Of a stretch of DNA of 64,000 nt, positions 1 through 64,000 are shown one piece after another. Source of the stretch: Rummeliibacillus pycnus (GTDB lineage Bacteria > Bacillota > Bacilli > Bacillales_A > Planococcaceae); the NCBI RefSeq assembly GCF_002884495.1, contig NZ_KZ614145.1, positions 3,424,423 through 3,488,422 of the forward strand. The letters are read 5' to 3'. Made by a program: the position numbers and the translations under genes. Below the pieces are notes generated by a model. It saw only the letters and a list, made by a program, of their open reading frames with translations. It was not told the DNA's origin and ran no database searches. Each line of letters starts with the position of its first letter. Position 1 is the first letter of the stretch.

Positions 1-2
1 AA

Positions 3-107
3 GAAAGTCTGTTGTCTTTTCAAGCCAATAAAATCGTGTTATATAAAACAAACCTAGAGAAAACACCTAAATATGAACCAATTGAAACCTTTACCCTAAT
101 AGAGTGA
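3..107 (+). CDS. C-terminal end of an unidentified protein (partial)
   Basis: The third frame is open from the first bases of the window to a TGA at 105-107, giving 34 residues that end in PIETFTLIE. The other two forward frames close sooner, and the composition is that of a plausible soluble protein tail. The start lies outside the window. Too little is present to name a family, and it could be a chance open stretch. Confidence 0.3.
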   Translation, partial: ESLLSFQANKIVLYKTNLEKTPKYEPIETFTLIE

Positions 108-170
108 TTCACTATAGATTTACGGTAAAGTATAAGATTGTAAACAGCAAGGAGATGTATGAGATCCAAG

Positions 171-206
171 AAACCATCCCAAACTTTCGGAGCAAAAGGA
201 TGGTTT
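171..206. terminator. Hairpin between convergent genes, weak terminator
   Basis: AAACCATCC at 171-179 pairs perfectly with GGATGGTTT at 198-206 across an 18-nt loop. Neither strand has a long U tract, so termination may be inefficient. The position between the end of the partial + strand gene and the end of the - strand DUF1284 gene suits a shared terminator. Confidence 0.4.
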
Positions 207-227
207 CATCATCAATAGTTAAGTGAT

Positions 228-644
228 TTATTTCACCTCATTTAATCCCTTTCCTTGAAGAATCCTTTGAATCCCTTCTTCACAAAATCCGTAAGAACGC
301 CAGGAACAAGTTTCACAGACTGTTTGAATATCAGATGGAATAACATGTTTTTGAATCCGGGATTCAATGTCCTCCCATTTTAAAATTTGCCCAATTTCTA
401 ATCCAACTTTTTCTAAAATTTTGGCATCCATTTGAAAAATGTCATTATCTTGACAGTGATATTCCCCAGAGTTTGGATACTTTTCACATAATTGATCAGG
501 TCCATTTACAAGCTGAACCAAAGTCTTAGGATGGTTTCTCAAGGATTGATGTATGTGAGTCATATTTTTAACGTATTCTTTTGAATAGCCCATTCCGCGA
601 TAGCCTAGTAGACAAAAGATATGATGCCCTCTTAATCGGTACAT
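228..644 (-). CDS. DUF1284 family Cys-rich protein
   Basis: The 138-residue protein begins MYRLRGHHIFCLLGYRGMG, the signature start of DUF1284. It has six cysteines (about residues 11, 53, 64, 110, 113, 121), including a C-terminal CETC...C cluster that suggests metal or Fe-S binding. The function is unknown. I chose the ATG at 644 because a GGGGGGAG ribosome site lies four bases upstream; the open frame extends 24 bases further. There is no membrane segment, so a cytoplasmic location is likely. A Fur-box-like sequence lies about 65 bp upstream and, if real, would tie the gene to iron. Confidence 0.8.
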   Translation of the reverse strand: MYRLRGHHIFCLLGYRGMGYSKEYVKNMTHIHQSLRNHPKTLVQLVNGPDQLCEKYPNSGEYHCQDNDIFQMDAKILEKVGLEIGQILKWEDIESRIQKHVIPSDIQTVCETCSWRSYGFCEEGIQRILQGKGLNEVK

Positions 645-705
645 TGTTCTCCCCCCCAGTTGCATCAAACTTATAAGTAAACCAAATTGTATATTTAGTT
701 AACTT

Positions 706-717
706 AATGATAATCAT
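706..717. promoter_or_regulatory. Fur-box-like sequence upstream of DUF1284 gene
   Basis: AATGATAATCAT matches the centre of the classical 19-bp Fur consensus; the flanking bases match less well. It lies 62-73 bp upstream of the chosen DUF1284 start on the minus strand, where an operator would act. The assignment rests on sequence resemblance alone. Confidence 0.35.
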
Positions 718-765
718 ACCATAAAGACAAGAAAAAAGTGCTAGGTCCTTTAGGATGAATGAAAA

Positions 766-1074
766 TGGAGCTATCTAAAAAGCTTTTATTCAAATAAAGA
801 AAAATAAAAATCTGCTTATTCTATCGTAAAAATAAACAGATTTTTTATTGAGCATATATACTTGTTAATCTACATTTCAGGCTGCGAGCCCTCGAAAGAA
901 TTTCTTTCGTTCCAAGTGTTTCAGGGATGTTTATTCACTGTCCTACGGGAATAGTAGGAGCTGAAGTACCAAGACTGAGTTCGTGCCCGAGGAAGCCCCT
1001 AGCTGAAAAAGAATCAATATAGCAGAAAAGTATCCCTTTGTTTAGGGTGTTATTTTACTTTTTGGACAACTCCA
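766..1074. repeat. MITE-like repeat, copy 1 (about 309 bp)
   Basis: The element begins TGGAGCTATCTAAAAAG and ends TTTTTGGACAACTCCA, imperfect terminal inverted repeats of about 16 bp. It contains a hairpin (AAAAATCTG ... CAGATTTTTT, 809-847) also present in the copy near 62.7 kb, and an internal stretch resembling a short GC-richer intergenic repeat that I recall as common in Bacillaceae genomes. It has no transposase frame. It fills most of the gap between the DUF1284 gene and fer; I see no gene in it. Confidence 0.6.
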
Positions 1075-1134
1075 ATTTTTATTGTCATGTACCTATTAAT
1101 CCCTTTGTTATCGAATTTATAGAGTTGTTAAGTA

Positions 1135-1392
<258 letters not shown>

Positions 1393-1413
1393 CTAAGTTT
1401 TTTGCTCTTATGA

Positions 1414-2430
1414 TTAAGCATTGGTCATGTTATTTTTTTCTTTCATTATGGTTGTACTGTGAAGAGCCTGCATATCAGCTGTTGGGTCAATATATACTTT
1501 TGCACTACTAATAGCGACAGGTGCTTCTCCAAATCCAGTAGCAATCAATTTAATCTTTCCTTCATATGTGCAAATGTCTCCTGCAGCATAAATGCCTTCT
1601 ATATTTGTTTCTAAATTACTGTTGACAACAATTGAATTATTTTCAATTTCAAGCCCCCAATTTTTGATGGGGCCAAGTGAAGTAGCAAATCCATAATTGA
1701 CAATTACAGCATCTATGCACAAGGTTTCTTTACGAGTTCCTTTTACCTCTTGAAGTACGACCTGTTCAATCTGATCTTCTCCAATAAGTTCGGTGGGGAC
1801 AAATGGTGTCATCACTTCAACAGAAGAATTTTTTAAGTTCTCGACGCTCTGTTCATGAGCACGAAATGTATCTCTTCTGTGTACTAATGTGACATGTTGA
1901 GCAATTGGCTCTAACATTAAAGCCCAGTCAACAGCTGAATCACCTCCACCAAAAACAACTACTCGTTTTCCTGTAAACTTATTTAAATCATTAATAAAGT
2001 AATGAATATTACGTCCTTCATATTTCTCTATGCCGTCAAGTTGCAATTTTTTTGGTTGAAATGCTCCGTTACCAGCTGTGATGAGTATGGTTTTTGAGTA
2101 ATGGATTTCTGTATTTGTTATTAGTTTAAATGTACCATCAGGCTGTTTTTCAAGTTGTTCAACAGATTGCTCAAGACATATAGTAGGATTAAATAGTCCC
2201 ATTTGTTCTTTTAAATTATTGACAAGTTCTTGAGCACGGATTTTTGGAAACCCTGCAATATCATAAATATACTTTTCAGGATATAATGCAGATAATTGTC
2301 CACCTAGTTGCGGAAGATTTTCAATTATTTTCACTGATAGTTGCCTCATACCAGCATAAAAGGCAGCAAATAATCCTACTGGCCCTCCACCAATAATCGT
2401 TATGTCAAACACTTGATCATTTTGTGGCAT
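1414..2430 (-). CDS. Ferredoxin--NADP(+) reductase, YumC type
   Basis: This 338-residue flavoprotein has the thioredoxin-reductase-like fold of Bacillus YumC. An FAD-binding GGGPVG is at residues 14-19, a second dinucleotide site ([14 protein letters not shown]) near 157-170, and a GD...GEAPVA flavin motif near the C terminus. It lacks the redox CxxC of thioredoxin reductase, which separates it from TrxB. It moves electrons between NADPH and ferredoxin in the cytoplasm. The ATG at 2430 has an AGGAG site upstream. It is the first gene of a two-gene unit with fer. Confidence 0.9.
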
Positions 2431-2474
2431 TCAATGCACGCTCCTCACACAAGATATCTAATTTTTCTATACCA

Positions 2475-2520
2475 TTCACTGTGAAACAAGCTAAACATAA
2501 ATTTCACTTGATTAAAGTGA
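2475..2520. promoter_or_regulatory. Paired TTCAC/GTGAA palindromes upstream of the FNR gene
   Basis: TTCACTGTGAA (2475-2485) and TCACTTgattaAAGTGA (2504-2520) are both exact inverted repeats sharing the TCACT core, and another AGTGAAA follows near 2574. They lie 45-90 bp upstream of the reductase start, suitable for an operator. No regulator is identified. I see no gene in the rest of 2431-2780. Confidence 0.35.
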
Positions 2521-2780
2521 TTTATGAATTATCTTATTTCTATGAGTTATTCTAGTGGAGAAAAATGAAAATACAGTGAAATCCATAACAATATTAAAAA
2601 AAGGATAATGCAATAACTTAACAGGGAAATTCCTGATAGGGCAACTATGTGATATAGTATTTCTATTCGATGTATTCAAAGTTGAAAAGATTTGAGTGGC
2701 GCAAATCCAAGTTTGAACGTTTAAAATCAGACTTTTTATAGATTCATTTTTTCAATAATTATTGTCAAAAGCCAAATCTA

Positions 2781-2809
2781 AAAAAAGCCTCTAGTCAGAG
2801 GCTTTTTTT
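2781..2809 (-). terminator. Intrinsic terminator after tatD
   Basis: AAAAAAGCCTCT, a 4-base loop, then AGAGGCTTTTTTT: a perfect six-pair G/C-containing stem with A and T runs on both sides. It lies directly downstream of the minus-strand tatD stop. Confidence 0.85.
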
Positions 2810-2816
2810 ACTACAT

Positions 2817-3605
2817 TTATAAGTGAAAGAAACGCTGCGTATTTTCAATAGAATGTCTTATTATTTCTTCAGGAGAAACATGCATATATTTAGCAATTTC
2901 ACCAACAATATGTGGAAGAAAAGCAGGTTCATTTCTACCATGTTTAGGCTTTGGCTTTAAAGTTCGAGGTGTTAAATAAGGGGCGTCAGTTTCAATCATT
3001 AATCGATCAAGCGGAATATATTGCACGGCTTCTTGTAATTCTTTGCCTCGTCTCTCGTCACAAATCCATCCTGTAATACCAATGTGAAAACCTAAGAATA
3101 CTAATTCTTTTACTTCTGTTTTATTCCCTGTAAAACAGTGAACTACTGATTTTTCAATTTGATCTGGATGATTTTTCATGATTTCAACAAATCGTGTATG
3201 GGCATCTCGAACATGTAAAAAGAGTGGCATATCCATTTCTTTTGCCAAATCTAATTGTGCTTCAAAACATTCTTCCTGTATATTTTGGGGAGAGTACATC
3301 CGATTAAAATCTAATCCACATTCACCAATGGCCACAACTTCTTTTTGATGAGCTAACTGACGTAATTCTTGGATTGAGCCTTGATGAAATTCACTTGCAT
3401 CATGTGGATGAATTCCTGCCGTTGAAAAGAGAATATCGGGAAAACGTTTTGCAATGTGAAGGCTTTCCTTACTTCCTGCTAAACTTGAGCCTGTGAGAAT
3501 CATCTGTCCAACACCATTTTGAATAGCACGTTCAATGACTTCCTCACGATCTTTTGTAAATTGTTTTTCTGTTAAATTGAGACCAATATCTATTAATGAC
3601 TGCAT
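2817..3605 (-). CDS. tatD: TatD family metal-dependent deoxyribonuclease
   Basis: The 262-residue protein has the TatD order of motifs: IDIGLNLT at the N terminus (where other relatives have DxHxH), AGIHPHDA, GECGLDF, PLFLHVRDAH, VVHCFTG and IETDAPYLTPR. The INLT-type first motif and overall length fit E. coli TatD, a 3'-5' exonuclease active on ssDNA and RNA, better than the YcfH/YabD branch. It should be a cytoplasmic TIM barrel. The gene is monocistronic, with terminators on both sides. Confidence 0.88.
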   Translation of the reverse strand: MQSLIDIGLNLTEKQFTKDREEVIERAIQNGVGQMILTGSSLAGSKESLHIAKRFPDILFSTAGIHPHDASEFHQGSIQELRQLAHQKEVVAIGECGLDFNRMYSPQNIQEECFEAQLDLAKEMDMPLFLHVRDAHTRFVEIMKNHPDQIEKSVVHCFTGNKTEVKELVFLGFHIGITGWICDERRGKELQEAVQYIPLDRLMIETDAPYLTPRTLKPKPKHGRNEPAFLPHIVGEIAKYMHVSPEEIIRHSIENTQRFFHL

Positions 3606-3719
3606 TTAAGTTCCTCCTAAGAGCTAAGCTACATTACATTTGATGATGTATATGTATATATTAGAGAAATAAATTGCATGTGTATACTAATCGAAATCAA
3701 ATAAACTTTTTGGATTTTA

Positions 3720-3748
3720 AAACCACCTAAAGAAGTTCTTTAGGTGGC
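3720..3748 (-). terminator. Intrinsic terminator after the phzF-like gene
   Basis: CCACCTAAAGAA at 3723-3734 and TTCTTTAGGTGG at 3736-3747 are perfect inverted repeats. Read on the minus strand the hairpin is followed by TTTTAAAA. It lies 30 bp beyond the stop of the PhzF-like gene. Confidence 0.8.
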
Positions 3749-3776
3749 CTAAGTAATATGCTTACATCTAGATTGA

Positions 3777-4664
3777 TTAATAATCAATGATTATAGTTTG
3801 GACGAAGACGGCAGTGCCAGATATAGCAATTTTTAAATCGTTGGTATTTTGAATATGTACTGTGACACGCCCATCTCTTTTTAACTCTTGTCCTTGTTCC
3901 ACAATTAGAGAATAGTTTTCTTTTCGATATGGCTTTACGTAGGTTGCATAGAATGCCCCCATTACTCCTGATGCGGTACCTGTAACAGAATCTTCAATTG
4001 TTCCAGAATAAGGAGATGAGAAGTGGCGCGCATGCATATCGGCATCTAAATTAAAAGCTTTGAAGCTAAATGGATGAACAGATGCTTTTGGCATTTCTTT
4101 TAATATTGTTGGAAAAGTAGCCGTATTGGGTTTCATTTTTTCGAATGATTCAATAGTAGAAATCGGAATACACAGTGTCCATTGACCTGTGCTACCATAA
4201 ACGATTGGATATCGTGTATCAATCTCATTTTCTTCTATATTTAATGCAGAAGCTAGTTTCTTTTTTGAACCGTTAAATTTAACAAATTGAGGAGATGCAT
4301 GTTCCATTCGGATTTGGTAATGCGATCCTATTTTTTTTACATGAATCGATAATGTTCCAGCAAGTGTCTCAATAGTATATTGCTCTTTTTCAGGTAGCTT
4401 TTTCTGTTCAATTAAAGCTACCATACTTGCCATCGTAGCATGACCACACAATGGTGTTTCATGCCCAGGTGTAAAGTAGCGTATGCGAACATCTGCAATA
4501 GCAGAAGAAATAGGAAAGGCACATTCATTGAATCCTACTTTTTTAGTAATAGCTTGCATATCTTCGGTTGTTAACTTTTCGGAATTTAATATAATGCCGG
4601 CCGGATTTCCTTTTCCAGGCTTTGTAGTAAAGGCATCATAATGATAAACTTCTATTTGTGTCAT
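3777..4664 (-). CDS. PhzF family isomerase/epimerase
   Basis: This 295-residue protein has the PhzF pattern: YHYDAFTTKPGKGNPAGI at the N terminus, NECAF with the expected catalytic glutamate at residue 47, FTPGHETPLCGHAT, and DSVTGTASG near the C terminus. PhzF of pseudomonads isomerises a phenazine precursor. No phenazine genes are nearby, so here it is more likely a housekeeping isomerase of unknown substrate, as in many Bacillales. It is a cytoplasmic, single-gene unit. Confidence 0.85.
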   Translation of the reverse strand: MTQIEVYHYDAFTTKPGKGNPAGIILNSEKLTTEDMQAITKKVGFNECAFPISSAIADVRIRYFTPGHETPLCGHATMASMVALIEQKKLPEKEQYTIETLAGTLSIHVKKIGSHYQIRMEHASPQFVKFNGSKKKLASALNIEENEIDTRYPIVYGSTGQWTLCIPISTIESFEKMKPNTATFPTILKEMPKASVHPFSFKAFNLDADMHARHFSSPYSGTIEDSVTGTASGVMGAFYATYVKPYRKENYSLIVEQGQELKRDGRVTVHIQNTNDLKIAISGTAVFVQTIIIDY

Positions 4665-4859
4665 TTATGATCACAACCTTTATATTGGATTTTATTTCCA
4701 TGTTTATAACATGATATATTATCATGATAGTAATTACTAGGTAGTTCGTTGAAAACTTGGATGATTTTCTTAAAGAACTTCAAATAAAAAAATCAACATT
4801 TAGGTTCAGTGTTCAAAAAAATAATGAAATGATCATAAAATTAGGGAGGAATTTGATTA

Positions 4860-5375
4860 ATGGAAAACAACGATATATTAATAAGACTAAGATATGCTTT
4901 GGATATTAGAGACAAAGACATGGTCGAGATTTTTAAACTTGGCGGTATAGAAGTAACAAGAGACGAATTACGAAAGATCCTTATTAAATCAAAAGATGAG
5001 TACTATGAAGATGAAATTGATGAAGAATCCGAAGATCAGATGAAATGTAATGATAAGATGTTAAAATCCTTTTTAAATGGCTTCGTAACGTTTAAAAGAG
5101 GACCGCAACAACCTAAACCAGGACAACCTAAAGATCAAGATGCTGCTGAACAGAGCAAAGACCACGTCAATAATATGCTTTTAAAGAAATTAAAAGTGGC
5201 TCTTCAATTAAAAACAGAAGATATGCTAGATATCCTTGATGATGGGGGTATTGCTGTTTCAAAAGGAGAATTAGGCGCAATTTTAAGAAAAGCAGGACAT
5301 CGCAATTATAAAGAGTGTGGCGATAACTTTGCACGTAAATTCTTAAAAGGGTTGACTGTAAGATATAGAGGATAA
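4860..5375 (+). CDS. DUF1456 family protein (YehS-like)
   Basis: The 171-residue protein consists of two copies of a module of about 65 residues. The first is N-I-R-L-R-Y-A-L ... MVEIFKLGGIEV, the second LKKLKVALQL ... MLDILDDGGIAVSKGEL, joined by an acidic, Pro/Gln-rich linker. This duplicated architecture is typical of DUF1456/YehS. There is no catalytic motif and the function is unknown. The start is supported by AGGGAGG seven bases before ATG. It is single and convergent with nothing; a terminator follows. Confidence 0.82.
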   Translation: MENNDILIRLRYALDIRDKDMVEIFKLGGIEVTRDELRKILIKSKDEYYEDEIDEESEDQMKCNDKMLKSFLNGFVTFKRGPQQPKPGQPKDQDAAEQSKDHVNNMLLKKLKVALQLKTEDMLDILDDGGIAVSKGELGAILRKAGHRNYKECGDNFARKFLKGLTVRYRG

Positions 5376-5420
5376 GGTAATTAGGATATATTCAATTTAT
5401 AAAAAAGCTTCTTTCTTATT

Positions 5421-5450
5421 AAAATGTCCTTTACAAAGGGGACATTTTAT
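5421..5450 (+). terminator. Intrinsic terminator after the DUF1456 gene
   Basis: AAAATGTCC, a loop containing tttacaaag, then GGACATTTT, followed by a T-containing tail. An outer pairing of AAAAGCTTCTTTC with GGAAAGAGCTTTTT can extend it. Confidence 0.7.
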
Positions 5451-5478
5451 TATGGAAAGAGCTTTTTCCTTTTTTTGA

Positions 5479-5496
5479 TTATGCTTAATAGCATAA
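5479..5496. promoter_or_regulatory. Short palindrome before the LLM oxidoreductase gene
   Basis: TTATGCT-taat-AGCATAA is a perfect 7-bp inverted repeat with a 4-bp spacer, 34 bp upstream of the oxidoreductase start, where a repressor could block transcription. It could also be chance in AT-rich DNA. Confidence 0.3.
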
Positions 5497-5529
5497 AATA
5501 CTACGCAGAAGAAAAAGGAGGAAGTACTG

Positions 5530-6591
5530 ATGGAAATAGGTGTAACAACTTTTGTAGAAACAACACCAGATGTACAAATAGGCGAAGTTAAAAGTCATGC
5601 TGATCGGATACGTGAGGTTATAGAAGAAATTGTGTTAGCTGATCAAGTAGGATTGGATGTATTCGGGGTAGGGGAGCATCATCGAGCTGATTATGCATGT
5701 TCGGCACCTGCAGTTCTACTTGCAGCAGCTGCATCACAGACAAAACACATTAGATTGAGTAGTGCGGTTTCTGTAATATCTTCGGATGATCCAGTACGTG
5801 TCTATCAAGAATTTGCAACACTTGATGCGATATCAAATGGACGAGCAGAAATTATGGCTGGTAGAGGTTCATTTATTGAATCATTTCCGCTTTTTGGTTA
5901 TGACTTGCAAGATTATGATGAATTGTTCGATGAGAAATTAGATTTATTATTAAAAATTAGAGAATCTGAAAAAGTAACATGGAGTGGGAAACATCGTCCA
6001 GCTATTAATAATCGAGGTGTTTATCCACGTGCAGTTCAAAACCCATTACCCGTTTGGATTGCCAGTGGTGGAACACCTCAATCAGCTGCACGTGCAGGTT
6101 TTCTTGGATTACCGCTTGTACTAGCGATTATTGGTGGAAGTCCTTTGTATTTTGAATCAGTTGTTGAAATATATATAAGAGCGGCAAAACAGGCTGGACA
6201 CGACGTTTCAAAGTTGAAAGTTGCTTCACATTCTCACGGTTTTGTAGCTGAAACAACAGAAATTGCAAAAGAAAAATTTTATCCATCAACTGCTCAGGCG
6301 ATGAATGTCTTAGCAAAAGAACGAGGTTGGGAACCTTATACGCGTCAAACCTTTGAAGAAGCAAGTAGTTTAGAAGGTGCTTTATATGTAGGTGACGTTT
6401 CAACAGTAGCAGAAAAAATAATCTTCCTTCGTAAGAACGTTGGGATTACAAGATTTATGCTTCACGTTCCTGTTGGGTCAATGCTACATAAGGACGTGTT
6501 GAAAGCCATTGAACTATTAGGTACTGAAGTGGCACCAATTGTTAAAGCTGAAATTGATCGCTGGGAAGAGGAGACTGAAAATACTTTTTAA
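5530..6591 (+). CDS. LLM class flavin-dependent oxidoreductase
   Basis: This 353-residue protein belongs to the bacterial luciferase-like family. It has an early GLDVFGVGEHH motif (about residues 42-52), the PAVLLAAAASQTKHIRL segment, and the flavin-site PVWIASGGTPQSA near residue 175. Such enzymes use reduced FMN to oxygenate or reduce varied substrates; the substrate here cannot be read from sequence. AAAAGGAGGAAG precedes the ATG. It is monocistronic, preceded by a palindrome and followed by a gene on the opposite strand. Confidence 0.85.
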   Translation: MEIGVTTFVETTPDVQIGEVKSHADRIREVIEEIVLADQVGLDVFGVGEHHRADYACSAPAVLLAAAASQTKHIRLSSAVSVISSDDPVRVYQEFATLDAISNGRAEIMAGRGSFIESFPLFGYDLQDYDELFDEKLDLLLKIRESEKVTWSGKHRPAINNRGVYPRAVQNPLPVWIASGGTPQSAARAGFLGLPLVLAIIGGSPLYFESVVEIYIRAAKQAGHDVSKLKVASHSHGFVAETTEIAKEKFYPSTAQAMNVLAKERGWEPYTRQTFEEASSLEGALYVGDVSTVAEKIIFLRKNVGITRFMLHVPVGSMLHKDVLKAIELLGTEVAPIVKAEIDRWEEETENTF

Positions 6592-6625
6592 AATAGGATG
6601 TTAGCTTTCATTTTTTATACGATCT

Positions 6626-6671
6626 AAAAACCCCTTCTGATGTTAGATCGTTCCTAACATAGGAGGGGGAG
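6626..6671 (-). terminator. Terminator after the cupin gene
   Basis: On the minus strand an imperfect hairpin (CCCCTCCTATGTTAG against CTAACATCAGAAGGGG) is followed by TTTTTAG. It sits between the convergent LLM and cupin genes. Confidence 0.65.
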
Positions 6672-6688
6672 TTAAATAGTTAAGGCAG

Positions 6689-7312
6689 TTAATGCCTTTC
6701 TTCTTCTTTAGCAAATGGTTTTTTTGGATGAACCGTACCAAATGGATGTTGTGGGGGTGCATAAATGGAATACAGTTTAATCGGTTTGTTTCCCGTATTC
6801 ACTAGATTATGCCATGTACCAGCAGGGACGATGAAGGCAAATCCATCTTTGACTTTTCTTTCAAAGTTCAAGTTATATTTATGATCCCCCATTTGAACAA
6901 TTCCTTGCCCTTCTTCAATACGTACAAATTGATCTAAATGGGGATGAACTTCTAAACCAATATCCTCTCCAACATTAATGCTCATCAAAGTAAGTTGTAA
7001 GTGTTTTCCTGTCCATAAAGCAGTACGATAGGTTTTATTTTGCTCAGTAGCTTTCTCAATATCCACTACAAAGGGTTTCGGACCATAATCCCTCAATACA
7101 ATTGAGCGTTCTTCTTTCTTAGATTTTGAAAAATCAAAGCTCGATTCATCATTCATATCTTGTGTAGCAAACTGTCCTGGAAATACAGGGTGATAGGGGG
7201 TAGGTGAGTAAGAATAAGGTGACAAACCATAAACATTGTACATATGACTATCGTGATACATTGCTTGAGAAAGGCAATATGGACATGAACAAGAATTATA
7301 CATATGACTCAT
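6689..7312 (-). CDS. Cupin-domain protein with Tyr/His-rich N terminus
   Basis: The 207-residue protein has two parts. Residues 1 to about 50 are rich in Tyr, Ser, Pro, His and Cys, like spore-coat proteins. Residues 85-190 form one cupin barrel with VHPHLDQFVRIEEGQG (HxH and a downstream acidic residue) and PAGTWHNLVN supplying the third histidine for a metal. No sugar- or acid-specific motif is seen. The coat-like N terminus suggests a spore-surface role, which is inference. It is a single gene transcribed away from pst. Confidence 0.78.
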   Translation of the reverse strand: MSHMYNSCSCPYCLSQAMYHDSHMYNVYGLSPYSYSPTPYHPVFPGQFATQDMNDESSFDFSKSKKEERSIVLRDYGPKPFVVDIEKATEQNKTYRTALWTGKHLQLTLMSINVGEDIGLEVHPHLDQFVRIEEGQGIVQMGDHKYNLNFERKVKDGFAFIVPAGTWHNLVNTGNKPIKLYSIYAPPQHPFGTVHPKKPFAKEEERH

Positions 7313-7488
7313 TCCTTTACTTTAGGCTTCCCCATCATTTTATTCTCTCATTTAAAAATTGTGATTTATTATTTGGCACTATAGATGGAAAGAATGGATT
7401 CTGATGAAGGAATTCGTTCTGTATTTTCTCCAATAATTTAGAAGTAATATGAAAATTCAATACATATCTGTCAGCATAATCTCGTTAA

Positions 7489-7593
7489 TGTAAATAGAAT
7501 GTAAACATATTTACAAATAAAATAACGAAAAACATGGAGTGTTATTAGTATTTTTGTAAATGTGAGATTTACATTTTAATAAATACATTTACT
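7489..7593. promoter_or_regulatory. PhoP-box-like repeats upstream of pstS
   Basis: Two exact TGTAAA hexamers start at 7489 and 7500, an 11-bp repeat matching the TT(A/T/C)ACA spacing of Bacillus PhoP boxes read on the minus strand. Further TTTACA (7568) and TTTACT (7588) hexamers lie closer to pstS on the plus strand, though their spacing is less regular. Phosphate-starvation control by PhoPR is the expected regime for pst and is inferred here. I see no gene in 7405-7698. Confidence 0.5.
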
Positions 7594-7698
7594 TTAAATT
7601 AATATTGTATACACAGTAGGATAACAATTCAGCTTTATTATAAGGTTGTAAGCCGATAAGAGAAAAAAAGATGGAATTGATAAAGGGAGGAAAAGAAA

Positions 7699-8604
7699 GT
7701 GAAGTTTTCAGGTTTAAAAATGTCAATGGTTGGATTAATTTTAGCAGGTGCTTTAGCTGGTTGCGGAAATGCTCAAAATAGTAGCGATGATAGCACTAGC
7801 GGTTCTGATAATACAAATAATGCAAAAACAGCAGAAATCTCTGGATCAGTTACTGCTGCTGGATCAACTGCTCTTCAACCTCTAGCTGAAGAAGCTGCAA
7901 ATGAAATTCAAGGTACTAACCCAAATCTTACAGTTACTGTACAAGGCGGGGGAAGTGGAACTGGTGTAAACCAAGTAGCTTCTGGTGCAATTGATATTGG
8001 CAACTCTGATGTTCCTTCAGCAGATAAATTGGAAGATAAAACAAAAGCGGACAAGCTTGTTGATAATAAAGTAGCAGGAATTGCCTTTGCAATGGTAGTA
8101 AATAAAGATGTTAAAGTTGATTCTTTAACAGAAAAACAAATTCAAGATATTTTCTCAGGGAAAGTTAAAAACTGGAAAGAAGTTGGCGGAAACGATGAAA
8201 AAATCAATATCATTAACCGTCCAGCATCTTCTGGTACACGTGCAACATTCGAATCAACTCTTATGAAAGACGCTAAAATCAATGATAGTCTTGGAACAGC
8301 ACAAGATTCAAATGGCGCTGTTGAACAATCAGTTAACTCAACACCAGGTTCTATTAGCTATCTAGCTATGTCTTATCTAGTAGGCGACAAAAAGGATGCT
8401 TTAAAAGTATTAAAGATTAATAATGTTGAACCAACTACTGAAAATATCGTAGCTAAAAAATATCCATTCTGGTCATACGAATACATGATTACAAATGGTG
8501 AACCAAAAGATGCTATCAAAGGATTTATCGACTATGTATCTGGTGAAGACTTTGCTGACACAGTGAAGAAAATGGGTTATATCCCAATGTCAGAATTAAA
8601 ATAA
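7699..8604 (+). CDS. pstS: Phosphate ABC transporter, substrate-binding lipoprotein PstS
   Basis: This 301-residue protein begins with a lipoprotein signal peptide ending in the lipobox LAGC (Cys about 22), then a Ser/Asn/Asp-rich linker. The phosphate-binding domain follows, with AAGSTALQPL, GGGSGTGVNQVASGAIDIGNS and RPASSGTRATFE, all hallmark loops of PstS. It captures phosphate outside the membrane and hands it to PstCA. The start is GTG at 7699 after AGGGAGG. It is the first gene of pstSCA and is separated from pstC by 229 bp containing two hairpins. Confidence 0.95.
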   Translation: MKFSGLKMSMVGLILAGALAGCGNAQNSSDDSTSGSDNTNNAKTAEISGSVTAAGSTALQPLAEEAANEIQGTNPNLTVTVQGGGSGTGVNQVASGAIDIGNSDVPSADKLEDKTKADKLVDNKVAGIAFAMVVNKDVKVDSLTEKQIQDIFSGKVKNWKEVGGNDEKINIINRPASSGTRATFESTLMKDAKINDSLGTAQDSNGAVEQSVNSTPGSISYLAMSYLVGDKKDALKVLKINNVEPTTENIVAKKYPFWSYEYMITNGEPKDAIKGFIDYVSGEDFADTVKKMGYIPMSELK

Positions 8605-8627
8605 TTAGTATCAGATAAAGTAAACCT

Positions 8628-8712
8628 TTCATCAATGGGGAGTTCATCACCCCCATTGATGGTTAGTTAAACAAATCGGGCTTTTACGGGCAGTTATCCC
8701 TCCCAAGCTTCT
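8628..8712 (-). repeat. Dispersed hairpin repeat, copy A (between pstS and pstC)
   Basis: A hairpin of CATCAATGGGG (8630-8640) and CCCCATTGATG (8651-8661) is followed by GTTAGTTAAACAAATCGGG and GGGCAGTTATCCCTCC. The same series, reverse-complemented, occurs at 12740-12880, and part of it at 32374-32436. It can terminate or slow transcription after pstS. Confidence 0.6.
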
Positions 8713-8788
8713 TCGTTCTCTCTCAATCTTGAGAAGGGGTCTTACTGTCGGTTAATGCAGGATAAAATAATAATGAATGAAAAGATGA

Positions 8789-8813
8789 GGCTGGCTACTG
8801 GCCAGCCTTTTCC
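8789..8813 (+). terminator. Terminator-like hairpin just before pstC
   Basis: GGCTGGC (8789-8795), loop TACTG, GCCAGCC (8801-8807), then TTTTCC. It sits immediately before the pstC ribosome site. With the preceding hairpin it would lower expression of the permease genes relative to the binding protein. Confidence 0.7.
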
Positions 8814-8833
8814 ATTTGTAAGGTGGTAATAAG

Positions 8834-9736
8834 ATGAAGGGGCAAAAATCTAGAAATTATTTTGTAAGTGAGTATATTGGCAAAACTCTCGTAACAATTT
8901 GTGGGCTTCTAATTGTTATTGTAACACTTTCAATCATTGCTTTTATTTGTGGTAAGGGACTTCAATCATTCTTACATGGTGAAATTTCATTTTGGGATAT
9001 GATTACATCCACAAATTGGAGTCCAAATGATCCGGAGAAAAAATCGTACGGTGCATTGATTTTTATTGTAGGTTCCACTCTAGTATCATTTGGTGCAGCG
9101 ATAATTAGTACGCCAATTGCAATCGGGATTGCTGTATTCAATAATTATATTTCTCCAAAGTTTGGTGCTACATTTGTAAAACCGGTTCTTGAATTGTTCT
9201 TAGGAATTCCTTCAGTTGTATATGGATTTTTGGGCGTTACAATCCTTGTCCCACTTTTACGAAATCAAATGGGCGGAGTAGGCTTTAGTTTACTAGCAGG
9301 TATTATCGTATTAAGTGTTATGATTCTACCTACAATTGCTAGTATTGCTGATGACGCGATTAAAGGTGTCCCATTTGACTTTTTAGAAGCTTCATATGGA
9401 CTAGGTTCTACTCGTTGGCAAGCAATAAGACGCATTATTATTCCTGCGGCAAAAAATGGTATTTTAACTGCTATCGTATTGGGATTAGCTAGAGCATTCG
9501 GTGAAGCATTGGCCGTCCAAATGGTTATTGGGAACACAGTCAAATTACCGGATAGCTTGTACAGTCCAACTTCCACATTAACAGGCATACTTACGATGGA
9601 TATGTCTAATACCCTAAATGGTACTGCGTGGAATGATGCTCTTTGGAGCTTAGCAATGATCCTATTGATCATTTCATTCTTATTTATTTTATTCATTAGA
9701 ATGATTGGTAAGAGGGGTATTCAAAATGAACTATAA
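8834..9736 (+). CDS. pstC: Phosphate ABC transporter permease PstC
   Basis: The 300-residue inner-membrane protein has about six hydrophobic segments and the ABC-permease EAA loop (EASYGLGSTRWQAIRRIIIPAA, near residue 185). LELFLGIPSVVYGFLG is typical of PstC. It pairs with PstA to form the phosphate channel. Its last 11 bases overlap the start of pstA, indicating coupled translation. The ATG follows AAGGTGG. Confidence 0.94.
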   Translation: MKGQKSRNYFVSEYIGKTLVTICGLLIVIVTLSIIAFICGKGLQSFLHGEISFWDMITSTNWSPNDPEKKSYGALIFIVGSTLVSFGAAIISTPIAIGIAVFNNYISPKFGATFVKPVLELFLGIPSVVYGFLGVTILVPLLRNQMGGVGFSLLAGIIVLSVMILPTIASIADDAIKGVPFDFLEASYGLGSTRWQAIRRIIIPAAKNGILTAIVLGLARAFGEALAVQMVIGNTVKLPDSLYSPTSTLTGILTMDMSNTLNGTAWNDALWSLAMILLIISFLFILFIRMIGKRGIQNEL

Positions 9737-10676
9737 AATGAAGAATAACAATCAAGCACGAATCATAAACAATATTTGGACAGCTATTTTTTATGGGATA
9801 GCTATCTTAGTAATAGCGTTATTAGTATTTATAGCTGAAAAAATTATCACAATGGGTTGGGGATTTTGGAACCCTGATTTCCTTTTTGGTCGCCCAAGTA
9901 ACACAATGGCTGGCGGCGGTATAGGACCACAGTTATTCAATTCCTTCTATTTGCTAATCATTTCCTTAATCGTATCGTTCCCATTAGGACTAGGAGCTGG
10001 CATATATCTAGCTGAATATGCTAAAAAAGGAAAATTTATAGACTTTGTTCGACTATGTATTGAAACAATGGCTTCACTACCATCCATTGTCGTGGGTCTT
10101 TTTGGATTACTAGTCTTTGTAACATTTGCACATTGGGGATATACATTAATTGGTGGTGCATTAGTTCTCACAATTTTAAATCTCCCAAACTTAACAAGAA
10201 TATGTGAAATGGCTATTAGTTCAGTTCCAGCAAGCGTGAAAGAAGCGAGTCTTGGATTGGGCGCAACTAAATGGCAAACAATTATAAGAGTATCGATTCC
10301 AACTGCACTTCAAGAGATTATTACCGGGGTCATTTTAACTGCAGGTAGAATATTTGGTGAAGCGGCAGCACTAATTTACACTGCTGGCTTAACTACTCCA
10401 ATGCTTAATACCGCGGCAGATTTTAATAGTCCTGTAAATCCTTTTAATATATTTAGACCGGCAGAGACTTTGGCAGTGCATATTTGGAAGTTGAATTCTG
10501 AAGGTATTGTTCCTGATGCGCGTGAAATCGCAACAAAATCAGCAGCAATATTAATCATTATGGTGTTCGTATTTAATATAGCAGCTCGCTTAATTGCCAA
10601 GATTTTAGATAAACACTTTAAAGGTTCTGTAGGCGGGAAACAGAAAAAAGTAAAAAATAAGTTAAAAGCAAGCTAA
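9726..10676 (+). CDS. pstA: Phosphate ABC transporter permease PstA
   Basis: The protein has 316 residues when started at the ATG at 9726, which has AGAGGGG eight bases upstream; an in-frame TTG lies 21 bp earlier but has no ribosome site. About six membrane segments, IETMASLPSIVVGLFGL and the EAA loop EASLGLGATKWQTI identify PstA. The next gene is a chemoreceptor beyond a terminator, so the ATPase gene pstB, normally next, is not in this window. Confidence 0.93.
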   Translation: MNYKMKNNNQARIINNIWTAIFYGIAILVIALLVFIAEKIITMGWGFWNPDFLFGRPSNTMAGGGIGPQLFNSFYLLIISLIVSFPLGLGAGIYLAEYAKKGKFIDFVRLCIETMASLPSIVVGLFGLLVFVTFAHWGYTLIGGALVLTILNLPNLTRICEMAISSVPASVKEASLGLGATKWQTIIRVSIPTALQEIITGVILTAGRIFGEAAALIYTAGLTTPMLNTAADFNSPVNPFNIFRPAETLAVHIWKLNSEGIVPDAREIATKSAAILIIMVFVFNIAARLIAKILDKHFKGSVGGKQKKVKNKLKAS

Positions 10677-10722
10677 TAAATTGATTTGATCAAATGATAC
10701 AAACACATTAAATATACTTTAC

Positions 10723-10771
10723 TAGACTGCTGAACTTCCGATTTGTTCGGAGGTAAGGTAGTCTAATTTTT
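10723..10771 (+). terminator. Terminator of the pst operon
   Basis: TAGACT ... CTTCCGA, a short loop, TCGGAGG ... AGTCTA, then ATTTTT. The hairpin is imperfect but long, and it closes pstSCA. Confidence 0.75.
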
Positions 10772-10949
10772 AAATCTATATCAAATAATGTTGGTATCAG
10801 AACCAATTAAATTACATAAAAGTTTTTAAGATGAATAATACGCAAGAGGTTGTAATAATTTTTTTATTTGAATCAATTTAGTAAATACCTTTCCATTAAA
10901 GCTTTATTGAAAGAAATGAAATTGACTAATAAAAGAGGGAATTGAATCC

Positions 10950-12605
10950 ATGTCAAGAAAAAATAAAGTAAGTTTTCGGACAATGTTGATGGCTCCAATT
11001 ATTTTAATCATTATTTTATCCTCTGCTATTATTGCATATGTAAGTTATGATAAAAACAAGAAAGTCATTATTCATTCTGTTGAACAGCAAATGCTCTCTT
11101 CTGCAGAGGTACTAAATCAAAAAATCACCATGTTAAAAGCTACCACTACAAAAGAACAGTTTGATCATAAATTATCCTATGCGCTAACTCAAACTAGAAA
11201 TAGCTTTAAATCATCAGCATTAATACCCATGCAATTTAAAATAACAAATGAAGGAAAGGTAGAGTCATTTAATGAATTTAAGAGTAATATTCCGAAAATT
11301 CCAAATGATTTCATCGAAAAACTCTACCAACAAAAGAATGGCATTGTACATAATAACGGAGTCACTTATGCTCTGTCATATCAAATGGAACTAGGTGGAT
11401 CAGTATATGTAATTGCATTATACGATAAAGATTACTTAAAGCCTGTATACAATTATCGGAATTTATTGGTTAGTATGACGCTTCTTACTGTACTAATTGC
11501 CAGCCTAATAGGATTTTTTATGATAAGTAAAGTGACCAAACCGGTTCTTTCTTTAAAAAAATTAATGGATAAAGTTTCTGAAGGTGATTTACAAACAAGA
11601 ATAAAAATTGGTCAATCCAGTAAAGAAATCTATTCATTATCGATAGGTTTTAACCAGATGGTCGATCGTCTTCAATCATTAATGTCTCATTTAGAATTGA
11701 GTGCGAAACAGGTAACTCAATCATCTGACAGACTAAAAATAACATCTTCAGAATCTAGGCAGGCTATAGAACAAATATCATTGGCAATAGAAGAAGTAGC
11801 AGGGGGAACAGAAGTACAAGTAGATTCTGCTACACTAGCTGCAAAACAGGTTTCTGATATCTCAATTGGCATGAATCATGCTGGTCAAAGCATTCATAGT
11901 GTCGAAAATTCAGTTAATAAGGCTTTAACAATAGCAAATTCAGGGAATAAACTAGTTAATAATACAGTTGAACAAATATCACTAGTTGAAAAAACTGTTG
12001 AAAACACAGCTGTAATGCTTGAATCATTACAGTTAAAATCAAAGGATATCGATCAAATACTAAATTTAATAAGCGAAATATCCACCCTAACGAATCTTCT
12101 TTCTTTAAACGCAACGATTGAAGCGGCACGCGCAGGAGAACATGGGAAGGGATTTGCTGTTGTTGCACAAGAGGTTAGAAAACTATCAGATCAATCAGAG
12201 CAAGCAGTCATGCAAATTAAAGAAATAACAGATAAAATTAGAAAAGAAACAGATGAAGTCGCTCTATCGATGAATCAAGGATTAAAGGTATTAAAAGAAG
12301 GAATTATTATGGTAAATCAAACAGAAGAATCTTTTGGAGATATTGTAAAAGCTGTTAGAAATGCCACAGATGAAACGAAGGACGTTTCTACTATTGTAGA
12401 TGACGTTAATATAAAAACTAAAAATATGGTAAATCGTATGGAGCAAATATCTTCAATTTCTGGACAATTGGCCGGAACTATGCAACATATTTCGGCTGTT
12501 ACAGAAGAACAACAAGCATCTATGGATAATGTTTCAGATGAGTCGGTTGCTCTAAACAATTTAGCGAAAGAATTGGAAAATATAATAACTAATTTTAAAG
12601 TGTAA
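10950..12605 (+). CDS. Methyl-accepting chemotaxis protein
   Basis: The 551-residue receptor has the classical layout: membrane segment 1 (about residues 12-31), an extracytoplasmic sensor of about 140 residues, membrane segment 2 (about 173-195), HAMP linker (about 196-248) and a long coiled coil. Its tip carries the near-invariant [20 protein letters not shown], which binds CheA/CheW. The sensor domain is small and not assigned to a family, so the ligand is unknown. It stands alone, downstream of pst but behind a terminator, so co-regulation is not implied. Confidence 0.93.
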
Positions 12606-12642
12606 TTTAATCTTTTTACCTAATAGATATAACTTTGTGATG

Positions 12643-12667
12643 CCCAATCGAAGGATTGGGTTTTTTT
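12643..12667 (+). terminator. Terminator after the chemoreceptor gene
   Basis: CCCAATC, loop gaag, GATTGGG and seven T residues: a textbook intrinsic terminator. Confidence 0.92.
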
Positions 12668-12739
12668 ATAGAGAAAACCGAGAAAAGAGAAAATTCCCCG
12701 TGTAGACATGTAACATGCACGAGGAATAGGTAAGAAAAG

Positions 12740-12880
12740 CGCCCCTGATGGAAGTATCATTTTACCCCCATTATTAACGGGCAAGTGTGTATATAAGGAG
12801 GGAAAAACTGCCCGAAAAAGCCGATTGGTTCAACTAACCATCAGTGGGGAAAAGCCCCCCTCTGATGGAAGTTTCACTTT
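12740..12880 (+). repeat. Dispersed hairpin repeat, copy B (after dapA)
   Basis: The stretch contains CCCCTGATGGAAGTATCAT, GGGAAAAACTGCCCG, GCCGATTGGTTCAACTAACC and the hairpin CCATCAgtGGGGaaaagCCCC...TGATGG. Its reverse complement matches copy A in the pst operon over more than 45 bp with a few differences. It abuts the dapA stop codon and may act as the dapA terminator. Confidence 0.65.
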
Positions 12881-13772
12881 ATGAAATAACTTCTTCTTTT
12901 ACTTTCACTACTCGCAATACTTCTTGTAATGCATTTATTTCGTTATCGTTTAATGGGATAATTGGTAAACGAACGCCGCCGACAGGAATACCTTTGAGAT
13001 TTAATGCAGCTTTGACAGGTGATGGATTTGGTGCTGCAAATAGTCCATTGAATATTGGAAGGTATCGACGATGATCTTGTGCAGCTTCTTGTGTATTACC
13101 ATTTTTGAATTTTGTAATCATTGCTTGCATTTCATTTCCAATAATATGGGAAGCCACGGAGATTACACCTGTAGCACCAATAGATAATGCCGGTAATGTT
13201 AGGCTATCCTCGCCAGTGTAAACTGAAAATTCTTCAGGTGTTTGGCTAATTGTTTCAGCCATCGCATCTAAATTACCACTTGCATCTTTAATCGCTACGA
13301 TATTTGGAATTTGTGCTAATCGAACGACTGTTTCAACTGCCATATTGATGACACTTCGACCTGGGATATTGTAAAGTACAATTGGCAGTGTTGTTGCTTC
13401 AGCAATTGTTTTAAAGTGTTGATATAATCCTTCTTGGGAAGGTTTGTTATAATATGGGACTACGAGCATAATACCATCCACGCCTGTATCCTCTGCAAGT
13501 TTAGTTAAGTTCACAGAAGCTCTTGTATTGTTTGAGCCGGTACCAGCTATAACAGGAACTCTTCCAGCAACAGTGTCTACTACAAATTTAAATAATTCTA
13601 CTTTTTCTTCTGTTGATAACGTAGGAGATTCTCCAGTTGTACCTGCAACTACTAAACCGTCTGTTCCATTAGCGATTAAATAATTGATTAAGTTTTTAGT
13701 AGCTGGGAAATCAATTTCTCCATTTTGATCAAATGGTGTCACCATAGCAGTTAAAATTTGTCCAAAATTCAT
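12879..13772 (-). CDS. dapA: 4-hydroxy-tetrahydrodipicolinate synthase DapA
   Basis: The 297-residue TIM-barrel enzyme condenses pyruvate with aspartate semialdehyde, the committed step to lysine, diaminopimelate and spore dipicolinate. The Schiff-base lysine is in AIKDASG (Lys162), the catalytic tyrosine in VLYNIPGR (Tyr134), and the threonine pair in GTTGESP (Thr45/46). The gene is monocistronic on the minus strand, and a lysine riboswitch with a terminator lies between its promoter and its start, so high lysine should switch it off. Confidence 0.96.
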   Translation of the reverse strand: MNFGQILTAMVTPFDQNGEIDFPATKNLINYLIANGTDGLVVAGTTGESPTLSTEEKVELFKFVVDTVAGRVPVIAGTGSNNTRASVNLTKLAEDTGVDGIMLVVPYYNKPSQEGLYQHFKTIAEATTLPIVLYNIPGRSVINMAVETVVRLAQIPNIVAIKDASGNLDAMAETISQTPEEFSVYTGEDSLTLPALSIGATGVISVASHIIGNEMQAMITKFKNGNTQEAAQDHRRYLPIFNGLFAAPNPSPVKAALNLKGIPVGGVRLPIIPLNDNEINALQEVLRVVKVKEEVIS

Positions 13773-13842
13773 TACTTCTCCACATCCTTAATTATTTTAT
13801 ATAAATAAAATAGAGGGAGAAGGGCAATTAGTAAGATAACGC

Positions 13843-13872
13843 AAAAAAGCAACAACGAGGCTACGTTGTTGC
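13843..13872 (-). terminator. Riboswitch expression-platform terminator for dapA
   Basis: On the minus strand GCAACAACG, loop, CGTTGTTGC, then TTTTTTGCG. It lies between the lysine aptamer and dapA, where a ligand-dependent terminator is expected. Confidence 0.88.
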
Positions 13873-13894
13873 AGTAGAAACAGGATCATTTCTG

Positions 13895-14072
13895 TGCGTA
13901 TGATAGCCCTCCATATAGTTTCCTACATGACAGTTCTGTATTTATTCAACAACAGAACCAGCTTCGAGAAAAATGAGATTCTCTCCACTTCGGCAAATCC
14001 CCCTTTCCACAAATCTCAACGGACCTCATTATCCTCCAAGTGTGTACTAATGGTTTTTGCGCCTCTATCCTT
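13895..14072 (-). promoter_or_regulatory. Lysine riboswitch (L box)
   Basis: Read on the minus strand, the leader contains the conserved L-box blocks in order: AGAGGCGC, AGTA, GGAGGATAATGAGG, AAAGGGGGATTTGCCGAAGT, GCTGGTTCTGTTGTTGAATA, ACAGAACTGTCAT and GGAGGGCTATC. Order and spacing match the Bacillus lysC aptamer. A terminator follows, so lysine binding should stop transcription before dapA. Confidence 0.93.
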
Positions 14073-14115
14073 ACTTCAAAGAAATATTGAAATAAGTGAA
14101 TATTTAATTATTGGA

Positions 14116-14144
14116 ATAATACCATTTTTTTTATAGGATTGCAA
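14116..14144 (-). promoter_or_regulatory. SigA-type promoter for the riboswitch-dapA transcript
   Basis: On the minus strand TTGCAA (14139-14144), 17 bp, TATTAT (14116-14121). It is about 45 bp upstream of the first conserved L-box element. Confidence 0.65.
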
Positions 14145-14246
14145 TGACTTAAGTGAAAGTTGTATAGGAAATGGATAAAAATTGATTAACTAACGAATTA
14201 TAGATTTTCTATCGGATATAATTTATTTAGGAAGGAGGATATCTGA

Positions 14247-14381
14247 ATGAGGAAAATAGTTAATGACTTTGCTGGAGCGATATATGATTCTATTAAATGT
14301 TTCATAAGAAGCTTTGCTTATTTTATGAGGTTTAGTATTCCAATTTATATATTTGTTTGGTTCATAAAATTTTTCACATAA
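14247..14381 (+). CDS. 44-residue membrane peptide
   Basis: ATG at 14247 is preceded at eight bases by a near-ideal GAAGGAGG site. The frame encodes 44 residues to TAA at 14379. The N-terminal half is mildly basic (MRKIVNDFAGAIYDSIKCF), and the C-terminal half is strongly hydrophobic and aromatic (FAYFMRFSIPIYIFVWFIKF), enough for one membrane span. I do not recognise the family. The ribosome site argues that it is translated. It precedes the NUDIX gene by 69 bp on the same strand and may share its transcript. Confidence 0.6.
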   Translation: MRKIVNDFAGAIYDSIKCFIRSFAYFMRFSIPIYIFVWFIKFFT

Positions 14382-14450
14382 CCTTTTAGGGTTTCAAACT
14401 ATGATTGCTTGATTGATCATCAGTATATGTATTTAAATAGGAGGCATAAA

Positions 14451-15011
14451 ATGACAAGAGGCGAAAACGAAGATGAATTATGGGACATATATGATAAAGA
14501 GCGAAAATTAACAGGTAGAATACATAGAAGAGGGGATAAATTGGCTGAAGGAGATTATCATCTAGTCGTTCATGTCTGTATTTTTAATAGCAAAAATCAG
14601 CTATTGATTCAACAGAGACAACCATGGAAGAAAGGTTGGCCAGATATGTGGGATCTAACTGTTGGAGGATCTGCAGTAGCAGGAGATAGCAGTACCACAG
14701 CAGCAGAAAGAGAAGTAAAAGAAGAAATAGGGCTAGATATTGATTTAACAAATGAAAGACCGCGATTTACGATCAATTTTCCAAATGGATTTGATGATTA
14801 TTATTTGATTACCAACGATGTGGATTTAGAAGAATTACATTTACAGGAAGATGAAGTGCAAGCTGTAAAATGGGTAGATAAAGAGGAACTATTGCAAATG
14901 GTTGAGAATGGTGAGATGATTCCTTATTATTTTCTGAATACTATTTTTGAGTTGAAAAATTTCTGGGGGTGCTGGGATCCTTCAGCAAAGAGTTATATTC
15001 TGAAACGATAG
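14451..15011 (+). CDS. NUDIX hydrolase
   Basis: The protein has 186 residues from the ATG at 14451, which has AGGAGG eight bases upstream; the open frame also runs 42 bp further upstream from a TTG. The NUDIX box is GSAVAGDSSTTAAEREVKEE, with REVKEEIG intact and Asp in place of the usual first Glu. The N-terminal ELWDIYDKERKLTGRIHRRG and overall form resemble the isopentenyl-diphosphate-isomerase-like YfcD group. It should hydrolyse a nucleoside diphosphate derivative; the substrate is unknown. Confidence 0.85.
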   Translation: MTRGENEDELWDIYDKERKLTGRIHRRGDKLAEGDYHLVVHVCIFNSKNQLLIQQRQPWKKGWPDMWDLTVGGSAVAGDSSTTAAEREVKEEIGLDIDLTNERPRFTINFPNGFDDYYLITNDVDLEELHLQEDEVQAVKWVDKEELLQMVENGEMIPYYFLNTIFELKNFWGCWDPSAKSYILKR

Positions 15012-15099
15012 GGAAAATTCTATAAAACGATAAGAAGAAAAGTTTCCTTTATAATGGAAGTAATTCTATACATGATCCATTTATGAGAGGAAGAGGCAA

Positions 15100-15642
15100 T
15101 TGTCGATCATTTACGAAGTTATTTCTGAAGATGCAATAAGTTACATCAAAGATCTATGTAATGAATTAATGGCGTATCAACAGTCTAAAGCAACTGTTCA
15201 TCCTGAGTTGTTTGATAACATGAATTTTGAAACGAGAATGATTCCTTCAGTCAAGAGTGCTAAGAATAACTACATTATTGTAGCCAAAGATGGTAATGAA
15301 ATTGTTGGGTATGCATATAGTAATATTTCACCGAAGGAAACGTATTCCAATGATTTTGCCACTTTAAATTGCGATGCTTTCTTTGACTTTGAATCAGTAA
15401 AAAATAATAATGTAGGCAGTCTTTCACAATTTTACATTAAAGATGGTTATCGTAGGTTGGGCATAGGGTCTGTTTTGTTCAAAAAGTCGATGGATTGGCT
15501 GAATACATTTGAGCATATAAGTGATATTTTTATATTCGTGTCAGAAGGAAATGATCAGGCTTTGAAATTTTATCAAAGAAAAGGCTTTAATATCAGTCAT
15601 CAGATTTTAGATGGGTTTATCACAGTACTAAGAAATACTTAA
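15100..15642 (+). CDS. GNAT family N-acetyltransferase
   Basis: The 180-residue protein carries the acetyl-CoA pyrophosphate loop YRRLGIGSVLF (about residues 119-129), preceded by an LSQFYIKDGY strand and followed by NDQALKFYQRKGF, the usual GNAT C-terminal motif. The start is TTG at 15100, with GAGAGG nine bases upstream; no ATG fits the homology better. The substrate is unknown. A terminator follows, so it is separate from the radical SAM unit. Confidence 0.82.
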   Translation: MSIIYEVISEDAISYIKDLCNELMAYQQSKATVHPELFDNMNFETRMIPSVKSAKNNYIIVAKDGNEIVGYAYSNISPKETYSNDFATLNCDAFFDFESVKNNNVGSLSQFYIKDGYRRLGIGSVLFKKSMDWLNTFEHISDIFIFVSEGNDQALKFYQRKGFNISHQILDGFITVLRNT

Positions 15643-15667
15643 ACTACATTTAGCAAAACTTTTGTAA

Positions 15668-15705
15668 AACAGATACAATAGTGAAAAGTATTGTAGCTGT
15701 TTTTT
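15668..15705 (+). terminator. Terminator after the GNAT gene
   Basis: AACAGaTACAATA, loop gtgaaaag, TATTGTAgCTGTT, then a T run. It isolates the following radical SAM unit. Confidence 0.8.
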
Positions 15706-15783
15706 GATATATGTTTAATGGATCATAAAATAAATGATTACATATTGCCTTATTCCTTATACATATCACAGTACCATGTGACC

Positions 15784-15813
15784 TTGCGAGATATTTTTAT
15801 AGTATGGTATTAT
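15784..15813 (+). promoter_or_regulatory. Candidate promoter for the radical SAM unit
   Basis: TTGCGA (15784-15789), 18-bp spacer, TATTAT (15808-15813). This leaves an untranslated leader of about 195 nt before the TTG start at 16019, in which I see no convincing reading frame. Confidence 0.4.
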
Positions 15814-16018
15814 AAATTGCTCCAACTATTTTTAGGAGTCGTTTCTACGTATACTATTCATTTTTATTTAATTCAACTATAGAAGTTAGTTTTAAAGTTA
15901 GAATTGAACGTTTTAAGATTACTATATTGATATTTTTTTATAGAAGAAATATGATGATTGTTGGGAATAGAAATGAAATTAAAAGAATAGAAATGAGTAA
16001 AAGGGAGGTTTATGAATT

Positions 16019-17359
16019 TTGGAGAATAAAAATAATTATGTTCCATCAAAGTTTAATGCCTTATCTAAAACGGATGATGGAGGCGTCATTTTATACAATA
16101 GTTATACAGGCGCCATTGTTGATTTTTCAGAAGAAGAAAAAGCAGAAGTCATGGGTTCTTTAAAGAGAACGGGGACAGCTGCATTAGATAGTGATGTAAA
16201 AAAAGCTATGTTTGATAATGGTTTTATTGTTCCCGATAATGTAGATGAGAAGAGACGAGCAGAATATTTGCACCAATCTATGCACCGTACAGATATGTTG
16301 CACCTGATCCTTATGACAACAGAACAATGTAATTTCCGTTGTACGTATTGCTATGAAACATTTGCACGTGGCAAAATGACAGACGAAACAAAAAGTGGTG
16401 TAAAAGCATTAGTAAAAGAACGAGCTACTACTCTAAATAATTTACATATTAGCTGGTTCGGTGGTGAACCATTACTTGAATTAGGAATCATCGAAGAATT
16501 GTCTAATTCATTTATGGCAGAAGCAAAAGAAAATAAAATCGATTATTCTGCTGACATTGTAACAAATGGATTCTTTTTAACAAGAGAAGTTTTTGAAAAA
16601 TTATTATCTTGGGAAGTACGTCAATATATGGTGACAATTGATGGTGTTCAAGCAGTACACGACAGTCGTAGACATATGGCAGGCGGTCAAGGAACATTTG
16701 AACGAATTATTGAAAATCTAAAAGCTGTTAAAGAAAGTACTGGTCAGTTTGATATGACAATTCGTGTCAACTTCGATGAAGACAATTTACAAGAAACTGG
16801 CGAATTAATTGATTTCTTAAAAGAACACTTTGCTGATGATAAGCGCTTTGGCGTATTCTTCCGTCCTGTTGGTAGATGGGGTGGAGAACATAATGATGAA
16901 ATTCCTACATGTACACACATTACAGCTAATAAAAAAATCTGGGAATTCACAGAAACAGCTATGGATAAAGGCATTAGTATGAGTAATATGGTTACAGGCT
17001 CTTTAATGCCAACTGCATCTGTATGCTATGCTGCTAAACCAAATGCTATGGTTATTGGCTCAAATGGTCAATTATACAAATGTACAACTGTTTTAGATGA
17101 AGAAGTAAATAAAGTTGGCCATATCCATGCTGATGGTACTATGGATCTTGATTATGATAAGATCGCTTCTTGGGTAATGTCTGGGGAAGAAACAGACTCT
17201 GTTTGCCAATCATGCTTCTACCGTCCTGCGTGTCAAGGAAATCACTGCCCATGGTATCGTGTAGTATCTGGAGAAAGACCTTGTCCATCTGAAAAGAAAA
17301 ATATTAAAAAAGTATTAAATCTTGTTTGGAGAAATAGCTTACAAAAAGAAAAAGTGTAA
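16019..17359 (+). CDS. Radical SAM/SPASM peptide maturase
   Basis: This 446-residue enzyme has three parts. Residues 1-90 (NSYTGAIVDFSEEE ... MFDNGFIV) resemble PqqD-like precursor-recognition domains. The radical SAM core follows, with CNFRCTYC (Cys104, 108, 111) binding the SAM-cleaving [4Fe-4S] cluster and WFGGEPLL. The C-terminal SPASM domain has Cys336-x13-Gly-x4-Cys355 and Cys396, 399, 405, 410 and 422, ligands for auxiliary clusters. SPASM enzymes of this size usually modify ribosomal peptides. The start is TTG with GGGAGG ten bases upstream. It is followed 119 bp later by a 28-codon peptide gene, the likely substrate. A sulfatase maturase is less likely, as no sulfatase is near. Confidence 0.88.
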   Translation: MENKNNYVPSKFNALSKTDDGGVILYNSYTGAIVDFSEEEKAEVMGSLKRTGTAALDSDVKKAMFDNGFIVPDNVDEKRRAEYLHQSMHRTDMLHLILMTTEQCNFRCTYCYETFARGKMTDETKSGVKALVKERATTLNNLHISWFGGEPLLELGIIEELSNSFMAEAKENKIDYSADIVTNGFFLTREVFEKLLSWEVRQYMVTIDGVQAVHDSRRHMAGGQGTFERIIENLKAVKESTGQFDMTIRVNFDEDNLQETGELIDFLKEHFADDKRFGVFFRPVGRWGGEHNDEIPTCTHITANKKIWEFTETAMDKGISMSNMVTGSLMPTASVCYAAKPNAMVIGSNGQLYKCTTVLDEEVNKVGHIHADGTMDLDYDKIASWVMSGEETDSVCQSCFYRPACQGNHCPWYRVVSGERPCPSEKKNIKKVLNLVWRNSLQKEKV

Positions 17360-17478
17360 TAAGACGCTATGAAATAGTAGAGAGCTTCTCTAAATCATCG
17401 TATTAGTGCTAATATTATAGATAGCTGTTGTATTTTTCAGCATAAAATTAATAATTGGAAAGAAAGGGGGTGAGATGA

Positions 17479-17565
17479 ATGCGCGTACTTAGCCCTGCAG
17501 CATCTCCAGTTCAAAAAGTAAAATCTGGACGTATCATGAAATCTGTACCTGGTAACTTAAAATAG
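17479..17565 (+). CDS. 28-residue basic peptide, candidate RiPP precursor
   Basis: A strong GAAAGGGGGTG site lies six bases before the ATG at 17479. A TGA (17476-17478) directly precedes that ATG in frame, so no longer form is possible. The product starts MRVLSPAASPVQKV and continues KSGRIMKSVPGNLK. It has six Arg/Lys and no acidic, aromatic or cysteine residue. A strong terminator follows at 17589. Its place directly behind a SPASM enzyme makes it the obvious substrate. I do not recognise the peptide. An upstream ATG at 17475 gives only a 5-codon frame. Confidence 0.65.
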   Translation: MRVLSPAASPVQKVKSGRIMKSVPGNLK

Positions 17566-17588
17566 TAATGGTGACAGTTAACCACAAT

Positions 17589-17630
17589 AAAGTCCCTAAT
17601 CTTCATTTGTGAAGATTAGGGACTTTGTTT
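17589..17630 (+). terminator. Strong terminator closing the radical SAM/peptide unit
   Basis: AAGTCCCTAATCTTC, loop atttgt, GAAGATTAGGGACTT, then TGTTTTTG: a 15-pair perfect stem. It is also downstream of the convergent decarboxylase gene. Confidence 0.92.
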
Positions 17631-17642
17631 TTGGAGATGTAA

Positions 17643-19088
17643 TTAATGTTCTTCATATACAATAAGTTTCCGTTCGGCTAAAGCTGTTCCACCATGAAAA
17701 CGAGAATGAAGGGCTAACAAATTTTCTAGAGTAGTGATTTTTTTTGCAGTAATCCTCTCTCCAGCCATCAAGAGAGGGATGCCAGGAGGATAGGGAATAA
17801 CCATTTCACCTGAAATTTTACCAATCGCTTCGTTAAATGATAGTTGTTGTATCTTTGTTTGCTGCATCTCAGTGTAAGATAAAGACAAAGTGACGATTTT
17901 TTCGGTTTCTTCCCAATTACCAGTAGATTCATACTCTTTCGTTCTATACTGAGATTTAACAGCCGACGTGATTAATGTAGCTGTTTGATCAAATGGATAG
18001 CTTTCTCCTTTTTTTACTAATGGCAATACGAGTAAAACATTTTGAGGATCTGCTAATTCAGAGTAGATCCCTTTTTCTTCAAGGAGAGCCTGAAGATCAT
18101 AGCCACTAAGTCCACAATTTGAGCGAATACTTATTTTTAATGGATCCATCCATACTTCTTCCGGAGGTTCCAATACATCAATTTCCGGGATAGCGGACAA
18201 CAAAATTTTAAACTGAGAAATTTTTTTTATAAGTGAATCTTGATCATCTTGTGAGTAAGAAGCCAAATATGCTCGTGCTAGATCAAGTGACCCCATTATT
18301 GGATAAGATGGACTGCTCGATTGAAGCATTTGTAAATAAAACTCAACTCGATTTACATTTACCAATGAACTGTTAACATGCAAATAAGAGCCCATCGTCA
18401 TTGCAGGCAACGTTTTATGTGCGGAATGAACGACAACGTCTGCGCCCATCTCAAGTGAACTTTTAGGAAATGGTGATGGTAACGAAAAATGAGCCCCATG
18501 TGCTTCATCAACAAGAATGGGAATTCTTTTTTTATGTGCTAACGCAATTACATTCGTTAAATCATGTCCAAGCCCATAATAATTAGGATAGGTTAAAATT
18601 ATTGCTTTTGAGTTAGGATACATTTCTAATGCTTCTGCAACAATCTTAAAATCTAGGCCCCCAGCAATCCCCCATTTTTTATGGAACGTTGGGGATAAAA
18701 AAACAGGTTTTACATTTGCTAACATCAATCCATGGAGAACAGACTTGTGACAATTGCGTTGAACGAGGACAGTATCGCCTTCACTACATGATGCTAAAAT
18801 CATTGCTAGATTACCTACTGTTGACCCATTTACAAGAAAGTAACTTTTCTTTACGCCATATAACTCTGCTAATAATAACTCTGCCTCTCGTATAGGGCCA
18901 ACAGGTGCGTGCAAGTCATCTAATCCTGTTAATTCTGTGGCATCAATAGAAAGTAAACGCTTGTATAAATAGTTGCCTTTTTCTAAAAAAACTTTTCCGT
19001 TTTTATGGCCAGGTACATGATAGGATACTTTATCATTCTTATAGAAATTCTCTAAAGCATCATATAACGGCGTCTGAAATTGATTCAT
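17643..19088 (-). CDS. PLP-dependent Orn/Lys/Arg decarboxylase family protein
   Basis: The protein has 481 residues from the ATG at 19088, which is better spaced from its AAGGAAG site than the ATG six bases upstream. The large-domain motifs YHVPGHKNG, VDEAHGAHF and the PLP-lysine motif SAHKTLPAMTMGS identify the group I Orn/Lys/Arg decarboxylases, in the short Bacillus form (YaaO/SpeA-like, lacking the N-terminal wing domain). It probably makes agmatine or cadaverine for polyamine synthesis; the substrate is not settled by sequence. Cytoplasmic and monocistronic. Confidence 0.87.
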   Translation of the reverse strand: MNQFQTPLYDALENFYKNDKVSYHVPGHKNGKVFLEKGNYLYKRLLSIDATELTGLDDLHAPVGPIREAELLLAELYGVKKSYFLVNGSTVGNLAMILASCSEGDTVLVQRNCHKSVLHGLMLANVKPVFLSPTFHKKWGIAGGLDFKIVAEALEMYPNSKAIILTYPNYYGLGHDLTNVIALAHKKRIPILVDEAHGAHFSLPSPFPKSSLEMGADVVVHSAHKTLPAMTMGSYLHVNSSLVNVNRVEFYLQMLQSSSPSYPIMGSLDLARAYLASYSQDDQDSLIKKISQFKILLSAIPEIDVLEPPEEVWMDPLKISIRSNCGLSGYDLQALLEEKGIYSELADPQNVLLVLPLVKKGESYPFDQTATLITSAVKSQYRTKEYESTGNWEETEKIVTLSLSYTEMQQTKIQQLSFNEAIGKISGEMVIPYPPGIPLLMAGERITAKKITTLENLLALHSRFHGGTALAERKLIVYEEH

Positions 19089-19242
19089 ATACATCTTCCT
19101 TCGAACTAATTTTTCATATTATTATTTTACCATTTGGCTAGCTCTTCATTAGCGAATCATATTGCCAATTTTTGAAATAGCGTATAATTATAATATAACC
19201 TATGAATAGATTTCTTAAAGGTTAGGAATATTAAAGAAATGG

Positions 19243-19839
19243 ATGATCAATCGAATGAATGATACAAAAAAATTTCCATTACTATCAGGAAATCTTTCAC
19301 TAGATTTAGTGAATACAGAACTTGTAAAGCGTGGTCAACGTCAGGACCTATTATTGACGGAAGAGGATGTAATTGATTGGCTTTATACAATAAAAGAAAA
19401 CAATTCATTTTGGAATGCACAATTATTCCAAAAGATTAAAGAGAGAATTGGACAGGTATTTTTATGTATTTTAGAAATGCGTACGGTTTTAAGAACAGAG
19501 TTTGAATCAATAGCCAATAAAAAGCCAATATCGGATAAATTTATCGTTTATTTAGAGAGGAAAATTAAAAAGGCACCATTTACTTATAAACTAGTAGAAC
19601 AAAAACTGGTTCCTATACCAATTGGAGAGATAGAGGATGTTCTTTTATCGTTAATCGCTTTTAATGCATTAACTTTAATTGAAACCAATCGTTTAACATT
19701 TATCAAGAGATGCTCGAATCCGGAGTGTGTACTTTTATTTATCGACGAGAGCGGAAGACGTAAATGGTGTTCGATGAAAATATGTGGGAACAGAAAAAAA
19801 GTATCGAGATTTCAACATAGGCACATAGAAGATCATTAA
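19243..19839 (+). CDS. CGNR zinc-finger protein
   Basis: The 198-residue protein has an N-terminal ABATE-type region (FPLLSGNLSLDLVNTELVKRGQ, about residues 9-30) and a C-terminal zinc finger RCSNPECVLLFID ... WCSMKICGNR (about 160-185) that gives the family its name. Such proteins are presumed stress-related nucleic-acid-binding regulators, but this is not well established. It is followed by a terminator and then an operator-bearing promoter for the HPP gene. The start at 19243 is supported only by homology; the ribosome site is weak. Confidence 0.8.
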   Translation: MINRMNDTKKFPLLSGNLSLDLVNTELVKRGQRQDLLLTEEDVIDWLYTIKENNSFWNAQLFQKIKERIGQVFLCILEMRTVLRTEFESIANKKPISDKFIVYLERKIKKAPFTYKLVEQKLVPIPIGEIEDVLLSLIAFNALTLIETNRLTFIKRCSNPECVLLFIDESGRRKWCSMKICGNRKKVSRFQHRHIEDH

Positions 19840-19871
19840 AAGAACCTACTTTCAGAGTGGGTTCTTTTTTT
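19839..19871 (+). terminator. Terminator after the CGNR gene
   Basis: AGAACC, loop of about 13 bases, GGTTCT and seven T residues. Confidence 0.82.
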
Positions 19872-19880
19872 CTGCAAGTA

Positions 19881-19932
19881 TAAACTAACCTGTAAATAAC
19901 TGTTTGACAGGTTAGTTTATTTTCTGTAAAGT
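19881..19932 (+). promoter_or_regulatory. Promoter with overlapping 13-bp palindromic operator (HPP gene)
   Basis: TAAACTAACCTGT (19881-19893) and ACAGGTTAGTTTA (19907-19919) are perfect inverted repeats separated by 13 bp. The right arm overlaps TTGACA (19904-19909), which has TAAAGT (19927-19932) at the ideal 17-bp spacing. A regulator bound to the palindrome would occlude the -35 box. The repressor is not identified. Confidence 0.6.
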
Positions 19933-19958
19933 GAAATATAAATAAGAGGAGGTAAATT

Positions 19959-20504
19959 ATGGAGAAGACAACAATAGAAAAAAATTCATTTATTTTTACC
20001 CGCTATATATCTAAAATGAAGGGAACAGGAAAAAGTCCTTTAAAAGTTAATGTAAAAGACTCAGCAACAGGACTAATTGGTGGATTTCTAACGATTTTTG
20101 CGTTAGTTTGTTTAACAAATATGACATCTTCCCAATGGCTAATGGCTCCATTTGGTGCTAGTTGTGTATTAGCATTTGGTATTTGGAATGCACCGTTATC
20201 ACAGCCAAGAAATATTATTGGAGGACATTTTGTGTCTACATTCATCGGTTTAGCTACTTATCATATTATGGGTGATGAGCCTTGGGCAATTGCTTTGGCT
20301 GTTGGCTTAGCCATTGCTGTGATGATGCTCACAAAAACAACCCATCCGCCAGCAGGTGCAGATCCACTCGTTATTATGTTCGAAGCATACAGTTGGAGTT
20401 ACTTGATTATGCCGGTTTTCATAGGCTCTGTTATCATCGTTCTCTTTGCATTGTTCATTAATAATCTGCGAAGTAATAGGAGTTACCCAACCTTTTGGAT
20501 ATAA
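19959..20504 (+). CDS. HPP family integral membrane protein
   Basis: The 181-residue protein has four hydrophobic segments (about residues 33-52, 60-80, 90-125, 145-168) and the family signature KTTHPPAGADPL near residue 127. It also has MAPFGASCVLAF and PLSQPRNIIGGH. HPP proteins are implicated in nitrite or other anion transport, but this is poorly established. GAGGAGG precedes the ATG. It is single, behind a promoter that carries a palindromic operator. Confidence 0.85.
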   Translation: MEKTTIEKNSFIFTRYISKMKGTGKSPLKVNVKDSATGLIGGFLTIFALVCLTNMTSSQWLMAPFGASCVLAFGIWNAPLSQPRNIIGGHFVSTFIGLATYHIMGDEPWAIALAVGLAIAVMMLTKTTHPPAGADPLVIMFEAYSWSYLIMPVFIGSVIIVLFALFINNLRSNRSYPTFWI

Positions 20505-20650
20505 TCTCTAACATTAGTAATGTAGATTAAAATGGTAGAAGGACAGTTTCATTTTAAAAAAATTTGTTTGATAAAGTCTTTTGTTATTGGAAATAATACA
20601 TGGTAACGAGAGCAGAATCGTTCATTCATTTTTAATAAAGGTGTGACAAT

Positions 20651-21178
20651 ATGAAAAAAGCAGTATTTTTAGACCGTGACGGAGTAATAAATGAAGTATT
20701 AACAGATCGAGTTAAATTTGTGAATAAACCACAAGATCTTTACTTCTTACCCGATGTTCCGGAAGCTATCAAGAAATTGAATAATTTCTTTGACTACATA
20801 TTTGTGGTGACCAATCAGGGCGGTGTTGGATTAGGGTTTATGAAAGAAACTCAACTTAACAAAATCCACGATCATATGATTGCTGAATTAAAGAAAGAAG
20901 GAGCCATTATCCATGATGTGGCTTACTGTGCGCATAAGCCAAAAGCTGGCTGTGAATGTCGTAAACCAAAACCAAAATTAATTTTAGACTTAAGTAAAAA
21001 ATATACGATTGATTTATCGAAATCCTATATGGTGGGAGATACCGATACAGACATTATTGCGGGGAAAAAAGCAGGTACAAAGGGAGTCTTTTTAGGAGAA
21101 AGTGATCCGCTTGCAGATGCAGTTTTTCCCGACTTAATAAGCGCGGTTGACTGGATGATAGAAGATTCAAAAGCTTGA
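20651..21178 (+). CDS. HAD-IIIA phosphatase, GmhB-like
   Basis: The 175-residue protein has the HAD motifs FLDRDGVIN (nucleophile and acid aspartates), VVTNQGG (motif II), CRKPKPKL (motif III lysine) and MVGDTDTDIIAGKKAG (motif IV). The insert CAHKPKAGCEC supplies the zinc ligands typical of heptose/histidinol-phosphate HAD-IIIA enzymes. D-glycero-manno-heptose 1,7-bisphosphate phosphatase is the nearest named activity, but no heptose genes are near, so the substrate is uncertain. Cytoplasmic and monocistronic. Confidence 0.85.
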   Translation: MKKAVFLDRDGVINEVLTDRVKFVNKPQDLYFLPDVPEAIKKLNNFFDYIFVVTNQGGVGLGFMKETQLNKIHDHMIAELKKEGAIIHDVAYCAHKPKAGCECRKPKPKLILDLSKKYTIDLSKSYMVGDTDTDIIAGKKAGTKGVFLGESDPLADAVFPDLISAVDWMIEDSKA

Positions 21179-21271
21179 ATGAATAGTTTTAAAGAAGCTA
21201 CATGAAGAGGAGACGAAAGGTTAAGAGGTATCTTATTCTTTGATTAATGATTCAATGCCCAAACTAATTCT

Positions 21272-21300
21272 TTGACACAAACTTTTCAGACGAATACGAT
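21272..21300 (+). promoter_or_regulatory. SigA-type promoter for the OYE-family gene
   Basis: Consensus TTGACA (21272-21277), 17-bp spacer, TACGAT (21295-21300), 42 bp upstream of the ATG. Confidence 0.7.
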
Positions 21301-21341
21301 AGAAGTAAACAATTTCCAAGTAATAACCAGGAGGAATAAGA

Positions 21342-22442
21342 ATGACAAATTTGTTTGAAAACTATACACTTCCAAACGGAATATCACTGCGAAATAGAGT
21401 GGTGATGGCGCCAATGACGACATATTCAGCTAATGACGATGGTACAGTGTCAGATGCAGAAATAGCTTATTATACGAACCGTTCAAAAGGTGTCGGTATG
21501 GTTGTAACTGCTTGTACACATGTGACAGAGAATGGTAAAGGTTTTCCTGGTCAGTTTGCAGGATATGCAGATGAATTTATTCCGAGTTTGAAAAGAGTAG
21601 CAGATGCAATTCACAAAGGTGGAGCAAAAGCGGTGCTTCAAATTTATCATGGTGGAAGACGTAGCATCCCTGAAGAAGTGCCCAATGGTGAAATTGTAAG
21701 TGCTAGTGATGTTGCTTTTCCCGGAAACGCAACACCACGACCTTTGACAATAGAAGAAATTAAAGAAATCATCGGAGCATATGGTGAAACCACTCGTCGT
21801 GCGATTGAAGCAGGATACGATGGTGTTGAAATTCATGGTGCGAATACGTATTTACTTCAACAATTCTTCTCAGGCTACACAAATCGAAGAAAAGATAAAT
21901 ATGGTGGTTCTATTGAAAATCGTATGCGCTTTCCATTAGAAGTTGTAGATGAAGTAAGAAGTGTTGTCGCGAAATTTGCATCTAAACCATTTATTGTTGG
22001 GTATAGATTTTCTCCTGAAGAGGAAGAAGAAACAGGAATTACAATGGATCAAACGGTACAACTTATAGATGCTCTTGCTGATAAGAAGTTAACCTATTTA
22101 CACGTATCGCAAGGAGAATTCTATACTAAGCCTCATCGTTTTAGTGGAGATAAAAATAAATCACGTGTTGAAATCTTATTAGATACCATTCATGGTCGTA
22201 CGCCATTAATTGGAGTTGGTTCAATTTATTCGTTAGAAGATGCTGAAAAGGCAAGTGAATCTGGTGTAGATTTGATCGCCTTAGGTCGTGAGCTCTTAAT
22301 TGAACCAAATTGGGTACAAAAAGCTGAAGCAGGAGATGGTCATATCCCTACGAAGATGGATAAGACAAAACAAAAGGAACTTATTATTCCAGATCCAATG
22401 TGGAAGATGTTACATAGACCAGGATGGATTCCAGGAATGTAA
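21342..22442 (+). CDS. Old Yellow Enzyme-like NADH:flavin oxidoreductase
   Basis: The 366-residue TIM-barrel FMN enzyme has RVVMAPMTTYSANDDG at the N terminus and VEIHGANTYLLQQFFSGYTNRRKD carrying the substrate-site His and Asn. YGGSIENRMRFPLEVV and LIALGRELLIEPNW are other family signatures. It resembles Bacillus YqiG/NamA-group ene-reductases, which reduce activated C=C bonds; the physiological substrate is unknown. A consensus promoter precedes it, AGGAGG sits before the ATG, and a strong terminator follows. Confidence 0.88.
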   Translation: MTNLFENYTLPNGISLRNRVVMAPMTTYSANDDGTVSDAEIAYYTNRSKGVGMVVTACTHVTENGKGFPGQFAGYADEFIPSLKRVADAIHKGGAKAVLQIYHGGRRSIPEEVPNGEIVSASDVAFPGNATPRPLTIEEIKEIIGAYGETTRRAIEAGYDGVEIHGANTYLLQQFFSGYTNRRKDKYGGSIENRMRFPLEVVDEVRSVVAKFASKPFIVGYRFSPEEEEETGITMDQTVQLIDALADKKLTYLHVSQGEFYTKPHRFSGDKNKSRVEILLDTIHGRTPLIGVGSIYSLEDAEKASESGVDLIALGRELLIEPNWVQKAEAGDGHIPTKMDKTKQKELIIPDPMWKMLHRPGWIPGM

Positions 22443-22510
22443 AATGTATAATATATAATATTTTGAAAAAACAGGGAATTTAAGAGGGTTTTTTGGAATA
22501 ATAGACGAAA

Positions 22511-22543
22511 GGGTCATAGATAGAAAATCTATGACCCTTTTTT
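22511..22543 (+). terminator. Terminator after the OYE-family gene
   Basis: GGGTCATAGAT, loop agaaa, ATCTATGACCC and at least seven T residues; perfect 11-pair stem. Confidence 0.93.
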
Positions 22544-22696
22544 TAATTTTTTTACAACTTAAAAATTGTACAAGTTTTCCGTCATCAAGGGGATAGTATG
22601 TTCATAAATTAGCTCAGTAACTAATTGAACTTAAAGAAGGGGTACTAGGAAAAAGCAACAAGGAAAATAATTTATAGATGGGAAGGAATTTGTGAA

Positions 22697-24088
22697 ATGA
22701 AAAGACTTTTGGTTTTATTATTGTCAAGTATTGCAATTATTACAATTGTTTTTACAACAGTTACTAATGAAGCAGTGCAAGCAAAAACGATGTGGGGAAA
22801 AATAGAATTTAAAAATGGAATGATTGGCAAAGTAAAGATCATCCAAAATACCAATCAATATAGTATTAGTAAAAACAAACTAAAGAAAGGTCAAAGTATT
22901 AAAAAAGGAAAAGAATATGGAGTATATTCTTACTCAAAAAGTTATGGTGGAATCTATAAAATTGGCAGTAATAAATATGTAAAAAAGACCAAATCAATTA
23001 AGTATTACAAGGCATCCAAAAAGTTGATTTATAATGTAAAGAAAGATAGAGCCGATTTAAGTACTTCTGAAATTGCGAAATTAAACGATGATAAAGTCGC
23101 TTTAATCGAAGTCAATGTTCAGAATGGAAAATCTCAGGGAAGCGGTGTTTTAGTTGGTAATGGTTTAGTATTAACAAATGAACATGTTATAAATGGTATG
23201 AGGAGTGGCACAATCACCCTTAATAATGGCAAAAAATATAAAATAAAGGGTGTAGTAGTAAAGGATAAAACAAAGGATTTAGCTTTGATAAAAACGAATG
23301 ACAAGATAACAGGTATAAATTCTGTGAAAATTGGATCATACAAAAGTTTAGCAAAGGGGCAAAAAATTGTTGCGATCGGAAGTCCCTTGGGATTACAAAA
23401 TACCGTTTCTGAAGGGATTGTAAGTTCATTTAGAGTGTCAAATGGTGTAAAACTTATTCAAATTAGCGCACCTATTGACCATGGCAGTTCTGGTGGAGGA
23501 TTATTTAATAAAAAAGGTGAATTAGTAGGGATTACTTCGAGTGGCTATAATAGTAATGCTGATTTGAATTTTGCAGTAGCGATAGATGAAATGAGTAGTT
23601 GGAATAAGTATTTTAAAATGAACTATAATGACATCAAGGTTTTACCTATAGACAACCTGTCCAATGTTCCAATTTTAGGGAATATTGCATTGGGAATGAC
23701 AAAGGCACAAGTAAAGAAATTAGAAACTGCCACACTATACCAAGAAAATTCCAATAGTCTAGCATATAAAAATAAATTGATATTTGAGTATACAGCCAAT
23801 GTGATATACGAATTTAAGGATGATAAATTAGTAGCAATCAATATTTTCCATGATGTAGTGAACAATCAAGATGATCTAAAATTATTAGAGGCATATTTTT
23901 TGGCAATGTACGATAAAATTTCAGCAATATATGGAGAATCTGATAGCTTAGATACAGATTGGTATGATGACGAAGATGGCTACAGCATAAGTGCATTCTG
24001 GGATGAGGATACAGAGGGAATCTTATTAACTTCTACAATCATGGATGATTTCTCATCATTTGGAGGTATTCGTATCGCTCTTAAATAA
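22697..24088 (+). CDS. Secreted trypsin-like (HtrA-type) serine protease
   Basis: The 463-residue protein starts with a signal peptide (residues 1-29, AVQA/K). A Lys/Tyr-rich, beta-rich region (30-115) follows, then a chymotrypsin-fold protease (120-290) with His163 (LTNEHV), Asp194 (KDLALIK) and Ser265 in DHGSSGGG, where HtrA usually has GNSGG. There is no PDZ domain. Residues 325-463 contain an LGMTKAQVKKL segment like small outer-surface-adhesin/SmpA-type modules. It is probably an exported protease anchored or associated with the wall. Single gene. Confidence 0.85.
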   Translation: MKRLLVLLLSSIAIITIVFTTVTNEAVQAKTMWGKIEFKNGMIGKVKIIQNTNQYSISKNKLKKGQSIKKGKEYGVYSYSKSYGGIYKIGSNKYVKKTKSIKYYKASKKLIYNVKKDRADLSTSEIAKLNDDKVALIEVNVQNGKSQGSGVLVGNGLVLTNEHVINGMRSGTITLNNGKKYKIKGVVVKDKTKDLALIKTNDKITGINSVKIGSYKSLAKGQKIVAIGSPLGLQNTVSEGIVSSFRVSNGVKLIQISAPIDHGSSGGGLFNKKGELVGITSSGYNSNADLNFAVAIDEMSSWNKYFKMNYNDIKVLPIDNLSNVPILGNIALGMTKAQVKKLETATLYQENSNSLAYKNKLIFEYTANVIYEFKDDKLVAINIFHDVVNNQDDLKLLEAYFLAMYDKISAIYGESDSLDTDWYDDEDGYSISAFWDEDTEGILLTSTIMDDFSSFGGIRIALK

Positions 24089-24181
24089 TATCAAATATAT
24101 CTAACACTTTCCTTGCAGTAAAGAACAGGGTATTAACTAAAATTATTCTGTCAATACTATCCATAAAGGAGGTGTTGTATG

Positions 24182-24337
24182 ATGGCAAAGGATGTTCTTT
24201 GTGAAGTAAGTAACTGTACATTTTGGCAAAAAGGGAATCAATGTACTGCTCACGAAATTTATGTAGTCAGCAATAGAGGGACGCAAGCCTCTACTACTGA
24301 GGAAACAGATTGTAAAACATTTGAACCAAGAAAATAA
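24182..24337 (+). CDS. DUF1540 Cys4 small protein
   Basis: The 51-residue protein has the spacing of DUF1540: LCEVSNCTFW, GNQCTAHEIYVV and TEETDCKTFEPRK. Its four cysteines probably bind one zinc ion. An AAAGGAGGTG site is seven bases before the ATG at 24182; a second ATG three bases earlier is too close to it. Function is unknown; the family is widespread in spore-formers. A terminator follows at 24353. Confidence 0.85.
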   Translation: MAKDVLCEVSNCTFWQKGNQCTAHEIYVVSNRGTQASTTEETDCKTFEPRK

Positions 24338-24352
24338 TGTTTTCATACATCT

Positions 24353-24380
24353 GGATAACCTATAGTGGGTTATCCTTTTG
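24353..24380 (+). terminator. Terminator after the DUF1540 gene
   Basis: GGATAACC, loop tatagt, GGGTTATCC, then TTTTG. Confidence 0.8.
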
Positions 24381-24393
24381 TTATGATTAGTAT

Positions 24394-24408
24394 TGATAAT
24401 AATTATCA
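24394..24408. promoter_or_regulatory. Perfect 7-1-7 Fur-box palindrome
   Basis: TGATAAT-A-ATTATCA exactly matches the 7-1-7 inverted repeat of Bacillus Fur/PerR-type boxes. It lies after a terminator, with no gene for about 590 bp downstream on the plus strand and no minus-strand gene. The only small frame nearby (24531, 20 codons) is unconvincing. Confidence 0.5.
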
Positions 24409-24745
24409 TTTTCATACTAATTATTTTATATTTGATTTACTGGATTTTGGTCCAATCCAAGTAAAAACGAATTGTATTTATTATTGAACAAATTATATAT
24501 GTATAGAAGTTAATTGGAGAGACTTTTTATATGGATGGATCTCTGTATTATAACAATATGAAAATTGACAAACTGTTTTATTTAAAAACTTGACAGAATC
24601 TTTCATTAATAGTAATATAATTTTCAAGAAGTATATTAGTAGATAAATTAATTAAAATATAGTGAGCTTTAGCAAAGAGTTATATGTAATATGGCTATTT
24701 GAAAAAGTATATCTATATATTAACACAATCATGAAATGTAAAGCA

Positions 24746-24886
24746 CATCCGTATTATTAGGATGCTGCTGTTCTATAAAGAGGTAGGCTATTTAAAACCC
24801 AAATGGGCTAGTTAAAAGTAAACCGATAATTTCCAATTTTAATGGTGATTTAACCGTTAATATTAGAGATTATCGGTTTTTATTTT
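24746..24886 (+). ncRNA. Structured leader with terminator upstream of dabB
   Basis: Three successive foldable units: CATCC/GGATG (24746-24764); TAGGCTATTT/AAATGGGCTA (24784-24810, 9 of 10 pairs); and an 11-bp perfect AAACCGATAAT/ATTATCGGTTT stem (24820-24879) enclosing TTAATGGT/ACCGTTAA and followed by TTTATTTTG. The last is a terminator. The array lies 112 bp before dabB and could be an attenuator; I do not recognise a known riboswitch. It could simply be the end of an unseen transcript. Confidence 0.45.
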
Positions 24887-24997
24887 GTTAATTATTTTTG
24901 AGCTTTAATAAAAATATATTTTTTACGCTAATTATGTGAAATTAACTAGTTAGATTTTGATTTTACATGTCATCCATTTCAAGGGGAGGATGTTGGG

Positions 24998-26530
24998 ATG
25001 TTGAATTTCTTAGATTATATTTCTTGGTCGACAATTTTTTTCGTATTACTAGGGGTTTCTGTATGTAGTGGTTTTATGATGTTACTTCCTAAAACACCTT
25101 TAAATTATGTTCGTTTTCACATAGGAATCATTGCTTTACCCCCAATTACAGCTCTATTCGCTCTAGTTTTTAACAATGAGAGTGTGATAATAGGACCTTG
25201 GCATTTTGATTCTTTATCATGGCTATGGTCAACATTCGTTTTAACAATTGGGTTAATTGTACAACGATACTCTGTTCGCTATTTACTAGGTGATCAGTCT
25301 TACAGAAAGTATTTTACATTACTAACAGTCACTACAATTGCTGATTCACTTGCTTGGCTTAGTGATGATTTACGCCTTCTTTTAATCGGATGGGGTGTTA
25401 CTCTGTTAGGATTGACAATGCTTATAGGCCTAAGAAAAGAATGGAAAGTTGCTCGAGAAGCATCTAAAATTTCAGGACGCTATTTTGCCATCAGTTGGGT
25501 GATCTTGTTAATTGCAGTTGTATGGATTTCTCAAATTACTGGACAATGGCAATTATCTGAAGTTCTTAGTCATAATAACCTTTCACAATTAAATGTGTGG
25601 GAGAAAACTTCTATTAATCTATTGTTACTTTTCTCAGTTATTATTCCAGCAGCACAATGGCCATTCCAACGTTGGTTGTTAGATTCAGTTGTTGCACCTA
25701 CACCTATTTCTGCAGTCATGCATGCAGGAATCGTGAATGCTGGTAGTATAATGCTAACTCGATTTGCTCCTTTCTATAATGGCGATGTAGTACAAGTTGT
25801 TTTACTTGTTTTAGCAAGTGTCTCTGTTTTAGTTGGAACAGGCATAATGCTTGTACAAGTGGACTATAAACGACAACTTGTAGGCTCTACCATCGCACAA
25901 ATGGGGTTCATGTTAATCGAATGTGCGTTAGGAGCATATCTAGCAGCTATTACACACGCAGTATTACATGGTCTATTTAAATCGACTCTATTCTTACAAG
26001 CTGGTTCTGCTGCTCAATATAACGAACCAGTTACTCGAAAAACTCAATTATCTTCATTCGTGTGGATGATTATTGGAGGAGGTTTAGGGCTACTGTTAGG
26101 ATTTGCATTTTGGTTAACTTCTCCGGATGAAGGATACCAACTAGTTAGTGCTTTAATCTTAGGCTGGTCTGTGGCACTTGCTTGGACACAACTTGTTGCC
26201 TTTGGAGCTGGTCATATTGGACGTATTACGGGAATCATTCTATTTGCAGGAGCAGCCCTTGTATTCCAAATAGTACACACTGTATTTAATAAACTATTGC
26301 ATGATGCAATCCCAAGCGGAATCCAACAATCTATTTCAATGGGTATTTTACTTTTAGTAATATTATTGGTTGCTAGTTCAATTGGAACATGGTTTATTCG
26401 CAAAAATTCAAAAGCTTCAATTGCTATCTATCTATGGCTTATTCGCTTAGGTGAGCCAAAAAGAAAATTAGTAGAAAGCCATCCAAAGTATCTAACACAA
26501 TTGTTATCTCGAGGGGGTAATGTACATTGA
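24998..26530 (+). CDS. dabB: DabB, membrane subunit of the inorganic-carbon transporter
   Basis: The 510-residue protein has about a dozen hydrophobic helices and the proton-pumping MrpA/NuoL-like core (PTPISAVMHAGIVNAGSIMLTRF, HAVLHGLFKSTLFLQAGS). It is shorter than respiratory NuoL and is followed directly by dabA. In characterised DAB systems DabB supplies cation-driven energy to DabA for CO2-to-bicarbonate accumulation. Bacillus homologues were named NdhF. GGGGAGGATG precedes the ATG. Its stop overlaps the dabA start by four bases (TTGA). Confidence 0.9.
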   Translation: MLNFLDYISWSTIFFVLLGVSVCSGFMMLLPKTPLNYVRFHIGIIALPPITALFALVFNNESVIIGPWHFDSLSWLWSTFVLTIGLIVQRYSVRYLLGDQSYRKYFTLLTVTTIADSLAWLSDDLRLLLIGWGVTLLGLTMLIGLRKEWKVAREASKISGRYFAISWVILLIAVVWISQITGQWQLSEVLSHNNLSQLNVWEKTSINLLLLFSVIIPAAQWPFQRWLLDSVVAPTPISAVMHAGIVNAGSIMLTRFAPFYNGDVVQVVLLVLASVSVLVGTGIMLVQVDYKRQLVGSTIAQMGFMLIECALGAYLAAITHAVLHGLFKSTLFLQAGSAAQYNEPVTRKTQLSSFVWMIIGGGLGLLLGFAFWLTSPDEGYQLVSALILGWSVALAWTQLVAFGAGHIGRITGIILFAGAALVFQIVHTVFNKLLHDAIPSGIQQSISMGILLLVILLVASSIGTWFIRKNSKASIAIYLWLIRLGEPKRKLVESHPKYLTQLLSRGGNVH

Positions 26531-29139
26531 GTACTGCAGTCACATTAAACTTTGAAAAAGAATCTGATTACCTTAATTTTGATATTAATGATTTGGTGAA
26601 ATCTGCAAGTGAAGTAATTGTACCTCTAGGACACATCAACTCGTTTGCAGCACGTAGTCCATGGGCAGGATTAGAACACCAAACGTTTGAACAAGTAGCG
26701 CGTCGTCTAAAAGACACTTGTGATGTAGATATATATCCGAATCATGCGTTGTTAAAATCTGCATTCGAAAAAGGTGAGATCAACAAAAGGTTTTTAGAAG
26801 AAGGAATGAAAAAGTGGCTTGAAATACAAGATTTAGACATTCCAAGAAGTGTAGCTGAGCAGTATTGCCGTAATGCCCTAGAGATGAATCAGAAACCTTA
26901 TCATACATCTGTGGGACCAGAAGTAGAACAAATAGCTAAAAAAATGAGTCATTTTAAAAACCAAATTCCTAAGAATTATACAGTGCTTACCTATAGCCAA
27001 CGTATAGAAAAAACGGGGAAAGAGAGTATTGCTGAAGATCTAAATCTTCATATCATTAAATGGTGTAAATTATACCTAGATGAATCACAAGCAGTTTGGT
27101 CAATGCCTAATCGTGAAGAGGGATTTTATCGCGCATGGAAGGCAATGATTCAATATGATCCAGCATTGAACCATGGTATACGAAAACAGTTGAAAACATT
27201 GTCTGAAGATGCAGAACAAGTATTAACAGAAGTGTTGATCAATTTGGGAATCCCTCAAGCTCAACTACAAGATTATCTTGAAGCACATTTACTAGCATTA
27301 CCTGGCTGGGCTGGTATGATGCTTTGGCGTTCACAACAATCTAGTCAAGAGGAAAAACTACTTCTAGACTATCTAGCAATCCGAATTGCAATGGAGTGGG
27401 CTATGGTAGAGACACATCTTCCATTACCTACATCTAAAGTAGAAGATCAGGTATTAATTGAACCACTGCTATTAAGTTGGGCACAATGGGGAGATATGCC
27501 GATTGGTGAGTGGACAAAACTAACTTCAACAAAAGCGATAGCACGCTTGTTACTTGCTGATCGTTTTGATCAATTTGTTCGCAATCATCTTTGGTTGGAA
27601 GCGTGGGAAAAAACATATGAAGTTCAATTGAAAGAAATGATTTTGTCAAAACAACCTAAAGCTGCTCAACAAACAAAGAATGTAATGGCACAATTTGCTT
27701 TTTGCATTGACGTACGTTCAGAACCTTTCCGTCGCCAACTAGAAAAAGTGGGACCTTTTGAGACATTTGGAACGGCAGGATTCTTCGGATTGCCAATCGA
27801 AACAACGGAACTTGGTAGTGCGCATAGCCATGAATCCTTACCTGTAATGTTCAAACCACAATATAAAGTAATCGAATCATCCACTGATGTGGATTTAAAA
27901 CACTATAAGCAACGTACAAACGCTGCTAATTCAATAAGTCACACATTTAAGACGATGAAACATAACATGTTATCAAACTTATTACTACCAGAGATTAGTG
28001 GACCTTGGCTTAGTTTGCAAACTTTGGCTCGTAGCTTTGTACCTCAAAAAGCAGGGTATGCTATGCGAAAAATAAGGGAAAAATGGCTATACAAACCTTC
28101 TACCAAACTTTCACTTGAGCATATGCATACACTGGATTCAGAATTACAAGTAGGATTTTCTGAAAAAGAGCAAGTATTGTATGCTAGACAAGCTTTAAAT
28201 ATGATGGGTCTAACAAATCATTTTGCTCCACTAGTTGTTATTTGTGGTCATGGCAGCCATAGTACCAACAATCCATATTCTTCAGCTTTAGATTGTGGTG
28301 CATGCGGAGGGGCTTCTAGTAAATTTAATGCACGTGTATTAGCCACTTTATGCAATCTTCCAAAAGTAAGAGCAGCGTTGGAGACGGAAGGAATTGTGAT
28401 ACCAGAAGAAACCGTTTTTGTAGCTGCTGAGCATATTACAACACTTGATGAACTTCATTTCGTATATGTTCCTCAGCTTTCTAAAACAGCAAAAGAATCA
28501 TATGATTGTATACAAAAAAAATTGCCAAAAGTTCGTGAGGAAGCAAATGCAGAACGAATCGAACAGCTACCAACTTTAGATTCACATTATAAAAATCTAA
28601 AAGAAGAGGTTCAACGTTTTGCCGAAGATTGGAGTGAAGTTCGTCCAGAGTGGGGGTTGGCTCGTAATGCAACATTTATCATTGGTGAACGGAAACTTAC
28701 TGAAGCATGTAATTTAGAAGGACGGGCATTTCTTCATAACTATCAGTGGAAGAATGATGTTAATGGTGATATACTTGCGAAAATTATTGCTGGGCCAGCT
28801 AAAGTTGCCCAATGGATTAACCTACAATATTATGCGTCTACTGTAGCGCCACATTATTATGGTAGTGGTAACAAGACTACACAGACAATAACCTCTGGTA
28901 TTGGTGTCATGCAGGGAAATGCTAGTGATTTAATGTCAGGACTTCCATGGCAGTCTGTTATGCTATCAGACGAAGAGGCTTACCATGAACCATTACGCTT
29001 GTTAATCGTAATTCAAGCACCTAAAAAGCATATTGAACGGCTATTAGAACGTGATCAAGCATTTCTTCAAAAACTACAACATGGTTGGATCCGTTTAGCT
29101 TCGATTGATTCTGAAGGACATTGGGAAAGCTGGTCTTAA
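26527..29139 (+). CDS. dabA: DabA, carbonic-anhydrase-like subunit of the inorganic-carbon transporter (UPF0753/DUF2309)
   Basis: The 870-residue protein has the four residues that form the beta-CA-like zinc site in DabA: Cys393 and Asp395 in FCIDVRSEPFRR, His575 in CGHGSH and Cys590 in ALDCGACGG. The 15-residue H-C spacing matches the characterised Halothiobacillus protein. It converts CO2 to bicarbonate at the membrane, coupled to DabB. The start is TTG inside the dabB stop, with GAGGGGG upstream, so translation is coupled. Bacillus subtilis calls it YbcC. Confidence 0.93.
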   Translation: MSTAVTLNFEKESDYLNFDINDLVKSASEVIVPLGHINSFAARSPWAGLEHQTFEQVARRLKDTCDVDIYPNHALLKSAFEKGEINKRFLEEGMKKWLEIQDLDIPRSVAEQYCRNALEMNQKPYHTSVGPEVEQIAKKMSHFKNQIPKNYTVLTYSQRIEKTGKESIAEDLNLHIIKWCKLYLDESQAVWSMPNREEGFYRAWKAMIQYDPALNHGIRKQLKTLSEDAEQVLTEVLINLGIPQAQLQDYLEAHLLALPGWAGMMLWRSQQSSQEEKLLLDYLAIRIAMEWAMVETHLPLPTSKVEDQVLIEPLLLSWAQWGDMPIGEWTKLTSTKAIARLLLADRFDQFVRNHLWLEAWEKTYEVQLKEMILSKQPKAAQQTKNVMAQFAFCIDVRSEPFRRQLEKVGPFETFGTAGFFGLPIETTELGSAHSHESLPVMFKPQYKVIESSTDVDLKHYKQRTNAANSISHTFKTMKHNMLSNLLLPEISGPWLSLQTLARSFVPQKAGYAMRKIREKWLYKPSTKLSLEHMHTLDSELQVGFSEKEQVLYARQALNMMGLTNHFAPLVVICGHGSHSTNNPYSSALDCGACGGASSKFNARVLATLCNLPKVRAALETEGIVIPEETVFVAAEHITTLDELHFVYVPQLSKTAKESYDCIQKKLPKVREEANAERIEQLPTLDSHYKNLKEEVQRFAEDWSEVRPEWGLARNATFIIGERKLTEACNLEGRAFLHNYQWKNDVNGDILAKIIAGPAKVAQWINLQYYASTVAPHYYGSGNKTTQTITSGIGVMQGNASDLMSGLPWQSVMLSDEEAYHEPLRLLIVIQAPKKHIERLLERDQAFLQKLQHGWIRLASIDSEGHWESWS

Positions 29140-29246
29140 CGATTTCTCAATAGTGACCAACTATTAAATAAGAGATTTCATGTTAAGTTAAAGATGGATT
29201 TATGAAATTCATTAAATAGAAGTATTTTTTATAGGGGATAGGAATT

Positions 29247-29612
29247 ATGGATAAAACAAAAGGAAATCTAGAATCAGAAATAAGTAAAGCATTAACGCAC
29301 TGGGAAAAAAGCTATCTTGGCCGTGGATCGGTTTCAGTAAAATCGGATATCTTACGCGATATGGTAATTGTAGTATTGCGTGGGATATTAACGCCCGCTG
29401 AATACTCAGTATGTAAAAATAAAGAAGGGTTACTATCAGTAAAAGAGCATCGAAATAGTTTGGTTGAATCTGGTTTGGATGAGCTGAAGCAAATTATTCT
29501 AGAGATAACAGGCGAGGAAGTAGTAAGTTTTCATACAGATCTTAGTACACAAACAGGAGAACGAGTTATACTCTTTAAACTTTCAAATGATTTACAAAGC
29601 AAATTATCGTAA
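29247..29612 (+). CDS. ybcI: DUF2294 family protein (YbcI-like)
   Basis: The 121-residue protein has the DUF2294 profile: a helical N terminus with GRGSVSVKSDILRDMVIVVLRGILTPAE and a C-terminal GEEVVSFHTDLSTQTGERVILFKL. Bacillus YbcI belongs to this family, and its gene lies in the same operon as dabB and dabA there, so the linkage supports a shared role in inorganic-carbon uptake. Biochemical function is unknown. It lies 107 bp after dabA on the same strand; no terminator is evident between them. Confidence 0.78.
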   Translation: MDKTKGNLESEISKALTHWEKSYLGRGSVSVKSDILRDMVIVVLRGILTPAEYSVCKNKEGLLSVKEHRNSLVESGLDELKQIILEITGEEVVSFHTDLSTQTGERVILFKLSNDLQSKLS

Positions 29613-29679
29613 AGGGATAGATTGAAGGCATTATTCTTTTTCACTGATATAAATATTATAGTACTTAGGGGTGGAATTG

Positions 29680-30195
29680 ATGTTTATAGATGGAAATAAA
29701 AAAGTGCTATTTGTGACTGGAATGGATCCAGAATTAGAATTAATACTAAACCAACTAAAGAGTAATTATCGAGATAATATCATTATCTTACAAAGCTATA
29801 GACAATTAATTTTACAACCTTTTGATGATTTTATGAGAGATATTATCCTTACGATCTATAATGAAAATATTGATCAAATTTTCTTGATTGATTCAAAAAA
29901 AGATCCAAAGAATTCAGGGAAACTCATGAATAAAATATATGAGAATAAGGAATTATTAGGTAAAATGCAAACAGTAGATTACCTTTTTAAAAATTGTATA
30001 CCAGAATTTTCTGATGGGAGTGTCAGAGAATGGTTAGAAGGAAGCAACACTTTATCAAATAGTTTGCAGAAGAATATCAATATTATTCGAAACCATCCTT
30101 TGATTCCATCTGATGTAAAAGTAACTGAATTATTTATTGATCACGAGAACATGAGATTAACAGAAAGTGATGTTACTAAGAAAGTATTAATTTAA
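29680..30195 (+). CDS. Degenerate beta-carbonic-anhydrase-like protein (YbcF-like)
   Basis: The protein has 171 residues from the ATG at 29680, five bases after AGGGGTGG; the frame also opens at a GTG nine bases earlier. VLFVTGMDPELE aligns with the beta-CA strand that normally carries CxDxR, but Cys is Gly14 and Arg is Glu; Asp16 remains. FLIDSKKDP stands where HxxC should be. The C terminus (IIRNHPLIPSDVKVTELFID) matches the beta-CA dimer strand. It should not bind zinc in the usual way. As the last gene of the dab unit it may be a regulatory or structural partner. The family assignment is my inference. Confidence 0.55.
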   Translation: MFIDGNKKVLFVTGMDPELELILNQLKSNYRDNIIILQSYRQLILQPFDDFMRDIILTIYNENIDQIFLIDSKKDPKNSGKLMNKIYENKELLGKMQTVDYLFKNCIPEFSDGSVREWLEGSNTLSNSLQKNINIIRNHPLIPSDVKVTELFIDHENMRLTESDVTKKVLI

Positions 30196-30221
30196 AGCGC
30201 ATAATTAATTTTAAATAAAAG

Positions 30222-30438
30222 GGGCTGGGACAGAACAAAATTAGTCCCTCCCAAAGCCGAAAAAAATATATACGAAATGTTCGTGCTTTTTGTACAAATT
30301 CTTTTTATGAACTGGGTTTGAACTGGGTTCAATCGAATAATAATAAAAGAAAAATCCGAACAAATGTGGAATTTTAAATAGAATTTCACATTATAGTTCG
30401 GATTTTTCATAGTTAAAAAACCTTTGTCCCAACCTCTT
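30222..30438. repeat. GGGCTGGGACA / TGTCCCAACC palindromic intergenic element
   Basis: It opens with AGGGGCTGGGACAGAAC and closes with TTTGTCCCAACCTCTT, imperfect terminal inverted repeats. An inner hairpin (AAAAATCCGAAC ... GTTCGGATTTTT type, 30350-30408) lies inside. Elements with these ends are scattered in Bacillales/Listeria-type genomes and often terminate transcription. A 96-codon minus-strand open frame across it looks spurious. Confidence 0.6.
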
Positions 30439-30462
30439 AAAAAGTTATTAAATAAAACAAAA

Positions 30463-30633
30463 TTAAGATAGTTCCAAATCATCTAATGTTAAAAGTAATT
30501 TGTGTAAATCAATAATGCAATCTTCAACATGATAACAGCAATCAAAGTGTAGGCTATAGATAATAGATGTGATTTTATTTCTTAAGTCAGCTATTTCTAT
30601 GTTATGAGAAAGATTTTGCTCTAAGTGATTCAT
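30463..30633 (-). CDS. Small protein, possibly degenerate Spo0E-like
   Basis: The protein has 56 residues from an ATG preceded at seven bases by AAAGGAAG. It is helical and contains IADLRNKITSIIYS followed by IIDLHKLLLTLDDL, a helix-turn-helix pair like Spo0E-type aspartyl-phosphate phosphatases. The key Ser-Gln-x-Leu-Asp motif reads I-I-D-L-H instead, so phosphatase activity would be lost if the alignment is right. It also has three Cys and several His (CCYHVEDC). It could equally be an unrelated small protein. Confidence 0.4.
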   Translation of the reverse strand: MNHLEQNLSHNIEIADLRNKITSIIYSLHFDCCYHVEDCIIDLHKLLLTLDDLELS

Positions 30634-30839
30634 ATTAGGACTTCCTTTCATACTATTTTTTTACTAGTATGTATAAAGAATATAAGAATTATTCTAGTTA
30701 ATGAAAATATATTATGAACAAATACTTAGAATTTGAAAAACATAAAGAGAATTATACTTATCAATTTGCTAAGACTATTTTAGCCTTATAGATTTAATAA
30801 TTGGGTATAATTATTGAAAATAGATATAAGGGAGAAAAT

Positions 30840-31217
30840 ATGGAAAAGAGCAAGATTAGTTATAATACAGTGGATGAATATATTGCACAATTTCCTACCG
30901 ATGTTCAGGAAAAGCTACAAATGTTAAGAAAAATCATAAAAGATGCTGTACCAAATGTTGGTGAAAAAATAAGTTACCAAATGCCTACTTTTACTTTTAG
31001 AGGAAACTTAGTCTATTTTGCAGCTTATAAAAAGCATATTGGATTTTATCCGACTTCAAGTGGTATTAATGCTTACAAAGATGAATTACAACAATATAAA
31101 ATGGGAAAAGGATCTGTTCAATTTCCGATAGATGAGCCATTACCTTTTGAATTAATTAGGAAGATTGTTCAATTTAGAGTGGCTGAGAATATAAAAAAAA
31201 TGAAAACCAGTTCCTGA
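30840..31217 (+). CDS. DUF1801/YdhG-type small protein (iron-chaperone family)
   Basis: The protein has 125 residues from the ATG at 30840, which has AAGGGAGA upstream; the longer frame lacks a site. It has the family pattern TVDEYIAQFPTDVQEKLQML, PNVGEKISYQMPTF, LVYFAAYKKHIGFYPTSSG and GKGSVQFPIDEPLP. Bacillus relatives were proposed to be frataxin-like iron chaperones (Fra/YdhG); I treat that as a family label rather than proof. Single gene, convergent with the M23 peptidase gene. Confidence 0.82.
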   Translation: MEKSKISYNTVDEYIAQFPTDVQEKLQMLRKIIKDAVPNVGEKISYQMPTFTFRGNLVYFAAYKKHIGFYPTSSGINAYKDELQQYKMGKGSVQFPIDEPLPFELIRKIVQFRVAENIKKMKTSS

Positions 31218-31236
31218 AAAGTGGAACTGGTTTTTC
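31203..31236. terminator. Bidirectional terminator between convergent genes
   Basis: AAAACCAGTTCC, loop, GGAACTGGTTTTT overlaps the end of the DUF1801 gene and can serve both strands. Confidence 0.85.
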
Positions 31237-31252
31237 AATAATTTGAATTGAT

Positions 31253-32248
31253 TTATTTTTTGGATTGTTTTGTTTGTCTTTCCCAAGATGCGAGTGAAGG
31301 GTAAGGGTCGAATGCCCATTCTGTTCTTCCATTGAATTTATAAATACCATAATGGAGATGTGGTGGGAATTTCCCAGATGTTCCTTCTTTCCCATATCCA
31401 GAACTACCGACATATCCTAAGATTTTGCCAGGTTCGACAACATCGCCAACATGAATATCCTTACTAAAAGAAGAGAGATGTGCATAATAATGATACGAAT
31501 TATTTTGATCTCGAATGCCAACGCGCCATCCACCAAATCTGTTCCAACCCTTGATTTCAATTATCCCATAGGATGTAGAAAGAACTGGTGTCCCATAGCT
31601 AGCAAAAAGGTCAGTCCCTTCATGAATTCTTCTGCCACCCCAACCTCTATTGTCTCCCCAAGTACTTCTGTAACTGTAGTCATAGTTTAACGGTAATGGA
31701 AATACGTGTTTACTGAGATCTGGAGTATTGAAATGTTTATAGAGAGTAGAAATAGTCAGAATTTGTTTGACCACAGATTCGCTTTTGTAATAATCCCATA
31801 GTGCTAACTTAAAATCATTTTCTGTAGGTCCAAATCTGCTTAGGTAACTAGCCATCGTGTACATGATATCCTCATCGTCATCTGAATTAGCAATTCCATC
31901 TTTGTTTCCATCAAGACCCATGCCACCGAAATAATCTATAGTTGAAGGCGTTGTATCTTGGCTGTAAGGATTTAATGCGCCTGCCCAAAATTCATCTGAA
32001 AATTGAATAGCAATAATGCTATCACGCTTAGGTATGTCTTTACGAACGGATTGTATGTTCCTTTCATACTGATCAATAGCTGCTAAAAAGTACCAAGGAA
32101 CAAGTAAATCTTCATATTTTACATAAAAGGACATGCGCTGATTTAGAATTTCCTCTCTAGAAGGTGCTTCATTTGCAGATGCAGAAGTGGATAAAATGGT
32201 ACCACATAACAAGGCCATTGCGAATAAGGAAATAAAATAACGAGACAA
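31253..32248 (-). CDS. Exported M23 (LytM-type) endopeptidase, LytH-like
   Basis: The 331-residue protein has a signal peptide (about 1-25, ASA-N). Residues 26-195 form a helical region containing GMGLDGNKDGIANSDDDED, an Asp-rich calcium-loop-like stretch. The M23 domain (210-315) has HEGTDLFA, HYYAHLS and HLHYGIY, which supply the zinc site. Length and layout fit Bacillus LytH/YunA, a sporulation L-Ala-D-Glu endopeptidase that trims cortex peptides. That specific identity is inferred from architecture. It is a single gene, upstream of and divergent from prkA. Confidence 0.8.
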   Translation of the reverse strand: MSRYFISLFAMALLCGTILSTSASANEAPSREEILNQRMSFYVKYEDLLVPWYFLAAIDQYERNIQSVRKDIPKRDSIIAIQFSDEFWAGALNPYSQDTTPSTIDYFGGMGLDGNKDGIANSDDDEDIMYTMASYLSRFGPTENDFKLALWDYYKSESVVKQILTISTLYKHFNTPDLSKHVFPLPLNYDYSYRSTWGDNRGWGGRRIHEGTDLFASYGTPVLSTSYGIIEIKGWNRFGGWRVGIRDQNNSYHYYAHLSSFSKDIHVGDVVEPGKILGYVGSSGYGKEGTSGKFPPHLHYGIYKFNGRTEWAFDPYPSLASWERQTKQSKK

Positions 32249-32373
32249 TTAAAAAATCCTCCTTTCCATCCTACATAGAATAACCGAATTTTAATATTCC
32301 ATAAGTGCAGCTTACATAAAGTAAATTAATTAGTTGATGCTAATTGGGAAATACAGATTAAATTAGTAAAAGT

Positions 32374-32436
32374 CTGATTGGCTCAACAACCATCAATAGA
32401 AAAGAAAGAAACCGTTCATTGATGGAATTTTCACTG
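32374..32436 (+). repeat. Dispersed hairpin repeat, copy C
   Basis: CTGATTGGCTCAACAACC followed by the hairpin CCATCAAT ... ATTGATGG and AATTTTCACTG matches copy B (GATTGGTTCAACTAACC ... CTGATGGAAGTTTCACT) in the same orientation. It lies in the lytH-like/prkA intergenic region. Confidence 0.55.
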
Positions 32437-32530
32437 AATAAAAAGTTTTTTCGTTGCCTTAACATGTCTAATTTGTAGCTATTTGTACGATTTTTTTAGG
32501 AAGAAAATTCGACAATAGCTTGGTTGTGGT

Positions 32531-32558
32531 TATCATTAATTCTCTAACTTCATACTAT
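32531..32558 (+). promoter_or_regulatory. Candidate SigE-type promoter for prkA
   Basis: CATACTAT (32551-32558) resembles the SigE -10 consensus CATACAMT, with TATCATT 13 bp upstream as a moderate -35 match. Bacillus prkA is known to be sporulation-controlled. The start codon region follows 33 bp later. Confidence 0.4.
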
Positions 32559-32590
32559 GTTATAAAACAGGCCTGAATGGAGGGAAAACT

Positions 32591-34486
32591 ATAGACATTT
32601 TAAATAAGTTCAAGAGTTACCGTGAAGAAGAAAACAGGCTAAAATGGGAAGGGACTTTTGCAGAATATTTAAGTATTGTGAAAGAAAGACCAGAAGTTGC
32701 TCAAACAGCCCATTCACGGGTATACAATATGATTAAAAGTTCTGGGTTACAAGAAAGAGATGGCAAAAAATTATATCACTTTTTTGGGCAGGAAATTTTT
32801 GGACTTGAAACAGCTATTGAAAAATTAGTGGAGGAATATTTCCACCCTGCAGCTAGAAGACTAGATGTCCGTAAGCGTATTTTATTATTGATGGGACCTG
32901 TAAGTGGCGGGAAATCCACAATTGTAACGTTATTGAAGCGAGGGCTTGAACAATATTCGAGAACTGATGAAGGTGCTGTATATGCGATTAAAGGTTGCCC
33001 TATGCATGAAGACCCACTACATTTAATCCCTCATCATCTGCGTAATGATTTTCATGAAGAGTATGGTATCCGAATAGAGGGTAATTTATCTCCGTTAAAT
33101 ACAATGAGACTTGAACAAGAATATGATGGCAATATTGAGAATGTAATGGTTGAACGTATTTTCTTCTCAGAAGATAAGCGTGTTGGTATTGGTACCTTTA
33201 CACCATCTGATCCGAAATCACAAGATATCGCGGATTTAACAGGTAGTATTGATTTCTCTACTATAGCAGAATTTGGATCTGAATCAGATCCGCGAGCTTA
33301 TCGTTTTGATGGTGAGTTAAACAAAGCGAATAGAGGAATGATGGAGTTCCAAGAAATGCTTAAATTAGATGAGAAATTTCTATGGAATCTTTTATCATTA
33401 ACTCAAGAAGGAAACTTTAAAGCAGGTAGATTTGCACTAATCAGTGCAGATGAATTAATTGTTGCTCACACTAATGAAACAGAATATCGATCCTTTATAG
33501 CCAACAAAAAGAACGAGGCACTTCACTCAAGAATTATTGTAATGCCGATTCCATATAATTTAAAAGTTAGTCAGGAAGAACGAATTTACGAAAAAATGAT
33601 CAAAGAAAGTGACATGTCCCACATTCACATTGCACCCCATGCATTAAAAGCTGCAGCTATTTTCTCAGTATTAACAAGACTTGAAATCCCGAAAAAGCAA
33701 GGAATTGATTTAGTCAAGAAAATGCGTCTCTATGATGGAGAAAGTGTAGAAGGATATAATTCAGTTGATGTGGAAGAATTGAAAAAAGAGTATCCAAACG
33801 AAGGCATGAATGGAATTGATCCTCGTTATATTATTAACCGAATTTCTTCAGCTATTATACGTAAGAAAGTACCATCTATAAATGCATTAGATGTATTACT
33901 TTCTCTTAAAGACGGGCTCGATCAACATGCTTCAATTAGTCAGGAAGATAAAGAAAAATATATGAATTACATTGCAGTCGCAAGAAGGGAATACGATGAA
34001 ATTGCAAAAAATGAAGTCCAAAAAGCATTTGTGTATTCGTATGAAGAATCTGCAAAAACCCTCATGAATAATTATCTCGATAATGTAGAAGCTTTTTGTA
34101 ACAAAAACAAACTTCGAGATCCGCTTACTGGAGAAGAACTGAATCCAGATGAAAAACTAATGCGCTCTATAGAAGAACAGATCGGCATTTCGGAGAATGC
34201 GAAAAAAGCATTCCGTGAAGAAATTTTGATTCGCATATCTGCTTATGCAAGAAAAGGAAAACGATTTGAATATAATTCTCATGAAAGATTACGAGAAGCG
34301 ATTCAAAAGAAATTGTTTGCTGATCTAAAAGATGTAGTAAAAATTACAACATCATCTAAAACCCCAGATGAATCTCAACTTAAAAAGATCAATGAAGTTG
34401 TTGCAACATTGATAGATGAACACGGATATAACTCAACTTCTGCAAATGAGTTGTTACAATACGTAGGTAGCTTATTGAATCGTTAA
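32591..34486 (+). CDS. prkA: Serine protein kinase PrkA (ATA start)
   Basis: Homology to PrkA begins at ATA 32591, giving I/M-DILNKFKSYREEEN and WEGTFAEYLSI. This makes 631 residues, the length of Bacillus PrkA as I recall it. GGAGGG lies six bases before the ATA, and no ATG, GTG or TTG is in frame upstream. The next usable start (GTG 32678) would delete 29 conserved residues and has no good site. The AAA-type P-loop GPVSGGKST is near residue 102-110; a PrkA C-terminal domain follows. It acts in sporulation/stationary phase (kinase or AAA protease, still debated) with YhbH and SpoVR. Confidence 0.9.
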   Translation: MDILNKFKSYREEENRLKWEGTFAEYLSIVKERPEVAQTAHSRVYNMIKSSGLQERDGKKLYHFFGQEIFGLETAIEKLVEEYFHPAARRLDVRKRILLLMGPVSGGKSTIVTLLKRGLEQYSRTDEGAVYAIKGCPMHEDPLHLIPHHLRNDFHEEYGIRIEGNLSPLNTMRLEQEYDGNIENVMVERIFFSEDKRVGIGTFTPSDPKSQDIADLTGSIDFSTIAEFGSESDPRAYRFDGELNKANRGMMEFQEMLKLDEKFLWNLLSLTQEGNFKAGRFALISADELIVAHTNETEYRSFIANKKNEALHSRIIVMPIPYNLKVSQEERIYEKMIKESDMSHIHIAPHALKAAAIFSVLTRLEIPKKQGIDLVKKMRLYDGESVEGYNSVDVEELKKEYPNEGMNGIDPRYIINRISSAIIRKKVPSINALDVLLSLKDGLDQHASISQEDKEKYMNYIAVARREYDEIAKNEVQKAFVYSYEESAKTLMNNYLDNVEAFCNKNKLRDPLTGEELNPDEKLMRSIEEQIGISENAKKAFREEILIRISAYARKGKRFEYNSHERLREAIQKKLFADLKDVVKITTSSKTPDESQLKKINEVVATLIDEHGYNSTSANELLQYVGSLLNR

Positions 34487-34496
34487 CGGTTGAATA

Positions 34497-34532
34497 GGAG
34501 TGTCCACAAATTTTAAGGACACTCCATTTTTA
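34497..34532 (+). terminator. Terminator after prkA
   Basis: GGAGTGTCC, loop, GGACACTCC, then ATTTTTAT. yhbH follows 135 bp later, so it may have its own promoter or rely on readthrough. Confidence 0.82.
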
Positions 34533-34667
34533 TATCTTAAAAAGTTAAATTATCTTAAAAGTTAGCATAGTATAAGGAAAGAGATTTTTTTACTACAATG
34601 ATTTACATAATGTGCTTTTTTAGAAAATGGATAAAAATTTTTTAATAATAGATGGGTGAGGATAAAA

Positions 34668-35837
34668 GTGACTGAAAATTCAAATAAACATTTTGTTATC
34701 TCTCAGGAAAATTGGTCTCTCCATCGCAAAGGACACCAAGATCAACAACGTCATATGGAAAAAGTAAAGGAAGCCATTCAAAATAATTTACCTGATTTAG
34801 TAAGTGAAGAAAGCATTATTATGTCTAATGGTAAAGATGTAATCAAAATACCAATTCGTTCTTTAGATGAGTATAAAATTCGATATAACTATGGAAAATC
34901 TAAACATGTTGGTCAAGGAAATGGAGATAGTAAAGTAGGCGATGTAGTTGCCCGTGATTCAAGTGGGGAAAGTAAAGGTCCCGGAAAAGGGAAAGAGGCT
35001 GGAGACAAAGCTGGTGAAGATTACTACGAGGCAGAAGTAAGTATTGAAGAAATTCAGAATGTCTTATTTAAAGAGTTAGAGCTGCCTAATTTGCAAGAGA
35101 AAGAAATGGCCGATATAACAACCGAAAAAATTGAATTTAACGATATCCGCAAAAAAGGACTTATGGGGAATATCGATAAAAAGAGGACCATTTTAAATGC
35201 TATTAAACGTAATGCAATGAAAGGTAAGGCTGAGATTACGCCTATTTTGAATGACGATTTACGATTTAAGACATGGGATGAAGTTGTAAAACCTGAATCG
35301 AAAGCAGTTGTCCTTGCGATGATGGATACAAGTGGATCGATGGGAAGTTTTGAAAAATATTGTGCACGTAGCTTTTTCTTCTGGATGACAAGATTTCTAC
35401 GCTCTAAGTATGAAACGGTTGAAATTGAATTTATTGCACATCACACGATTGCCAAAGTTGTAACAGAAGAAGAGTTTTTCACAAAGGGCGAAAGTGGTGG
35501 TACGATTTGTTCTTCAGCTTATTTAAAAGCATTAGAACTTATAAATGAGAAGTATAATCCAGCACGATATAACATCTATCCTGTTCACTTTTCTGATGGA
35601 GAAAATATGTCTACAGACAATGAAGCTTGCATTCGATTGGTGCAAGAATTAATGAAAGTTTCTAGCATGTTCGGCTATGGAGAAGTAAATCAACATAATC
35701 GCTTTTCAACCTTAATGTATAACTATAAAAAAATTGAGAATTCAAAGTTTCGTCATTATGTTTTAAAGACCAAAAATGATGTTTATGAAGCATTAAAATG
35801 CTTTTTCCAAAAAGAACAGCCTGAAGAAACTAAATGA
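34668..35837 (+). CDS. yhbH: YhbH/YeaH family protein
   Basis: The protein has 389 residues from the GTG at 34668, with GGTGAGG six bases upstream and [21 protein letters not shown] matching Bacillus YhbH. Residues about 75-125 are a Gly/Lys-rich linker, and a von Willebrand A-like domain follows with [10 protein letters not shown] (a MIDAS motif, about 222) and [10 protein letters not shown]. Enteric YeaH acts with YeaG (PrkA) and YcgB (SpoVR), the same trio seen here. The molecular role is unresolved. Confidence 0.9.
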
Positions 35838-35883
35838 TCAAAAGTTTCATTTCCAAATAAAATATGCGCGGAGGGATTCAAAG

Positions 35884-37284
35884 ATGGAAAAGGAGCTTCA
35901 TCAGGCGATTGATGAAATTACTGAAATTGCGATAGGGTTTGGTTTGGATTTTTACCCAATGCGCTATGAGATTTGTCCAGCAGATATTATTTATACATTT
36001 GGAGCATATGGTATGCCAACTCGTTTTTCCCATTGGAGCTTTGGCAAACAGTTTCATAAAATGAAGCTACAATATGATTTGGGTTTGAGCCAAATTTACG
36101 AACTTGTCATTAATTCTAATCCTTGTTATGCATTTTTACTTGATACAAATACATTAACTCAAAATAAACTCATTATTGCTCATGTTTTAGCACATTGCGA
36201 TTTTTTCAAAAACAACGTTCGTTTTAAGAATACAAGAAGAGATATGGTTGAAAGTATGACCGCAACGGCAGAACGTATTGCTCATTATGAATTGCTCTAT
36301 GGTAAAGATGAGGTTGAACAGTTTCTAGACGCTGTCTTAGCCATTCAAGAGCATATAGATCCGTCGATATTGAGACCTAATTTAATGAAGAGTGACTATG
36401 AAGAGGAAGATGAAGAAACTGTTGCATCAAAAACGCCATATGACGATTTATGGAATTTGGATCAACCAGAAAAAGAACAAAACACAATCCGTTATAAAAA
36501 GAAAAAATTCCCACTTAAGCCAGAAAAGGATTTATTATTATTTATCGAGATGCATAGCCGTGAGTTAGAAGAGTGGCAACGAGACATATTGACAATGATG
36601 CGAGAAGAAATGCTCTATTTTTGGCCACAATTAGAAACCAAAATTATGAACGAAGGCTGGGCTTCTTACTGGCATCAACGTATCATGCGAGAATTAAATT
36701 TAACAACAACTGAAACGATTGATTATGCGAAGTTGAATGCTGGTGTTGTACAGCCATCAAAAACATCGATTAATCCATATTATTTAGGAATTAAGATTTT
36801 TGAAGATATTGAAAAACGATATGACAATCCAACTGAAGAAATGAGAAGATTGGGTGTTAAACAGAATTCTGGTCGAGAGAAAATTTTTGAAGTAAGAGAA
36901 GTAGAATCTGATATGTCATTTATCCGTAACTATTTGACCAAAGATTTAGTCAAACAAGAAGACCTTTACTTATTTGAAAAGAAAGGTTCTGACTATCGCA
37001 TTACAGATAAAGATTATGCAGCCATAAGAGATCAACTGGTATCGACGAGAGTAAATGGTGGGTTTCCCTATATTGTAGTGGAAAATGGAGATTATTTACG
37101 AAATGGCGAATTGTATTTAGTACACGGCTATGAGGGAATGGAACTTGATCCTCATTATTTGGAACATGTGTTACCATATATTTATCAATTGTGGGGACGC
37201 CCTGTTCATATTAGAACAATTGTAGAAGATAAATTTGTTCTTTATTCAAATGATGGTAAAAAGAATTCTAAGAAATTTTTATAA
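35884..37284 (+). CDS. spoVR: SpoVR family protein
   Basis: The 466-residue protein contains typical SpoVR segments: [50 protein letters not shown] and [14 protein letters not shown]. In Bacillus, spoVR mutants have altered cortex. It is probably cytoplasmic with no known catalytic motif. The gene is 46 bp after yhbH with GGAGGG at the start, so the two are likely co-transcribed, and it is followed by a terminator. Confidence 0.93.
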
Positions 37285-37290
37285 AGTAAA

Positions 37291-37330
37291 AAACTAACCC
37301 ATGAATGTTGAATTCATGGGTTTAGTTTTG
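37291..37330 (+). terminator. Terminator after spoVR
   Basis: AACCCATGAAT, loop, ATTCATGGGTT, then TAGTTTTG, with an outer AAACTA/TAGTTT pairing. The remaining gap to 37598 holds only the next gene's promoter region as far as I can see. Confidence 0.82.
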
Positions 37331-37598
37331 GGCTGATATTTAGACAAGATGTGAGTGGTGCTAATTTGATGAATCATGGATGTTTATTGTTAGTTAGCGA
37401 ATGATCAAATAATATACGTAGGACTTAGGTAGCGAATAATAGGTTGAATGTTACGAAAATATGTAATATGTTTGAACAAACTCTAAGAAAATAGTTTAAT
37501 TTATTCAATAAAAATAATATTGTTTTGAAGTATTGGATAATTATAGATATGATAGTTAAGGAAGGATTTTCCTTGAAGAGTAATGAGGAGGTTATTAT

Positions 37599-40598
37599 GT
37601 GAAGGTTAACAAATTAAGTAAAGTAACGGCTTGGTTGCTTGTTTTTGCTTTGATATTTGGATTCATGATTCCGCAAACTTATCATGCAGAGACAACTTTT
37701 GCGACATCAATTACGGACGCAACAGCTATTACTGAGGGAAATAATATTGATGGAGCATTTGAACAACCTGGAGTACATTGGTATAAAATTACTCCAACAA
37801 AAGAGCAAATTTCAGAGTATTCTCATCTAAAAATAGAGGTAAACAGTGATCAAGTACTGAATGTATCTGTCTACTCTAGTAAAGAGAATGCAGAGAAAGA
37901 TCAAACTTTTGAACAATATTCTACAGGTACAATTCCTAGTACACCTGCAGTTATTCAATTTCCATATGCTTGGGACAATACTTACTACATAAAGGTTGAG
38001 TATTACGGCCTAACAGATAATATTGATGCAACAGCAGTTCAAGATGGAACAGGAAGTCAAACAGTAACTTCAACTACGCAACCAATTGATGGTACTGAAT
38101 TAGGAAATGCAAGTTATACTTTAAAAGCAAGTTCTGTAAAATTACCACCAAGTACAGAGGATGCAACAGGAGCAGCATGCCCAGTTGAATTTAGCGTAAA
38201 CGGTAAAAGTAGTGCAAAGGAAATGTTAAAAGATCTTCGTTTATTCCGTGATGGAATTCTTTCAAAAACTGAACAGGGTCGTCAATTATCATCTTTGTAC
38301 TATAAAGCAGCGCCATTTATTCTTGTAAAATTACCATTCAATCAAACGTTGAAAGAAGACCTTTATAATAATTTAGTAGTTCTTCAACCATTGATTAATG
38401 ATTTGAACACAAACGGTGCGAATAGCTCTCGTGTCATTAGCAAAAGTGAAGCTAATGCCATCAACGCATTATACAAAATTGCGAGTGATGCAGTGCCAAC
38501 AAAATTAAAAACAGAGATGGAAAGTCTATCGGAAAAAGCAAATCTTACTAGTCTTGCAGGTGAAAAGGTAGTAGATGTTACGAATCGAGTAGGCATAAAA
38601 TTACCGCAAACTTTAAGTGGTAAATATATTGTAAAGTTAAAAGAAGGCAAAACATTAAGTTCAGTTCAATCGAAAATCAAAGGCAGTAGCACGTTATCTA
38701 CATTATCAACTGTAGATAAAAAAGATGAACTATTTGATAATATGTATGTTGTTAAATTGAATGATCAAAATTCAGGAATGAGTGCGAGGGCACAAGCAGT
38801 TTCACTTCAAACTACTGTTTCACAAGTTAAGAAGCTTCCAGAAGTTGAATTTGTTGAGCCTGTTCAAACATATCATGCACAATCCAATGATATTGAATCA
38901 TCGTATCAGTGGTCATTGAAAAACCTTGGTGGAGATGAAGGCATCAAAGGTGCTGATATTCGTAACGATAAGTTACAAAGCCTGATAAGTAAAAGAAATG
39001 TAAAAGATACACTAATAGCAGTGGTAGATACAGGTGTGGATTATACACTTGCTGATTTAAAAAATCGTGTTCGTACAGATATCGGTAAAAACTTTGTTGA
39101 TAAAGACCAACCTCCATTAGATGATAATGGACATGGTACGCATGTTTCAGGAATTATTGCAGCACAATCTAACAATGGCTATTCCATGGAAGGAATTGAC
39201 CAAAAGGCAAAGATTATGCCTGTTAAAGTTCTAAATGCAGATGGTTCAGGAGATACAGAACAAATTGCTTATGGGATCAAATATGCTGTTGACCATGGAG
39301 CAAAAGTTATTAACTTAAGTCTTGGTGGAAAATATAGCCGAGTTTTAGAATATGCTCTAAAATATGCTGCATCAAAAAATGTAGTTGTTGTAGCAGCTAG
39401 TGGAAATGATGGACAATATGGAATCTCCTATCCAGCATCTTCACAATATGTTATTTCTGTCGGAGCCACAAATACGTTAGATATTGTCTCTGATTATTCC
39501 AACTATGGCGAGAAATTAGATTTAGTTGCACCTGGAACTAATATTCCAAGTATTGTACCTAACGGAAACGTTACTTATATGAGCGGTACTTCAATGGCGA
39601 CGCCACATGTCACTGCTGTAGCAGCATTACTATTATCTGAAAATCCAAAGTTCAAGGTAGCTGATATTCGTAAGATCTTGCACGAATCATCAGACAATGT
39701 TGCATTTGAAGAAAAGGATAATAATGGTGATAGTGGTAGCATTTTAGATGCCTATTTAGGTGGTATTGATTCAGAAGACCTAGATATTCCTCTAGGTAGC
39801 GATCTTGTTTCAGGTTATGGAAGACTAAATGCTTTTAGTGCAGTAAGTACTGCTGATTTAAAAGTGAAAGTAAACCCAATCATTGAGAAGAAAACTTCAG
39901 TAACAGGAACGGCTATCAAAGGTGCTAAAGTTGAAGTGAAAAAGGGACCAAAAGTAATTGGAAAAGCAACAGCTTCGTCTAAAGGAACTTTCTCAGTGAA
40001 AATCCCTGCACAAAAAATAAAACAAAAACTTCAAATTAGTATTGCGGATTCTAATGGTCTTGCCAAATCGACACTTACTGTATACGTCGAAAAAGACAAG
40101 TCACCAGTGGCTCCTAAAGTAAATACTATTAGTAATAAAACAACTTATGTAACAGGAAAAGCAAAAGCAAAACTAAATGTAGTGATAAAAAATGCTTCTA
40201 AAAAGATAGTTGGTCAAGGAAAAGTAAATAGCAAAGGCCAATTTAAGATTAAAATAAAGAAACAAAAAGCAGGAACTACACTTTATATCACAAGCGTAGA
40301 TTCGGCAAAACGTTCAAGTAAAACGGTTAAAGTTGTGGTAAAAGATAAGATCGCACCTACAACACCAAAAGTAAATACAGTAACAAGTAAAACAACAACT
40401 GTTAAAGGAAAAGCTGAAAAAGGGTCTATCGTAACAGTGAAAGCAAAAAGTAAAACAATTGGAAAGTCTAAGGTAAATAGTAAAGGAAGCTTTTCAGTTA
40501 AAATCAAAAAGCAAAAAGCAGGAACTACACTGTATGTAACAGCGAAAGATAATGCTGGAAATACAAGTAAAGCTAAAAAAGTCACTGTGAAGAGATAA
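37599..40598 (+). CDS. Large secreted subtilisin-like (S8) protease with C-terminal Ig-like repeats
   Basis: The 999-residue protein starts at GTG after GAGGAGG and has a signal peptide (about 1-36). A PPC-like beta domain (40-175) and a long prodomain region with inhibitor-like repeats (about 340-430) follow. The catalytic domain has Asp477 (VVDTGVD), His512 (GHGTHVSG) and Ser665 (SGTSMATPH). Residues about 755-999 contain three Lys/Ser/Thr-rich Ig-like repeats, the last two both containing KIKKQKAGTTLY. It is extracellular, probably wall-associated through the basic repeats. No sorting signal is visible. A terminator follows. Confidence 0.9.
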   Translation: MKVNKLSKVTAWLLVFALIFGFMIPQTYHAETTFATSITDATAITEGNNIDGAFEQPGVHWYKITPTKEQISEYSHLKIEVNSDQVLNVSVYSSKENAEKDQTFEQYSTGTIPSTPAVIQFPYAWDNTYYIKVEYYGLTDNIDATAVQDGTGSQTVTSTTQPIDGTELGNASYTLKASSVKLPPSTEDATGAACPVEFSVNGKSSAKEMLKDLRLFRDGILSKTEQGRQLSSLYYKAAPFILVKLPFNQTLKEDLYNNLVVLQPLINDLNTNGANSSRVISKSEANAINALYKIASDAVPTKLKTEMESLSEKANLTSLAGEKVVDVTNRVGIKLPQTLSGKYIVKLKEGKTLSSVQSKIKGSSTLSTLSTVDKKDELFDNMYVVKLNDQNSGMSARAQAVSLQTTVSQVKKLPEVEFVEPVQTYHAQSNDIESSYQWSLKNLGGDEGIKGADIRNDKLQSLISKRNVKDTLIAVVDTGVDYTLADLKNRVRTDIGKNFVDKDQPPLDDNGHGTHVSGIIAAQSNNGYSMEGIDQKAKIMPVKVLNADGSGDTEQIAYGIKYAVDHGAKVINLSLGGKYSRVLEYALKYAASKNVVVVAASGNDGQYGISYPASSQYVISVGATNTLDIVSDYSNYGEKLDLVAPGTNIPSIVPNGNVTYMSGTSMATPHVTAVAALLLSENPKFKVADIRKILHESSDNVAFEEKDNNGDSGSILDAYLGGIDSEDLDIPLGSDLVSGYGRLNAFSAVSTADLKVKVNPIIEKKTSVTGTAIKGAKVEVKKGPKVIGKATASSKGTFSVKIPAQKIKQKLQISIADSNGLAKSTLTVYVEKDKSPVAPKVNTISNKTTYVTGKAKAKLNVVIKNASKKIVGQGKVNSKGQFKIKIKKQKAGTTLYITSVDSAKRSSKTVKVVVKDKIAPTTPKVNTVTSKTTTVKGKAEKGSIVTVKAKSKTIGKSKVNSKGSFSVKIKKQKAGTTLYVTAKDNAGNTSKAKKVTVKR

Positions 40599-40618
40599 TC
40601 TGGTAAATAATAAATAAG

Positions 40619-40662
40619 AACCTCGATGGTCATTGTTCAATGTCTGTCGGGGTTTATTTTTT
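40619..40662 (+). terminator. Terminator after the first S8 protease gene
   Basis: AACCTCGA ... TCGGGGTT with a long loop, then TATTTTTTG. Confidence 0.65.
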
Positions 40663-40779
40663 GAGGAATTTGGGTGTAGCAAAAACGATAATTGCAATTC
40701 TGGTAGAATGTAAGTAGAAATATATTAATTTAAATGGAGATTAAAGGGAATTAAGATCCTAAATTAGGGGGAGTATTGT

Positions 40780-40980
40780 TTGCAACCTAAAGAAAATCAT
40801 TGTCCACTATGTGGAGGAGAAAATTATTGTTTAGCAGGTACGGAGCAACAATATAGCTGTTGGTGTATGACAGCAAAAGTACCAAAAGAGCTTCTTAAAT
40901 TAGTTCCACATAATATGAAAGGCAAGCTTTGTATATGTGAAAACTGTATCGAACAGTATAAAGCGAACTTACAAGAATAA
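40780..40980 (+). CDS. Cysteine-rich CWC family protein
   Basis: The 66-residue protein starts at TTG behind AGGGGGAG. It carries CPLCGGENYC, YSCWCM and LCICENC, nine cysteines in the CWC (Cys-Trp-Cys) pattern, probably two zinc sites. Function is unknown. Single small gene. Confidence 0.8.
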   Translation: MQPKENHCPLCGGENYCLAGTEQQYSCWCMTAKVPKELLKLVPHNMKGKLCICENCIEQYKANLQE

Positions 40981-41190
40981 AATGGCCAGCAATTTTCAAC
41001 TTCGAACTTTAAGATAAGATATAGGGAATGAAATTATAACATGTTGCTAACAATATAATTTAGCATAGCCTTATTGTAAAAAAATTCATTTACTTTACAG
41101 TATATATTCTACAATCTAAATTAAATAAAGGATGCTGAAAATTCAATGGATAATGTAAGCAAGAATATGGATTCGTAGGTGGGATGTTAA

Positions 41191-41787
41191 ATGGAGCAGC
41201 ATTTGGATTATCTAATCGAACATTTCGGGTACTTTGGCATCATTATCGTGCTAGTTGGAGGAATTATTGGGCTTCCTATACCGGATGAAGTTCTTTTAAC
41301 ATATGTAGGATTTAATGTTTTCCAAGGTAAACTATCATACATATTTTCATTGATTAGTGCATTTGTAGGGGCAGCTGGGGGAATTACACTAAGTTACTTT
41401 ATTGGCTATAAGTTTGGATTGCCTTTATTAAAGAAATTTGGTCCTAAGTTTCACATTACAGAAGAAAAAATTGATAAAACGAGCGCCTTGTTTTATAAAA
41501 TTGGTCCCGTATTATTACTGGTTGGCTATTTTATTCCAGGGGTGCGGCATCTTACTGCATATATAGCTGCAATAGATAAATATCCATTTAAAAAATTCGT
41601 AGGTTATGCCTATACAGGTGCGCTTTTATGGAGCATTACTTTTATCACATTAGGCAAAATACTAGGTAAAGAATGGCATAAGCTAGGATTTTATCTGTCA
41701 AAATATCATGTATACCCAATTTTAGTGATTGTGCTGATTCTAACCATAATTGTTTATTTGCTTTGGAAAAAGAAATCAAATAACTAG
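41191..41787 (+). CDS. DedA family membrane protein
   Basis: The 198-residue protein has about five hydrophobic segments, GLPIPDEVLLTYVG near residue 28 and FIPGVRHLTAYIAA near 112 (the family F-x-PG-x-R motif). DedA proteins are thought to be proton-coupled flippases or lipid transporters, some recycling undecaprenyl phosphate or phosphatidylethanolamine; the exact substrate here is unknown. Monocistronic, ending in a terminator shared with rnj. Confidence 0.85.
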   Translation: MEQHLDYLIEHFGYFGIIIVLVGGIIGLPIPDEVLLTYVGFNVFQGKLSYIFSLISAFVGAAGGITLSYFIGYKFGLPLLKKFGPKFHITEEKIDKTSALFYKIGPVLLLVGYFIPGVRHLTAYIAAIDKYPFKKFVGYAYTGALLWSITFITLGKILGKEWHKLGFYLSKYHVYPILVIVLILTIIVYLLWKKKSNN

Positions 41788-41867
41788 ATGGAAGAATATT
41801 TGAAAAAGCTGGCATTACTTTGGGTGTAGAATGATATTTTTGGTTTAAAGAGAGCGTTTTATCCAAT

Positions 41868-41916
41868 AAAAAACAGTCAATGGATTAAAAGTTCAAAATC
41901 CTATTGACTGTTTTTA
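41868..41916. terminator. Bidirectional terminator between dedA and rnj
   Basis: AAAAACAGTCAAT and ATTGACTGTTTTT flank a 21-base loop that can pair further (GGATT/AATCC); T runs lie on both strands. Confidence 0.85.
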
Positions 41917-41928
41917 TTTACAATCGAT

Positions 41929-43602
41929 TTAAATTTCAATAATAATCGGTAAGATCATGGGCTTTCTTCTAGTTTGAGTGAATAGATATTGGCCAACTGC
42001 TTTTTTTACTTTTCTTTTTACTACATTCCATTGTTTTGCTTCATCTTCTTGAATGTCATTAACAGTTGCTACGACTAAACGATTAACATTTCTTAAGAGA
42101 TTTTCAAAATCTTTTGCATAGACAAAGCCACGAGAGATGGTATCGGGTTCAGAAATAATGGTTCCATCTGTTTTGCTAATTGTTAATACAATTACAAGCA
42201 TCCCATCTTCTGAAAGTTGTTTTCGGTCGCGCAATACAATTTCCCCAACTTCACCGATATCCACACTATCAACATACGTATCGCCAGCTGGAACTTTGCG
42301 AGTTTGGCGGGCTTCGCCTTGTTCAATATCGACGACATCCCCATTTTTCATAATGAATGTATTTTCTCTATCTACACCAACAGATTCAGCTAATTCTCGA
42401 TGTAGATATAACATTCTAAACTCACCATGAACAGGGATAAAGTATTTTGGTTTCATTAAAGTAAGCATGAGTTTTAAATCTTCTTGATAACCATGTCCAG
42501 AAACGTGCATTCCTGTAATACTTGATGAACCGTAAATTACTTTTGCACCCAGTTGGAATAGATTATCTACGATACGCGAAACGTCTTTTTCATTTCCAGG
42601 AATAGGAGAGGCCGATAAAATGACCGTGTCATCAGGTAAAATTTGTACATCACGGTTATCGTTGTTGGACATCCGTGCTAGAGCAGCAAGTGGTTCACCC
42701 TGACTACCAGTGCAAAGAACTACAACTTCTTCAGGTGGTAGATTCATTACTTTACGGGCATCAATTAGCATTCCAGGTGGAACATTTAAATAACCACGTT
42801 CTATTGCTACAGATACAACATTTACCATACTTCGTCCAAGTAAAGCCAGTTTTCGATTCGTCATTTTAGTTGCATCAACTATTTGTTGAACACGATTAAC
42901 GTTAGAAGCAAATGTAGAAATAATAATTTTTCGATTAGCTCCTAAAAAAGCTTCGTCAATATGTTTTCCAACTAACATCTCGGATGGTGTTGAACCAGTC
43001 CGTTCTGCGTTTGTACTTTCAGAGATAAGTACTAAAACACCTTTCGTGCCAATTTCGGCCATTTTATGAATATCAGAAGTTTGATCATTTACAGGAGTTA
43101 AATCGAATTTGAAGTCCCCAGTATGGACAACAACTCCTTCTGGTGTATGAAAAACGATACCAAGGCAATCAGGAATACTATGGCTGGTTTTGAAAAACGT
43201 TACTGACATGCTACCAAAGTTTAAATTTGATTCTGAATCGATTTGTATGAGTTCTGTTTCTCTCAGGATTTTATGCTCTTTTAATTTGATTTCTATTAAA
43301 CCAAGTGTAAATCGAGTGGCATATACGGGTACGTTTAGTTTTTTTAAAAAGTAGGGGATGCCGCCTATATGATCCTCATGTGCATGTGTAACTACTAAAG
43401 CGCGAACCTTTTCGCTATTTTCTTGAAGATAAGTGATATCGGGAATGATTAAATCGATTCCTAATAAACTTTCATCAGGAAATTTACCACCACAGTCTAC
43501 AATAACGATATCGTCTGCATATTGAATGGCATACATATTTTTCCCTATTTCATTTATACCGCCTAAGGCAAATATGGATAACATCTTCTCATTTTTAGTC
43601 AA
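41929..43602 (-). CDS. rnj: Ribonuclease J
   Basis: The 557-residue beta-CASP metallo-beta-lactamase has the zinc motif THAHEDHIGG (His73, His75, Asp77, His78). Further downstream are HTGDFKFDLTP, the beta-CASP region ILCTGSQGEPLAALARM-like (here VLCTGSQGEPLAAL) and VSGHGYQEDL. Its C terminus is KPMILPIIIEI. It is a 5'-3' exo/endoribonuclease of RNA decay. Similarity is mixed between RnjA and RnjB (HEDHIGG favours active A-type chemistry), so I do not assign A or B. Single gene on the minus strand. Confidence 0.93.
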   Translation of the reverse strand: MTKNEKMLSIFALGGINEIGKNMYAIQYADDIVIVDCGGKFPDESLLGIDLIIPDITYLQENSEKVRALVVTHAHEDHIGGIPYFLKKLNVPVYATRFTLGLIEIKLKEHKILRETELIQIDSESNLNFGSMSVTFFKTSHSIPDCLGIVFHTPEGVVVHTGDFKFDLTPVNDQTSDIHKMAEIGTKGVLVLISESTNAERTGSTPSEMLVGKHIDEAFLGANRKIIISTFASNVNRVQQIVDATKMTNRKLALLGRSMVNVVSVAIERGYLNVPPGMLIDARKVMNLPPEEVVVLCTGSQGEPLAALARMSNNDNRDVQILPDDTVILSASPIPGNEKDVSRIVDNLFQLGAKVIYGSSSITGMHVSGHGYQEDLKLMLTLMKPKYFIPVHGEFRMLYLHRELAESVGVDRENTFIMKNGDVVDIEQGEARQTRKVPAGDTYVDSVDIGEVGEIVLRDRKQLSEDGMLVIVLTISKTDGTIISEPDTISRGFVYAKDFENLLRNVNRLVVATVNDIQEDEAKQWNVVKRKVKKAVGQYLFTQTRRKPMILPIIIEI

Positions 43603-43776
43603 AAGTATTTCCTCCTACTCATCAATTCCTATTTTCAGCAGAGTAATTGTATTTTTCCTTAGTATAGCTAGTAGTTCTTCTTCCTATACTAAATGATGTG
43701 TGGTAAAAGACTATTATGTAGAAGGGGAGAGATATGAGAAACCTACAGCAAACTAATTCGACTCAAAAAAATAAAA

Positions 43777-43818
43777 GATGACCTTAAAAAGCCATTCTTT
43801 GGCGTCTTTAAGGTCATC
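43777..43818 (-). terminator. Terminator after the second S8 protease gene
   Basis: GATGACCTTAAA ... TTTAAGGTCATC with an inner GCC/GGC; the minus strand continues TTTTATTTTTTT. Confidence 0.85.
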
Positions 43819-43826
43819 TATTTGTA

Positions 43827-46800
43827 TTACTTAATTTTTAATGACAATTTGTAAGGATCAATTGAAGCGCGTCCTCTAGAATCACGAACTTTTACATAGT
43901 ACGTTCCTTTACCCATTTTCAAGGAAACAATTTCTTTATCGCCTTGTTCATAGATATCTGATTTTACTACTCTCTTGCCATTATGGTAGATTTCGATTAC
44001 ACCATCTATTTCTTTTCCTGCATCGAGGGAAATACTTACTTGATTTGACTTTTTAGAATTGTAAACGTACCAATCCGAATCCCCATCTTCATATCCCGTA
44101 TTGAAGTAACCAGTTGCAGAATAAGATTTACTACTGTTTTTCTTTAATTTCAGTGGTTTAGAAGGTTTGTTTTTTGTAACTTTTGATTTTGCATCTTCAT
44201 CTTGTTTGTTTACAGCATTAATTTTCAATTGATATGGCCATAGAGTAATACCAGCCATTGTATCGATTTGACCAAATACTGTTACAAAATAAGATTTGCC
44301 TTTTTTCGCTTCAAAGGAGCCAGTGTTTGTTCCACTTTCTGTTAGGTTCAAGATGTATGATGTGCGATCCATATCTTGTTCATCTAGTTTATGGTTTTTG
44401 TTGACGTCTTCCGAAATTTGAATTATTCCGTAAAATGGAGCTAATAATTCTTTTGGATATTTCTCTTTAAGCGTTGAAGTTAGTTCAGCTCTAGAGAATT
44501 TGACACCATATACAGAATCTTTTGGTGCAGTGAAATAATAAGAGTCAATATCATTCGCTGTAGCAAAATTTCCAGTTACGCCTGTTGTAGGGAAGGTCTT
44601 TGCTTGTTCTGGCTTATCATTCTCTTCATACTTGTCACTTGGATTATTAACAAGTAATTTCGATGTGATTTGGTATCCATCGTAAGGAATTTGGAAGTCA
44701 TTATAGTTCGGACTTACTGAAAGATAATATTTTTTATTTGCTTTTAAACTTGCTACAAAATGATCCTTTATCCAATCATCCATTGAATACCAATCCTCGT
44801 TTGTTGCAACAGTGGATAGGTATTGATATGTCTTTCCGTCTTCTCCTTCTTCCGTAACAATCTCGTATAAACTAACATTTGGTACATTCTTCGATGGAGT
44901 AGGTAAGTTAAATTGATAAATACCATCACTAGTCGGTGTTAGTTTAAACCAATCTTGGTCTGATGTATTTTGAAGATAGCCTGTTGCAGATCCACCTAAT
45001 TGATATGAACGAGCATCGGAGTCTAATTGTGCAATTTGTTTTGCGTTATCTGTTGTATCCTGAGTACTACTTACAATAACATTATTACCGATCACATTTA
45101 CGGTTGTTGACTCGCCGTCAGAGAATGATGAGTCATTAAAGCTATCTTCATCCTCAGGAATTGCCTTACCTTCTAAGCTAACATTATAAGGAATAGATGA
45201 TGAAGCAGGTTCTTTAACGCCTATGCTACCAAAATTACCGAATAGTAATTGGAAAATGTTAAAATCTGAAAATGAAGATTTATTTGATACTTTTAAGAAG
45301 TACTCCTTATTAGGCTCAGTTTGGAACATCAGCGTTTCCCCAGCGCTTGTACCACCTGTATTGCTTGAGAATAGAGGAGGTGCACCCTCAGTATTTTCAC
45401 CTATAGGAATTTCTTGACCATTTTCATCTGTAGGGAAAAGCTGTTCCTTTTCATATACAGAGAGATTTAAATCGACACCAGGAATTCCAGTTACACTAAA
45501 TTTCATTAATTGTGCTTCTTTTGAAGTAAAGTGTAAATAATCTTCATCACTTTTTTCACCTGTCATAAAGAGACCATCTTTTTTATATGGCCAGTTTTCA
45601 ATTTGAATAGGTGATTCTAATGTAGATTCATCTTCAGGAAGTTGATCTAATTTTTCAACTTTTAATGTAACGTGTGATTGCTTCGCATTCGAATCATCAT
45701 AGCTTCCATTCACATCTTTAATACCAATAGCAACTGTTCCACTAAAAGGAGCCTGTATTAGTTTTCCTTCTGTTTTTCCTTCTGTTACATCATTGACTTC
45801 CGTTTTTTGTTGCTCACTGTCACCATAGAATTGAATCATCATTTTGTAGTCATATTGAGATGCACCAGAAAGAGAAGTTTGAATATATTGGCCCTTTTCT
45901 ACAGAAAGTTTAACCCATTTTTGTTCAGATGGTTTTGTAAAGTTATGCTTGATTTCTGCAGGTGCTACAATTTTTTCTGCATTATTTAAGATTTCCTTTT
46001 CTCCCCATTTTGCTGTTACTAGGGAAGGGATTTTCTTAACATCAAATTTTAATGCTGCAACAGGGTTAATCAGTCCACTACCATATTTATGATCAAATCC
46101 TTTTTCTCCTAAATCAGTTGCCGTTTTTTCTAGAATATATTCTACTTCAGCAGGCTTAAGATTTGGATGTTTGGATAATAGTAATGCTACTGTTCCCGCA
46201 ACAACTGGAGAAGCCATGGATGTTCCACTCAATTTTGTAAAAGTAGATCCTTTTTGAAGATCGTAATAGGAAGAATAGACATCTTCACCTGGAGCTACCA
46301 CGTCAGTTGAAGGGCCATAGGATGAATAGTCACTTAGTTTTTTCTCTTTGTTAATAGATCCGACGCTAATAACCCCTTCATATTTAGCTGGGTAAACTGC
46401 CATATCGGATGCTTCATTACCAGCTGCAGCAACGACTATAACACCCTTACTAATTGCTTTATCTATAGCTTCTTTTAGAACATCAGATGGAGCGGATCCA
46501 CCCAAACTCATATTAATAACATCTGCTCCTTCATCTACTGCCTTAAGGATAGCATTTGCAATTGTATAATCAAACGTCCAAAATCCACCATCAAATACGT
46601 CTAAAGAAAGAATTTTAGCTGCTGGATCTATGCCGTACCCACCGATACCATTATCTTTTTTTCCGGCGATAATTCCTGCAACATGAGTTCCGTGTATGTC
46701 AGGTGTAGATGAATTCATTGGATTCATGATGTTTGTTCTTTTAATAATAGATTCTTTAAGTTCAGGGTGATTGCGGTCAATCCCAGTATCAATGACAGCT

Positions 46801-47273
46801 ACTTTAACTTGGTTCTTTCCAGCAAGTTTTTGGGCATCAGCTGTTTTTAATAGACTGTGCATATACTGTTCACTAACTTTTGGATCTACTGTACCTGAAA
46901 GTTTGTATTTAGGACTTAGGCTTACAGAAATAACCTTTTTATTCTTTGCATAGTTTTGGAGTGTTTGTTGTAATTTTTTCTTATTTGTTACTTTTACAAC
47001 AAGATAATTTAGACCTTTAATTTCTTTTAGGATAGTACCTCCTGCTTTTCGATGTTCACTTGCAGTTAATTGACTTGAATATTTAATAATAATCGTGTCG
47101 TCACTGAAATTTGCTGTTTTTGTGCCTGTTTCTGTCTGATCAGCTTTACCAAGTTTTTGTAGCAAAGTTGTTGCAGATCCAGTTTTTGCATTTACAGTTA
47201 AGCTAGTAAGCGGTGTAAGTGCTAACGCACAGCTTAAACTAGCGGCTGCAAATTTTTTTGTAAACGAATTCAC
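43827..47273 (-). CDS. Very large secreted subtilisin-like (S8) protease with PPC domains
   Basis: The 1148-residue protein has a signal peptide (about 1-29, VNA/K) and an I9-like prodomain (55-120). The subtilisin domain has Asp162 (AVIDTGID), His194 (HGTHVAG), Asn286 (AAGNEASD) and Ser352 (SGTSMASP). The remaining roughly 700 residues are beta-rich, with several pre-peptidase C-terminal (PPC) modules (for example DQDWFKLTPTSDGIYQF and DSDWYVYNSKKSNQVSISLD). It is extracellular, with no LPXTG or S-layer motif seen. It sits alone on the minus strand. Confidence 0.9.
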   Translation of the reverse strand: MNSFTKKFAAASLSCALALTPLTSLTVNAKTGSATTLLQKLGKADQTETGTKTANFSDDTIIIKYSSQLTASEHRKAGGTILKEIKGLNYLVVKVTNKKKLQQTLQNYAKNKKVISVSLSPKYKLSGTVDPKVSEQYMHSLLKTADAQKLAGKNQVKVAVIDTGIDRNHPELKESIIKRTNIMNPMNSSTPDIHGTHVAGIIAGKKDNGIGGYGIDPAAKILSLDVFDGGFWTFDYTIANAILKAVDEGADVINMSLGGSAPSDVLKEAIDKAISKGVIVVAAAGNEASDMAVYPAKYEGVISVGSINKEKKLSDYSSYGPSTDVVAPGEDVYSSYYDLQKGSTFTKLSGTSMASPVVAGTVALLLSKHPNLKPAEVEYILEKTATDLGEKGFDHKYGSGLINPVAALKFDVKKIPSLVTAKWGEKEILNNAEKIVAPAEIKHNFTKPSEQKWVKLSVEKGQYIQTSLSGASQYDYKMMIQFYGDSEQQKTEVNDVTEGKTEGKLIQAPFSGTVAIGIKDVNGSYDDSNAKQSHVTLKVEKLDQLPEDESTLESPIQIENWPYKKDGLFMTGEKSDEDYLHFTSKEAQLMKFSVTGIPGVDLNLSVYEKEQLFPTDENGQEIPIGENTEGAPPLFSSNTGGTSAGETLMFQTEPNKEYFLKVSNKSSFSDFNIFQLLFGNFGSIGVKEPASSSIPYNVSLEGKAIPEDEDSFNDSSFSDGESTTVNVIGNNVIVSSTQDTTDNAKQIAQLDSDARSYQLGGSATGYLQNTSDQDWFKLTPTSDGIYQFNLPTPSKNVPNVSLYEIVTEEGEDGKTYQYLSTVATNEDWYSMDDWIKDHFVASLKANKKYYLSVSPNYNDFQIPYDGYQITSKLLVNNPSDKYEENDKPEQAKTFPTTGVTGNFATANDIDSYYFTAPKDSVYGVKFSRAELTSTLKEKYPKELLAPFYGIIQISEDVNKNHKLDEQDMDRTSYILNLTESGTNTGSFEAKKGKSYFVTVFGQIDTMAGITLWPYQLKINAVNKQDEDAKSKVTKNKPSKPLKLKKNSSKSYSATGYFNTGYEDGDSDWYVYNSKKSNQVSISLDAGKEIDGVIEIYHNGKRVVKSDIYEQGDKEIVSLKMGKGTYYVKVRDSRGRASIDPYKLSLKIK

Positions 47274-47488
47274 AAGATTCCCCCTTAGTGAAACTACTAC
47301 ATTTGTTAAAACATAGTGTCCCTTTAATGTTAATATATACCATTATAGTTTATTAATTGTTTTAAATATATAGATAAATTGAAATATTTTTAATAAAATT
47401 TTAAAAATGTAAAAAAATCGAAACATTTGACGCGTGAATTAAGATAAAATGTTTGTAACTTTGATATAAATGTTCATAATATAGTTCG

Positions 47489-47517
47489 TTCATTGTTAAT
47501 ATTTAACATGCTATAAT
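47489..47517 (+). promoter_or_regulatory. Promoter for the universal stress protein gene
   Basis: TTCATT (47489-47494), 17 bp, consensus TATAAT (47512-47517). The spacer contains the exact palindrome GTTAA-TAT-TTAAC (47495-47507), a possible operator. The wider gap 47274-47541 is AT-rich and holds the promoters of two divergent genes. Confidence 0.6.
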
Positions 47518-47544
47518 TAGAACATAAATGGGAGGTACAAAGTG

Positions 47545-47982
47545 ATGACACAAACTTATAAAAACATTATTGTCGGTATTGATGGTTCAAAAGAAGCTGA
47601 GGCTGCATTGAGAAAAGCAGTGGAAATTGCAAAACGAAATGATGCTACACTTCATTTGGTTAATATTATTGATTCTCGTGTATATTCGATGTTAGAAGCT
47701 TATAATTTTACTGAAGAAGAAAAACGTGCAGAAGAAGTTGCTACAAGTTTGTTGGAAGGATACAAAGAAGCGGAAACGGCTGGTATTGAAAATGTCAATC
47801 TTCTCGTCGAATACGGTTCTCCTAAATCAGCAATCACTCAAGACGTTGCTAAAAAGGTGGAAGCAGATTTAATTGTTTGTGGTGCAACTGGTCTTAATGC
47901 TGTTGAACGTTTTTTAGTGGGTAGTGTTACAACTGGTATCATTCGCTCAGCTAATTGTGATGTACTTGTCGTTCGTCCATAA
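47545..47982 (+). CDS. Universal stress protein (UspA family)
   Basis: The 145-residue protein has NIIVGIDGSKEAEAAL at the start and the ATP-binding CGATGLNAVERFLVGSVTTGII (G-2x-G-9x-G-S/T type) near residue 110, so it is the nucleotide-binding class. A GTG three bases upstream is an alternative start; both share GGGAGG. It is cytoplasmic, with a general stress or energy-related role. Confidence 0.9.
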   Translation: MTQTYKNIIVGIDGSKEAEAALRKAVEIAKRNDATLHLVNIIDSRVYSMLEAYNFTEEEKRAEEVATSLLEGYKEAETAGIENVNLLVEYGSPKSAITQDVAKKVEADLIVCGATGLNAVERFLVGSVTTGIIRSANCDVLVVRP

Positions 47983-48106
47983 TGTGCATTGAGAATTTGC
48001 AACAAGGATATAATATGTCAGTATTAAAAATATAGAACAATAAATTACTTTAAATATGATTGTGAATAGGTAAAAAAAGAATGAAACTTTAATCGAAAAT
48101 TCATAT

Positions 48107-48151
48107 AAAAAAGCTGACCAAAGACTGTTAAATCAATGGTCAGCTTTTTTT
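48107..48151. terminator. Bidirectional terminator between usp and the ABC ATPase gene
   Basis: AAAAAAGCTGACCA ... TGGTCAGCTTTTTTT, strong stem with A and T runs on both sides. Confidence 0.88.
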
Positions 48152-48156
48152 GATTA

Positions 48157-48903
48157 CTATTTTAAATTACGGTTAAGGAAGGCTTTGGTTCGTTCGAATT
48201 GTGGATTGTCAAATAATTCTTGAGGAGTACCAGACTCTAGAATCTCACCGTTATCCATAAAGACGACACGGTTAGCTACTTCTCTAGCGAAGCCCATTTC
48301 ATGTGTTACGACAATCATCGTCATATGTTCTTCTGCTAAATCTTTCATAACTTGAAGTACTTCACCAGTTAGTTCAGGGTCAAGTGCAGAAGTTGGTTCA
48401 TCAAATAACATAATTTCTGGGTCCATCATCAATGCCCTTGCAATGGCGACACGTTGTTTTTGACCACCTGAAAGTTTTGCTGGATATGCAGATGCTTTAT
48501 CAGCAAGTCCCACTTTCTTTAAAAGCTCCATACTACGACGACCAATATTTTGAGAGGATTCTTTTTTTACTAAACGAGGTGCCATCTCAAGATTCTCTTT
48601 AACTGTAAGATGTGGAAATAGATTAAAATGTTGAAATACCATACCTGTTTTAGAAGTGATACGTTTAATATCTTGCGGTTTTGCATAAACACCATCTTTT
48701 ACAAGCGTATCACCAGCTATTACAATACTTCCACCATTAATCTCTTCAAGATGGACAAGACTTCTCAGCATCGTACTTTTACCAGATCCAGAGGGTCCGA
48801 TGACTGCTACTACATCATTTTTATTTACATTAAATGTGATGTTTTTTAATACATCAAGATTGCCAAATGATTTTTTTAAATTTGATACTTCAATGATAGT
48901 CAA
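48157..48903 (-). CDS. Polar amino-acid ABC transporter, ATP-binding protein
   Basis: The protein has 248 residues from TTG at 48903, eight bases after GAGAGGAG; a GTG nine bases earlier overlaps the site. Walker [10 protein letters not shown], the Q-loop [12 protein letters not shown], signature [15 protein letters not shown], Walker B IMLFDEP and VTHEMGFA match the GlnQ/ArtM/TcyN group. It energises uptake through the adjacent permease. Last gene of a three-gene unit; the substrate amino acid is not determined. Confidence 0.92.
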
Positions 48904-48918
48904 AACGACCACTCCTCT

Positions 48919-49578
48919 CTATTCAAATGTAAACCGGCGTTCAATCCATTTAAAGATTAATGTTAATATGAGGGTCATGATTAGATACATAACGCCTGCT
49001 AAAAAGAATGGGAAAATAGTGAAATCACGGTTTACTGCAGCTTCTGCATAGTGTAATAATTCTGGAACAGCTACTGCATAGAGTAGTGCTGTATCTTTCA
49101 CAAGCGTGACAGATTCGTTTGCCAATGCTGGAATGGCAATACGGAACATTTGTGGCAGAATAACACGAGTTGTAGTTTGGAATTTATTTAATCCAAGGAC
49201 TTGAGCCGCTTCATATTGACCTTTATCAATTGCTAACAAACCACCACGGAAAATTTCTGCAAAATAAGCGGCATAGTTAAGAACAAATCCTATGCATGCT
49301 GCTGTAAAGCGGTCTAATACTAAATATTGACCGATACCAGGAATCATTGGTAGCCCAAAGCAGATCACTAATAATTGAAGTAAAAGTGGAGTACCACGCA
49401 TTATATATATATATGCTTGTGCTAACCATGAAAGTGGTTTGAAGCTACTTTTCACTGCCAAGGTTAATAAGAAACCAAGTGGTATCGATAAAACAATGGC
49501 AATTAGAAATAATAGAATAGTCATTTGTGATCCTTGTAGCATAGGTTTCAGGACCGTAATGAAATAATCGAAGTTCAT
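48919..49578 (-). CDS. Polar amino-acid ABC transporter, permease
   Basis: The 219-residue membrane protein has about five spans, the HisM-type N terminus and the EAA loop EAAQVLGLNKFQTTTRVILPQ (near residue 127). YIMRGTPLLLQLLVICFGLP is typical of amino-acid permeases. Its gene ends 15 bp before the ATPase start, so the two are co-translated. It lies downstream of the binding-protein gene beyond a hairpin. Confidence 0.92.
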   Translation of the reverse strand: MNFDYFITVLKPMLQGSQMTILLFLIAIVLSIPLGFLLTLAVKSSFKPLSWLAQAYIYIMRGTPLLLQLLVICFGLPMIPGIGQYLVLDRFTAACIGFVLNYAAYFAEIFRGGLLAIDKGQYEAAQVLGLNKFQTTTRVILPQMFRIAIPALANESVTLVKDTALLYAVAVPELLHYAEAAVNRDFTIFPFFLAGVMYLIMTLILTLIFKWIERRFTFE

Positions 49579-49664
49579 ACAAGTGTTCCTCCTAAATGAA
49601 ACTTGCGGATTGACGAATCCGAAAACGACTGATCGGAATCAGGAAAATAGTAACATTTCTATTG

Positions 49665-49704
49665 TAAAAACAAAACAGGTTTCCAAAAAGGAAACCTTGT
49701 TTTG
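49665..49704 (-). terminator. Intercistronic terminator between binding protein and permease genes
   Basis: On the minus strand CAAAACAAGGTTTCC, a T-rich loop, GGAAACCTGTTTTG, then TTTTTAC. It should reduce permease/ATPase expression relative to the binding protein. Confidence 0.82.
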
Positions 49705-49716
49705 CCTTTTACTATT

Positions 49717-50490
49717 TTACTTTAATACTTTATTTTCGCCAAACCATTTTTCGGAAATTTTAGCAGCTGTACCGTCTGAATTCATTTTATCAAGTGCTTT
49801 TTGTAATTTATTTAATAACTCTTCATTACCTTTTTTAACACCTACACCGTATTCTTCAGGTGCAAGTGACTCATCAAGAATTTTGAAAGTACCTTTTTCC
49901 TTTGACATATAATAATCGATGACAACCTTATCAATTACTACTGCATCTGTACGACCACTTTTTAAATCATTTAAAGCCATTACATTATCAGAGTACTCAC
50001 TGACGTTTTTAAGTTTTGATTTAATAGGATTTGCGTTAAGAGCGTCTGCTGCTGAAGATTGTGCTTGTAAACCAACTACTTTACCATTTAAATCGTTTAA
50101 TTTATTAATTTTTGAATTGGCAAGTGTTACAACGACTTGAGCATTTTTTAAATATGGTTTAGTAAAGTCTACCTTTTTCTTACGATCTTCTGTAATTGTA
50201 TAACCATTCCAAATTAAATCAATTCGTCCACTGGCTAGTTCAGATTCTTTCGTTTTCCATTCAATTGGTTGAATTTTAACTTTATAACCCATTTCTTTTG
50301 CTGCTGCTTTTGCATAGTCGATATCAAAACCTACGATGTTATTTTTTTCATCGCGGAATCCCATTGGAGCAAATGTGTCATCAACACCAATTACGAGTGT
50401 TTTGTTATCCTTTGAGGAATTAGATGAACATCCAGCCATAACGCTGAAGATTGCGACGATGAACATTGTCATAATGGCAAATCGTTTCAT
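49717..50490 (-). CDS. Polar amino-acid ABC transporter, substrate-binding lipoprotein
   Basis: The 257-residue protein has a lipoprotein signal (VMAGCSS, Cys about 20) and the type 2 periplasmic-binding fold: VIGVDDTFAPMGFRDEKNNIVGFDIDYAK, WNGYTITEDRKKKVDFTKPYL and VGLQAQSSAADAL. These are characteristic of the polar amino-acid (Gln/His/Arg/cystine) family. The ligand Arg and Asp are present, but the exact amino acid is not readable. First gene of the operon. Confidence 0.92.
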   Translation of the reverse strand: MKRFAIMTMFIVAIFSVMAGCSSNSSKDNKTLVIGVDDTFAPMGFRDEKNNIVGFDIDYAKAAAKEMGYKVKIQPIEWKTKESELASGRIDLIWNGYTITEDRKKKVDFTKPYLKNAQVVVTLANSKINKLNDLNGKVVGLQAQSSAADALNANPIKSKLKNVSEYSDNVMALNDLKSGRTDAVVIDKVVIDYYMSKEKGTFKILDESLAPEEYGVGVKKGNEELLNKLQKALDKMNSDGTAAKISEKWFGENKVLK

Positions 50491-50579
50491 AGTTGAAAAC
50501 CACCTTTTATGTTTATTATTAAATTTTGTTTTATTTCACTTTAGTTCACTAGTGTGTTAATACATTATTAAGCTAGTAC

Positions 50580-50609
50580 AGTATAACATCTTTTTGTAGA
50601 AAAAAACAA
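50580..50609 (-). promoter_or_regulatory. Promoter for the amino-acid ABC operon
   Basis: On the minus strand TTGTTT (50604-50609), 18 bp, TATACT (50580-50585), about 90 bp upstream of the binding-protein start. The leader between them holds no recognised riboswitch. I see nothing else in 50610-50770. Confidence 0.5.
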
Positions 50610-50770
50610 TAAAATTTTTTTTGATATATTAATTAAAATAGGGGTCTTCTAACATTTCGAATATAACATATATGATAGAGCGTCTTCTTTCTTACTTTAG
50701 CAACGATTATTGCGAGAATGTCTCCAAATCTAAGATTATTATTACCATTTTAATTGGAGAAAATACTAGA

Positions 50771-50810
50771 AAAAAAACTGTTGATAAATCCTAGGATTTA
50801 TCAACAGTTT
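50771..50810 (-). terminator. Terminator of the lrg-lut operon
   Basis: AAACTGTTGATAAATCC-TA-GGATTTATCAACAGTTT (50775-50810) is an essentially perfect 17-pair palindrome; the minus strand continues with eight T residues. Confidence 0.92.
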
Positions 50811-50902
50811 GAGCCGATTGGAATATCCAAACAAGTTATCTATACTATAAATATTTGTATTTCTACACTTTTTCAGTGGACTCTCTTTTTCTATTGAGAG
50901 TA

Positions 50903-51601
50903 TTATTGATCTTCTACAATAATATAGGTTGCTCGTACTGGCCCGTGAACACCAACAACAAGGTTCATTTCGATATCAGCACTATTAGAAGGACCTGAAA
51001 TAAAATTCACACATGCTGGAATTTCTTCGCCCTTTAAAGCTCGTTCATGAATAGCCTTAGTAGCTTGTGTTAACCGTGGGAAAATAGTGCTTTTTGGAAT
51101 AACAGCAATGTATGATTCAGGCAAGAGACTAACAGGTCTTCCTTTTAATCCTTCATTAAATAATACGACAGTTCCTGATTCAGCAAGGGTAATGTCGCTA
51201 AATGTAATACCGATGTCAGCGTTTTTAGCAAATGCTATGCTGCTATCTTTTTTATTTGAGTCCCATTTTCGACATTGAAAAGTTTGATTAGCTAAATAGT
51301 CACTTAGACCAAATTTTTCAAACCGATGGTCATTTGAATAAATAACTGAACTAGCATTCCAATCATGTATGATCGTTTGTAGTGTATTAACAAGTTGGGC
51401 AGTTGTTGTTTCTACAGCGTTAGTATGAATAGCATCACATTGTTCAATTAGTTTTACGACAAGTTGATCTTGCGTTAAACCTTCAAAAACTTTCCATTGT
51501 GGAGATAAATCCCAATTAGGTTTTTGAACAACATCTGGACATTTTCTACCAAGTTTTTCTGACAAATTTGATAAAAATTTATTACGATTTTGAATAGTCA
51601 T
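50903..51601 (-). CDS. lutC: Lactate utilization protein LutC
   Basis: The 232-residue LUD-domain protein has the typical pattern DIGITFSDITLAESGTVVLFN and FISGPSNSADIEMNLVVGVHGP near the C terminus. With LutA and LutB it forms the iron-sulfur L-lactate dehydrogenase complex of Bacillus. It follows lutB with no gap (stop and start adjacent), as is usual for the operon. Confidence 0.95.
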   Translation of the reverse strand: MTIQNRNKFLSNLSEKLGRKCPDVVQKPNWDLSPQWKVFEGLTQDQLVVKLIEQCDAIHTNAVETTTAQLVNTLQTIIHDWNASSVIYSNDHRFEKFGLSDYLANQTFQCRKWDSNKKDSSIAFAKNADIGITFSDITLAESGTVVLFNEGLKGRPVSLLPESYIAVIPKSTIFPRLTQATKAIHERALKGEEIPACVNFISGPSNSADIEMNLVVGVHGPVRATYIIVEDQ

Positions 51602-53014
51602 TTATTTATCACCCTTTGGTCGTTTCTCGAACCAATCACGGAACGATTGTTTTTTCGGAGCTGGGAAATCTTTTGCTTGGGTCCAAGCTTTTAATGGACC
51701 TACACCATGCTCAATCTGGTCATTTTTAGTAAATGGTTTTAGTGCATATGGTGCTGTTTTTGTTGCAAAAGAAAATAAACCTGGACTGTTCGCAGCTTTT
51801 TCAAATCCCTTCATAGCTATATTCCAAGATTTTGGAGATTTTTTTTCTTCGACAATACGGTGACGATGTTTAATTAAAAGCTCATGCAATGGAATTTTTA
51901 CAGGACAAGCTTCTGTGCATGCACCACAAAGACTTGATGCATATGGCAAGTCTTGATATTCATCATATCCACCTAATAACGGAGTTAATACGGCCCCGAT
52001 TGGACCAGGATAAATAGAACCATAAGCATGTCCACCAATATGACGGTATACTGGACATACATTAATACATGCTGCACAACGAATACATTGAAGGGCACTT
52101 TGGAATTCAGTCCCTAAAATATTCGAACGACCGTTATCTACTACTACTAAATGAAATTCCTCAGGACCATCTACTCCAACAGGTTCTGTTAATCCAGTTA
52201 CATAACTGGTTAATTTTTGACCAACAGCACTTCGACATAGAAGGGTAACTAAAATATCAAGTTCCTCCCAAGTTGGTACAAGACGTTCCATCCCCATCAC
52301 AGTTACTAATGTTTTAGGAAGGGTAGTTACCATACGCGCATTTCCTTCATTGGCAACAATTGAAACAGATCCAGATTCCGCTACAGCAAAATTACAACCT
52401 GTTATCCCAACATCTGCTTTGAAAAACTCCTCACGTAAATGTTTTCTTACAAATCTTGCGAGTTCTTCAGGTTTAGAAGTACCCTGATAGCCCAATTTTT
52501 CTTTAAATAACTCACATATTTTTTCTTTATCTTTATGTAAAGAAGGGACAACGATATGAGAAGGGCGGTCATTATCATTTGTTTGTAATATAAATTCAGC
52601 AAGGTCTGTTTCTAATACATCACAGCCTACTTCTTCTATTGCTTCATTTAGACTAATTTCCTCAGTAACCATTGATTTTGATTTAACAACTTTTTTTGCA
52701 TTTTTCTTCTTAAGAATCCCTTTTACATAATCTCTAGCATCTTCAGCAGTTTCAGCAAAATAAACGGATCCACCATTTTTTTCAATGTTCTCACTTAACT
52801 GCATCAAATAGTAATCGAGATTGTCTAGTGTATGCTGACGAATTGCCTCACCTAATGAACGCCATTCTTCCCAATTTCCAAGGCTTTCTGTGGCTTTTAA
52901 TTTTTTACTTCTTAGTCCATCTTGTGCTTTCGAAACAGCATTGCGCATGAACTCATCTTGAATCCCTTTTTCAGTACGTTGATGGAATGGTGCGTCACCA
53001 ATTTTCATTCCCAT
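51602..53014 (-). CDS. lutB: Iron-sulfur protein LutB
   Basis: The 470-residue protein has an N-terminal LUD domain ([21 protein letters not shown] near residue 200) and two [4Fe-4S] motifs: [12 protein letters not shown] (about 308) and CGACTEACP (about 362). A C-terminal DUF3390-like tail follows. It transfers electrons from lactate oxidation, probably to the quinone pool. It lies 14 bp downstream of lutA. Confidence 0.95.
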
Positions 53015-53028
53015 TAAAAAAACCTCCC

Positions 53029-53754
53029 TTACTTTCTACCTGTATTTAAAACTTGAGCAATATGTTTTACTTCTATTGGAAGTCCTTTACGATTTAATCT
53101 CCCTTTAATGTTCATTAAACAACTACAATCACTGCCGATTAAAAGTTCAGCATCCGTTTCCATAATATGGGCTACTTTCTCGTCTACCATTTGCTCAGAG
53201 ATTTCCGGCATTTTAACTGAGAAGGTACCGCCAAATCCGCAGCAATCATAATTATGTGGTAGTGGAACAATTTCTAAGCCTTTTACATGTTCTAGGAGTT
53301 TTTGAGGGGGTTCTTTTATCCCCATTAAACGAGTCATATGGCAAGAAGTGTGAACAGTTGCTTTTTTATTCAGCTTTGCACCTAAATCTTCTTTTCCTAA
53401 TACCTCAACAATGAATTGAGTGAATTCATATGTTTTATCTGCAAGATTCTGTGCTCTAAGCTTCCATTCTTTCTCGTTTTCTGAGAAAAGATTAGGGAAT
53501 TCATGGACCATCATGACACAGGATCCTGATGGAGCCACAACATAATCAGCACCAATAAAAGTGTCAATCATATGTTTTGCAGCAGTTTTAGTTTCTTTAT
53601 GATAGCCACTATTGTAAGCAGGTTGACCACAGCAAGTTTGATTCTTTGGAAAATCAACTTCACAACCTAAATCTTCAAGAATTTCAGTAACATCTTTACC
53701 TACCTCAGAATAAAAAACATCTGCCAGACAAGTAATAAATAATGATACTTTCAT
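53029..53754 (-). CDS. lutA: Lactate utilization protein LutA (CCG-domain)
   Basis: The protein has 241 residues from the ATG at 53754, eight bases after GGAGG. It has two cysteine-rich CCG domains, [14 protein letters not shown] (about 45) and [16 protein letters not shown] (about 175), that bind an unusual iron-sulfur centre in heterodisulfide-reductase-like proteins. It is likely the catalytic subunit of the lactate-oxidising complex LutABC. It begins 44 bp after lrgB on the same strand. Confidence 0.95.
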
Positions 53755-53798
53755 ATTTAATACCTCCAATTTAATAAAAACTCAGTAATTCAATTACT

Positions 53799-54485
53799 TT
53801 ATATAAGTAAACCTAGGATTAAAGGAACAAGAAGCAGGCTAAAGATCCCGGTTAATAACATGGCTATAGTTGCGATAGTTCCCTCAAGCGGACCCATTTC
53901 AAATGCTTTTGAAGTTCCCGTACCATTACCACTTGTTCCAAGCGCAATACCTTTTGCAATTGATGTTTTAATGTGCATAAATCGTATTAAAACAGGACCA
54001 GTGATGGCAGCAATAAGTGCAGTTAAAATAACAAATAACGCTGTTAATTGTTCCATTCCTCCAGTCATGCTAGAGATATCCATAGCAATTGGTGTAGTGA
54101 CAATATGTGGCGCAATGCTTTCAGACATTTTCCAACTAACGTGAAAACATTTTGATAATATTACAGAAATGAAAATGGAAATTGCAGATCCAACAAATAC
54201 ATTTGCAATAATAAGAACAGCATGTTCTTTTAAGATTTTTCTATATTGATAAAGTGGAAATGCAAATGCAACAACTGCTGGTTCAAGCATTTTGGTTAAC
54301 CAGTATCCACCTCCTGCATATTGTTCGTATGAAATATGAAAAACACTTAAAAAAATAATTATTATAAGGGGACAAATAATAAGTGGAGACAAAATACCCC
54401 AATTTATTTTTCCGTATATTTTTTTTGAAATAACATATGCAATAACGGTTAATAGCACAAAACTTAGTTGTAAGATAGTATTCAT
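53799..54485 (-). CDS. lrgB: LrgB/CidB family membrane protein
   Basis: The protein has 228 residues from the ATG at 54485, which overlaps the lrgA stop (ATGA). It has six to seven spans and the LrgB signature KMLEPAVVAFAFPLYQYRKIL. SIAPHIVTTPIAMDIS and LGTSGNGTGTSKAFEMGPLEG follow. In Bacillus subtilis an LrgAB pair (PftAB) imports pyruvate. Here the genes lead directly into lutABC, suggesting transport of lactate or pyruvate. Confidence 0.9.
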   Translation of the reverse strand: MNTILQLSFVLLTVIAYVISKKIYGKINWGILSPLIICPLIIIIFLSVFHISYEQYAGGGYWLTKMLEPAVVAFAFPLYQYRKILKEHAVLIIANVFVGSAISIFISVILSKCFHVSWKMSESIAPHIVTTPIAMDISSMTGGMEQLTALFVILTALIAAITGPVLIRFMHIKTSIAKGIALGTSGNGTGTSKAFEMGPLEGTIATIAMLLTGIFSLLLVPLILGLLI

Positions 54486-54856
54486 GAGATTTTCCCTCTT
54501 TTTGACCCAATAAATTCTGTACAAATTCCTGTCACTATAATGACTGATATTGTGCTAATAAAAATAATGGCGACAATTTTTATTCCGTTTAATGCAAGTG
54601 TTTCTCGATAGCGAATAATAGCTACAGCTGAAGGAACAAAAAATAATAATAATTCTTTAATTAAAAAATTTGCTCCAAAACTGATCCATCTTGTAGGAAT
54701 GATTTTATATTTAATAGCTATTAACAATAGAATCATTCCTACAATACTTCCGGGGATAGGAAGATGGGCAAAATTAGATATGAAGTCTCCAACTAAAGCT
54801 ATTAAAAATAAAAACATGATTTGTATACAAATGAATACATATTTCACTAGCATCAT
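54482..54856 (-). CDS. lrgA: LrgA/CidA family holin-like membrane protein
   Basis: The 124-residue protein has four hydrophobic segments and the family motif HLPIPGSIVGMILLLIAI (about residue 31). It is the partner of LrgB and the first gene of the apparent lrgA-lrgB-lutA-lutB-lutC operon. The family acts either as holin-like lysis modulators or as pyruvate facilitators; the operon context favours transport. Confidence 0.9.
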   Translation of the reverse strand: MMLVKYVFICIQIMFLFLIALVGDFISNFAHLPIPGSIVGMILLLIAIKYKIIPTRWISFGANFLIKELLLFFVPSAVAIIRYRETLALNGIKIVAIIFISTISVIIVTGICTEFIGSKRGKIS

Positions 54857-54962
54857 CCTCTCTTCCTAAGGTTGATTGGCATACCAACAACTTCCTCCTT
54901 TCAAGTTACATATATACTTTAAGTCTCCTATTATTTCGCGTCCAATATATATATGTAGTACA

Positions 54963-54985
54963 ATTAATATGAAAAACATATTAAT
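54963..54985. promoter_or_regulatory. LysR-type operator between lysR and lrgA
   Basis: ATTAATATG-aaaaa-CATATTAAT is a perfect 9-bp inverted repeat and contains the LysR T-N11-A core (TATG-n5-CATA). It is centred between the divergent regulator and lrgA genes, the expected position for autoregulation and activation of the operon. Confidence 0.65.
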
Positions 54986-55068
54986 AGATGTTTATTTTTA
55001 AATTGAAGAAAAGTAAATGATTCAATTTTGGCTAACTTAGAAGGTCACTAGAGGAGTTGAAATTAAAC

Positions 55069-55965
55069 ATGGAATTACGGCAGTTACATTACTTTTTAAC
55101 AGTTGCTGAGGAGTTACATTTTGGGAGGGCAGCTAAACGCCTAAGCATGACACAACCACCTTTAAGTCAACAAATTCAGCAACTAGAAAATGAATTGGGC
55201 GTTTTATTATTTAAACGTACAAAGAGACATGTTGAATTAACAAAAGCAGGTGCAACTTTTTTAGAAGGGGTTACACGGACTCTAGATCAATTAAACCAAG
55301 CAGTTGATTCTTCACAGCGAGCACAACGAGGAGAAATTGGAAAATTAACGGTAGGGTTTGTTGGTTCTGCTACATACGATATTCTTCCACCGTTGATTAG
55401 GGAATATCGGAATAAATATCCAAATGTAGAGGTAAAACTAAAAGAATTATCAACTCCTGATCAAATCGAGGAACTCTATCATCAAAAATTAGATATTGGA
55501 TTTGTACGTCCACCAATCCAAGGAGAAGTTATTTTGTCGGAAATTATGCATGAAACACCTTGTATCCTAGCATTGCCAAGACACCATCCATTAGCAAAAG
55601 AAAAGGAAGTTCACATCTCAATGCTTAAAAACCAACCATTTATCATTGTATCTCGTAATATTTGGCCGGGTCTTTATGATGATATTGTTTCCTTATTTAA
55701 AAATGCAGGTATTAATTTAGAAATTAAGCAAGAAGCAACAGAATACCAAACAATTATTGGATTAGTTGCAGCAGGGATTGGGATGGCTATCGCCCCAGCA
55801 CCACTAAAGAATTTTACTGTAAAAGATATCGTTTACCGAGAAATTGCTGGTGCAAATTTAACCGTAAAAATGGCAATTGCCTATAACAAAGATCGTCTTT
55901 CCCAAGAGACTAATAATTTTATCAATCTTATTCGTAAAAAATCTAAGGCTTATTTGGATTCATGA
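55069..55965 (+). CDS. LysR family transcriptional regulator
   Basis: The protein has 298 residues from the ATG at 55069; the frame also opens at a TTG 12 bases earlier. An N-terminal winged helix-turn-helix (ELRQLHYFLTVAEELHFGRAA ... TQPPLSQQIQQLE) is followed by a periplasmic-binding-like effector domain (GKLTVGFVGSATY onward). It is divergent from lrgAB-lutABC with a palindromic T-N11-A site between, so it probably controls that operon in response to a small carboxylate. Bacillus subtilis instead uses the GntR-type LutR. Confidence 0.92.
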   Translation: MELRQLHYFLTVAEELHFGRAAKRLSMTQPPLSQQIQQLENELGVLLFKRTKRHVELTKAGATFLEGVTRTLDQLNQAVDSSQRAQRGEIGKLTVGFVGSATYDILPPLIREYRNKYPNVEVKLKELSTPDQIEELYHQKLDIGFVRPPIQGEVILSEIMHETPCILALPRHHPLAKEKEVHISMLKNQPFIIVSRNIWPGLYDDIVSLFKNAGINLEIKQEATEYQTIIGLVAAGIGMAIAPAPLKNFTVKDIVYREIAGANLTVKMAIAYNKDRLSQETNNFINLIRKKSKAYLDS

Positions 55966-56072
55966 GCTGATATGAATCCAATGTTAAATTGAATCTATTA
56001 GTCTATAATGAATAGGTATAAATTTACTTAAATTTTCGCAAAAATATTGACAATTCCCAATGTTTTGTGATT

Positions 56073-56081
56073 TGCTATAAT
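56073..56081 (+). promoter_or_regulatory. Extended -10 promoter for the aminotransferase gene
   Basis: TG-C-TATAAT is an extended -10 element 42 bp before the start codon. A consensus TTGACA upstream is 23 bp away, too far to be its -35. Confidence 0.55.
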
Positions 56082-56122
56082 ATAAAAATAAATAGAATAT
56101 GTAAATAGAAGGAGAATGGATT

Positions 56123-57295
56123 ATGGTGCAAATTTTTTCAGATAGAATGTTAAAGACAGATAGCTCATTTATTGCACAAGTTATGCGACTAACTGAGGCA
56201 AAAGATATTATTTCTTTCGCAGGAGGGTTACCAAATCCAATTTCTTTCCCCGTAGCGGAATTCCAACAATCGATGAATCGTGTTTTACAAGAATCCGGTG
56301 AAAGAGTTTTCCAATACTCAGGAACTCAAGGCTATTTGCCTTTACGTCAATGGATTGCAGAGCGTTATAAAAAAAGATTTGATATGGATGTTACAGCAGA
56401 CGATATTTTAATCACAACTGGCTCTCAACAAGGATTAGATTTGATGGGCAAGGTGTTGATTAATAAAGGAGATAAAGTAGCTGTTGAAAGCCCATGCTAT
56501 CTTGCTGCTATTCAAACCTTTTCACTTTTTGAACCAAACTTTTTGCCAGTTAGTCTAGAAGATGATGGCTTAAATTTAGAAGAGCTGGAAGCAGCACTTA
56601 GTAATGATGATGTGAAGTTATTATATACTGTTCCTAATTTCCAAAATCCTACTGGTTTAACGTATTCAAAAGAGAAACGTGAAGCCATTTATGAAATAAT
56701 CAAAAAAACGAATACGATTTTAATCGAGGACGACCCGTACGGTGAATTACGCTACGAAGGTGAATCATTACCATATATTGCAGGTGGAAAATCTGAAAAT
56801 AGTGTATTATTTGGTTCATTTTCAAAAACGTTATCACCAGGAATGCGTATTGGTTACCTATGTACACCGAATAAAGAATTAATGGGGCACTTGATTGCAG
56901 CAAAACAATCTTCAGATTTGCATACAAATGTGATTTCTCAGTATGCTATCTACGATTATTTAGTAAATAATGATTATGAAAAGCATATTAGTCAAATTAC
57001 AGAATTGTATAAAAAACAATGTAATGCAATGATTGCCTCAATGGAAAAACATTTACCTGAACATGTTACATTTACAAAGCCAGAGGGCGGCATGTTCTTA
57101 TGGGTAGACTTAGGGGAAGGTACTTCATCAGTGGAAGTCTTTAATCGTGCAATCGAAAATAAAGTTGCATTTGTTCCTGGTGATCCATTCTATACAAATG
57201 TAAAAGGTGCAAGCACATTAAGACTAAATTATACGAATTCAGATCCAGCAACCATTGACGAAGGAATTAAGAGACTGGCATCAGTATTAAAATAA
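56123..57295 (+). CDS. PLP-dependent aminotransferase (fold I, MocR/LysN-like)
   Basis: The 390-residue aminotransferase has ISFAGGLPNPISFP, FQYSGTQGYLPLRQWIA, TVPNFQNPTGLT-like (YTVPNFQNPTG), the DDPYGELRYEG aspartate and the PLP lysine in FGSFSKTLSPGMRIGY. It lacks a MocR DNA-binding domain. Relatives act on 2-aminoadipate, aromatic or branched-chain amino acids, so the specificity is open. Single gene with a terminator after it. Confidence 0.9.
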   Translation: MVQIFSDRMLKTDSSFIAQVMRLTEAKDIISFAGGLPNPISFPVAEFQQSMNRVLQESGERVFQYSGTQGYLPLRQWIAERYKKRFDMDVTADDILITTGSQQGLDLMGKVLINKGDKVAVESPCYLAAIQTFSLFEPNFLPVSLEDDGLNLEELEAALSNDDVKLLYTVPNFQNPTGLTYSKEKREAIYEIIKKTNTILIEDDPYGELRYEGESLPYIAGGKSENSVLFGSFSKTLSPGMRIGYLCTPNKELMGHLIAAKQSSDLHTNVISQYAIYDYLVNNDYEKHISQITELYKKQCNAMIASMEKHLPEHVTFTKPEGGMFLWVDLGEGTSSVEVFNRAIENKVAFVPGDPFYTNVKGASTLRLNYTNSDPATIDEGIKRLASVLK

Positions 57296-57318
57296 GAAGG
57301 GCAATAATTGCGAATATC

Positions 57319-57360
57319 AAAAAAGTACAATTCAGTTTTCGAATTGTACTTTTTTCTTTT
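57319..57360. terminator. Bidirectional terminator after the aminotransferase gene
   Basis: AAAAAAGTACAATT, loop, AATTGTACTTTTTTCTTTT; 14-pair stem serving the convergent gene pair. Confidence 0.9.
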
Positions 57361-57384
57361 AGATAACTATTTTTCTGTGATCTC

Positions 57385-58308
57385 TTATTTTGAAAGAGTA
57401 CCCGAAATGGATTGGGTACGTCTTTTCCTAAAAACAAATTTTTCAATGTAGTAAATAACGATAATAATAACAGACATAATAGCAAAATACTGAATGATTA
57501 CCCCAAAAGCATTTGGACTTTCCAAATGTCCTCTTTCTCCTTTGAAGTTACTAACATGATTCGATCTATTATTTTCACCAAAATCGCCATCAGAAACATT
57601 TGGTCTTTCTTTGTCTCCAAAGTCACCAACTGGAGGTTTTGCTCGATCACTATCTGCAAAACCGTTATTTGGAAAATCAGGTCTGTCTCCATCTTCAGAA
57701 GGACCATCTGGCATTTGAGATGATGAAAAGCTAAAAACAGTTGAAACTCTTAGTACTTGCATCAAAAAATTTGTAGAGTACATCTGATAACTTCCAAATA
57801 AAAGCAATGTAATTGTTACAACTCTTGCTAAAATACGTAGACTTTTTTTGGATGTTTTAAGATGTATGATATTTTTAAAAACAGAAATAATCCATTTCCA
57901 ATGTAACCCAATGTGGATGGCCACTATTATTAAAACCAAAAATGAAATGGACATATGAGAAATCTTAAACCATTGCTCGTTTCCAATAGTAATGTTTGGA
58001 AACACAACTCTTGAGATGAAAATACCACTCGTTATAATAAAAGCCATGCTAATTAGTAATACTAAATTTAAAAGGTAACTAAATTTCGTTTTCAGGGGTA
58101 ACTGACGATCAAATAATTTCAATGTAACATTTTTTACCCATTGCCAGTTTAAGAGTACGTGCGTGAAAAAGACAACTGCAATTACTAATCCAGCAATCTC
58201 ATGAAAAGTTAAGCCTCCTAATACCCGCTTATTGAAGAATAATACAAATGTTATAGCCATTAATAGATCAATTGTGAACTTTACATACTTTATATTTTTC
58301 TTTTTCAT
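57385..58308 (-). CDS. DUF4405-like multi-span membrane protein with acidic exported loop
   Basis: The protein has 307 residues from the ATG at 58308, nine bases after GGGAGGG. Five to six spans include His-bearing helices (FHEIAGLVIAVVFFTHVLLNW and HMSISFLVLIIVAIHIGLHW), the pattern of DUF4405/cytochrome-b561-type haem proteins. A loop of about 70 residues (about 190-260), rich in Asp, Gly, Pro and Asn with imperfect GDFG(D/E) repeats, separates the last two spans. It may be a membrane electron-transfer protein; haem binding is inferred. Confidence 0.7.
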   Translation of the reverse strand: MKKKNIKYVKFTIDLLMAITFVLFFNKRVLGGLTFHEIAGLVIAVVFFTHVLLNWQWVKNVTLKLFDRQLPLKTKFSYLLNLVLLISMAFIITSGIFISRVVFPNITIGNEQWFKISHMSISFLVLIIVAIHIGLHWKWIISVFKNIIHLKTSKKSLRILARVVTITLLLFGSYQMYSTNFLMQVLRVSTVFSFSSSQMPDGPSEDGDRPDFPNNGFADSDRAKPPVGDFGDKERPNVSDGDFGENNRSNHVSNFKGERGHLESPNAFGVIIQYFAIMSVIIIVIYYIEKFVFRKRRTQSISGTLSK

Positions 58309-58562
58309 ATACAATTCCCTCCCTAGGATATAAAATATTTTGCCATCCATAAGTGTCAAGAAGATGTCAAAGTATATAATACAAGCACATTATTTGGTTC
58401 TTAGAGAGTAAAATCACAAGTATAGAGGCAATATGAAACGAGTGAATTGAAAAAGGACTATAGTGATATGATTAGTATTGAGCTATTAGCAAAATTTGAG
58501 ATAAAACATCTCAACTATTTAGTACTAATTTGTAAAAGTATTTTTACTAGGAGTGAACTGCT

Positions 58563-59915
58563 TTGTTTCGCATTAACTATATTGAGCCATTAGTTATGAT
58601 TGCCACACTATTACGATGGTTTGTTTTAGCAATTATTACGGGTGCAGTTGTTGGAAGTGGGACATCTTTGTTTATAAAAGTTTTACATGGATCTCTTCAA
58701 CAAACATCATCGATTCCATTATGGATGCAAATGATTATTTTGCCTATTGGAGGCATTCTTAATGGTCTTATTCTTTACTATACTTACAGAAACGGAAAGA
58801 AAGGAAAAAAAGACTCGGTAATAGCTGCAGTTCATGAACAGGGAGGTATATTACCTTATAAAACAATGCCTATAAAACCACTAGCTGCTATCATAACTCT
58901 TGTATCTGGCGGATCAGCTGGGAAAGAGGGGCCCTGTTCTCATATTGGAGGTACATTGGCTTCTTTAGTGGGACACCTATTACATTTGAATCCAGAACTT
59001 CAGAAACGAATGGTTGCATGCGGAGTGAGTGCGGGTTTTGCCAGTGTATTTGGTACTCCTATTGCTGGAGCCATTTATGGCATTGAAATATTAACAATTG
59101 GACGATTACGTTATGATATTATTTTTCCCGCTGTAATTGCAGGAATTACTTCTTTTGAGGTTAGCAAAAGATGGGGACTTACTTATACATATTATCCCAT
59201 TGATCTATCCTCTCACTTTTCCGATAGCCTGTTTATAAAGATTCTTTTAATTGGAATCATTTGTGGCTTAATCTCATGGCTTTTTATTGAGCTATTTGAA
59301 AATTTGACGATATTATTTCGTTTCATTCAACAGAAATTTCAGATATGGCCACCTTTCATGCCTTTTTTAGGAGGTATTGTACTGGCTATTCTGATTTTAT
59401 GGATTCCAACCGATTATTTAGGTCTTAGCCTACCAATTATGAATCAAGCTTTAGAAGGGGAGCCTGTCCCATACTTAAGTATTCTTTGGAAGGCTCTATT
59501 TGTAGCTATTACATTAGGATCAGGATTTTATGGAGGTATTGTGACACCTCAGTTTGTTTTAGGAGCATTGTCAGGTAATATATTTGCGACAATGTTAAAC
59601 ATTGATCCATCTCTAGGAGCAGCAGTTGGTATGGTCGCAGTAGTAGCTGCCGCATCAAACACACCCATTTCAGCTATTTTCATGGGTTATGAACTATTTG
59701 GTGGTCTAACAGGTATATATGTTGTAGGAGCATGTATTACTGCTTATATCGTTATAGGACATAGAAGTGTTTATCCAGACCAACTTGTAGCCTATCCAAA
59801 ATCATTATGGATGCATGTTACACCAGGCATTCAATTACAACATGAGAAAATTCATGTTTCTTATGGGGTATTGAGAAAGATGAAACACTTAGAACGAAAA
59901 TTAAAAACAAAATAA
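58563..59915 (+). CDS. ClC-type chloride channel family protein
   Basis: The 450-residue protein has about ten spans. It retains the ClC filter motif GKEGP (GSAGKEGPCSHIGG, near residue 120) with the gating glutamate, and YGGIVTPQFVLGA near 330 in place of GxFxP. The first filter motif GSGIP is not evident, which occurs in a Firmicutes subfamily. The gating Glu suggests proton-coupled exchange of an anion; Cl- specificity is not certain. The start is TTG. A terminator follows. Confidence 0.85.
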   Translation: MFRINYIEPLVMIATLLRWFVLAIITGAVVGSGTSLFIKVLHGSLQQTSSIPLWMQMIILPIGGILNGLILYYTYRNGKKGKKDSVIAAVHEQGGILPYKTMPIKPLAAIITLVSGGSAGKEGPCSHIGGTLASLVGHLLHLNPELQKRMVACGVSAGFASVFGTPIAGAIYGIEILTIGRLRYDIIFPAVIAGITSFEVSKRWGLTYTYYPIDLSSHFSDSLFIKILLIGIICGLISWLFIELFENLTILFRFIQQKFQIWPPFMPFLGGIVLAILILWIPTDYLGLSLPIMNQALEGEPVPYLSILWKALFVAITLGSGFYGGIVTPQFVLGALSGNIFATMLNIDPSLGAAVGMVAVVAAASNTPISAIFMGYELFGGLTGIYVVGACITAYIVIGHRSVYPDQLVAYPKSLWMHVTPGIQLQHEKIHVSYGVLRKMKHLERKLKTK

Positions 59916-59923
59916 ACTATTGC

Positions 59924-59961
59924 AACGTATGGAGAGTTCTTTTCAATCCATGCGTTTTTTA
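59924..59961 (+). terminator. Terminator after the ClC gene
   Basis: AACGTATGGA, loop of 13, TCCATGCGTT, then TTTTTATT. Confidence 0.85.
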
Positions 59962-59999
59962 TTGCGTCACAAAGTTACAATCATTTAACTAAAAGTAAG

Positions 60000-60048
60000 A
60001 ATGCAGAGCTGTACAAAATATTGGTACATTGTCCTGCATTTTTTTTGT
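60000..60048. terminator. Second hairpin before the DUF2935 gene
   Basis: AATGCAG ... GTAC ... GTAC ... CTGCATT followed by eight T residues. It lies 80 bp before the next start. Confidence 0.75.
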
Positions 60049-60126
60049 TAGAAAAGTTATGACTAGTACAATCCTTATTTGAATACATTTAAGTGATGAA
60101 AAGAAAAAAAGGAGATGTAAAATTTT

Positions 60127-60888
60127 TTGCCTGAATATTTGAAGAGTTCCATTTTTGAGCATCAATTTTGGCTCCAAATTTTAATGAATCACGGGCAGTT
60201 TATCCGAGATTCACTTTATCCATCTGAAAAGGAGGATATTGAAAAGGCAAAGATATTTATTCATCGCTTTTCTGATCTGCATAAGCAAGTTGAATCGTTA
60301 AAGATTTCAGATGCAATTTCTTTTGCTGAAACTGCTGATGAAGCAACAGAACAATTAAAGCAATTTAAATTTTCAATTCTTAGACGCCAATTGTCTGGGG
60401 ATATTAAAATTCATCTTTCTCCAACTTTTATCAATCACATGGTAAACGAGCTAGAAGAATATCAAAAAGTTTTAAGTTATTTAAAGAAAGGTGAAGTACC
60501 GCCGATTTTCCATGAATTGCATCATCATCTATTGTGGTTAAGTGATGCTTATGGCCATGCTGGAGTGATCAATGATGATCTGGATGGCGTAGAAAAAAGA
60601 TTAAAAGAAAAAGGTTACACTTTTACGCAACAATTTGAACAATTTTACTTAAAGGCAGTGGAATTGACGGGATATTTACGAGCTAATATTCAATCATTTC
60701 CAGCATTAAATCGATTTAATAATGAAGTTGAAATTGAGATGAATTTATTTAAAACATTTTTACAGGAATTAGAGGAAATGGAGTTAAGTGCTGAAGTATT
60801 AGGGACTTTCACAGCCTCGATGGCTGATCATATGTCAAGGGAGGAACAGTATTACCTTACAAAACTAGATGAGTCGAGACGTGCATGA
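60127..60888 (+). CDS. DUF2935 (hemerythrin/ferritin-like) protein
   Basis: The 253-residue, all-helical protein has two similar four-helix halves. Potential metal ligands include EHQFWLQILMNH (about residues 11-22), HMVNELEEYQ, HELHHHLLWL, EVEIEMNLFKTF and DHMSREEQYYL, the spacing seen in DUF2935 proteins of Bacillus. A di-iron or other metal site is inferred; function unknown. The start is TTG, about 11 bases after AAAGGAG. Single gene. Confidence 0.82.
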   Translation: MPEYLKSSIFEHQFWLQILMNHGQFIRDSLYPSEKEDIEKAKIFIHRFSDLHKQVESLKISDAISFAETADEATEQLKQFKFSILRRQLSGDIKIHLSPTFINHMVNELEEYQKVLSYLKKGEVPPIFHELHHHLLWLSDAYGHAGVINDDLDGVEKRLKEKGYTFTQQFEQFYLKAVELTGYLRANIQSFPALNRFNNEVEIEMNLFKTFLQELEEMELSAEVLGTFTASMADHMSREEQYYLTKLDESRRA

Positions 60889-61018
60889 ATTGATTCATAT
60901 AAAGTAGTTTATTAAAATGGTTTTCTCACAAAAATAGCTAAGGGGGTTTTCATAGTTCACTAGTTTTTTATGTCAAAATCAAGATAAATAGTAATAAAAA
61001 CATATTCCAAAAGAATAG

Positions 61019-61064
61019 GCCTATTCTCTATTTAGTTTTATTTGAATGGAGAATAGGCATTTTT
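61019..61064 (+). terminator. Terminator after the DUF2935 gene
   Basis: GCCTATTCTC, loop of 20, GAGAATAGGC, then ATTTTTCTG. Confidence 0.85.
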
Positions 61065-61204
61065 CTGTTAGGGTATGAATAGGATGGTATTTTCAAGAAA
61101 AGTCTAAACTTAAATAGATATTTAATTCTATTGTATTTGATGTACAATATAATTATCAGAATAATCTGTATCGTAAAGTGGTGAAAATTTTAGAGGTGAA
61201 TGAA

Positions 61205-61726
61205 GTGGCAATTGAACGAGTAAGAGAACATTTCAAAAAGTATGGCTTGCAACATCTTATTATGGAGTATGAGGCTTCAAGTGCAACAGTAGAACTTGCA
61301 GCAGAGGCTTTGGGAGTAGAACCTGAACGTATTGCAAAAACACTTTCTTTTAGAAATGATGAGGGATGCATTTTAGTAGTAGCAGCAGGTGATACAAAAA
61401 TAGATAACGCAAAATTTAAACACGAATTTGGGATAAAAGCCAAAATGCTTACACCAGATGAAGTACTTGAAAAGGTTGGACATGCTGTTGGGGGTGTTTG
61501 TCCATTTGGTATTCCCGAGAACATTCCTGTCTATTTAGATGAATCTCTTAAAAGATTTAAAACGGTTTACCCTGCATGTGGTAGTAGTAATAGTGCAATT
61601 GAGCTTTCTTGTGAAGAATTGTTTACATATGCTAATGGTCAAGATTGGGTTGATGTTTGTAAAGGTTGGCTAAAGGATCAAGATTTCAAAGATAAAGATC
61701 TGATAAATATAAGAACGAATTCATAG
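61205..61726 (+). CDS. YbaK/EbsC family aminoacyl-tRNA deacylase-like protein
   Basis: The protein has 173 residues from the GTG at 61205, preceded by AGAGGTGA; an upstream GTG at 61178 lacks a ribosome site. It has the YbaK fold signature ATVELAAEALGVEPERIAKTLSF, a lysine in AGDTKIDNAKFK, and VGGVCPFGI. Relatives hydrolyse mischarged Cys- or Ala-tRNA(Pro). The exact tRNA specificity is unknown. Cytoplasmic, monocistronic. Confidence 0.85.
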   Translation: MAIERVREHFKKYGLQHLIMEYEASSATVELAAEALGVEPERIAKTLSFRNDEGCILVVAAGDTKIDNAKFKHEFGIKAKMLTPDEVLEKVGHAVGGVCPFGIPENIPVYLDESLKRFKTVYPACGSSNSAIELSCEELFTYANGQDWVDVCKGWLKDQDFKDKDLINIRTNS

Positions 61727-61824
61727 AGAAAAAGATTTTCCACTAAAAAGGCTTTCCGTGATCACCAATTTTTCCTCAGATGAATATCGTATGTTAGATA
61801 ATCCTATATGAATGGAGGAAAGCT

Positions 61825-62610
61825 ATGGGGTATTTTGTGCCCGTAGAACCAGGGGTCAAGCTATTTGTAGAAGATTTAAACCCAATCGGGAATAAGACAA
61901 TCGTATTTTTACATGGCTGGCCCTTAAATCATAAACAATTTGAATATCAATTTAATGTTCTACCTTCACAAGGATACAGATGTATTGGTATTGATTGGAG
62001 AGGATTTGGTAATTCTGATAAACCATTGACTGGTTATGATTATAATAGATTAGCAGATGATATTGCTGCGATTATTGGTACACTTCAATTGAATAATTTC
62101 ACACTAGTTGGACATTCAACTGGAGGAGCAATAGCTCTTCGTTATACTATACGATACAAAGAATATGGGATTCGTAACCTTGTATTAATAGATGCAGCAG
62201 CACCAACAGGATTTACACAAGAAACAGCTACCAAACTTCTCAATGAAACGTATAATGATCGTCCGAATATGTTAAGAGATGTGACCGATACATTCTTTTT
62301 TCAATATATATCAAAACCTTTTTCAGAATGGTTTTTCGAAATGGGGTTACAAGCAGCAAGTTGGTCCACAGCTGCAATCATTAAAACACTTAGAGACGAG
62401 AAAATAGATACAGAGCTACAAACAATAACTGTTCCTACCTTAATAATTCATGGTATACATGATCAAGTTATTCCTTTTTCACAAGCCAAAATCTTAAATG
62501 ATAAAATTAATGGTTCAAGACTTATGGCTTTTCAATATAGTGGTCATGGTCCATTTTGGGAAGAAAGAGAAAAATTTAATGACGCTTTAATTGATTTCAC
62601 ATCCCGTTAG
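61825..62610 (+). CDS. Alpha/beta-hydrolase (haloperoxidase/esterase type)
   Basis: The 261-residue protein has the oxyanion motif FLHGWPLN, nucleophile elbow GHSTGG (Ser about 98), acid HGIHDQVIPF and histidine SGHGPFWEE, a complete Ser-Asp-His triad. WRGFGNSDKP is typical of non-haem haloperoxidase-like esterases. There is no signal peptide, so it is cytoplasmic. The substrate is unknown. ATGGAGGAAAG precedes the ATG. Confidence 0.87.
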   Translation: MGYFVPVEPGVKLFVEDLNPIGNKTIVFLHGWPLNHKQFEYQFNVLPSQGYRCIGIDWRGFGNSDKPLTGYDYNRLADDIAAIIGTLQLNNFTLVGHSTGGAIALRYTIRYKEYGIRNLVLIDAAAPTGFTQETATKLLNETYNDRPNMLRDVTDTFFFQYISKPFSEWFFEMGLQAASWSTAAIIKTLRDEKIDTELQTITVPTLIIHGIHDQVIPFSQAKILNDKINGSRLMAFQYSGHGPFWEEREKFNDALIDFTSR

Positions 62611-62666
62611 ATAGGGATTTTCATCATGGCTTTCTTAAAATATCAAAAATCTATACGCTTTCTAAA

Positions 62667-62867
62667 GGAGCTGTCTAGAAAGTAGTTTTTGCTCAAGTAA
62701 GATACTAGAGAAAAGATAAAAATCTGCTTATTTCTATATTATTGGAAGTAAACAGATTTTTTTATTTAGAGGAAACCTATTGATTGGAGTGGAAAGCATC
62801 CACCTGAAACGGAAATCAAATGGAGAAGTAGCTATGTTGAGGGTACATTTACTTTGTGGACAACTCG
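62667..62867. repeat. MITE-like repeat, copy 2 (about 200 bp)
   Basis: It starts GGAGCTGTCTAGAAAGTA and ends TACATTTACTTTGTGGACAACTC, inverted repeats matching at 14 of 18 positions and similar to copy 1 at 766-1074. Both share the inner AAAAATCTGCTTATT ... AAACAGATTTTTT hairpin. There is no coding frame. The rest of the gap to dltX (62868-63247) is very AT-rich with one weak hairpin (63106-63142) and no gene that I can see. Confidence 0.6.
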
Positions 62868-63247
62868 TTAATTGTGATTAAGTAAAATCCTATATTTTTA
62901 CTTATAGTAAAATATTACCATTTTTAAAACAAAAATCAAAAAAGATGATAAAAATAGCATTTTTTTATTAAAAAACCTTCCAAAAAATTTCCAAAAAAGT
63001 CTGACATATAAATATACACTGTAAGTTCTATTAAAAATAAATTAAAATTGAAGAATAAAACGAAATCAGTGGTATTGTCTAATTGTTAATAAATAAATTA
63101 CATTTACCTATTATGTGTAATGTAATCATTATAATTTTTGTTGAATTTAACTTTAAATTATAAAAACTACCTATTTAGCCTATGCAATTTGAAACTTTTA
63201 AATATTTCATTCGTTTTATAGTAATGTAATAGAGAGGAAGTGGCGTC

Positions 63248-63385
63248 TTGCAAAAATTGAGAGAACACGAAGGATTTCGTTTTATTGCATATACATTATT
63301 TTATTTTGTCATCTTAGTGTTACTTGTATTAATTTACGGATTCCATGATATGAATGCGGGACCGTTTATTTATACCGAATTTTAA
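63248..63385 (+). CDS. dltX: DltX, D-alanylation operon small membrane protein
   Basis: The 45-residue protein begins at TTG with GAGAGGAAG upstream. It contains FIAYTLFYFVILVLLVLIYGF, one membrane span, and ends GPFIYTEF, the conserved C-terminal F-I-Y-x-x-F motif of DltX. It delivers D-Ala within the Dlt machinery to teichoic acids. dltA begins 19 bp downstream. Confidence 0.9.
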   Translation: MQKLREHEGFRFIAYTLFYFVILVLLVLIYGFHDMNAGPFIYTEF

Positions 63386-63404
63386 TAGAAAGTGAGTGTT
63401 ACTT

Positions 63405-64000
63405 ATGAGTGTACTGCATATGATTCGTGAGATGGCTTTGTTATATCCACAACGTATTGCATATCAAGTTGATGATGAAACATTAACTTATGAAGATTTG
63501 TGGAGTCAATCTGATCTTGTAGCAGAATTTTTAGTACAAGGAGGATTGAATGATGCAGCACCAATTGCAGTTTACGGTCATATGTCGCCAAAGCAGATAA
63601 TTGCCTTTTTAGGAGTAGTTAAGGCAGGACATCCTTACATTCCGTTAGATACTTCAATTCCAAATGAACGTATTCAGCATATTTTAGCTGCTTCGAATGC
63701 AGCTCTAATGTTAACAACAGAAAAAATTGATTTGGACCTTTCAGTACCTACTTATGATGTTAATGTCGTTTTAGAATCAAATCATTCAAAAACAATTTCT
63801 CAAAGTAACTGGGTAAAAGGAGAAGATGTATTTTATATTATTTACACATCTGGAAGTACAGGAAATCCAAAAGGTGTTCAAATTACAGCAGACAACTTAG
63901 AAGCATTTGTATTATGGCTGGAAGAAGAAGCACATCTGCAAGGTGGTGTATATCTTAACCAAGCACCATATTCATTTGATTTATCAGTTATGGATTTATA
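63405..64000 (+). CDS. dltA: D-alanine--D-alanyl carrier protein ligase DltA (5' part, truncated by window)
   Basis: The first 198 codons are present and the frame is open to the window end. The adenylate-forming P-loop YTSGSTGNPKG (about residue 148) and NQAPYSFDLSVMDL are as in DltA, which activates D-alanine and loads it on DltC for teichoic acid modification. Homology and linkage to dltX make the call firm, although the C-terminal domain is outside. Confidence 0.93.
   Translation, partial: MSVLHMIREMALLYPQRIAYQVDDETLTYEDLWSQSDLVAEFLVQGGLNDAAPIAVYGHMSPKQIIAFLGVVKAGHPYIPLDTSIPNERIQHILAASNAALMLTTEKIDLDLSVPTYDVNVVLESNHSKTISQSNWVKGEDVFYIIYTSGSTGNPKGVQITADNLEAFVLWLEEEAHLQGGVYLNQAPYSFDLSVMDL

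Follow-up and report, generated by a model that had tools for sequence, protein, structure and literature searches.

A radical SAM/SPASM enzyme and a 28-residue peptide are encoded side by side in the genome of Rummeliibacillus pycnus (3.85 Mb, one contig), and the pairing of the two, which recurs throughout the enzyme's clade, is real. On sequence comparison the peptide is very likely the substrate of the enzyme, and by architecture and pairing an undescribed RiPP family is the best reading of the unit. In this unit an RRE probably binds the leader of the peptide and the radical SAM centre modifies its C-terminal core. The window, that is, the whole stretch of DNA that we analyzed, has 64,000 nucleotides; the features of the unit are collected in Table 1.

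Table 1. Features of the enzyme-peptide unit, in window coordinates
Feature	Position	Strand	Basis or remark
Terminator-like hairpin after GNAT-like gene, upstream of enzyme	15666-15706 (~15666-15703)	+	Fold z -3.75
Enzyme ribosome site, GGGAGG	16003-16008	+	Sequence
Enzyme ORF	16019-17359	+	446 aa, TTG start
Probable RRE (PqqD-like winged-helix) region, residues 1-92	16019-16294	+	AlphaFold secondary structure, structural alignments
CxxxCxxC for SAM cluster (C104, C108, C111)	16328-16351	+	46/46 clade enzymes
Extra Cys298 outside cluster motifs	16910-16912	+	Invariant, 46/46 clade enzymes
SPASM domain, seven Cys (C336, C355, C396, C399, C405, C410, C422)	17024-17284	+	46/46 clade enzymes
Peptide ribosome site, GGGGGTG	17466-17472	+	Sequence
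Peptide ORF	17479-17565	+	28 codons, ATG start, product MRVLSPAASPVQKVKSGRIMKSVPGNLK
Probable leader, residues 1-10	17479-17508	+	Conservation; similar start in three sister loci; putative role
Probable core, residues 17-28, GRIMKSVPGNLK	17527-17562	+	Conservation; K21, P24, G25 invariant
Terminator, nearly symmetrical	17589-17632 (stem 17589-17626)	unassigned	Fold and consensus scan

The TTG start of the enzyme is supported by the R. suwonensis locus (L005), which has ATG in that column of the alignment. The enzyme and peptide ORFs are separated by 119 bases whose RNA has no stable fold (z 0.64 against shuffles), and purine-rich sites also lie 5' of the other tabulated clade peptides. An earlier note on this DNA had described a SPASM enzyme followed by a 28-codon gene with a ribosome site and a terminator, and the ORFs, the motifs and the fold of the downstream stem agree with it. 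The note had further placed terminators on both sides of the unit. The downstream one stands: its stem folds far better than shuffles (z -7.3) and is the sole site in a consensus scan of 15600-17700, where it was called on the minus strand. The upstream hairpin does fold (z -3.75) but has no match in that scan. The downstream terminator is probably common to the unit and to a convergent Orn/Lys/Arg decarboxylase gene (17643-19094, minus strand), whose homologues occupy this position in no loci but those of Rummeliibacillus and Kurthia. Because the downstream terminator is strong and the intergenic RNA unfolded, co-transcription of the two genes is plausible; promoter-like matches in the region are only in moderate excess (17, compared with 11.0 in shuffles, sd 3.4). 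As the note had also said, no transporter or protease gene adjoins the unit within the window.

Orthologues were drawn from assembled genome contigs (13 loci), the host family (7/261 genomes at E 1e-60), a class sample (19/398 at E 1e-60, sister enzymes included), a phylum sample (2/398 at E 1e-80, these being the host and a sister), family f3 (31/245 at E 1e-90, 28 with the clade and three with sisters only), the family of genome G388 (1/4) and the order of Proteiniclasticum (3/194). Repeat fetches (L001-L003, L018-L021, L028-L032, L046, L180 and L209-L211) were left out of the table of loci. The peptide lies downstream of the enzyme in 47/47 tabulated loci, at a distance of -13 to +174 bases in 46 of them and, by the stop rule used, at +387 in L040, where the enzyme is interrupted. 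Two loci first placed with the sisters, L185 and L186, also carry it, which makes 49 of 49 clade loci, many of them close relatives and not independent. L040, L185 and L186 were assigned to the clade by identity (47%, 48-50% and 42-58% by piece, respectively), L186 also by its QGNHCP motif. The enzyme match at L040/L142, L185 and L186 is broken or falls into two pieces, with the peptide frame intact; the L185 genome also holds an uninterrupted copy, L167. Five loci from the family f3 search (L183, L184) and the class search (L035, L039, L042) are sisters without a recognised peptide.

A profile of the peptide (A2, 19 rows) points the same way from the peptide side, with exactly one match (E <=0.1), beside the enzyme, in 17/17 enzyme-positive genomes. 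When run on 121 host-family genomes it matched all seven enzyme-positive ones, and among the other 114 the sole match was a borderline one (E 0.009) that lies within a frame of 168 aa. The earlier note had staked its reading on a conserved pairing with a conserved core; this is what the 49 loci hold, with a Lys, a Pro and a Gly invariant, and the frame is neither lost beside orthologous enzymes nor replaced by another short neighbour gene.

Clade peptides are 27-32 aa long, and the counts that follow refer to 38 distinct clade sequences, L185 and L186 being left out. The N-terminus reads M-[K25/R13]-[I18/V17/other 3]-[I22/L12/V4]-R (35/38)-[P28/S7/other 3]-A (34/38), with Pro at position 10 in 30/38. 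A variable linker joins it to a C-terminal block that opens with G (36/38)-[R27/K8/Q2/T1]-[L14/I13/V11]-x-K (38/38) and continues as [S30/A5/T3]-[V34/A3/M1]-P (38)-G (38)-[N33/S5]-[L37/M1]-[K20/S14/N4]. The C-terminal octapeptide thus has the consensus K-[STA]-[VAM]-P-G-[NS]-[LM]-[KSN], in which K, P and G are invariant among the 38; of the reactive side chains, that of Lys21 alone is invariant. Division into a leader of about ten residues and a core is likely. V-P-G-N is a classical beta-turn sequence, and such a turn would bring residues 21-23 close to residues 26-28. The peptide frame is constrained as a protein and under purifying selection: across 23 chosen pairs of peptide genes that overlap one another (607 codon comparisons), changes at codon positions 1/2/3 number 44/13/172, with 153 synonymous against 44 non-synonymous codon changes.

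Equally telling is what the peptides lack. Phe, Trp and Tyr occur in none of the 38, and Cys in none of their cores; His is found in some peptides, always upstream of the core. Because the core has neither Cys nor aromatic residues, the product could not be a sactionine, ranthionine or cyclophane. We accordingly set aside the sactipeptide/ranthipeptide class, for which a Cys donor is present in 0/38 cores, and the cyclophane (triceptide), streptide and darobactin types, which find no F, W or Y in the 38 peptides. A thioether might still be made through the Cys that five of the 38 peptides carry at position 12, an idea we find barely credible, given that the other 33 have no Cys at all and that position 12 falls in the variable linker.

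The enzyme has the architecture expected of a peptide-modifying radical SAM protein with a leader-binding domain. It matches PF04055 in Pfam at 62.6 bits and has no PqqD match there. The PqqD-like N-terminal region that the earlier note had described is nonetheless supported by an AlphaFold model, in which predicted strands and helices over residues 7-87 fit an RRE as judged inside the full-length model, and by structural alignments with TigE and CteB, which start at model residues 3 and 10. The CxxxCxxC motif and the full SPASM cysteine set, also listed in that note, are present and invariant in the clade. Between C405 and C410 the window enzyme has four residues (CX4C), the canonical last SPASM spacing being three (CX3C), and the clade carries a signature around C-Q-G-N-H-C-P-x-Y-R in this domain. 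Clade-specific positions are E40, M204, W308, H409, Y413 and R420, with Q or N in the sisters at the position of M204. Cys298, outside the cluster motifs, is also found in 11/14 sister enzymes.

In a FastTree phylogeny built from 65 enzymes, the intact clade members (46) form a monophyletic group with support 1.0, nested among enzymes about 35-45% identical to that of the window; deeper nodes have support of 0.65-0.81. At 12/17 sister loci (11/16 once L185 and L186 were moved to the clade, plus L041) there is a small adjoining ORF that has a ribosome-site-like sequence and whose last seven residues include a Cys; some of these ORFs may be chance ORFs. Examples are MKFVKKANQAVRKINAGNNCNC and three tandem copies of MKWIVKAA/T..NNNNCNC. 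The sister peptides at L034-L045, L143, L178, L187 and L188 end in NCNC, NCHNC, GNCHIC, CNNCWC or a single Cys, sometimes in tandem copies. Those of L036, L037 and L038 start M-K-h-[VI]-x-K-A, like the clade pattern M-[KR]-[IV]-h-R-x-A, and because of this similar N-terminus a history in which one leader-binding scheme was kept and the core changed appears likely.

The same three loci bear on whether the peptide is a substrate at all. It might instead be a partner or regulator of an enzyme that acts on another molecule, which would suit a cassette that stands alone, with no recurring linked protease or transporter, and a peptide whose N-terminal part is conserved as well as its C-terminal part. 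However, at the three sister loci the N-terminus is still similar but the C-terminus is not, as expected of substrates, and characterised RRE-bearing SPASM enzymes beside short peptides are generally known to modify those peptides. We regard the regulator role as decidedly improbable and continue with the peptide as substrate.

In the mechanism that we propose, the leader (the first ~10 residues of the peptide, mostly M[KR][IV]hRPAxxP) would be bound by the N-terminal RRE. SAM would then be cleaved at the radical SAM centre to a 5'-deoxyadenosyl radical, a hydrogen atom would be abstracted from the core K21-S-V-P-G-N-L-K28, and the SPASM clusters would accept the electron or hold the substrate in place. 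What most probably results is a bond, or some other alteration, in the region of the invariant Lys21 and the V-P-G-N turn. Genes elsewhere in the genome would have to provide leader removal and export, unless the product stays intracellular. A non-thioether, non-cyclophane modification installed in the C-terminal octapeptide is the best reading of the enzyme's action. Ala or Met is allowed in place of Val23 and Ala in place of Ser22, which speaks against either residue as an obligate partner and in favour of Lys21 or the turn backbone; Lys21 with the turn is our first choice for the site and type of modification, a tentative one.

Several enzymes manage without a Cys donor: TvgB, which converts Val to cyclopropylglycine (PMC9062424), spliceotide and epimerase enzymes (PMC11002830) and EpeE (PMC8326336). 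Two of these chemistries deserve weighing against a change at Lys21. An epimerase would remove the alpha-hydrogen of a core residue and return hydrogen from the other face, with Cys298 as a possible donor and no cross-link. We consider this unlikely: the sister enzymes that share Cys298 have peptides mostly with Cys, so that the residue could serve an auxiliary cluster instead, as a ligand or by shaping it, and EpeE has two clusters in all according to PMC8326336, whereas three are expected in the window enzyme. EpeE is also distinct in that this paper assigns it a secreted epipeptide with a 32-residue leader.

The other chemistry is that of a cyclopropyl synthase like TvgB, which would join the two methyls of Val23 in [ST]-V-P-G, much as in T-V-G-G. 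Val is present at position 23 in 34/38 peptides, and the window enzyme has a full-length structural match to TigE, which we take to be a cyclopropyl synthase. The ring is impossible, however, where position 23 is Ala (3/38) or Met (1/38), the Proteiniclasticum core having A-A-P-G in place of S-V-P-G, and the peptide has a single copy of the core. PMC9062424 places the Val on which TvgB acts in a TVGG repeat and describes such repeats in TvgA, together with a cluster of five genes that includes putative transporters, unlike the one short unrepeated core and two genes of the window. On balance such a ring seems improbable here. A change anchored on Lys21 remains our preference, and in its fullest form, a widespread, self-contained two-gene RiPP class whose full-SPASM enzyme forms a Lys-anchored non-thioether, non-aromatic linkage across the Pro-Gly turn, with a product that stays intracellular or uses general transport, we offer it as conceivable rather than probable. 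RiPP mining guided by neighbouring transporter genes, as PMC11002830 describes it, would miss such a unit because of this intracellular or generally transported product, if that is true.

Named families of related enzymes differ from the window system. The best NCBIfam match of the enzyme, nearly full length, is TIGR04463 (rSAM_vs_C_rich; 243.6 bits, cut-off 525), followed here by the Clo7bot maturase TIGR04334 (195.5 bits over residues 10-439, cut-off 600) and CefB, NF038107 (189.2 bits over residues 10-408, cut-off 600); all three scores lie below the curated cut-offs, and we rejected membership. A TIGR04463 example from Methylomagnum adjoins a 2-kb 'Cys-every-fifth' precursor gene and further enzymes, and at an annotated Clo7bot locus seven Cys-rich peptides are named and an ABC transporter is encoded, in both cases unlike the window. 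CteB, a SCIFF/ranthipeptide maturase, makes a Cys thioether, whereas the window core has no Cys.

Carriers of the clade belong to at least 16 genera, namely 15 genus labels in Bacilli (g1, g7, g21, g31, g44, g73, g77, g83, g90, g103, g120, g409, g413, g414 and g418, the enzyme of the g73 carrier being interrupted) and the clostridial Proteiniclasticum. The closest relatives of the window enzyme are in Rummeliibacillus species (91-92% identity). The seven enzyme-positive genomes of the host family fall in two genera, and family f3, with its 28 carriers, is of the same class; the Planococcaceae search suggested in the earlier note is too narrow for this system. The Proteiniclasticum enzyme falls within Bacilli, where Rummeliibacillus plus Kurthia form its sister group (support 0.979); the group that also takes in Bacillus and Robertmurraya has support 1.0. 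This nesting, with Proteiniclasticum the only carrier seen in its order, points to horizontal transfer. We infer that the third carrier in that order, G1349, is also Proteiniclasticum because its peptide equals that of L017. One of the four Rummeliibacillus genomes, G002, has no enzyme, and there the flanks of a 6.5-kb interval of the window, decarboxylase included, stand 1.2 kb apart. Viral origin was rejected, as none of the 67 viral-contig relatives exceeds 41% identity in its best segment, and likewise plasmid origin, all 62 matching plasmid records being less than 60% identical. The translated stretches of two Deinococcus plasmid loci (L022, L023; enzyme ~40-41%) hold no PGN peptide; the gene next to the related enzyme there carries the annotation LLM-class oxidoreductase or alkane monooxygenase, and lantibiotic dehydratase and thiopeptide-type genes are annotated near the enzyme of L022.

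The flanks of the unit bear out the minimal RiPP locus of the earlier note. All-against-all clustering of ORFs of at least 70 aa from 25 loci (24 of the clade and sister L143, the window flanks being judged separately) gave, besides the enzyme, no flanking family that extends beyond two of the 15 genus groups. There are twelve families common to two groups each, mostly not adjacent to the unit; a decarboxylase beside the unit is common to Rummeliibacillus and Kurthia, and a DNA-ligase-type gene to g21 and g83. A Pfam scan of 20 flanking proteins found varied, mostly housekeeping functions, and two proteins without a family. Neighbours include GMP synthase, amylase, Na+/H+ exchanger, glutaredoxin, arginine-deiminase-like protein, DNA ligase and, beside L132 only, an AcrB-type pump. 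Upstream alignments of three Rummeliibacillus and four Kurthia loci, inspected by eye, showed no shared palindrome or named box.

The putative RiPP precursor, which the earlier note did not recognise, has no family in NCBIfam (19 peptides searched) or Pfam (window peptide). The open-licence full-text literature that we searched holds no description of the enzyme-peptide pair, and the supplement alignments of PMC9062424 could list the family. Searches of open-licence full texts for SVPGNL, VPGNLS or SVPGSL returned only papers on human proteins or peptides, and for Rummeliibacillus with radical SAM only a spermidine riboswitch paper. In most SPASM-made peptides the chemistry involves Cys or an aromatic residue, TvgB being one of a few exceptions. 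The window system offers a fair chance of new chemistry: with K..PG kept, a core without Cys and a peptide without F, W or Y, it provides a clean test for undescribed radical chemistry. The Cys-bearing sister peptides and those of the clade form a natural before/after pair, in which the six clade-specific enzyme positions stand out, and since two short genes suffice, a direct test in E. coli is possible.

Two other features of the window lie before the unit. A lysine riboswitch aptamer (RF00168, 113.9 bits) at 13896-14075 on the minus strand stands upstream of a dapA-like ORF on the same strand (12879-13772). At ~12790-12897 there is a dispersed intergenic repeat of ~85 bases. Of the four Rummeliibacillus genomes, G002 has few copies of it and the other three have many, at 74-93% identity; its DNA strand folds better than shuffles (z -2.73), and the repeat is perhaps a small mobile or REP-like element.
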